Shown here piece by piece: positions 1 to 29,037 of a stretch of DNA of 29,037 nt. Source of the stretch: a virus; the IMG/VR virus record IMGVR_UViG_3300044535_000749, positions 1 through 29,037 of that record. One strand, written 5' to 3'. The notes below the pieces were generated by a model. The model made no database searches. It was not told the DNA's origin and saw only the letters and a list, made by a program, of their open reading frames with translations. The position numbers and the translations under genes are program-made. The first letter of the stretch is position 1; every line of letters starts with the position of its first letter.

Positions 1-52
1 CACATACCTTGATGTGTACGCTATTGATGTATTTTAGGTGGACATCACTCAT
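1..52 (-). CDS. uvsW: UvsW helicase, N-terminal fragment (runs off window)
   Basis: A minus-strand reading frame opens with an ATG whose A is also the last base of the uvsY stop codon (TAATG) and stays open to base 1. It gives 17 residues, MSDVHLKYINSVHIKVC. The spacing of hydrophobic and charged positions resembles the start of T4 UvsW (MDIKVHFHDFSHVRIDC, from memory). UvsW is the recombination and fork-remodelling DNA helicase of T4-type phages, and it lies close to uvsY in T4. The TAATG junction suggests translational coupling to uvsY. The identification rests on a very short segment plus synteny; another small T4-like gene is possible. Confidence 0.55.
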   Translation of the reverse strand, partial: MSDVHLKYINSVHIKVC

Positions 53-486
53 TAAATACCAACTTTGAATTTCTCCCATTCGATGGCAGCCTTGATATTA
101 AAGCCACGGCCCGTCAGGGATTTGATAATTGATTCTAGAAGCTCAATCTTTTCTTGTTGGATACCGATACGCAATGACATATCGATCACCTCTTGATCCG
201 CCTCTATATAGTTATTCACGTCTGAACGGATGATTTTGCCCTGAGGTGGAAGTCTCCAACCCTTGGCATGTGTATCTTCCGTCGGTCCCATAGTAAAGAA
301 CTCGTTCTTGGCAAGCTTCAATTGCTTGAATTCAGCTTCATACTTACGGAGAACCAGACGTTCATTCGTAAAGATCTTAAAGTATTTGTGGTGGAGTTTG
401 GGGATATTCAGTGCCTCGTTGCCAAGTTCTGAACGGTCTAGCTGGGAATCTTGTTCCCACAGTGCAAATATATCATCTATCTTCAT
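52..486 (-). CDS. uvsY: UvsY-like recombination mediator
   Basis: This 144-residue protein has the size of T4 UvsY (137 aa), which loads the UvsX recombinase onto Gp32-coated single-stranded DNA. The N-terminus (MKIDDIFALWEQDSQLDRSE) and the C-terminal stretch IKSLTGRGFNIKAAIEWEKF match the T4 pattern of IKSRGFAIKH followed by an acidic/aromatic helix. The middle is charged and helical, as expected for a hexameric mediator. The ATG is preceded by AAAGG. The gene lies 20 nt after the tube-fold gene and is joined to the next gene by TAATG, so it is probably expressed from the late promoter at 1050-1057 and possibly also from earlier promoters outside this view. The family call is firm on sequence and synteny. 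Confidence 0.88.
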   Translation of the reverse strand: MKIDDIFALWEQDSQLDRSELGNEALNIPKLHHKYFKIFTNERLVLRKYEAEFKQLKLAKNEFFTMGPTEDTHAKGWRLPPQGKIIRSDVNNYIEADQEVIDMSLRIGIQQEKIELLESIIKSLTGRGFNIKAAIEWEKFKVGI

Positions 487-506
487 AATAACCTTTATAT
501 CACGGT

Positions 507-1007
507 TTACGAATTAAGTACACCTATTTCGCGTCGTAAATAGCGAAAATCTACCGTGCACTCAACATAATTAACATCGGTATCCATTGTAGTAAACTGA
601 AGGTCTGAGATATCAATAGGGAACAAATCATAGAACGTTGCTGACATATTGCCAAGCTTTCTGCTATTATTAATCACTAGTGTAGCATCTGAATAGAGAC
701 CATCATTACTGTTTTTTAAATTAGCATATTGTGTAAAGTTGGTCGGTGAACCAAGACCTTCCATCCAGTTATTAATCTCTAGGTAATCTGACATATCCTC
801 ATTGACACGAAATGTGATCGTCAACGGTGAATACACAATCTTTCCCGAGTTTGGAATAATCACAAAAGGTGTGGCAGTGTCTGTTGATGTCAGTGACATG
901 CCAGGAAGACGAACTGTCTGTACATTAAAGTTAAGGTTCGGTGTACGAGACAAGACGAACTTAAAACTAAGTGGTGAAAGGAAGTTAGGATTGGTTGTCT
1001 TAGCCAC
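507..1007 (-). CDS. Tail-tube-fold virion protein (gp19/gp54-like)
   Basis: This 166-residue protein has the signature of the contractile-phage tube family: VQTVRLPGMSL near the N-terminus, a YSPLTITFRVNEDMSDYLEI strand-helix segment, an NNWMEGLGSP helix, DATLVINNS, a DLFPIDISDLQF segment and a closing VECTVDFRYL strand. T4 gp19 and the C-terminal half of gp54 share this order. The true tail tube (gp19) is encoded separately at 7436-7972, so this is a second tube-fold paralogue, possibly a tube-initiator or terminator-like component or another virion part. It starts with GTG behind AAAGG and has its own late promoter, separated from gp23 by a terminator. The structural role is well supported; the exact T4 counterpart is not. 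Confidence 0.72.
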   Translation of the reverse strand: MAKTTNPNFLSPLSFKFVLSRTPNLNFNVQTVRLPGMSLTSTDTATPFVIIPNSGKIVYSPLTITFRVNEDMSDYLEINNWMEGLGSPTNFTQYANLKNSNDGLYSDATLVINNSRKLGNMSATFYDLFPIDISDLQFTTMDTDVNYVECTVDFRYLRREIGVLNS

Positions 1008-1049
1008 TGTATATTACCTTTAAGCTGATATTATCATTATACACTGTTC

Positions 1050-1057
1050 TATTTATA
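1050..1057 (-). promoter_or_regulatory. T4-type late promoter (TATAAATA) for tube-fold gene and uvsY
   Basis: An exact minus-strand TATAAATA octamer lies just after the gp23 terminator. Counting the octamer as -13 to -6, transcription would start near 1044, leaving a leader of about 37 nt before the GTG at 1007. T4-type late octamers are read by the gp55/gp33/gp45-modified host RNA polymerase. Confidence 0.75.
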
Positions 1058-1065
1058 TTGTACAT

Positions 1066-1098
1066 AAAAAAAGGAGGAGGACCTTTCGATCCCCCTCC
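1066..1098 (-). terminator. Intrinsic terminator after gp23
   Basis: Bases 1073-1081 pair with 1090-1098 (9 bp including one G-U in the minus-strand RNA) around the 8-nt loop 1082-1089. On the minus strand the hairpin is followed by seven T (1066-1072). It lies 32 nt beyond the gp23 stop codon, which fits isolation of the very abundant capsid transcript from the downstream genes. Confidence 0.85.
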
Positions 1099-1129
1099 CA
1101 GTTTGTGGTTGGTTACCCAACTCTTATGA

Positions 1130-2482
1130 TTACATAAGGTTGTTAACAAGAACGCGACGGTAGTACTTGTTCGAATCTTGCTCAAGAGTTGCAGTCGAAT
1201 CGGCTGCAGTTGTACCCTTAGCGAATGGATTCGGCGCCATGCCGTAACGTGTCTTAAAGCCAATCTTTGGTTGGAAGCTGTTTGGATCAACTGCACGTAC
1301 CATTTGTAGTGGAACGTATGGGCAGTAGAACAGACCAGCGTCAAAGGCATTCGAACCCTTGTAGCCAACAACTAGGAAGTTGGTGCCTGCATATGGATCG
1401 ATGTAAACCTTGATACGACCGTTAAGAACACCAGCAAAGGTGTTGCCTGTGTCGTCAACGTTCAGGTTGTTGCTGTTAAGAGCAGGGGCGTAGTCAAGAA
1501 CACCAGCCATCTGAAGAGCAGACGCAACGTCTGACGAACAGATGATAATGTTACCCTTACCACGACGTGTTTGCTTAGCAATCTGGTTACATTCGCGTTC
1601 GATTTGGAACAGAAGACCTTTGAACTTTTCAACCGACCAACGACCGTTTGAGTCAGTGTCAAGATCGAAGATACCAGCAGTTGTAGTACCCTCAGTTGCA
1701 CCGCGCTCTGCAGTGATGATGATCGAGCGAACAACTTCACGGTTGATTTCAGCAAGGATTTCACCCGAAAGGATGTTGCTGAGTTCTGTTTCAGCGTCAA
1801 GACCGTGAATTGCTTTCAGATCTTGTGCAAGTTCAAGCGAGTATTCAGCTTTAAGGGCACGTGTCTTTGCAGATACAGTAACCTTTTCGATGCTGAAGCC
1901 CATTTCTGGGAAGATGTAAGTGCTGTTCGAACCAAGCAATTCGCCTGTTCCAAGCAGAAGACCCATCGTATAGTTATACGTTGAGTTGCCGGCGTTGTTC
2001 GAAGAACCTGGAGCTGTGCCAACAGTGTTGGCACCAACAGCAGTTGCAGAAGCTGCACCGGTGTTAGCAGCATTAACACCAGCGCCAAGACGCGAAGCAT
2101 GACCTGTGTTTGCTTCGTTGTAGAATGCTTCGGCGCCTAGTGACTCCGAGTTAGCATACTTTGCACGCATTGCGAAGATAAGGCCGGTTGGACCTGTCAT
2201 TGGCTGAACGCCGCAGACATCGTATGCGATTAGGTTTGGCATCGAACGACGAACCAGTGAGATAAGCACTGGGTCAAAGTTTGAAACGTTACCAGCAACG
2301 TTTACTGGCGACTCGCCAAGTAGTTGCTGTGATTGACCGTTTTGTGCATCTTCGCGAAGAGCATTTTCGGTGTTTTCTAGAATTTGTGCAGTGACTGCGC
2401 GCTTGTGGGCAGACTCGATCGTTGGTAGATCGGCATGCTCAAGAACGGGCTTCCACTTATTTTGGACTTCCTCAGCTAACAT
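1130..2482 (-). CDS. gp23: Major capsid protein
   Basis: This 450-residue protein is the T4-type major head protein that forms the hexamers of the prohead shell. The N-terminal region MLAEEVQNKWKPVLEH and the following conserved segment around residues 64-110 (FDPVLISLVRRSMPNLIAYD, then GVQPMTGPTGLIFAMRAKY) are diagnostic. Residues 55-57 (L-G-E) form an (L/I)-X-E site for the gp21 protease, so the mature protein probably begins at about residue 58. It is shorter than T4 gp23 (521 aa), as in marine relatives. The ATG follows AAAGGGAG. A variant late octamer upstream and a strong terminator downstream make it a self-contained high-output transcript. No separate gp24 vertex gene is seen nearby. 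Confidence 0.98.
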   Translation of the reverse strand: MLAEEVQNKWKPVLEHADLPTIESAHKRAVTAQILENTENALREDAQNGQSQQLLGESPVNVAGNVSNFDPVLISLVRRSMPNLIAYDVCGVQPMTGPTGLIFAMRAKYANSESLGAEAFYNEANTGHASRLGAGVNAANTGAASATAVGANTVGTAPGSSNNAGNSTYNYTMGLLLGTGELLGSNSTYIFPEMGFSIEKVTVSAKTRALKAEYSLELAQDLKAIHGLDAETELSNILSGEILAEINREVVRSIIITAERGATEGTTTAGIFDLDTDSNGRWSVEKFKGLLFQIERECNQIAKQTRRGKGNIIICSSDVASALQMAGVLDYAPALNSNNLNVDDTGNTFAGVLNGRIKVYIDPYAGTNFLVVGYKGSNAFDAGLFYCPYVPLQMVRAVDPNSFQPKIGFKTRYGMAPNPFAKGTTAADSTATLEQDSNKYYRRVLVNNLM

Positions 2483-2524
2483 TGTATTCTCCCTTTACCT
2501 TTTTGGTATCTTGGTTTTGGTATA

Positions 2525-3511
2525 TTATTTATTAGTTCTTGAAATTGCAGCTGCATAGTGAGCCATATGAGCAGGAACCGGAGCAGCCTGTTCGGTCAGT
2601 TCTTCAGCTTCTTCAGCAATAACACCGGTTGAGACAACCTTCTTGCCTTCGGCAAAGTACTTGTCCTTGATGATGTTAAGCTTCTTGGCATAGGTTTCAG
2701 CATCGTTGAAATCAATACCTTCGGCAAGTGTACGAAGCTTTTCAACCTGAGTGGCTGCAAGACCTTCGCTAACTTCATCGAATGTAGCTTCTTGTGTGGC
2801 TTCATCGATAACAGCTTGAAGTTCAAGTGTAGTGTTGATCGACTCGTCAAGCTTTGCTTCGAGTTCTTGAATTTGTGCATGCAGTTCACCAAGAACGTCA
2901 ATCTTTTCATCAGGAACGTTGATGTATGATTCTGCAAACAGGTTACGAAGACCTTCCATGAAGTTCTCAGCAATTTCAGAGCGAAGTGAAGACTCGATAG
3001 CAAGTTTGTTATCTTCAATCCACTGTTCAACAACATAGTCAAGATACTGATCGATCTTGGTTGTCATTTCTTCTTTAACTTCTTCTACTTGCTCAGAAAG
3101 TGCTTCAGCAAATTCTTCTTCAAGACGAACAGTTTCAAGATTCATACGAGCTGTAAGTGCAGCTTCGAAAAGTGTCGATGCACCTTCTTTAAATTCTTCA
3201 GTAAGATCTTCACCGCTGAACATAGCAGCGATATCTTCCTTAACAGCACCAAGAGTTGCACGTGGCATTTGGCCCATACCTGTTTTACCAGGAGCGGTTG
3301 CTGATGGTGTTAGAGCGGCTTCCTTGCCGATCTGAGCTAGCGCATCGTTAAGGAAGTGAGAAAGATCTTCACCCTTAAGTTGTGCTAGAAGTGATGTGAA
3401 AGTAGCAAGCTTTTCAACTGTGCTAGCGCCCGCGCCCGGCTTTAACGTATCCGAACCAGCTGATTCTTCGATATCGTTCTCAACGATTTCGTTTGTATCC
3501 ATATCTGACAT
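2525..3511 (-). CDS. gp22: Prohead core scaffolding protein
   Basis: This 328-residue protein is acidic, almost wholly helical and rich in Glu, Lys and Ala, with long coiled-coil-prone stretches (about residues 130-260). It lies between the prohead protease and the major capsid gene, exactly where T4-type phages encode gp22, the internal scaffold that is degraded by gp21 before DNA packaging. The segment DYVVEQWIEDNKLAIESSLR and the following NFMEGLRNLFAESYINVPD segment are typical of marine gp22 proteins. The ATG follows AAGGAG. The stop region overlaps the gp23 late promoter. Confidence 0.93.
   Translation of the reverse strand: MSDMDTNEIVENDIEESAGSDTLKPGAGASTVEKLATFTSLLAQLKGEDLSHFLNDALAQIGKEAALTPSATAPGKTGMGQMPRATLGAVKEDIAAMFSGEDLTEEFKEGASTLFEAALTARMNLETVRLEEEFAEALSEQVEEVKEEMTTKIDQYLDYVVEQWIEDNKLAIESSLRSEIAENFMEGLRNLFAESYINVPDEKIDVLGELHAQIQELEAKLDESINTTLELQAVIDEATQEATFDEVSEGLAATQVEKLRTLAEGIDFNDAETYAKKLNIIKDKYFAEGKKVVSTGVIAEEAEELTEQAAPVPAHMAHYAAAISRTNK
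2526..2533 (-). promoter_or_regulatory. Late promoter variant (AATAAATA) for gp23
   Basis: The minus-strand octamer AATAAATA fits the NATAAATA form used by marine T4-type phages. It overlaps the end of gp22 and its stop codon. The predicted start near 2520 gives a leader of about 38 nt before the gp23 ATG. Confidence 0.6.
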
Positions 3512-3535
3512 TGTACACTCCTTGTGAATTTTATT

Positions 3536-3543
3536 TATTTATA
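3536..3543 (-). promoter_or_regulatory. Late promoter (TATAAATA) for gp22
   Basis: An exact octamer on the minus strand lies in the short gap between gp21 and gp22, with an overlapping AATAAATA copy 4 nt further on (3532-3539). The predicted start near 3530 leaves a leader of about 19 nt that contains the AAGGAG ribosome site (3518-3523). Confidence 0.75.
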
Positions 3544-3548
3544 TTAGA

Positions 3549-4202
3549 TTAAGATTTGGAAATTTCGTTGAGAAAGTTCTCAAAGATCTGTAATTTACGT
3601 TCTTCCAGCTCACGTGATCTTACAGCAGATTCAACCTGCATCTTAGATTTATGAGCTACCAACATGCTATTTTCCCAGATCCATTCAACACCTTCCATGA
3701 TGCCATTAACGAATGCATCAGGGGCTGAAGGATCGGCAACGATATCTGCAGCGGTTGCTAGATGGAAATCGTCTTGAACCTCGTTAATACCTTCTTTGTT
3801 GAGACGCAGAGATCCCATACCACGAGAAGATACACCAAGCTTAACACCAGACTCAATAAGACCACGAGCTGTATTGCCCATCGGTGTGTCTGTTAGTCTA
3901 GCTTTACCGATCCAGTTAAGACCTTCTTGACGTAGACTTGTGATTACGTGAGATACACGATCAAGATTGATCTGCGGGCCATCAGGGTGACCTAGTTCAC
4001 CAAGAGCGCGACCAGACTTGACGTATGACTCGTTATAGCGTTCTACTTCTTTGGCAAGAGTTTCTACTGGGTACATACGACCATTACGGTTCTTGATGCC
4101 ACCTTGCAGGAAGATGCCTTCGATGAACATGTTCTTCTTCCCGTCTTCACGGGCTTCGGTAACAACGGTTACATCTTCAGTAAGTTCAGTAATTAGTTTC
4201 AT
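3549..4202 (-). CDS. gp21: Prohead core maturation serine protease
   Basis: This 217-residue protein is the T4-type prohead protease (gp21, herpesvirus-assemblin-like fold). It sits in the prohead core and cleaves scaffold, core and capsid proteins after (L/I)-X-E. The catalytic His lies in GELGHPDG (H72) and the nucleophile Ser in LGVSSRGMG (S125 or S126); both motifs are intact. The N-terminal MFIEGIFLQGGIKNRNGRMY segment is also typical of the family. The ATG is 5 nt beyond the stop of the upstream 132-residue gene and has only a modest AGGTAAG ribosome site. No late octamer is visible immediately upstream, so it probably depends on the transcript starting near 5708. Confidence 0.96.
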   Translation of the reverse strand: MKLITELTEDVTVVTEAREDGKKNMFIEGIFLQGGIKNRNGRMYPVETLAKEVERYNESYVKSGRALGELGHPDGPQINLDRVSHVITSLRQEGLNWIGKARLTDTPMGNTARGLIESGVKLGVSSRGMGSLRLNKEGINEVQDDFHLATAADIVADPSAPDAFVNGIMEGVEWIWENSMLVAHKSKMQVESAVRSRELEERKLQIFENFLNEISKS

Positions 4203-4207
4203 GTCTC

Positions 4208-4606
4208 TTACCTATTGTTATATTCTGAAATGAATGTGCCCTGCTTCTGAAGCTCAAGCATGCAATATGCATTAGATGAACCGACAAAGTTAACTACAAG
4301 GTTTGCAGTAGGGTTAATGTTCAGAGGCATACCGCAGCCAGCATATTCTTTTTGACCGGTTGAATCATATGTCGCAACTAGTGTTGCTCCACGGAAAACT
4401 TGAATGTGACCAGTTCCATCACAACCCCAAAAAGCTTGAGTAATATAAGCGCCCGAAAGGATCTCGTCACCAATAGCTACACATGTTGATGTGCCATTAA
4501 CGTTTGTTGTCGTGCTATTACCAGACAATATAATATTGCCAGAGTTTGCAGCGGATACGTGAACAACAAACGATGTATTTTTTCTACTAGAAATTGATAC
4601 AGCCAT
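4208..4606 (-). CDS. Unknown small beta-rich protein in the prohead cluster
   Basis: This 132-residue protein is not recognised. It is rich in Ser, Thr, Asn and Gly, with alternating hydrophobic residues that suggest an all-beta fold, for example SFVVHVSAANSGNIILSG near the N-terminus and NLVVNFVGSSNAYCMLELQ near the C-terminus. No signal peptide or membrane helix is seen. It is joined to the upstream gene by TAATG, has a good GAGGTGA ribosome site and ends 5 nt before gp21. Position and composition suggest a virion surface or head decoration protein; this is inference only. Confidence 0.75.
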   Translation of the reverse strand: MAVSISSRKNTSFVVHVSAANSGNIILSGNSTTTNVNGTSTCVAIGDEILSGAYITQAFWGCDGTGHIQVFRGATLVATYDSTGQKEYAGCGMPLNINPTANLVVNFVGSSNAYCMLELQKQGTFISEYNNR

Positions 4607-5400
4607 TATTCACCTCTATACGTGATAGCAAAGTCTAGCATTTGTTCTACACCTTCAGGTGTTGCACATGCTGTCATGAACTTTGTCTTGTTGTCTTCGT
4701 TGAGCTTCTCAAATACGTTTAACATAACTCTCTGATGTGATTCTGAGATATCGCTTAGACGATCTTGAAGGCGCTCTTCTTTGTTGAGTGGCTTACCACC
4801 GCGTTCAGCAGTCAACTTAGCAGCAATCGCCATTACTTGACGCTTCTTTGCCGATTTGCCGGCAAACTGCGGAGCATCAGACTTCTTGAAGTCTTTGATT
4901 ACTGTCCCCATCGAAGCTTTCTTCATGTCGAGCTTTTCATCGACTTGCTCAGCTTCTTCAGCAACTTTCTTCTTACCACGAAGAAGTTTAAAGTCATGAG
5001 CATCGACCTTGCCATTCTTATTGGCATCGATCTTATGCTGACTGCCTTTTAGTTCTTCTTTGACACTACGATCATCTTTAACAACAGTAGCATTAGATCC
5101 GCCACGCATATTCGAAGTGCGCGCGCGCTTATCAGCAGATTCTTTATCTTGATGATAGCTAATTGATTGACCATTACGCATTACGTGATAGCCTTCATAG
5201 ACTTTTTCGTCCTCACCAGGGTTATAGCCCTTGCGGTCCTTACGACGGTCGATGGTCTTGGTGCTGCCCTTAAAGACATCGTCACCATTTCCGTTACGGT
5301 CGGTAGTCTTGGCAGTAACGTGCTTGTCGATAAACTTTTGTTCATCGGCAGACTTTACCTTCAAGTAACCTTCTAGAAAATCCTTAAGCGTCTTCGCCAT
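4606..5400 (-). CDS. Probable prohead core protein with EF-hand-like loop
   Basis: This 264-residue, highly charged (Lys/Asp/Glu-rich) protein lies between the gp67-like core gene and the protease, so it is probably an internal prohead or core protein. Residues 125-136 (DANKNGKVDAHD) match the 12-residue EF-hand calcium loop at positions 1, 3, 5, 6, 8, 9 and 12, and are followed by Phe. A second partial loop, DRNGNGDD, is at 34-41. The C-terminal third is helical (ESHQRVMLNVFEKL, then a segment ending MLDFAITYRGE). Its start overlaps the end of the preceding gene by 17 nt, and its stop overlaps the next ATG. Marine T4-type phages often carry a protein of this kind here; I know no established function. 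Confidence 0.78.
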   Translation of the reverse strand: MAKTLKDFLEGYLKVKSADEQKFIDKHVTAKTTDRNGNGDDVFKGSTKTIDRRKDRKGYNPGEDEKVYEGYHVMRNGQSISYHQDKESADKRARTSNMRGGSNATVVKDDRSVKEELKGSQHKIDANKNGKVDAHDFKLLRGKKKVAEEAEQVDEKLDMKKASMGTVIKDFKKSDAPQFAGKSAKKRQVMAIAAKLTAERGGKPLNKEERLQDRLSDISESHQRVMLNVFEKLNEDNKTKFMTACATPEGVEQMLDFAITYRGE

Positions 5401-5692
5401 CGTCGTCCAGTCCTTCTAAATCTGAGTCATCAAATTGTAAATCTTCGTCTTCCAGGTCTAGATCGTCGACATCATCAAACTCGTCCTCATCGATGTCATC
5501 ATCGAGATCGTCGTCTTGATCTTCTGGTTCTAACTCTTCTTCGTCTCCAGCATAGATACTCTGCGCTATACCTGTGCGCATAGAGTCTAAAGCTTCGAGA
5601 GCTTTTTGGCCCATAATGTCGTTAAATACCGAAGCAAACTTGGTTGGTTGTTGGTCCAGTCCGGAATCGATAAGATCTTCAATGTTTGGCAT
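5384..5692 (-). CDS. gp67: Acidic prohead core protein (gp67-like)
   Basis: This 102-residue protein has a helical N-terminal half (FASVFNDIMGQKALEALDSM, then RTGIAQSIYAG) and an extremely acidic C-terminal half made almost only of Asp, Glu and Leu (about residues 50-102). T4 gp67 (Pip) is a similarly small prohead core protein with a related helix and is cut by gp21 into internal peptides. The location directly after the portal gene is the T4 position. A TATAAATA promoter lies 22 nt upstream and a GGAG ribosome site precedes the ATG. The assignment rests on size, position and the short helix, since the acidic tail is low-complexity. Confidence 0.75.
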   Translation of the reverse strand: MPNIEDLIDSGLDQQPTKFASVFNDIMGQKALEALDSMRTGIAQSIYAGDEEELEPEDQDDDLDDDIDEDEFDDVDDLDLEDEDLQFDDSDLEGLDDDGEDA

Positions 5693-5713
5693 AATTTTTC
5701 TCCAATTTTCTTT

Positions 5714-5721
5714 TATTTATA
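5714..5721 (-). promoter_or_regulatory. Late promoter (TATAAATA) for the gp67-gp21 unit
   Basis: An exact minus-strand octamer sits between the portal stop codon and the gp67-like gene. The predicted start near 5708 leaves a 16-nt leader containing GGAG. It probably also drives the overlapping downstream core genes and gp21. Confidence 0.75.
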
Positions 5722-5722
5722 A

Positions 5723-7381
5723 TCAAGCAGGTTTCTTCACCACATCAGGAACAACAGGACCGAAGTCTGCATCCTTAGGTGGGTTTACAGCAGGTTCGCT
5801 AGGAGGAGTTCCAGCGTCATCTGGCTGCATGCCTGCACCAGGAACAGGTTGTCCATCAGGTCCTAGTTCTGGTTGGTTGTATTGTGGGTTATTTACTTCA
5901 TCTGCAATTTGCTTATCAATCTCTTCCATATCTTCATCTGTCTGATAAAGAACGTTACGACGAATCCACTCGTGTGAGAAGTATTTGCTGGCGTAATCAT
6001 CCACATCACGAAGCATCGATACACGGTCACGAAGGATCTCGGTGTTACGTAGTTCTGCAAAGTGATTGTCTTCGGCGTACTCAAACTTAAAGTTTGTCTT
6101 GAACTCTGCCCAATCTTCTGAAGTGATAACACCCTTAAGGATAAGCTGTTTCTCAAGGATTCTGGTAAACAGATCAGAGAAACGCATTCTTAGGCGAGTA
6201 ATAAACTTGGCAAACTTGACTTCATCACGGGTGATTTCTGTAGCACGGCCGAAGCTATACTGAGCAGATGGATCCATACGACCAATAGGAACGTTCAATG
6301 ACTTATAAAGTTTATTCTGAAAGTACGTAACGTCATCCATCTGACCAAGGTTCTGCCCGCCCGGGAGGGTAGTGATTTCTGTACCCTTGCCACCTTCACG
6401 ACGTGGCAGCCAGAAATCCTCTAGCATGGTCATATGTTTGCGGTCATCACGGATCTCACCGGTAGCCGAGTCGTATACAACCTTATTCTTGAATCGTGTC
6501 ATTACGTCACGAAGATATTGTTCAGCCTTCGGCTTAGGAAGGTTACCGACATCGATGTAAAAAATACGACGTTCAGGTGCACGTGAGATACGATAGATGA
6601 CCAATGAGTCTTCCATCGCTTTCAACATGTTTAACGGCTTGATAGCTTTTTGCAGGTAACCAATAACAAGGTCACCGTTGACGTTTACAAGACCAGATGA
6701 GACATTGACAATAGAGTCTATAGCAATCTTAAGACCTTGTGCCCCGGTATCTTGGAAAGGAGCTACGTTATTAGGAACGCCGGCAGTCTTTGCAAAACCT
6801 TTTTCGTTATAAATGTAAAATTCGCTACTAGCTTGTGGAACGGTTACATTGGATGTAGTTGAAACTTTTCTTTTCTTGACGGTACGAACTTTACGGATCT
6901 TGCGCGGATCTACGTAACGAAGTTCTTTGATACCCTCACGAGGGTTAGTCTCATCGATCATAGCATGATAGATTAGACGCCCGTCAACGTACCACTTCTT
7001 AAAGATCTCGTACGCGTATTGGTTAAACTCTAGAAGGTCGACAACATTATCGAACTCTTCTTGAATTAACTTTTTAATTTTATCGGGTTGCTCAAGGTCA
7101 TCTAGATTAAGACTGACGATCGATTTCTTAGGATCTGCTACGATAGCTTCGTTGACAATATCATCGATGGCCATCTCGACCTCTGGATGCATTGCAACTT
7201 CACGATACTTATTGACTAACTCTGCTTCTGTACGAACTGCACCGTCAAGATCAACGAATGTACCATAGACACCGCCTTCGGCCACAACCATTGCACCATC
7301 ATCGGTAGCTTTGGGTGTGAACGAAGGAATGTCGATCGGTTCAACTTTTTTCTTGATTTCAAAACCAAATAATTCGGCCAT
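5723..7381 (-). CDS. gp20: Portal vertex protein
   Basis: This 552-residue protein is the T4-type portal, the dodecameric ring at one head vertex through which DNA is packaged and to which the neck attaches. Recognisable blocks are the N-terminal KYREVAMHPEVEMAIDDIVN segment (about residues 58-77), IYHAMIDETNPREGIKELRY, the stem/clip region around YRISRAPERRIFYIDVGNLP and the segment FWLPRREGGKGTEITTLPGG. The last 60 residues are Pro-rich and probably flexible. It is slightly longer than T4 gp20 (524 aa). The ATG follows GGAGAACCC. It has its own late promoter, which overlaps the gp19 stop codon and terminator. Confidence 0.98.
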   Translation of the reverse strand: MAELFGFEIKKKVEPIDIPSFTPKATDDGAMVVAEGGVYGTFVDLDGAVRTEAELVNKYREVAMHPEVEMAIDDIVNEAIVADPKKSIVSLNLDDLEQPDKIKKLIQEEFDNVVDLLEFNQYAYEIFKKWYVDGRLIYHAMIDETNPREGIKELRYVDPRKIRKVRTVKKRKVSTTSNVTVPQASSEFYIYNEKGFAKTAGVPNNVAPFQDTGAQGLKIAIDSIVNVSSGLVNVNGDLVIGYLQKAIKPLNMLKAMEDSLVIYRISRAPERRIFYIDVGNLPKPKAEQYLRDVMTRFKNKVVYDSATGEIRDDRKHMTMLEDFWLPRREGGKGTEITTLPGGQNLGQMDDVTYFQNKLYKSLNVPIGRMDPSAQYSFGRATEITRDEVKFAKFITRLRMRFSDLFTRILEKQLILKGVITSEDWAEFKTNFKFEYAEDNHFAELRNTEILRDRVSMLRDVDDYASKYFSHEWIRRNVLYQTDEDMEEIDKQIADEVNNPQYNQPELGPDGQPVPGAGMQPDDAGTPPSEPAVNPPKDADFGPVVPDVVKKPA

Positions 7382-7402
7382 GGGTTCTCCAATTTAAATA
7401 AC

Positions 7403-7431
7403 AAAAAAATAAGGGGGATGGTTACCCCTTA
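7403..7431 (-). terminator. Intrinsic terminator after gp19
   Basis: A perfect 7-bp stem (7410-7416 with 7425-7431) with an 8-nt loop is followed on the minus strand by seven T (7403-7409). It begins 5 nt past the gp19 stop codon. One arm overlaps the gp20 late promoter. Confidence 0.85.
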
Positions 7432-7437
7432 TTTATC
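7430..7437 (-). promoter_or_regulatory. Late promoter variant (GATAAATA) for gp20
   Basis: The minus-strand octamer GATAAATA fits NATAAATA and overlaps both the gp19 stop (7436-7438) and the first arm of the terminator. The predicted start near 7424 lies in the hairpin loop, so these transcripts would lack the first arm. Leader length to the gp20 ATG is about 43 nt. Confidence 0.6.
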
Positions 7438-7972
7438 AGGCGCCCCCGGCCCTATCTGTAGTTCCACCACTTACTGTCCAGTAGTCGTATGAGAACGTAA
7501 CCTGGAATGATTCGATCTGGTCGGTATTTGCCCAATCCATTTCGATCGGTGAGATAACGCTTGGAAAGATTCCATCGAACTTATATTCACGGATTGGCGA
7601 ACCATCCTTAGAATATTGAATTACAGTAGCGTTAGACTTATAACGATTGATTTCACGAACGTTACGCTCAAGACGGTTGATGCGGTTTGACCACTCTTCC
7701 ATTGCGTTACGGATCAAGAAATCTTCATCATTAATAATCGTTACTGTCCAGTCACCGAATGTTCTGTCTCCGGCCAGCTTCATCTGACGGCCGAAGTAAA
7801 ACACTGGAATCACACCGAGTTGTGATTCCGGAATCTGGGCAGCTTGAACCATAAATGGTGTCTTGAGATCTCCAGAAGCATTCGCAGGATTGTTGATACG
7901 CACCTGGAATAGATTCTGACGAGCACCACCGTAGACCAGTTGGCTTCTCATCTCATTAATATTAAAAGCCAT
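7436..7972 (-). CDS. gp19: Tail tube protein
   Basis: This 178-residue protein is the T4-type tail tube subunit, which stacks as hexamers inside the contractile sheath. Family features are the N-terminal GGARQNLFQVRINNPA, FMVQAAQIPESQLGVIPVFY, the GRQMKLAGDRTFGDWTVTII strand and the helix following DEDFLIRNAMEEWSNRINRL. The length is close to T4 gp19 (163 aa). A strong AGGAGG ribosome site lies 8 nt before the ATG, a late octamer overlaps the gp18 stop upstream, and an intrinsic terminator follows, so tube output is individually controlled. Confidence 0.97.
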   Translation of the reverse strand: MAFNINEMRSQLVYGGARQNLFQVRINNPANASGDLKTPFMVQAAQIPESQLGVIPVFYFGRQMKLAGDRTFGDWTVTIINDEDFLIRNAMEEWSNRINRLERNVREINRYKSNATVIQYSKDGSPIREYKFDGIFPSVISPIEMDWANTDQIESFQVTFSYDYWTVSGGTTDRAGGA

Positions 7973-7995
7973 TTGCTTTTCCTCCTAGTTTCTTT

Positions 7996-8003
7996 TATTT
8001 ATT
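7996..8003 (-). promoter_or_regulatory. Late promoter variant (AATAAATA) for gp19
   Basis: The minus-strand AATAAATA overlaps the gp18 stop codon. The predicted start near 7990 gives an 18-nt leader that contains the AGGAGG ribosome site at 7981-7986. Confidence 0.6.
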
Positions 8004-10368
8004 AGAACTGGCCAACAACTTCATTGAACTCTACACCCGAGCGTACAGCTACGAAGTTCAACTGGATGAAGTTGATGCTCTTAGCAGGCTTGATGTAGAT
8101 GTCACCAACAAAGCGGTTTGTATCGATAACTTCTGGAGTATTGTTTGTTTCGTCACAAACAACACGGAAGTCAGTGATACCACGACGGCCTTGAACATCA
8201 CGGAGGAATGGTTCAATCAGGTTAAGGAATTGCGCTCTTGTGAACTCGTCATTGAATTCGAAGAGCATCTGATTTGCAGCAGTAGCAATTGTCTTTTCTA
8301 GAACGATGAACAGACGACGTACGTTGATACGATCGAATGCGCTTGGACGGCCGAGTGCCGTCTTATCACCGAACAGAACTGTTCCTTGACCTGGTTGTGT
8401 AATTACTGGGTTAACGTCATTCTTGTACAGAAGATCACGATCTGTCTTGCTTGGGCTGTATGCCAGCTTGACAAGGTTCTTGATCTGACCGCGGTTATAA
8501 CCAGCAGGCGAGAACCAAGGATCACGAAGATCGTCTGAACGAGCAGTTAGACCTGCAATGTCACCGTTTAGTGGAACGTAGCGATATACATCGTTGTACT
8601 TGTCGTACTGGTACTTGTAACCAGAATCGATGAATGCATACGAGCTGTTACGTACATTCTGACGGAATGTTACGATGTTTGAAGCTTGTACGCCTTCGGT
8701 ATTTGCTCCAACAACATCATTCTTATCAGGTGAAATAAACACAACACAATCTTTACGAACATCTGCGATATTATCGATGAGATAGTTAGCAAGTTGTGCA
8801 CCATTCGACTGTCCTGTTGCCTTACCAGCCATAATCAGCGATACGTCAACCGATGATGCATCAGCAAAGAGGTCATATGCATTTGCAAGAGCAGCTACAG
8901 TAGCATTACTTTCTGTTATACCATCGCGTCCACCGATGAATGATTCGGAAAATGGAAGTGAAGTTGTTGAGTTTGCAAGCAATGCAGCAGTGTTAGTTGT
9001 AGCTTCAGCGCGGTCGTTGGTTGCCCATACGTAACGTGAGTTATCATTGATAACAGTCTTGTAGAAGGCAGTTGTACCATCTTCACCGATTGCATCTGTA
9101 GCACGTGATAGATTCTCGTAAACTTCAAGAACTGTTCCTGGAGTTCCGCTGAACATACCATCTTCATCTACAACCACAGCACTTACCTGATCGACTGTAG
9201 TTAGACCACGATCTGAAAGATAGCGTGATGTTCCTGGTACTGATGAAACAGTATTATAGAATTCCCATTTGCGAGTAATTGTGTTCGCTGAGAAGTTAGA
9301 AGCACGATTCCAAGTATCTTCAAACGTAATATCAAAATATGCAAGACTTAAAGTGTCTTCAGATGTTGCTGCCGGAAGCGATTTGATTTTCAGTGTCTGA
9401 GTACCAACTGTGGTATTACCAAGTTCAATGTAATCGCCAACAGAAAGTGACTCAAGAATAATATTAGCAGCTGTTTTGGCTTCAGCATATGTAAGGTTAC
9501 CACCACCAGCACCTGGTTCAATCCACGTAAGAACGACGTTAGCAACGCTTGAGTTCACATTGATGCTAATAGCAGCATTTGCAAGCTGATTTAGTTTAAA
9601 ACCATCATCAACGGCACTAGTAGCCGGCCCGGCGGCTAAACCACCAACGCTGTTTCCACTGAACATATTGATCGTACGATCGTATTGAGCCGCCGAATCA
9701 CACATTGAAACACGGAGTGAGTTGCCAAGATCACCTGGATAACGAGCTACAAATTGCGTATTTACAAACGTAGCATTTGCTGGACCTTTATCTTCAAAAT
9801 CATCCGCATTCTTGACAATGCAATTTGCAAGAGCAACAACACCGCTATTAGCAACAGCATTAAAAGCAAGAGTATTTGCAAAGAAGTTGAGTTGAGCATC
9901 AGTTGAAGATGTAGCATTAGCAGATAGAACAACAGTTGTATTTGATGCACCTGTTGAAGTTGCGGAAACTACAAACGTTCCTGTAGGAATGCCTGCACCG
10001 AAGACTGCATGACCAGCAGCAACACCATAAGTATTGCCAGTTAGAATAACTGTAGTATTGCTATTCAGGTTTGCAGAAGCCGCGGCAACTGTATTCGAGA
10101 AACCAGTTGTTACAGCAGCACGACTTACATAAAGAGCATTACCATATGCAAGGAAGTTAGCAGCAGTATAAAATGTTTCGTAGTTGTTATTTGTAGGCAT
10201 ACCGTAACGGGTTGCCAGAGTATTTTCTGAATCTACAAGAATGAACTTGCCGACAGGACCCCAACGAAATACTCCACCAATAGCACCAACAGTGGTTGCT
10301 AAAGCTGGAATAGTTGTTGTAAGATCAATCTCGGAAACGTTAATTCCAGGGCTGACTTGAAACGCCAT
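8002..10368 (-). CDS. gp18: Contractile tail sheath protein
   Basis: This 788-residue protein is the T4-type sheath subunit that contracts around the tube to drive DNA injection. The N-terminus (FQVSPGINVSEIDLTTTIPA, then GAIGGVFRWGPVGKF) and the C-terminal domain (GRPSAFDRINVRRLFIVLEK, then an FEFND segment and VRSGVEFNEVVGQF) are characteristic. It exceeds T4 gp18 (659 aa). About residues 93-158 form an inserted Ala/Ser/Thr/Asn-rich beta segment with the pattern GAGIPTGTFVV, which resembles short repeats in other phage surface proteins. The ATG follows AGGGAG, and an exact late octamer lies about 47 nt upstream. Confidence 0.98.
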   Translation of the reverse strand: MAFQVSPGINVSEIDLTTTIPALATTVGAIGGVFRWGPVGKFILVDSENTLATRYGMPTNNNYETFYTAANFLAYGNALYVSRAAVTTGFSNTVAAASANLNSNTTVILTGNTYGVAAGHAVFGAGIPTGTFVVSATSTGASNTTVVLSANATSSTDAQLNFFANTLAFNAVANSGVVALANCIVKNADDFEDKGPANATFVNTQFVARYPGDLGNSLRVSMCDSAAQYDRTINMFSGNSVGGLAAGPATSAVDDGFKLNQLANAAISINVNSSVANVVLTWIEPGAGGGNLTYAEAKTAANIILESLSVGDYIELGNTTVGTQTLKIKSLPAATSEDTLSLAYFDITFEDTWNRASNFSANTITRKWEFYNTVSSVPGTSRYLSDRGLTTVDQVSAVVVDEDGMFSGTPGTVLEVYENLSRATDAIGEDGTTAFYKTVINDNSRYVWATNDRAEATTNTAALLANSTTSLPFSESFIGGRDGITESNATVAALANAYDLFADASSVDVSLIMAGKATGQSNGAQLANYLIDNIADVRKDCVVFISPDKNDVVGANTEGVQASNIVTFRQNVRNSSYAFIDSGYKYQYDKYNDVYRYVPLNGDIAGLTARSDDLRDPWFSPAGYNRGQIKNLVKLAYSPSKTDRDLLYKNDVNPVITQPGQGTVLFGDKTALGRPSAFDRINVRRLFIVLEKTIATAANQMLFEFNDEFTRAQFLNLIEPFLRDVQGRRGITDFRVVCDETNNTPEVIDTNRFVGDIYIKPAKSINFIQLNFVAVRSGVEFNEVVGQF

Positions 10369-10414
10369 TGTAATCTCCCTTAATCGAAGGTGTTTAACCA
10401 GTTACTTTTTCTTT

Positions 10415-10422
10415 TATTTATA
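10415..10422 (-). promoter_or_regulatory. Late promoter (TATAAATA) for gp18
   Basis: An exact minus-strand octamer lies in the 65-nt gap between gp17 and gp18. The predicted start near 10409 leaves a leader of about 41 nt. Confidence 0.75.
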
Positions 10423-10433
10423 ATTTAACCAGA

Positions 10434-12089
10434 TTACGCAAATAGGCCCTTAAACTCGGGATTCCATTGTTGAGACATGTCAATGACCTCAATTGCGTTA
10501 GGATCTTCTAGTTCTCTTCCATTGTCCATGAAGAATGAGAACATTTCATTATCAAGATCTTCGTCTGTTCTATTTCTTAGTCTTAGAAGCGTATTAATAT
10601 CTGTGAAGTCTTTGAAATATTGTTGGTTTGACATCCAAGCAAACAATACCAATGCCATGACAAGATCGTCATGTGCACCAGGTTCCGCTTCATATGATGC
10701 GTTCTTCTTTGAGAATCTGGATAGTTCGTATATAGTATCATGATCGTTAATAATCAACTGGTACTGTTCAATGAGCAATTTAAGTAATGAGCAACCAATT
10801 GTCTTAGTCACAGCAGTTTGTTTTAGTCCACGTTCTGCGGTTTTACTAAACCCGGCAGAGATTCTTTTACCCTTTGGACCTGCCTTCTCAGTAAAGATCA
10901 GGTTGTCAGACTCGTAATCAATGTACAGTGCATCAGCAACAGTGGTTCCGATATCATTTATTTCAACAAGGATTACAGCATTATTATATTGCAGCGACGT
11001 CTGGTGAATAGTTTGTGTATACTCGGCAGGAGGGGTAACATTGCTCTTATAGACGCAAACCTGATTATACGGCATCTGTGTGACATCGATAACCTGGAAT
11101 GCAGAATAGTCAAGTCCTTTACCGTGAGACACATCACATGTCATAACATAACGGTGATCCTTCTCAGGAAGGAAATACGTAGTCAACCCATCGGTTGATG
11201 ACAGTGGACGTTGTGCAGTAAGCGTCTTAAGTACAGCACCGGAGATTAGTGTACCAGATGAACCAAGCCATGCACACTCAAATTCCTGAGCAAACTTTTC
11301 ATAATCAAAGTCCATAGCACCAAGCGTTTCTTGTTTCCATGCCTCATCACGGCCGGGAACCATCTGCCAAGGAACCTCGACATACTGGTAACCGTTAGTG
11401 CCTTCCTTGGCACCGGTACAGGTCTTGTAGAAGTGATTCAGACCATTCGGAGTTGATGTGAATAGAATCTTAGTTGTTTCACCAGATGAAATGGTTGGGA
11501 AAACCGAAGCAAAGAACTCGTCCCAGTTCTCAACAAACGCAGCTTCATCGATGTACAGTAGCGAGATAGACTTACCACGAATAGCCGATGAACTTGTCGC
11601 TGCTGCAATAACCTTACAGCCGTTCTCAAGTTCGATCGACCCCTTGTTCCATTCGACAACACCCTGTTGTAACCAGTCAGGAAGGGATTCGTACGATAAC
11701 TTTACACGATCCAAGATTTCTCGTGCCGCATCACCCTTGTTAGCAAGTAGAGCTACGGTCTTGTGCTCATTAAAGAGAATATAGTGTAATATAACCGCAG
11801 CCGCTGTAGTAGTCTTACCAGCCTGGCGACTGGTGACCACCGTAACACGACGGTTGTTAGTGAGTTTATCAATGATTTCTTTTTGGTAGTCATAAAGTAC
11901 AATCGGTATTAGGCCACGATCAACGTGAACAATTTTAATATAACGTTCGGCAAAATAGATCGGATCGTCGGCACATCTAAGCCACTCCTCGACCTGCTCT
12001 GCAGTCCACTCAATCTTTTTTCTGGCCTTCTTGAGAAGAGGGTTGCCGTTGTATCCCTTATCAAAAGCCTTTTTAAGCTTATCAAGCAT
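10434..12089 (-). CDS. gp17: Terminase large subunit (packaging ATPase/nuclease)
   Basis: This 551-residue protein is the DNA-packaging motor. Walker A is SRQAGKTT (residues 87-94), Walker B is LLYIDEAAF with D181 and E182, and the coupling motif is around FTSTPNG (209-215). The RNase-H-like nuclease domain begins near TCDVSHGKGLDYSAF (D318 and D326 as metal ligands) and ends with HDDLVMAL. All key residues are present and the length is near T4 gp17 (610 aa). The start ATG overlaps the gp16 stop by 8 nt, so the two subunits are probably translationally coupled. No intein or interruption is seen. Confidence 0.98.
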   Translation of the reverse strand: MLDKLKKAFDKGYNGNPLLKKARKKIEWTAEQVEEWLRCADDPIYFAERYIKIVHVDRGLIPIVLYDYQKEIIDKLTNNRRVTVVTSRQAGKTTTAAAVILHYILFNEHKTVALLANKGDAAREILDRVKLSYESLPDWLQQGVVEWNKGSIELENGCKVIAAATSSSAIRGKSISLLYIDEAAFVENWDEFFASVFPTISSGETTKILFTSTPNGLNHFYKTCTGAKEGTNGYQYVEVPWQMVPGRDEAWKQETLGAMDFDYEKFAQEFECAWLGSSGTLISGAVLKTLTAQRPLSSTDGLTTYFLPEKDHRYVMTCDVSHGKGLDYSAFQVIDVTQMPYNQVCVYKSNVTPPAEYTQTIHQTSLQYNNAVILVEINDIGTTVADALYIDYESDNLIFTEKAGPKGKRISAGFSKTAERGLKQTAVTKTIGCSLLKLLIEQYQLIINDHDTIYELSRFSKKNASYEAEPGAHDDLVMALVLFAWMSNQQYFKDFTDINTLLRLRNRTDEDLDNEMFSFFMDNGRELEDPNAIEVIDMSQQWNPEFKGLFA

Positions 12090-12486
12090 CGTCGCTATTA
12101 TTTCTTCTTTGATCGATCATCTTTTGAAGTTCGGCAGTAGATCCGACAAAGAGATTATTAGTTACCTGTTGGTTGTTTGCCTCTGGTTCTGTCTCAAGAA
12201 GTTTTTTCTTCTTGGCCTGAAGATCTAAAAGATCCTTATTGGCACCAACCAGAGTATTCATCATGGTTGAAAGCACTTCATATGCTCTAGGATGTTGTGA
12301 CTGTCTGGCCACATCCATCAGATCAAACAATGCTTCTTGTCCTTTGCCGATTACATCCATGAGATTCTCACGGGCATAGTCGAAGTCATTTTGTATTGTA
12401 GGATCTTCTGGTTTGTTTTGTACCATTGGAAGAAACTGTCTAGTGTCATCCGGTTGGATGTTTAAAATGCTATTTAACTTTTTCAT
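12082..12486 (-). CDS. gp16: Terminase small subunit
   Basis: This 134-residue protein matches the marine T4-type gp16 pattern: DFDYARENLMDVIGKGQEAL, then HPRAYEVLSTMMNTLVGANK and DLLDLQAKKKKL. These helices form the ring-oligomer coiled-coil core that recognises the genome and regulates gp17. The basic KKKK cluster is followed by a Gln/Asn-rich linker and a helical tail. The start shares a base with the gp15 stop (TAATG) and the end overlaps gp17, which fits a coupled gp15-16-17 block. Confidence 0.93.
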   Translation of the reverse strand: MKKLNSILNIQPDDTRQFLPMVQNKPEDPTIQNDFDYARENLMDVIGKGQEALFDLMDVARQSQHPRAYEVLSTMMNTLVGANKDLLDLQAKKKKLLETEPEANNQQVTNNLFVGSTAELQKMIDQRRNNSDDA

Positions 12487-13316
12487 TACACATTACTTTC
12501 GAACTCATGAACAAATCCATAGTTATCTGTTGCTTCAATTAATGTCCAGTTAATAGACGCAGCACCGTTAGATGTTGGTTCACCGTTTGCGGTAAGGCCA
12601 GGATAAACATGAACGGTCTCCGTAGCCGAGGTATTTGTGGTATTAGCCGTTATGACATCTGATGTCGGTCTGAAGTTGACGTCAACATATTTAATGACTC
12701 CGCCATCAAGACCAGAACCTGAACCGATTCTCTTAGATGGACCGAACACATAACCTTTTAGCGTAAAGTCTAGCGTCCAGATAATGGCACGTCTTGTTTG
12801 AAATTCGCCTTCGTACGTATCCTCTGAAGAAACACTATTCAAGATGATCGGAATATCCCACGGATCGTCTTCCATGTCAGGAATAAGGTGAACCGATGCT
12901 GTCCACTCTGGAGTGAAGTATGGTAGGATCTGTTCAACAATCTTTGTTCCATCGTCTGCATTCTTGACCAAGATGGATAACTGGAATGTAATATTATACG
13001 GCACCGGTTGATATTGATATTTGTTATCCTTAACCTTACGGTTTAGGGTATTCAACTTTCGTTCTGAATCGTATTGAAACGATGTCATCTCAAATGCAAT
13101 GCGAGGAACCGTCATAGCAATCTTATTGTCTAGATCCGGGTTACCTTCAAGGCGAGCAAGATACTTTTCTTTTGGACCATATGATAACGGAACTTTAAGC
13201 GTTTGTATAGTTTTTCCGGTATTATCGTGGCGATTAATATAGATGTTATTAAACAACGTTCCGAATAGGATAACGTATTTTCTTAAAATATCATGTGAGA
13301 ATGTACTACCAAACAT
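12486..13316 (-). CDS. gp15: Proximal tail sheath stabiliser / tail terminator
   Basis: The protein is 276 residues from the ATG at 13316, close to T4 gp15 (272 aa), which caps the tail tube and sheath and joins the tail to the neck. The N-terminus MFGSTFSHDILRKYVILFGT resembles the T4 start MFGYFYN, and LFNNIYINRHD and VPLSYGPKEKYLARL are family-typical. The frame extends 13 codons further to a TTG at 13355, but the ATG forms a TAATG with the gp14 stop, matches family length and begins at the conserved MFG, so it is preferred. It is coupled on both sides (gp14 and gp16). Confidence 0.95.
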   Translation of the reverse strand: MFGSTFSHDILRKYVILFGTLFNNIYINRHDNTGKTIQTLKVPLSYGPKEKYLARLEGNPDLDNKIAMTVPRIAFEMTSFQYDSERKLNTLNRKVKDNKYQYQPVPYNITFQLSILVKNADDGTKIVEQILPYFTPEWTASVHLIPDMEDDPWDIPIILNSVSSEDTYEGEFQTRRAIIWTLDFTLKGYVFGPSKRIGSGSGLDGGVIKYVDVNFRPTSDVITANTTNTSATETVHVYPGLTANGEPTSNGAASINWTLIEATDNYGFVHEFESNV

Positions 13317-14044
13317 TATACTTCGCCTTCTGAGAATGGATCTACCTGGCTCCAATCGAGAATTTCTTCGCCTTCCAACTGGAATTCTGAATTGTCCTCT
13401 AACGCATCTATTGTTTGTTGTTCTAAACTATAACTACCCTGGATAATCTCGTATCCATCGTTGTCTGTTATAAAATAGTTATCGTTTGTAAGGATTCCCC
13501 AGATTCCCAGATCAAGACTGCGTTCTTGCTCGATATTATCGATTGCAGCAATGCCAGTTCTAAGACGTTCGGAACTGTACTCGTACATCTCACACGAGAG
13601 ATCGTACATTTGAATCGCGCCCATCTGATACCAGACTGCATTCTTGTTCACATATTTAATAATAAGGATACGATCAATCATTGGAACGTAAATAAGATCG
13701 CCTTCTTGTGGGCGATCGATCATTGCATCGTTACCGATTTCATTCATAAAGTTACGAACAGATACCGTAAGAGTTACTTGATCTCTGATTTCTAGGTTAA
13801 ACTTAGATAGGAACGAACCATCACCTTCATACGAGTCGTAACTCTTGATGTATAGGTCTATCTGATAGGCACTATTATATTCAGATAGCGAATCCTCGCC
13901 ATAGATGTCATCTTTGGCTACAAGTGTTCTAGGACAATAAAACATGTCATGGCCATAGATCTTAATAGACTCTAGGACTAGATCTTCTATTAATAGCTGC
14001 TCTTGGCTATTTGTAAAGTTATTGAAATAGAAATTTGTTGACAC
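13316..14044 (-). CDS. gp14: Neck protein (head completion)
   Basis: This 242-residue protein is the size of T4 gp14 (256 aa), which assembles with gp13 on the portal to finish the head and accept the tail. Typical marine gp14 segments are LLIEDLVLESIKIYGHDMFY followed by CPRTL near the N-terminus, then QEGDLIYVPMIDRILIIKYV and QMGAIQMYDLSCEMYEYSSE. It appears to start at a GTG (14042-14044) only 3 nt past the gp13 stop, with a weak GGAT ribosome site, so translation probably relies on coupling to gp13. The stop overlaps the gp15 ATG. Confidence 0.94.
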   Translation of the reverse strand: MSTNFYFNNFTNSQEQLLIEDLVLESIKIYGHDMFYCPRTLVAKDDIYGEDSLSEYNSAYQIDLYIKSYDSYEGDGSFLSKFNLEIRDQVTLTVSVRNFMNEIGNDAMIDRPQEGDLIYVPMIDRILIIKYVNKNAVWYQMGAIQMYDLSCEMYEYSSERLRTGIAAIDNIEQERSLDLGIWGILTNDNYFITDNDGYEIIQGSYSLEQQTIDALEDNSEFQLEGEEILDWSQVDPFSEGEV

Positions 14045-14047
14045 AGA

Positions 14048-14791
14048 TTATCCGATCATATCCAAGACAGGAAGAGAGTAACCAGAGATCATCTCTTGTT
14101 CCATCTTAGTGATTTCATCAACAGCATCGTTGTAGATCTTCTCGCCATTGAACTGTACGCCACCAGGCAGATTCATACCGGTGAACTTAGTCAGGTTTGA
14201 TCCCCATTGTCTCTTGATAAGAGACGTAGCATAGTTCTGAAGCCAGCGGTCATTCCATGCATCATTGTATAAGACCGGATCTACAACTTCATAAGCCTCT
14301 ACAAGAAGAAATGATCCGACTGCTAGGTTGCCCCAGTCGGTATCAACATATAATCTGTTTTTATGACGTGTATATCTGATAGGCACCTTACCGACTAGCA
14401 ACTCGGTTAATAGTGCTAGGTGTTCCATAACCATATAGTATGGAACAACCGAGACGTTTGTCAGGGTATAAAGATCGTTCAGAGCGATCTGATAACGGAT
14501 ATTAAAGAGGTCATCTGCACGAACCGAAGGATCACCGATTGAAAAGACACTAACTGCACCAATGATATTTTCTGGCAGCGTGATGTACTTATTGGTAACA
14601 TCTGTTTCAGTCACAGCATGCTTGTAATAGATCTTGTCTGAACCATCAAAGTGATAATCGTAGTAGTAACGAAGAGCCTCGTCAATACGATCATCAACCT
14701 GATCATCATCGACGTTGATCTCGATTACTGGCTTGCCTAGTTTGCGTAAGCAATATTCTTTGAACTCAGATTTTGTTGTTGGCGCAGCCAT
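14048..14791 (-). CDS. gp13: Neck protein (head completion)
   Basis: This 247-residue protein corresponds to T4 gp13 (309 aa; marine versions are shorter). It forms the neck ring under the portal. Family-typical segments are FKEYCLRKLGKPVIEINVDD at the N-terminus, DRIDEALRYYYDYHFDGSD, and a C-terminal region with KRQWGSNLTKFTGMNLPGGV. GAGG precedes the ATG. It is the first gene of the leftward head-tail block and is driven by the left half of a divergent late promoter pair. Confidence 0.95.
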   Translation of the reverse strand: MAAPTTKSEFKEYCLRKLGKPVIEINVDDDQVDDRIDEALRYYYDYHFDGSDKIYYKHAVTETDVTNKYITLPENIIGAVSVFSIGDPSVRADDLFNIRYQIALNDLYTLTNVSVVPYYMVMEHLALLTELLVGKVPIRYTRHKNRLYVDTDWGNLAVGSFLLVEAYEVVDPVLYNDAWNDRWLQNYATSLIKRQWGSNLTKFTGMNLPGGVQFNGEKIYNDAVDEITKMEQEMISGYSLPVLDMIG

Positions 14792-14824
14792 AGTAACCTC
14801 TTTTCATTCTATTTATGCTCTAGT

Positions 14825-14832
14825 TATTTATA
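14825..14832 (-). promoter_or_regulatory. Late promoter (TATAAATA), leftward, for gp13-gp17
   Basis: An exact minus-strand octamer. The predicted start near 14819 leaves a leader of about 28 nt before the gp13 ATG. It lies only 5 nt from an oppositely oriented exact octamer. Confidence 0.78.
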
Positions 14833-14837
14833 TAGCT

Positions 14838-14845
14838 TATAAATA
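14838..14845 (+). promoter_or_regulatory. Late promoter (TATAAATA), rightward, for the plus-strand genes
   Basis: An exact plus-strand octamer forms a near-palindrome with the leftward copy (14825-14845). The predicted start near 14851 gives a leader of about 25 nt containing GAGG before the ATG at 14876. Confidence 0.75.
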
Positions 14846-14875
14846 CAAACATCATATAGTACACGTGAGGATATT

Positions 14876-15418
14876 ATGAACTTAGATCTAATGATTATTG
14901 ACAATTTTTATAACAACCCGGATGCAGTCAGAGCGGCTGCTCTTACATTAGAGTTCGATGTTATCGGCAGCTATCCCGGCAAAAGAACTGTTCCATTCTT
15001 GACAGAAGACGTAAAGTCATCCATCCAACATTGGATGAATCCAGTAGGCAATATTACAACCTGGCATGAATATTCTGGTTATAGCGGAGCTTTCCAGTAT
15101 ACAACGGCATTTGATAGAACATGGATCCATTGTGACCATACTAGTATGTGGGCTGGAGTGTGTTACCTGTCACCTGATGCTCCACACACGGCCGGGACCG
15201 GAATGTTCAGACACAAAGAAACCGGAGAATATCGAGCACCCCACAATGAACATGAGTCGTATGACTATACTAAATGGGATAAGATCGATATAGTAGGTAA
15301 TAAGTACAACCGTTTAGTCATTTATCGTGGTGACCTATTCCATGCAAGCCTTGACTATTTTGGTAAAGATCTTTATGATGGACGTCTTTTCCAGACGTTT
15401 TTCTTTGACACGGAGTAA
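14876..15418 (+). CDS. 2-oxoglutarate/Fe(II) oxygenase-like protein (DUF6445-like)
   Basis: This 180-residue protein has a double-stranded beta-helix pattern with an iron triad: H85-C-D87 in WIHCDHTS and a distal H156 in YRGDLFHAS. R170 in GRLFQTFFF is placed to bind 2-oxoglutarate. The block NRLVIYRGDLFHASLDYFG is characteristic of the DUF6445 group of phage and bacterial proteins, which are thought to hydroxylate a protein or small molecule; the substrate is unknown. It is transcribed opposite to the structural genes from its own late promoter and lies 2 nt before the glycosyltransferase gene. It differs from the second oxygenase at 19408-19986. Confidence 0.82.
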   Translation: MNLDLMIIDNFYNNPDAVRAAALTLEFDVIGSYPGKRTVPFLTEDVKSSIQHWMNPVGNITTWHEYSGYSGAFQYTTAFDRTWIHCDHTSMWAGVCYLSPDAPHTAGTGMFRHKETGEYRAPHNEHESYDYTKWDKIDIVGNKYNRLVIYRGDLFHASLDYFGKDLYDGRLFQTFFFDTE

Positions 15419-15420
15419 GT

Positions 15421-16176
15421 ATGATGAAAGTTTGTAAAGTATTATGGTCGACTAATCGCCTTGAATACCTAATTCCTACCCTGAAGTCACAAAGAAGTAT
15501 GCTAGATTTTACTGGGTGTGAAGTAGAAGGAATCTTTATTGATGACATGCCAAAAGGTCGTCATGACGGTACATTATTTGAATTAGTAAAAAGCTTTGGT
15601 TATACTGATATTATACTCAGACCTGAGAATTTAGGTCTTCCTCAGACATGGCGTACGACGTTTGAACTTTTAAAGCAAAAAGATTGTGACTATGTGTACC
15701 TATCAGAGGATGATGTCACATTTACCCAACCTATTAAGATGCTTGACATGATCGAAATCGCGTCAAACAATCCGATGTTTTCTCAGGTATGTTTGACAAG
15801 ACAGAAGTGGTATGAATACGAGGAAGAAACACAAGCCCTAGAAGATGATATATTACTAGGAAACTACAGAGGTGAGTTATCAGAAGCTTATTTCTGGAGT
15901 CTGTCGAGTATCTTCCGGAGAGATCTCGTAGATATCAACCATACGGATATTGTCGGAGAAAAGAATCTTAGCGAATATGTGGTTGCTAAATCTCTGCAGT
16001 CACTTGGTATGAAGACATGTAAGTTAAAGTCTTCAGACGGAAGCAATATAGTCAATCATATCGGCGATTATAGTGTTGGTAAAAGAGCTGAACCGGGTGA
16101 TCCTCGGTACGATGATTTTAAGATGTATGATCCTGAAACCAAATACAGTTCTAAAAATGGCCGCAAATGGGCCTAA
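15421..16176 (+). CDS. GT-A-type glycosyltransferase-like protein
   Basis: This 251-residue protein begins MMKVCKVLWSTNRLEYLIPT, which resembles the first strand and helix of family-2 glycosyltransferases. An EGIFIDDMP strand follows, then RPENLGLPQTWRTTFELLKQ and the metal/nucleotide motif YVYLSEDDVTF (the DxD equivalent). A later segment, FWSLSSIFRRDLV, fits an acceptor-side loop. No membrane segment is present, so it should act in the cytoplasm on a soluble acceptor such as a protein or a nucleotide-linked sugar. It shares a transcript with the upstream oxygenase. GGAGTAAGT precedes two adjacent ATGs; either 15421 or 15424 could be used. Confidence 0.8.
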   Translation: MMKVCKVLWSTNRLEYLIPTLKSQRSMLDFTGCEVEGIFIDDMPKGRHDGTLFELVKSFGYTDIILRPENLGLPQTWRTTFELLKQKDCDYVYLSEDDVTFTQPIKMLDMIEIASNNPMFSQVCLTRQKWYEYEEETQALEDDILLGNYRGELSEAYFWSLSSIFRRDLVDINHTDIVGEKNLSEYVVAKSLQSLGMKTCKLKSSDGSNIVNHIGDYSVGKRAEPGDPRYDDFKMYDPETKYSSKNGRKWA

Positions 16177-16184
16177 TTTTTGTA

Positions 16185-16213
16185 TGTACAACAATCAATA
16201 ATTGTGTTATAAT
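16185..16213 (+). promoter_or_regulatory. Sigma70-like promoter with extended -10
   Basis: TGTACA (16185-16190, 4 of 6 to TTGACA) is followed by a 17-bp spacer and a perfect TATAAT (16208-16213) preceded by TGT, an extended -10. The start would be near 16220, giving a leader of about 73 nt. This would allow expression by unmodified host polymerase before late time. Confidence 0.6.
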
Positions 16214-16239
16214 GACTTATGTCCTAATGAATAGTCATT
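16191..16239 (+). repeat. Two small inverted repeats around the promoter
   Basis: ACAAT/ATTGT arms (16191-16195 and 16201-16205) lie in the -35/-10 spacer. AATGACT/AGTCATT arms (16211-16217 and 16233-16239) span the -10 edge and start site. They could be operators or a leader hairpin; the role is inferred from position only. Confidence 0.4.
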
Positions 16240-16256
16240 CAGATATCTAGTTACAG

Positions 16257-16264
16257 TATAAATA
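16257..16264 (+). promoter_or_regulatory. Late promoter (TATAAATA) for the small plus-strand gene
   Basis: An exact plus-strand octamer. The predicted start near 16270 leaves a 23-nt leader that contains AGGAG (16283-16287) before the ATG at 16293. Confidence 0.7.
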
Positions 16265-16292
16265 TGGTAGAATGCAGTTCATAGGAGTAAGT

Positions 16293-16631
16293 ATGTCAAA
16301 CTTAGTAAAAATTGACGATGTTCGTATATATTTCGGAGTTACAACTCCCGAAGCACTTCAGGCTATATTTGACTGCAAGCAGATCTTGGATGATAACAAC
16401 ATACCGTATGCTAATCTTATATATCCAGATGTAAATGTGTACCCCGAGGTATTTGAAAACCTAAGTACATGGGCATTTGGTACAGACTTCACTCAGTATA
16501 CATTCACCGACTTTCCTATCATAACATGGAAAGAATACTACGATAACTACGAAGTATGCGATCAAGTAGCAACCTCAGTTGAAATGCTCGAAGCTAGCAG
16601 CATGCTCGAATTCAAAGAACTAGTAGAGTAA
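16293..16631 (+). CDS. Unknown small protein, possibly thioredoxin-fold
   Basis: The protein is 112 residues from the ATG at 16293. An earlier in-frame ATG at 16272 exists, but AGGAG at 16283-16287 points to 16293. The order of a strand (VRIYFG), a helix (EALQAIFDCKQILDDNNI), a second strand and then DFPIITWKEYYD is reminiscent of glutaredoxin/thioredoxin folds, where a cis-Pro precedes a strand. No CxxC motif is present, so it would not be a normal redox protein. It has both a host-type and a late promoter. Its end overlaps the end of the convergent minus-strand gene by 12 nt. The fold call is tentative. Confidence 0.7.
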   Translation: MSNLVKIDDVRIYFGVTTPEALQAIFDCKQILDDNNIPYANLIYPDVNVYPEVFENLSTWAFGTDFTQYTFTDFPIITWKEYYDNYEVCDQVATSVEMLEASSMLEFKELVE

Positions 16632-17129
16632 CTTCTTCGGTCTGTTAACAAAATCACCCAGCTTTATAAATGCTAGCTTAGCATCACCGCTGATTGTATA
16701 TTCATAGTCTCTAGGGGCTATATAATAGAGTGCTTTGACATCTGCTTCTTCAAATGTGAACATTCCGAGTATGTTGTATACACCGGTATTAGGGGGCACA
16801 ACAATGTCTCCTTTTAACCTCTTATACTCTGCAACAAATGGTTGGTAGCTAGAGAAGCAAAGCCATACACTATCGCCAACATAATACTCGATTGTTGGAT
16901 ACGTTAAATGTACATTTGTATTGACATATGTCTCACCTGTAACAACTCCCGACAGCTCGTTGTTATCAGCACGATGTTCTCTCATCTCGCCTCTATAGAG
17001 ATATGTGAAGAATAAGTTCTTTTCGTAATCTCCTGTGTCGGGTATCCAGTGCTTAAAATCACCATCTCTTCTGGCGCAAATGTGAACCGTGAAACCTGTG
17101 TACTTGATTTGCAAGAGAGCTGATTTCAT
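16620..17129 (-). CDS. Unknown protein, last gene of the accessory operon
   Basis: This 169-residue protein is not recognised. It is rich in aromatic residues and predicted beta strands, for example FTVHICARRDGDFKHWI near the N-terminus, VWLCFSSYQPFVAEYKRL in the middle, and VPPNTGVYNILGMFTFEEAD followed by ALYYIAPRDYEYTI. The segment VVPPNTGVYN and the closing strands recall a jelly-roll (cupin-like) barrel, but no metal-binding His pattern is clear. It overlaps the sulfotransferase gene by ATGA and converges with the plus-strand gene, sharing 12 nt. It ends the leftward accessory run. Confidence 0.75.
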   Translation of the reverse strand: MKSALLQIKYTGFTVHICARRDGDFKHWIPDTGDYEKNLFFTYLYRGEMREHRADNNELSGVVTGETYVNTNVHLTYPTIEYYVGDSVWLCFSSYQPFVAEYKRLKGDIVVPPNTGVYNILGMFTFEEADVKALYYIAPRDYEYTISGDAKLAFIKLGDFVNRPKKLLY

Positions 17130-18031
17130 ATCTCAAACCTCTTTGGTCTGACCTTTGCGCTCAGTACACCATCTTCTTGTATCTGTTTATAGTATGCAAG
17201 AGCTTCAATAGTATTGAGCGTCACATCAAATGTAGCTCTAAAAGCCTCCGATGCGGTTAAGTCTTGAATGGTGATTGTGTTTGTTTTTACAATATAATCT
17301 CGGAACTCAGCAGGTATGTTTTCCAATACCTCTGCTTCTAGCTCGTCAAGAAAACTATCCGGTATATTTTGATTGAACTCGGCTCTGCCAATTTGCTCAA
17401 ACTGATTTACCTTTTCCTTCGTGATTGATTCGACGTTTTCCATACCAAAGAACGACAGTAGCTTATTGAACTGGGTTAGATCCAGTATCTGATCCAACGA
17501 AGTCTCGTATATCTTACAACCAGCTTGCTTTAGGATCGGTGCATAGTGTCTGATTCTACGCTCAGTGTCTAAACACCACCAATAGCATAGCTGATAGTTA
17601 TGAGCTGTTTCCCAATCCTTGTATGGCAATACGCTAGGTTCATCTGGCCCACTGTACCAACCTCTGATCAGTTCATGGCGACCTGGGATCCACTTTAAGT
17701 TAAACATACTCAATGCGACTTCACGCATAGGTCTTCTTAGCACTATGATGTTAGGAGTGATACCCTGATCGAGGAAGTGCTCAATGAAACCTTCTCCTAC
17801 CATATGTCCTGTATGAACACAGTGGGTTTGTGGTTTTGAATTAAAGAACTCAATTTTGTTTTTTACAAAGGCTTTGCCTATAGAAGGATCTTGTAAGTTG
17901 GCAACTCTTACAGTATGGAAGCCAGGATCTCCTTCGTGTTCGGCATACACATCTGGAACAGTTGACATAAGAGTTGCCAACTTGTTTGTACCAGAGCGTC
18001 CTGCAGACAACATTAAGGTGATTGTCTTCAT
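17126..18031 (-). CDS. PAPS-dependent sulfotransferase-like protein
   Basis: This 301-residue protein has the two phosphoadenosine-phosphosulfate (PAPS) binding motifs of the sulfotransferase superfamily: a 5'-phosphosulfate loop SAGRSGTNKLATLM (residues 9-22) following an N-terminal strand, and a 3'-phosphate motif VLRRPMREVALSMF with R99/R100 and S108. A helical C-terminal half (CYWWCLDTERRIRHYAPILK onward) fits the family. There is no signal peptide or transmembrane helix, unlike Golgi enzymes, so it would work in the infected cell cytoplasm. Likely acceptors are a glycan, a Tyr residue or a small molecule; none can be read from sequence. ATGA overlaps couple it to both neighbours. Confidence 0.85.
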   Translation of the reverse strand: MKTITLMLSAGRSGTNKLATLMSTVPDVYAEHEGDPGFHTVRVANLQDPSIGKAFVKNKIEFFNSKPQTHCVHTGHMVGEGFIEHFLDQGITPNIIVLRRPMREVALSMFNLKWIPGRHELIRGWYSGPDEPSVLPYKDWETAHNYQLCYWWCLDTERRIRHYAPILKQAGCKIYETSLDQILDLTQFNKLLSFFGMENVESITKEKVNQFEQIGRAEFNQNIPDSFLDELEAEVLENIPAEFRDYIVKTNTITIQDLTASEAFRATFDVTLNTIEALAYYKQIQEDGVLSAKVRPKRFEI

Positions 18032-18519
18032 CTTGCCCTTGCTAGAAAGTGCATATGGCTGTTATTGTATACTTCGTTTCTGTCGAGCGGCAGTATCTCG
18101 GTTGTAGAGGCATTATACATCATCACTTCTACTTCAGGAATAGTTTCGAGCTTTGCCCACAACTTGCCAGTGAATTTGGTATGGGTTCTGTCTGAAACAA
18201 GTATTTTCTTCTCTTGGAGAATATGATACAGGTATATTTCGCGACCGATACCTTTGCCCATCAGCTCATCTTTGACATGAAACTCATGTCCTCGAGCCAT
18301 TGACTGCTTAAAGACCATCAGCCAGTTATAGGCTACAAGGGTGTCTCCATCGAACAAGCCATAGTAGGATGAGCATTTGTCATCACATCTCTTGAATGTG
18401 TAGCCTTGAATCTCACCTATTGTGACAGTGTTCTCTCCGAACAGTCTTTTGCAATACTCGAAGTCTCTAAAATCATCAATCAACCACATATAGACACTTT
18501 CCCATTGCTCATAATCCAC
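18028..18519 (-). CDS. GNAT-like N-acetyltransferase
   Basis: This 163-residue protein has a GNAT-like layout: a central strand (YYGLFDGDTLVAYNWLMV), a HEFHVKDEL strand, then MGKGIGREIYLYHIL, a basic Gly loop and helix like the acetyl-CoA pyrophosphate motif (R/Q-x-x-G-x-G/A). A closing LPEVEV-like strand (IPEVEVMMYNAST) follows. It would transfer an acyl group from CoA to an amine; the substrate is unknown. The start is a GTG at 18519 overlapping the methyltransferase gene by 40 nt. An internal ATG at 18489 would reduce the overlap to 10 nt, closer to the operon norm, so the start is uncertain. It ends in an ATGA overlap with the sulfotransferase. Confidence 0.72.
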   Translation of the reverse strand: MDYEQWESVYMWLIDDFRDFEYCKRLFGENTVTIGEIQGYTFKRCDDKCSSYYGLFDGDTLVAYNWLMVFKQSMARGHEFHVKDELMGKGIGREIYLYHILQEKKILVSDRTHTKFTGKLWAKLETIPEVEVMMYNASTTEILPLDRNEVYNNSHMHFLARAR

Positions 18520-19400
18520 GCACTTGTATCCTGTGGAATACTTATAGTGACCACCTCACCCTTTACGACTTTCTTAGGGTTCAGTATCTGACTTGGGTGG
18601 CCTGCTTTTCGAATGAGTTTATCCTTATGCATGATAGCCATATCCCACTTGATAGCCGTCAGCCATCCGTCCTCAATTACTTTAAGTTGGAGTGTCTTCG
18701 GCCTCTCTTCTAGTGCATGCTCCAAAGTGTAGTCGAGGTAAGCAAGTCTAACAGGCTCAGTTAATGCTTCATGCACCGCAAACTCTTTGACAATATCGCC
18801 AATAGCTCTTGGCATCAGAGAGGACATCAGAAACTTCTTATAGTAGAAGTTGTCTGGATTACGTAGATAGTTTAAGGTGATACCACTGTCTTCTTCTACA
18901 AGAGAGATGTCATCATACAGACCCTGTGCGTTGATAGTACCAAACCCACAACCAGTCCCTGTATACTCTACATGATCAGGAGCAAGGATTGTATTCTCAT
19001 GTCCGAACTTCTCAACACACTTCTTGAAGCTAGTTTGCTGGCCATCGTTGAACCAGGGCTCATGGACATAGATCATACCTAAAATAACGTCGAACGTTTC
19101 CCCGTTAAGATCTAGATCTTTGAAGTCTTGTTGGATGAACTCTACGTCAACATTGTTTTCTTTTGCAATCTCGCGAGCTATGTTTACGTTGCCATGGTCG
19201 ACACCAACAACTCTAGTGGCCCCCATCTTGGCAGCCATAATAGCTAGATTACCTAGCGCGCCAGTGCCTAGGTCCAATACAGACATCCCAGGTTTGATAA
19301 TACCACTCATAATCTCTCTGAGGGATATCGTTCTATCTCGAGTTTCTTTGAGTAGATAAAAGTGTTCGTAAGGACTATTGCCAATTGCTTCGTCTAGCAT
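18480..19400 (-). CDS. SAM-dependent methyltransferase, PRMT-like
   Basis: The protein is 306 residues from the ATG at 19400, 7 nt after the upstream stop and behind AGAGG; a TTG 9 codons earlier overlaps that gene and is less likely. Motif I is VLDLGTGALGNLAIMAAKMG (41-60) and the ribose-binding acid is D68 in VVGVDHG. The preceding FYLLKETRDRTISLREIM recalls the protein arginine methyltransferase (PRMT) pattern of a Leu, an Asp/Glu, an Arg and a Tyr/Arg helix. After the Rossmann part, ILAPDHVEY and a C-terminal barrel-like segment (GWLTAIKWDMAI, then AGHPSQILNPKKVVKGEVVT) also follow PRMT order. The double-Glu loop is not clear (E114 is the one candidate), so catalytic specificity for arginine is uncertain. 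The methyltransferase call is firm; PRMT-like is a good inference. Confidence 0.85.
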   Translation of the reverse strand: MLDEAIGNSPYEHFYLLKETRDRTISLREIMSGIIKPGMSVLDLGTGALGNLAIMAAKMGATRVVGVDHGNVNIAREIAKENNVDVEFIQQDFKDLDLNGETFDVILGMIYVHEPWFNDGQQTSFKKCVEKFGHENTILAPDHVEYTGTGCGFGTINAQGLYDDISLVEEDSGITLNYLRNPDNFYYKKFLMSSLMPRAIGDIVKEFAVHEALTEPVRLAYLDYTLEHALEERPKTLQLKVIEDGWLTAIKWDMAIMHKDKLIRKAGHPSQILNPKKVVKGEVVTISIPQDTSAWIMSNGKVSICG

Positions 19401-19407
19401 AAAACCT

Positions 19408-19986
19408 CTATTTGAATGGGGGACCAATAAACCACATGATCAGGGCTTTTCTCTCTCCTGATATCAGTGGGGTCACTTGGTGTGGCACATAGCCTGGGAT
19501 ACTATAAAACGTTCCTTTGCCTTTTGGAACCTTGCGAAGGCCTTGGTCGGTCATCACCTCAATGTCACAACCCTCATACTCTGACGGATCTGATAGCTGT
19601 AGGACCACAACCATTTTACGTACCAGGTTAGACGCGACACTCTTCGAATGTTCTTTTTTGTCCGTATGCCACCCTACGTGGCGCCCAGGCGCATCGTACT
19701 TCGAATAGAGGACACCTTGTGGTAGCGCTGACGTTATATTGAAGCCAAAGTAACTATCGTTTATCTGCTTTGCATATTCACCGAATCTATTGAATATGAA
19801 TTGTCTTTCTAAATCTTTTTTAATAAAGCAACAGAAACCATCATATGAAAGATTAGACACTTCCGTGTCTGTCAGATCTGGTGCACCATCTATAGCAATT
19901 CTTTCTTCGCACAGCCCCGTAAGTTTTAACATCTCATCAGCTGTAAACATATTATCGCCTGTAACTATATCATCAACTAGTTGCAT
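19408..19986 (-). CDS. 2OG/Fe(II) oxygenase, prolyl-4-hydroxylase type
   Basis: This 192-residue protein has a complete catalytic set. The HxD motif is H107 and D109 in GRHVGWHTDK, the distal His is H169 in IPGYVPHQVTPL, and the 2-oxoglutarate-binding Arg is R179 in ISGERKALIMWF, ten residues later as is usual for P4H/PKHD enzymes. Strands RKMVVVLQLSDPSEYEGCDI and VPKGKGTFYSIPG are typical of the jelly-roll core. Family members hydroxylate Pro, Lys, Asn or other residues, or small molecules; the target is not evident. The start overlaps the acyl-CoA synthetase-like gene by 10 nt. It is unrelated in detail to the plus-strand oxygenase at 14876. Confidence 0.9.
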   Translation of the reverse strand: MQLVDDIVTGDNMFTADEMLKLTGLCEERIAIDGAPDLTDTEVSNLSYDGFCCFIKKDLERQFIFNRFGEYAKQINDSYFGFNITSALPQGVLYSKYDAPGRHVGWHTDKKEHSKSVASNLVRKMVVVLQLSDPSEYEGCDIEVMTDQGLRKVPKGKGTFYSIPGYVPHQVTPLISGERKALIMWFIGPPFK

Positions 19987-21236
19987 ACATTGTTCATTAA
20001 TATAGTTGCAACATCAGGGTCTCTACAAACAACCATTCTGTTTTTGAGAAGAGCTCTTACGCCACTTGTGTTATAGTTGAAGCATGTGAATATAACAGGC
20101 TTACCACCTTCATAAACAGCTTTTGCTAGTTCTATCGCATACAGATAGTCCTGATCAGTATGTCTTTCGACATGAATATGCATTATGATGTTATCAATCT
20201 CTTCTGATCGTTGAAGTATTTTCATAACTTCTACAGCGTCTTTTGTAAACCCTGCCGAGCTTCCTACCATGTCGATTGGATTAGCAGCTGTGGATTCTTT
20301 TGATAACACACTCTCTATTTCTGATACAAGCTGTTCAGATGGCTCATCAATCAGCAAGCTGTTGAACTCAGCCGATGTTGATAGCATGACTCCATATCCG
20401 CCCGTATCGGTTACCAGCATTGTTCTTTTTCCAGCTGATCTAGGTTGATCAGAATTCATATACTGAATTACAGCCGTAAAGTCCATCATGTTTCTTGCAA
20501 CATTCAATGCAATAGAAAGATTGGAACCTGTATGACGCTTTGCTGCTCTAATAGCGGCAGGTGTTGCCCATGGAACATATAAGACTAGAGGCTTGGATAG
20601 TGTTTGGATATACTCGAAAGGGATCTTGTCTACGTCTTCGTAATACATGGCAATGATTTCAGTATGGATATCATTATCAAAACTTTGAATAATATCTTTG
20701 AGGTCTACACCGTTCTGATTGCCTACAGTAATAACACGAGAGAACCCCATGCCAGTAGGTTTTAGTCTTTCTGCAAGGTCGACAACTAGACCACCGCTCT
20801 GAGAAATCACTCCTACATTACCAGGTACGAACTCTCCTAATGGAAGACAATCTATTGGTGTGTTAGCATCCCATATACCTGCACAGTTGGGGCCAATGAA
20901 CACTGTGCCGTTTGACTTGGCTTTATCTACTATACGCTGCTCGAGTTCGCCATTGCCTTTTTCACTAAAACCTGCAGTTATGCAGATAATAGCTTTAGTG
21001 TTTATTTCTAATAGTTGATCGACAACAGGTTCTACCTCATCGACTGCTACACATATAACAGCCAAGTCTAAAGCTTTGGGCAAGTCTTTTATGGATTTGT
21101 TCTTGTCTACAAGATACACAGATCTCTTGTCTTTGTGTTTCAAAAGACCGTCAGCTATCCAATTACCCCATTTGTCGGGGTTGTTGGATGCTCCTATAAC
21201 TGCAACAGTTGAAGGGTTAAAAATAAAGTCAATCAT
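19977..21236 (-). CDS. NDP-forming acyl-CoA synthetase alpha-type protein (no ATP-grasp)
   Basis: This 419-residue protein follows the alpha-half order of ADP-forming acyl-CoA synthetases and succinyl-CoA synthetase. A CoA-binding Rossmann domain (FNPSTVAVIGASNNPDKWG, about residues 6-24) ends with FIGPNCAGIWD (113-123). A flavodoxin-like ligase domain has VGVISQSGGLVVDLAE (141-156) and VGNQNGVDLKDII. RAAKRHTGSNLS carries H235 at the place of the phosphohistidine loop (SHTG in the family). A second flavodoxin-like domain begins at TMLVTDTGGYGVM. The ATP-grasp (beta) domain is absent, so it could not use nucleotide alone unless it partners with a host protein. GGTGA precedes the ATG. This class is very unusual in phages; the function here is unknown, and a CoA-dependent partner role with the GNAT is one idea. 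Confidence 0.87.
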   Translation of the reverse strand: MIDFIFNPSTVAVIGASNNPDKWGNWIADGLLKHKDKRSVYLVDKNKSIKDLPKALDLAVICVAVDEVEPVVDQLLEINTKAIICITAGFSEKGNGELEQRIVDKAKSNGTVFIGPNCAGIWDANTPIDCLPLGEFVPGNVGVISQSGGLVVDLAERLKPTGMGFSRVITVGNQNGVDLKDIIQSFDNDIHTEIIAMYYEDVDKIPFEYIQTLSKPLVLYVPWATPAAIRAAKRHTGSNLSIALNVARNMMDFTAVIQYMNSDQPRSAGKRTMLVTDTGGYGVMLSTSAEFNSLLIDEPSEQLVSEIESVLSKESTAANPIDMVGSSAGFTKDAVEVMKILQRSEEIDNIIMHIHVERHTDQDYLYAIELAKAVYEGGKPVIFTCFNYNTSGVRALLKNRMVVCRDPDVATILMNNVCN

Positions 21237-21253
21237 AATATATCACCAAAAAA

Positions 21254-22024
21254 TTATGTATATGCGAAGTATATCTTCCCATCACCACCAGCGGCACCAG
21301 CATTGCCTCCGTACCCACCGTTGCCACCAGCGGATCCAGTATTATAGCTACCACCAAGTCCAGCTCCACCAGCGGCTGCCCCAGCGGTGGTTCCAGTTGC
21401 TCCAGCATTCCCTGTTGTATTAACAACCGTTCCACCAGACGCCGATCCACCACCACCACCAGTGCCAGCAGTGCCAGACGCACCCCCGCCACCACCACCG
21501 GCGGACATAGATGTAAGCGCTATCGACCCACTTGTTACTGTAGATGCGCCACCCGCGACACCAGAAGTGTTATAAGCGCCTCCTGATCCTGCGCCACCCA
21601 CAGTGTATGTAAATGTACGACCATTGGCTTTAACTGCTATGGAGGTGCGAGCAAGGCCCCCAGAGCCTCCGCCACCACCACTATATAGTGTACCGCCTTT
21701 ACCGAAAACAAGACCACCACCACCGCCACCCGAAGCACCAATAGCTTCAATCACAACTAACTGGGCTCCAGCTGGAATAGTCTCAGTGGCCCCAGAAGCT
21801 GCAGATGTGTAGTTTCTATTGGTTGCAACGAACTTAGTAGCACCGTAGAAGTTACTAAAGCTGATTGTACCAGATGTAGGGATTACTACATCAGATGAGT
21901 TATATGTACCTGACGGCACATTAGAACCTCCGGAATAATATTCATTTAGTCCGATAGGGTTGCTACCGCCAAATTCAGTTTGAATTTGAGCTAATGTAAT
22001 TGCCCCGGAGGTCTGCAGAGTCAT
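21254..22024 (-). CDS. Glycine-rich tail adhesin-like protein
   Basis: This 256-residue protein has an N-terminal segment (SGAITLAQIQTEFGGSNPIG, then IPTSGTISFSNFYGAT) that recurs in tail-surface proteins of marine T4-type phages and probably serves for attachment. From about residue 98 it is dominated by poly-Gly runs (several GGGGG blocks) separated by Ser/Thr/Ala/Tyr segments and ends in GGDGKIYFAYT. The pattern resembles the Gly-rich polyglycine-II lattice of T-even gp38 adhesins, so a host-receptor-binding tip is plausible. No membrane or signal segment is present. It follows the small 69-residue gene by 3 nt, with AAGG as ribosome site. The receptor is unknown. Confidence 0.85.
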   Translation of the reverse strand: MTLQTSGAITLAQIQTEFGGSNPIGLNEYYSGGSNVPSGTYNSSDVVIPTSGTISFSNFYGATKFVATNRNYTSAASGATETIPAGAQLVVIEAIGASGGGGGGLVFGKGGTLYSGGGGGSGGLARTSIAVKANGRTFTYTVGGAGSGGAYNTSGVAGGASTVTSGSIALTSMSAGGGGGGASGTAGTGGGGGSASGGTVVNTTGNAGATGTTAGAAAGGAGLGGSYNTGSAGGNGGYGGNAGAAGGDGKIYFAYT

Positions 22025-22027
22025 TTA

Positions 22028-22237
22028 TTAGCCTTGCGGTTGACCCAGCTGTGCTTGAGCCTGTTGGAAGAGTTTCTTCAAGATAGGATCGACCACGCGG
22101 TGTGGAAGTTCTTGTAGTCCGCCCATGATAACGTTAAGTTCATTCACATTAACAGTGAGTGTCACGTCAGGGGCTTGTTGAGCCTGTGCTTGTTGGTTTT
22201 CATCAAGCATCGGGTCTAGTTCTGGATTAGTAGCCAT
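22028..22237 (-). CDS. Small conserved phage protein, unknown role
   Basis: This 69-residue protein has a Gln/Ala-rich low-complexity N-terminus, then VTLTVNVNELNVIMGGLQEL followed by a helix (VDPILKKLFQQAQAQL). Similar small proteins occur beside tail-fibre genes in marine T4-type phages. An AGGAG ribosome site precedes the ATG and the gene is tightly packed between neighbours (17 nt and 3 nt). It may be a fibre-associated or chaperone-like peptide; the function is not known. Confidence 0.75.
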   Translation of the reverse strand: MATNPELDPMLDENQQAQAQQAPDVTLTVNVNELNVIMGGLQELPHRVVDPILKKLFQQAQAQLGQPQG

Positions 22238-22254
22238 GATATATTCTCCTTGAA

Positions 22255-22683
22255 TTATGTATTGGCAGTTGGGGTTGTATTAGAAGAAACAGTGTTAGAC
22301 ACTGTTGGGGTTGGTACTGTATTAGCACCTGGTTCTGCCCACGGTAAAGCATCAGATTGTACTTCAATCGTAGGACGAACAATAGCATCGATCTGCTTTT
22401 GGATTTGCTCATCGATGTGAGCCTTATATCCAGGATTGTTATTTACTATGTCTTGAATCCAACCAAGAACCTGAGTCTCAGTCAGATTTTCGTATGTAGT
22501 AAAGTCATCCGGATCTACTTGATCTGGTTCGAACGGCGTTGCACCACTGAACGTACCAGAATTATCATCTTCATCGGTACCAGTGCATTCCCAGTACGTT
22601 TGAACAATAATGTCATTGAGTTCTGCAGAAGGATCATCTTGCTTCTTCAGACTTCTAATTTTCCATGTATATGTAAGTGCCAT
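22255..22683 (-). CDS. Conserved phage tail-region protein, unknown role
   Basis: This 142-residue protein begins MALTYTWKIRSLKKQDD, a start I recognise as common in uncharacterised proteins next to fibre genes in marine phages. IVQTYWECTGTDEDDNSGTF and ATPFEPDQVDPDDFTTYENL are its other characteristic blocks. A helical segment (TETQVLGWIQDIVNNNPGYK) is followed by a Pro/Thr/Asn-rich, probably disordered tail. AGAGGA precedes the ATG. It is the first gene after the late promoter buried in the large fibre gene and so heads the accessory transcript. A virion or fibre-assembly role is inferred from context only. Confidence 0.82.
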   Translation of the reverse strand: MALTYTWKIRSLKKQDDPSAELNDIIVQTYWECTGTDEDDNSGTFSGATPFEPDQVDPDDFTTYENLTETQVLGWIQDIVNNNPGYKAHIDEQIQKQIDAIVRPTIEVQSDALPWAEPGANTVPTPTVSNTVSSNTTPTANT

Positions 22684-25600
22684 TTATTTATCCTCTTTGA
22701 GTGAGATGATTTCTTGTTGTAGTTTATTTATACTAGTTTGTTGTTCCTTGATTGCTTCAATCAGGAGCCCGACTATATTACCATAGTCAACTGATTTAAT
22801 TCCATCGGCATCTTCACGAACGACTTCCGGAAGGATTGCTTCGACTTCTTGAGCAACCACACCAATCTTGCGCTTCTCTTTATCTTCTTCTTTGATGCGA
22901 TCATCAGTACGATAGTATGTTACACCACGAAGAGCAAGAGTCTTTTCAAGGGCATTCTTGATAGTATATATGTCACGCTTGATTCGTACATCTGAGTAAG
23001 CTGTGATGTTGTCTGAAGCAGTGATACCACCATATACGTAAAGACCGCGTGATCCTGCTTCACCAATCGCAACGTTAGTACCTGCGGCAGCTCTAATCAT
23101 TGGCGCTCCGGTTGGCGTGTCCCATACCTGCCAGACACCACCAGTTGCAACGTCAAAAGAACACTCAGCACTAGCTGGAACGAGGATATTTACCGCGTTG
23201 TTCCAAGTAATATCATTGCGCCATGTTTGTGCACCAAGACTTACAGTGTTTAAAACTGAAGTACCATCTGGATCAACGTATCGCTCAGTATTATTGCTAT
23301 CAATAAATTGTGTAGCATATAGTGTCGATCCGTAATTATTTCCATAAAGTGCAAACCGTGACCATGCGGCGGTGCCGCTATTATTAACGGACCTATAGAA
23401 CGGATTATTGCTAAAGAAGTCAGCTGCAATTTGCATTGAAAAGTAGTTGCCATTATTACTGTGTGTAGCAGCAATCATATGCATCCAGCTGCCGTTGTAT
23501 GGCCAGCCCTCAGCTGTAGTAACTGTATCGTGCTCGTAGAAACCTGAATCTAATCGAGTTGTGATGTCAGCTCTATTAACACTATCATCAGTGAATGTGC
23601 AACCTGCGGCACTGGCTGCACTGCCCGTTATATTAATGCCCCAGCTACCTGAAGCAGCACCGCGAATAGCAGTTGCAACAGCACCAGGTGTTGTACGAAC
23701 TAATTGGTTAGTTGTTGGATACATTGATGTTAATACTGTAGGAGTCTGTTCAGAAAGACCTGAACTTAGAATAATTTCACGAGCCGCAATATCACCCGCC
23801 GCATCTCTATAAGCAATAGTGTTTGCAGTAGGTGCTGTTGTTGGATTGTTAAATCCACTAATCGATGCAGCAGTACCGGTAACATTAATGCCCCAGTTTC
23901 CAGATGCACCTGTTCCTGTTAAAGTTGGTGAGTAAGTATTATAGTTAGCAGTTGTTAAAACTATATACCATGCACCCCATGTAGTATCAATACCACTACG
24001 AATACTTAAACGTGGTGGGCCAGATGCGTTTACCCCGCTCTGATTTCCGAATGCCAATTGATATGAAGAGTCTCCGGTACTTGCAGTCGTTCCTGTCCAC
24101 GGCGCAAACGTCATAACACCAGCATAGTTTCCTACACCGTTGCCTGTGCCAGCTCCAACAAAATCCCAATTTACAGTTCTTGTAAAAGTATTTGGAAGTC
24201 TATCAGAAAGATCTCTTGGACCATCGTTGAAAACTATTCTTAATGCATTCGTGGCGCTGCCAGCACTTCCGGATATACTACCGGTGATAGTGTTAGTAAC
24301 AGTTAAACCATTTAAGTTAGAAGTACTAGCAGCATCAACATAAAATGCAGTGTTGGCACTATCGTAAAAGATAGGCGCACGCAAGGATACCGAGGCTTCA
24401 GCATATCCGGCTGGATATACATAAAGAGTAGCTGTATTATAAGCAGATCCGATAAAATGATAGCTAAACCCGTCACCGCTACCAAGAGCACCAAAACCAC
24501 CATGATTTGTTCCGCCAGATCCTAAAAAGGATAACTGAGTAGCCCAACCACCAGCATCTCCTTTAATTGATATCGATCCATTATTACCGTTAACAGTAAC
24601 AGGACGAGCAGTGCCAAACGTACCAGTATCAGCAGTTGTTAATGCATTTAAGTTAGAAGTACTGGCGGCATCGATATAAAATGCAGTGTTAGCGCTATCA
24701 TAGAAGATAGGTGCCTGCATACTGGTAGTTGCTATTAAAGAACCGCCGCCTGTTAGTCTAAGTTGGTTAGTATTGTTAAATCTAAACTGTAGTTCTTCGC
24801 CGGAATCGTCACCCCAACCAATAACAGAGTGATAGTTTGTACCACCGTCATATGTTACAAGACCAAAGAATGCGCCATCAGAATTCTTTCTGATATTCAG
24901 ACCATAACCACCAGTAATATAACTTGGAAATGAATTATCTACTTCTGAGTTTGAAGTTTCACCAATAAAGAATTCTGTATCCCAACCTGCTCCGCTTCCA
25001 CTATCCAGTCTCTTTGAGCGAATATCACCATTGATGTTTAATGAAATAGTAGGAGTAACAGGATTGCTTTGTAGATCTAAATAATATGTTGTATCTGCAC
25101 TATCGTAGAAGATCGGCGCGCGAAATGATCCAGCCACGGAAGACACACCGTCACTGTTTGAAAGAACAGCATCTCTATAAGATGAGTATGCAGTACCACT
25201 TGCATGTGTTTGTTGGTAGATTCGCATACCAATTGCGCTTTTGTTAAACAATACTAGATTGTCATTACCACCCGATCCATCAATATAACTACGTAAGTGT
25301 AAGTAATCTGCATATGGAGTATCGCCATTATTATTAAATGCAGTAAAACCAAAGTTCATTCTACCGGCACCGAGCGCAGTCGGCTCAATAACTCTATCAT
25401 CTATTGATGGTAAAAAGTTAGCAACAGAACCGGTGAAACCGATATCACCTTTAGAACCGGTGAAACCTATAACAGTTGATGCTGATCCAGTAAATCCTAT
25501 GATACCTTGCGAACCAGTGAAACCGATATCACCTTTGGATCCTGTGTAACCTATAACAGTTGATGCCGACCCCGTGAAACCAATATCGCCTTTGGATCCA

Positions 25601-26604
25601 GTAAAACCAATATCACCTTTAGATCCAGTATAACCGACAACAGTTGATGCTGATCCAGTAAAACCAATATCACCTTTAGATCCAGTATATCCTATAACCG
25701 TGGATGCTGAACCGGTAAATCCTATGTCACCTTTAGATCCGGTGTATCCTATGTCGCCTTTAGATCCGGTGTATCCTATAACCGTGGATGCTGAACCGGT
25801 AAATCCTATGTCACCTTTTGACCCTGTAAAACCGATATCACCTTTAGATCCGGTGTATCCTATAACCGTGGATGCTGAACCGGTAAATCCTATGTCACCT
25901 TGCGAACCAGTATAGCCAAGAGATCCTGTATAACCAATAATACCTTGTGAACCGGTGAATCCTTGGCTGCCTGTAAATCCGATGATACCTTGGCTGCCTG
26001 TAAATCCGATGATACCCTGACTTCCGGTGAAACCTCTTGAACCGGTATAACCTTGATCACCGCGGTTTCCAGTCACAACAAACGAAACAACAACATTTGT
26101 AGCATTAGCAAGAGGAGTAGTATTACCAGAAACATACGCTACAGGAATGTCAAAGTGATTACCATGATCGATATGTGTGCCGGTGATATTAAAAATTGTA
26201 AAATTGGCAGAATTAGCTTCTTCGCTAAATTTAATAGAACCTTTAATATCTGATGTAGAGTCGTCGATTGTCTGAATAAATGCAGTCAAGTCGGTGTCAT
26301 TTCTATCAACAGTAGAAATGCCCATGATCGTTGCTTGCACGAAGTTTGTGTTTGTTAGTAGAACATAACCATCTTCGATTTCTTCAATAAAGATGTCAGT
26401 AGACCATTTGTAATAAAACGATGCACCACCAAATTCACCAGGTTCACCCTTGTCACCTCTTGATCCGGCAAATCCTACCCCAGATCCCCAATAGATTCCA
26501 GTTCCATTTGAAAGCAAAGCTTGCCCTGCTGATCCAACGTAGCCGTTCGCAACGAGATTCTTCAGAGAAACAGGATTTAAATAATGTACTGTATCTTTAG
26601 ACAT
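22684..26604 (-). CDS. Collagen-like tail fibre with S74 chaperone domain
   Basis: This 1306-residue protein has an N-terminal part with VHYLNPVSLKNLVANGYVG and a short GDKGEPGEFGG triplet run. Next come a beta segment and a collagen-like region at about residues 179-392 with Gly-X-Y triplets such as GFT, GSK, GDI and GSQ, broken six times by GSASTVI or GSASTVV. A long shaft follows with at least three copies of a motif like APIFYDSANTAFYVDAAST. The C-terminus, from about residue 1204 (SDVRIK, then KIGVVAQEVEAILPEVV), is a Peptidase_S74 domain that folds the trimer and usually cleaves itself off at the Ser. A coiled coil ends it. This would be a receptor-binding or side fibre. The ribosome site is weak and the start overlaps the upstream gene by 8 nt, suggesting coupling. 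Confidence 0.92.
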   Translation of the reverse strand: MSKDTVHYLNPVSLKNLVANGYVGSAGQALLSNGTGIYWGSGVGFAGSRGDKGEPGEFGGASFYYKWSTDIFIEEIEDGYVLLTNTNFVQATIMGISTVDRNDTDLTAFIQTIDDSTSDIKGSIKFSEEANSANFTIFNITGTHIDHGNHFDIPVAYVSGNTTPLANATNVVVSFVVTGNRGDQGYTGSRGFTGSQGIIGFTGSQGIIGFTGSQGFTGSQGIIGYTGSLGYTGSQGDIGFTGSASTVIGYTGSKGDIGFTGSKGDIGFTGSASTVIGYTGSKGDIGYTGSKGDIGFTGSASTVIGYTGSKGDIGFTGSASTVVGYTGSKGDIGFTGSKGDIGFTGSASTVIGYTGSKGDIGFTGSQGIIGFTGSASTVIGFTGSKGDIGFTGSVANFLPSIDDRVIEPTALGAGRMNFGFTAFNNNGDTPYADYLHLRSYIDGSGGNDNLVLFNKSAIGMRIYQQTHASGTAYSSYRDAVLSNSDGVSSVAGSFRAPIFYDSADTTYYLDLQSNPVTPTISLNINGDIRSKRLDSGSGAGWDTEFFIGETSNSEVDNSFPSYITGGYGLNIRKNSDGAFFGLVTYDGGTNYHSVIGWGDDSGEELQFRFNNTNQLRLTGGGSLIATTSMQAPIFYDSANTAFYIDAASTSNLNALTTADTGTFGTARPVTVNGNNGSISIKGDAGGWATQLSFLGSGGTNHGGFGALGSGDGFSYHFIGSAYNTATLYVYPAGYAEASVSLRAPIFYDSANTAFYVDAASTSNLNGLTVTNTITGSISGSAGSATNALRIVFNDGPRDLSDRLPNTFTRTVNWDFVGAGTGNGVGNYAGVMTFAPWTGTTASTGDSSYQLAFGNQSGVNASGPPRLSIRSGIDTTWGAWYIVLTTANYNTYSPTLTGTGASGNWGINVTGTAASISGFNNPTTAPTANTIAYRDAAGDIAAREIILSSGLSEQTPTVLTSMYPTTNQLVRTTPGAVATAIRGAASGSWGINITGSAASAAGCTFTDDSVNRADITTRLDSGFYEHDTVTTAEGWPYNGSWMHMIAATHSNNGNYFSMQIAADFFSNNPFYRSVNNSGTAAWSRFALYGNNYGSTLYATQFIDSNNTERYVDPDGTSVLNTVSLGAQTWRNDITWNNAVNILVPASAECSFDVATGGVWQVWDTPTGAPMIRAAAGTNVAIGEAGSRGLYVYGGITASDNITAYSDVRIKRDIYTIKNALEKTLALRGVTYYRTDDRIKEEDKEKRKIGVVAQEVEAILPEVVREDADGIKSVDYGNIVGLLIEAIKEQQTSINKLQQEIISLKEDK
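22725..22732 (-). promoter_or_regulatory. Late promoter (TATAAATA) inside the fibre gene 3' end
   Basis: An exact minus-strand octamer is encoded in the last coiled-coil codons of the fibre (around TSINKL). The predicted start near 22719 leaves a leader of about 36 nt before the ATG at 22683, the normal spacing in this genome. It probably drives the overlapping accessory genes as far as 16620. Confidence 0.65.
25428..26070 (-). repeat. Collagen-like coding repeat with 84-bp period
   Basis: The fibre's Gly-X-Y region is a DNA-level tandem repeat. Three almost identical blocks begin near 25689, 25773 and 25857, spaced exactly 84 bp (28 codons), with more diverged copies on both sides. The encoded unit is GSASTVI, then GYT/GFT-GSK-GDI triplets. 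In-frame recombination could lengthen or shorten the fibre. Confidence 0.85.
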
Positions 26605-27805
26605 TCGATAGGACTACCAATTCAGTATTCGAGAGGACGCTTGACATATATGCAAATTCAGAAGGAATAGATGCAAATACGGCGTTAGCAATATTCTTAT
26701 TAAAAGTACTTGTAGACGTAACCACTGCATTACCATTTCGGCTTGCAATAATTCCATTTGCATTATAACTCAATGCAATCTTATTTGTTACTTGTTGTGC
26801 ACCACAGTTAACGGTATTTATGAAGATGTTATTTGATCCGTCAACAAAGACTCGGTTGTTTGCAGTGCTTGAATTCAGACTAAGTAATGTATTGCCGGCA
26901 GCAACTGCATTCCATTTGATATAGATCGAACCTTCGTCTTGATTGTAAGTATGGAATGGCACATACTCTTTTACTTCAAAACTTTCGATATAAAGTCGGT
27001 TGTTGATATCACCGAACCCAGCTGAAACATGAACTGTGTTTGTAGTCGGAGCAAAGATTACAGAGAACGCCGCCTCTGTTGCCGTAGCAATGTAACCGCC
27101 ATAGTCATTATCACCAAAGTTTGTGCCGACCTCGATGCGTGAAGGTCCGGTGTCTCTGTCTTCAAGTTGAGTAGAGTAGTTTTGATCTGCTGTATAGTAT
27201 GCATTGCCGGTAAGAATGTATCTTCTTCCTGGAGACACAGAGATCTCTTCAGTCTGACAATTGTCTTTTTGACCAGACGATATGATTGTATTGGATGCAA
27301 TAATACTACCGTTTATAGCTGTCCAATTAGTAAGAAGATTATTCTTTGATTTGATAGGACCCATTACGCCTGCAGTAACATAAGCATTTGCATGCGCAAA
27401 CTGATTGTTGTTTGCTTGACGAATACTGATATTGTTTGCACCACTAAAATAAATGCCAAGACCTTCTTCAGTCTGGATGTTTCTACCAGATAATGTATTC
27501 TCTGAGTAAAGGTTAGACGTAACCACCTGACGATCAATTGTAAATGATGATGGTATCACAGTTGGAGTAACGTTGACAATACCAACATTATTTGCAATTG
27601 ATACTATCAGTTCGAGTGGTATAACTCCGTTTGCTGCAAGAGCAATTTGTTGTTCAGACACGGTGATACCATTATGATTCACGTCCAGCGTGGTGTACCA
27701 TGAGGTATTACCAGCTGTGACGTGAACCTTATAGTTAATGATCTTCTCGGTCGGAAGATCGAACGTATCAATCGTCTGAGATGATGTGTTAGTTGTGACT
27801 ATCAT
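26597..27805 (-). CDS. Virion surface protein with CBM-like and LamG-like domains
   Basis: This 402-residue protein has an N-terminal beta segment (about residues 1-90) that may mount it on the virion. About residues 157-281, from LLTNWTAINGS to LYIESFEVKEY, have the pattern of a carbohydrate-binding jelly roll, including a SVSPGRRYILTGNAYYT core. About residues 290-402 resemble a concanavalin/LamG-type domain (GSIYIKWNAVAAGNTLLSLN, then a later NANGIIASRNGNAVV strand pair). These domains occur on phage fibres and bind host surface sugars. It sits between two S74 fibres with overlapping starts and stops, so it is probably part of the same adhesion apparatus. The domain calls are pattern-based. 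Confidence 0.8.
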   Translation of the reverse strand: MIVTTNTSSQTIDTFDLPTEKIINYKVHVTAGNTSWYTTLDVNHNGITVSEQQIALAANGVIPLELIVSIANNVGIVNVTPTVIPSSFTIDRQVVTSNLYSENTLSGRNIQTEEGLGIYFSGANNISIRQANNNQFAHANAYVTAGVMGPIKSKNNLLTNWTAINGSIIASNTIISSGQKDNCQTEEISVSPGRRYILTGNAYYTADQNYSTQLEDRDTGPSRIEVGTNFGDNDYGGYIATATEAAFSVIFAPTTNTVHVSAGFGDINNRLYIESFEVKEYVPFHTYNQDEGSIYIKWNAVAAGNTLLSLNSSTANNRVFVDGSNNIFINTVNCGAQQVTNKIALSYNANGIIASRNGNAVVTSTSTFNKNIANAVFASIPSEFAYMSSVLSNTELVVLSNV

Positions 27806-29037
27806 CTGGCTTTCAACATTTCAATTTCAGCGCTAAGTTCCTTGATGGCTTCAACAAGAAGTGGAACGATACGCTCGTAATCCACTGTTAGATATCCGTG
27901 ACCAATAGGAGCATCTGTTACAACTTCTGGTAGAACTGCATGCAATTCTTGAGCAGAAACACCTACTTCTCTCTTAGGCTTGTATCCAAACTTTTGTGCA
28001 GTCTCGTTTGCTTCATAATAAAAACCATTCAGCCTGCGGACCTTATCGACTGCATTAGTGATATTTCCGAACTTGGTTTTCAGTCTATCATCAGAGTAGT
28101 ATGCAATAATATTACCAGCAGCGCGAATAGAGTCGCCAGTTGTACTTAGATCGGCGTAGAAAGCGGTATTATCATTGTCATAGAACAGTGGTGATCTTGC
28201 AGATCCTGCAAACTGTGTATATCCAAAATCAAACGATGTAAACGAACCGTTCCAATACCAGATCCAACCGCGGCTGTTATCATGTACACCTACGTTATCG
28301 CCAGTTGTCGACATGAACACGTGGCGGGAACCGATACCGTAGCCATACCAACCGTTTCGGCCAGGACCGTATGTTGTTACGTTACCATAACTGTTGCTTC
28401 CGGAGTCAGATGTCCAGATTCCCCGACCATATGTTTCGTTTAACCATCCAGTATCGTTCTGTGAACGGAACCAGTTGTTTGCGAATATCAAATTGAACTG
28501 GCTGTTGCCATTAGGATTTGCGTAGTATCCTGTGTCGTTGTAGTCGTAGAAAATAGGCGAGCGCATATCTGAGATAGCGCGCATACTAGCATCGACTGTT
28601 GCATACATACTTCCATTAACGATAAGCATTAAACCATGAGATGAGAGGCTTGCTGCTGGACCACCAGCTGATGGATATGAAAACCAAAGACCATAAGCAC
28701 CGGACAAGCTAGTACCATCAGCATTGCCCTTATAGGCATCGCCCATTGCATATACACACTGGAAGCGTGTTGATGCATATAGACCCACAACACCATGACC
28801 GTAGTTTTGGTTAAAGTAGTGCCAACCGTTCTGTTGTGATGTAGCCCAATAGGAAGTATTATTGAGGTCCATGTAATAGCCGGTGTTGTCATTATCATAG
28901 AAAATAGGAGCACGGAAATCGGAGGTTGCAAATCCAGTTCCATGCACATGTAGTCTGTGTGAAGCGCTATCGCTACCTACACCAAAATTGCCTTTACTCC
29001 AAATGTTGTTTTCGCTATACCAGTTAAGGTACATTGC
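27802..29037 (-). CDS. Tail fibre with S74 chaperone domain (5' end outside window)
   Basis: The frame stays open to the window edge; an in-frame ATG at 29034 is probably internal because an Ala codon precedes it and the first visible residues already look like shaft. At least 411 residues are present. Three copies of the shaft motif appear (APIFYDNDNTGYYMDL, SPIFYDYNDTGYYANP, SPLFYDNDNTAFYADL), each followed by a beta-rich, Trp/Tyr-rich stretch. The C-terminal 97 residues, starting at SDDRLK and containing VGVSAQELHAVLPEVV, form a Peptidase_S74 chaperone that trimerises the fibre and normally self-cleaves. The stop overlaps the next ATG (ATGA). It is related to, but distinct from, the collagen-like fibre downstream. 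Confidence 0.9.
   Translation of the reverse strand, partial: AMYLNWYSENNIWSKGNFGVGSDSASHRLHVHGTGFATSDFRAPIFYDNDNTGYYMDLNNTSYWATSQQNGWHYFNQNYGHGVVGLYASTRFQCVYAMGDAYKGNADGTSLSGAYGLWFSYPSAGGPAASLSSHGLMLIVNGSMYATVDASMRAISDMRSPIFYDYNDTGYYANPNGNSQFNLIFANNWFRSQNDTGWLNETYGRGIWTSDSGSNSYGNVTTYGPGRNGWYGYGIGSRHVFMSTTGDNVGVHDNSRGWIWYWNGSFTSFDFGYTQFAGSARSPLFYDNDNTAFYADLSTTGDSIRAAGNIIAYYSDDRLKTKFGNITNAVDKVRRLNGFYYEANETAQKFGYKPKREVGVSAQELHAVLPEVVTDAPIGHGYLTVDYERIVPLLVEAIKELSAEIEMLKAR

What the first reader, a model, noticed from the sequence alone, without database searches (positions are those of the whole stretch)
16620..21236. Late-expressed modification cassette: CoA-ligase subunit, hydroxylase, PRMT-like, GNAT, sulfotransferase
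Six minus-strand genes, mostly overlapping by 4-40 nt, encode five different group-transfer enzyme types plus one unknown, directly behind fibre and adhesin genes and apparently on the same late transcript. Each enzyme family is recognised from motifs; their combination is not one I know from T4-type phages. Late co-expression with surface proteins suggests they modify virion proteins (fibres) or a linked small group, rather than host DNA. An alternative is sequential assembly of a small molecule.
Basis: partly seen in the sequence, partly recalled or inferred. Interest (0 to 1): 0.85.

Follow-up and report, generated by a model that had tools for sequence, protein, structure and literature searches.

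The report
Adhesin-linked phage enzyme cassette
A group of bacterial viruses keeps, next to the gene for a glycine-rich tail-tip protein, a set of six small genes, five of them for chemical-modification enzymes, that recurs in distant phages and is exchanged between phages as one block, which points to an undescribed way of decorating a phage's own tail tip or something made with it.

Summary
In detail: six minus-strand genes at 16620-21236 encode an ADP-forming acyl-CoA synthetase alpha subunit (ACD-alpha), a 2OG-Fe(II) oxygenase, a class I methyltransferase, a GNAT, a sulfotransferase and an unknown protein (unk169). They lie behind a late-type promoter, a Gly-rich protein and fibre genes. 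All six are under purifying selection and occur, in order, in five further IMG/VR contigs. One of these (L006) is a recombinant in which the block Gly-rich gene + six genes + u119 was exchanged. Four more distant contigs keep ACD-alpha and the sulfotransferase, with unk169 wherever that region is sequenced. One, a 326-kb T4-type contig (L205), has all six classes in 4.9 kb facing a Gly-rich protein and a collagen-type fibre; its 2OG and methyltransferase come from unrelated families of the same class. No ATP-grasp partner was found, even in the 326-kb contig, yet the ACD phospho-histidine is invariant. I found no named isolate with the module and no paper describing it. Best reading: a late module that modifies the Gly-rich tip protein or a group attached to it; the substrate is inferred. 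Collagen prolyl hydroxylation and arginine methylation are not supported.

The parts
19977..21236 (-). ACD-alpha: alpha subunit of an NDP-forming acyl-CoA synthetase (CoA-binding domain, flavodoxin-like domain with phospho-His235 in RHTGS, C-terminal domain); no ATP-grasp part
   Evidence: His invariant in six aligned phage sequences
19408..19986 (-). 2OG-Fe(II) oxygenase, PKHD/PiuC-like; H107-x-D109 ... H169 ... R179
18480..19400 (-). class I SAM methyltransferase, SAM domain closest to PRMTs; corrected start
18028..18489 (-). GNAT-type acyltransferase; corrected start
17126..18031 (-). PAPS-type sulfotransferase (GRSGT 5'-PSB; RRPxxxVALS-type 3'-PB)
16620..17129 (-). unk169: unknown protein, predicted mostly beta (low confidence); found only beside ACD-alpha and sulfotransferase
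21254..22024 (-). Gly-rich tip/adhesin-like protein (about 29% Gly, 23% Ser+Thr), first gene of the exchanged block
16272..16631 (+). u119: convergent small gene with its own late promoter; conserved beside the module; last gene of the exchanged block
22725..22732 (-). late-promoter consensus TATAAATA upstream of DUF7936, u69, Gly-rich gene and cassette
16257..16264 (+). late-promoter consensus TATAAATA of u119
14876..16176 (+). neighbouring late unit: DUF6445/2OG-like protein (14876-15418) and GT2-like glycosyltransferase (15421-16176); absent from L004/L005 between u119 and gp13, so not part of the core
22684..26604 (-). long fibre with collagen-type repeats and S74 chaperone domain, upstream of the module

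Best explanation
The six genes plus the Gly-rich gene and u119 form one inherited, late-expressed module. Shown by sequence: composition, co-conservation, block exchange, intact catalytic motifs, late-type promoter. Inferred: in the cytoplasm of the infected cell the enzymes put acyl, sulfo, methyl and hydroxyl groups onto the Ser/Thr/Tyr-containing Gly-rich tip protein, or onto a sugar or other small group carried by it, while tails are assembled, and so set or vary receptor binding. Proposed steps: ACD-alpha handles an acyl-CoA or acyl-phosphate (with a host beta subunit, or as a carrier); the GNAT transfers the acyl group; the 2OG oxygenase and methyltransferase tailor it; the sulfotransferase adds sulfate from host PAPS; unk169 and u119 act as accessory or chaperone-like proteins.
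For: Six genes in order in 6 contigs. L006 has a window-like backbone but a 96-99% L005-like block running from about the Gly-rich gene start (22000) to just beyond the u119 start (16250). The core persists in L182, L180, L181 and L205. L205 holds all six classes in 4.9 kb next to a Gly-rich protein, two u119 copies and a collagen/S74 fibre. unk169 was found in 8 contigs, all with ACD-alpha and sulfotransferase beside it. A standalone Gly-rich protein is present in every module lineage whose region is covered, against 1 of 77 gp13-neighbour loci. 2OG and methyltransferase places are refilled by unrelated families in L205/L181. Late promoter. None of the six sequences shows an obvious export signal by eye.
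Against: No direct evidence for the substrate. A Gly-rich protein exists without the module in L019. Sulfotransferase relatives occur elsewhere without fibres. L182 and L180 lack some enzymes, so the full chemistry is not obligatory. In L205 the adhesin and the enzymes are on opposite strands. The slot carries many other cargo genes (e.g. Coq4), so neighbourhood alone does not prove the target. The link of the two halves rests on few independent lineages.
Confidence: 0.45

Rival explanations
1. The enzymes tailor a glycan: a phage glycosyltransferase places a sugar on a fibre or tip protein (or on a host surface glycan), and GNAT, sulfotransferase, methyltransferase and 2OG enzymes decorate the sugar.
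For: Glycosyltransferases lie beside the module in the window (GT2-like), L180 (GT4-like, by eye) and L205 (GT25); related slots carry GT60 (PF11397), GT25 and HldE-like genes.
Against: L182 has no glycosyltransferase between fibre and gp13; L004/L005 lack the GT2 gene there; no sugar-nucleotide genes inside the module.
Confidence: 0.25
2. The enzymes make or alter a soluble small molecule or host metabolite late in infection (auxiliary metabolism), and the position next to the fibres is only a cargo hot spot.
For: The slot between fibres and gp13 is a variable cargo site in about 77 related contigs, with metabolic-looking genes such as Coq4 and an HldE-like gene; ACD-alpha is a metabolic enzyme family; sulfotransferase homologues occur far from fibres.
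Against: The same core recurs with a Gly-rich protein and u119 in distant lineages, and the recombination block starts at the Gly-rich gene.
Confidence: 0.2
3. ACD-alpha and GNAT form a split Pat/PatZ-like protein acyltransferase that acylates host or phage proteins; the other genes are unrelated cargo.
For: ACD-alpha and GNAT genes are adjacent and overlapping in L182 and L205; a protein acetyltransferase of the ACD type is among the solved relatives of ACD-alpha.
Against: The catalytic His, which Pat enzymes are reported to lack (from memory), is invariant here; L180 has ACD-alpha without a GNAT; the sulfotransferase and unk169 are the more constant partners.
Confidence: 0.07
4. The 2OG enzyme hydroxylates prolines of the collagen-type fibre, as proposed for viral prolyl hydroxylases.
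For: A collagen-repeat fibre and a PKHD-like 2OG enzyme lie near each other; viral prolyl hydroxylases are reported (PMC9301287).
Against: The window fibre's Gly-X-Y repeats have Thr, Gln, Ile or Lys at Y and almost no Pro; L182 and L180 lack a homologue of this 2OG gene.
Confidence: 0.03

Closest known systems
ADP-forming acetyl-CoA synthetase (ACD) alpha subunit (TIGR02717; PDB 2csu, 4xyl)
   Same: Domain order, CoA-binding and flavodoxin-like domains, phospho-His motif
   Different: Far below the equivalog cut-off (213 of 567 bits); phage-specific KWGNW motif; no ATP-grasp beta subunit in any of ten records, including one of 326 kb
Pat/PatZ protein acetyltransferase (ACD-GNAT fusion)
   Same: An ACD part and a GNAT encoded side by side in two lineages
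   Different: Separate genes, His retained, no ATP-grasp part, GNAT not always present
Cyanophage-type 2OG-Fe(II) oxygenases (phrog_61) and PKHD hydroxylases (PiuC)
   Same: Fold family, metal ligands
   Different: Known phage copies are described as single cargo genes of unproven substrate; here one member of a conserved multi-enzyme module
PAPS-dependent sulfotransferases (PF00685/PF13469), also reported in OM43 phages (PMC10580990)
   Same: 5'-PSB and 3'-PB motifs
   Different: Divergent subfamily; that paper states that the function of phage sulfotransferases is unclear
Protein arginine methyltransferases
   Same: SAM-binding domain closest among solved structures
   Different: No double-E loop or THW motif; similarity not detected in the C-terminal part

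Membership tests
ADP-forming acyl-CoA synthetase (ACD) | CoA-binding and succinyl-CoA-ligase-like domains in alpha order | tested here: met
ADP-forming acyl-CoA synthetase (ACD) | phosphorylatable histidine in HTGS-type motif | tested here: met
   His235 invariant
ADP-forming acyl-CoA synthetase (ACD) | ATP-grasp beta subunit encoded with it | tested here: not met
   no PF13549 in ten records and no PF08442 in six, including 326 kb; most records are fragments
Pat/PatZ acyltransferase | ACD fused to GNAT, with catalytic His lost | tested here: not met
   (the loss of His in Pat is from memory)
2OG-Fe(II) oxygenase | profile match and HxD...H...R ligands | tested here: met
Collagen prolyl-4-hydroxylase system | Gly-X-Pro substrate in the neighbouring fibre | tested here: not met
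Protein arginine methyltransferase | SAM domain of PRMT type | tested here: met
Protein arginine methyltransferase | double-E loop and THW motif | tested here: not met
   sequence, read by eye: LGMIYVHEPWFNDG and GHPSQ at the corresponding places
Protein arginine methyltransferase | C-terminal beta barrel | tested here: inconclusive
   model confidence too low (pLDDT 40)
Sulfotransferase | 5'-PSB and 3'-PB motifs; link to PF00685 through a homologue | tested here: met
GNAT | profile match directly or through a homologue | tested here: met
   L205 homologue above PF00583 cut-off
Virion-modifying phage enzymes | modified virion protein that depends on the enzyme | not testable with these tools
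   needs mass spectrometry

The most novel reading that the evidence does not exclude
A previously undescribed phage pathway, found in distant T4-type phages up to 326 kb, that builds a sulfated, acylated, methylated and hydroxylated decoration on a polyglycine-rich tail-tip adhesin, using an ACD-alpha subunit that works without a phage-encoded ATP-grasp partner.
Probability: 0.3. Interest if true: 0.88.

Novelty: new variant of a known kind. Interest (0 to 1): 0.66.

Why it matters
Phage genomes carry many 2OG oxygenases, sulfotransferases and methyltransferases whose substrates are unknown. Here such enzymes form a conserved set tied to one candidate substrate, a short Gly-rich tip protein, and exchanged with it as a block. 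That makes a long-standing question (what these late phage enzymes modify) directly testable. If true, chemical decoration of receptor-binding tips would be a new layer of host-range control, and a beta-less ACD-alpha would be a biochemical oddity worth solving.

Tried and rejected
AlphaFold models of the methyltransferase (pLDDT 40) and unk169 (pLDDT 37) were too poor for fold search, so none was run. Profile comparison of unk169 with the L021 unknown (c43) gave no link. Cellular ACD relatives (80 genome loci) showed no cassette around them, apart from one short methyltransferase match in L111, so a bacterial donor cluster was not found. Named phages: no match for the sulfotransferase, methyltransferase, GNAT or unk169, and only weak ACD matches at 22-30% identity. 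Paper searches for such a cassette returned nothing relevant. Pfam on unk169 and u119 gave nothing usable. Prolyl hydroxylation of the collagen repeats was rejected on composition.

Full report
What the window is. The window is a whole IMG/VR record of 29,037 bp from a T4-type phage: uvsY, gp23, scaffold, protease, portal, sheath, terminase and neck genes are in T4 order. The best-listed named portal proteins, at about 50-55%, are from cyanophages and a Stenotrophomonas phage. The finding's region has no near DNA match among named phages.

Observation. Six minus-strand genes fill 16620-21236. The acyl-CoA synthetase alpha subunit (ACD-alpha) and the 2OG oxygenase are recognised directly. The methyltransferase is a class I SAM enzyme whose best solved relatives are arginine methyltransferases, but only over positions 13-108 of the profile; read by eye, its sequence lacks the double-E and THW signatures. 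The sulfotransferase and GNAT are invisible to Pfam directly, but homologues in other phages pass the curated cut-offs (L070 for PF00685; L205 for PF00583). Conserved starts shorten the methyltransferase to 18480-19400 and the GNAT to 18028-18489. The overlaps are then 4, 4, 10 and 10 nt with one 7-nt gap, still the picture of one operon.

Late expression. The T4-type late promoter TATAAATA occurs 8 times in the window (1.5 expected; no shuffle of 100 had as many). One copy lies at 22725 (-), ahead of DUF7936, u69, the Gly-rich gene and the six genes. Others lie ahead of u119 (16257, +) and the 2OG-like/GT2 pair (14838, +). The 22725 and u119 promoters are kept in relatives. The 'same late transcript' claim is therefore plausible but not measured.

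Conservation of the six. Separate scans with ACD-alpha and with the methyltransferase found the same five further contigs, and each carries all six genes in order. Two are 98-100% identical in protein, three 85-90%. Between the two types dN/dS is 0.01-0.09 for each gene (dS is near saturation for some genes, so the ratios are approximate but low).

Block exchange. L006 has window-like neck genes (88-94% DNA identity to the window, 70-78% to L005), but from about window coordinate 22000 down to about 16250 it matches L005 at 96-99%. Those ends fall at the start of the Gly-rich gene (22024) and just beyond the start of u119 (16272). L005 itself has a backbone mostly 64-76% identical to the window beside a cassette at 80-85%. 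The block has therefore moved between phage lineages as a unit that includes the Gly-rich gene.

Distant lineages. A profile of the sulfotransferase reached L180, L181 and L182, and a profile of ACD-alpha reached L205. L182: fibre, Gly-rich (70%), ACD-alpha (42%), GNAT (30%), sulfotransferase (48%), unk169 (45%), u119 (-), gp13. L180: collagen fibre, Gly-rich, ACD-alpha (35%), sulfotransferase (57%), unk169 (45%), u119 (-), glycosyltransferase-like genes, gp13. L181 (contig ends early): putative 2OG, sulfotransferase, methyltransferase, ACD-alpha, behind a late promoter and beside a DUF7936 homologue; no fibre is on the contig. L205, from a 326,658-bp contig with a gp23-type capsid protein: 2OG, 2OG, sulfotransferase, methyltransferase, ACD-alpha, GNAT, unk169 within 4.9 kb, facing GT25, two u119 copies, a Gly-rich protein and a collagen-repeat fibre with a chaperone-like end. 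BLAST among these proteins shows that ACD-alpha, sulfotransferase, GNAT, unk169 and u119 are homologous wherever present, whereas the 2OG and methyltransferase of L205/L181 have no detectable similarity to those of the window. The same enzyme classes have been recruited from different families, which I take as the best sign that the set works together.

Co-occurrence. unk169 was searched on its own and found in eight contigs, all with ACD-alpha and sulfotransferase next to it. A standalone Gly-rich protein of 217-289 aa is present in every module lineage whose region is covered, and in one of 77 gp13-neighbour loci without the module (L019; in the other eight Gly-positive loci the signal lies in long fibres with collagen repeats). 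Many of those 77 loci do not cover the whole slot, so the contrast is indicative only.

The missing beta subunit. ACD enzymes need an ATP-grasp beta part (established for the family). No PF13549 match was found in any of ten records and no PF08442 match in six, including the 326-kb contig. Yet His235 is invariant in ACD-alpha. Either a host beta subunit is borrowed or ACD-alpha acts as an acyl-CoA or acyl-phosphate carrier. This is unexplained.

The slot. In about 77 related contigs the stretch between fibres and gp13 is a variable cargo site with other enzyme sets: GT60-type glycosyltransferase with 2OG, desaturase-like (by eye) and sulfotransferase genes; an HldE-like gene with GT25 and sulfotransferase; Coq4 with 2OG. 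The module here is one with a conserved, recurring composition.

Mechanism. Shown: unit, late-type promoter, intact motifs, linkage with the Gly-rich gene. Inferred: substrate and order of steps. The Gly-rich protein is rich in Ser and Thr, has 12 Tyr, and is poor in Lys and Pro, so sulfation or O-linked decoration is chemically possible. Proline hydroxylation of the collagen repeats is unlikely, because Y positions are Thr, Lys, Gln or Ile. Rivals are decoration of a glycan, small-molecule chemistry and a split Pat-like acyltransferase.

Limits. All records may be fragments; host unknown; both structure models were of low confidence; homologues of the sulfotransferase occur alone elsewhere; collections of named phages hold no example, so the module is known only from metagenomes. 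The statement that such a cassette is undescribed rests on a limited full-text search and my own knowledge.

Noticed in passing
L029, L031, L034, L088, L089 (same slot): A GT60-type GlcNAc transferase (PF11397, a family whose known eukaryotic member acts on hydroxyproline; from memory) sits next to 2OG oxygenases between fibre and gp13: a possible hydroxylation-then-glycosylation pair for phage fibres.
   Followed up: partly
L065, L066, L069, L071 (same slot): An HldE-like bifunctional gene, an epimerase-like and a cupin-like gene lie with GT25, a methyltransferase and a sulfotransferase beside the fibres: apparent heptose-type sugar synthesis.
   Followed up: partly
L021, L022, L074: A Coq4-family gene (PF05019 in L021) with two 2OG oxygenases lies between a fibre-tip gene and gp13.
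   Followed up: no
window 16272-16631 and homologues L205:12069-12706: u119 looks like a glutaredoxin-type fold without CxxC (weak SH3BGR hit, E 0.058); duplicated in L205.
   Followed up: no
L183, L188, L190, L191: Relatives of the cassette sulfotransferase (28-35%) stand alone in DNA-metabolism regions of other phages.
   Followed up: partly
window 14876-16176: Plus-strand 2OG-like (DUF6445) plus GT2 pair with its own late promoter; common in relatives without the module and absent from L004/L005.
   Followed up: partly
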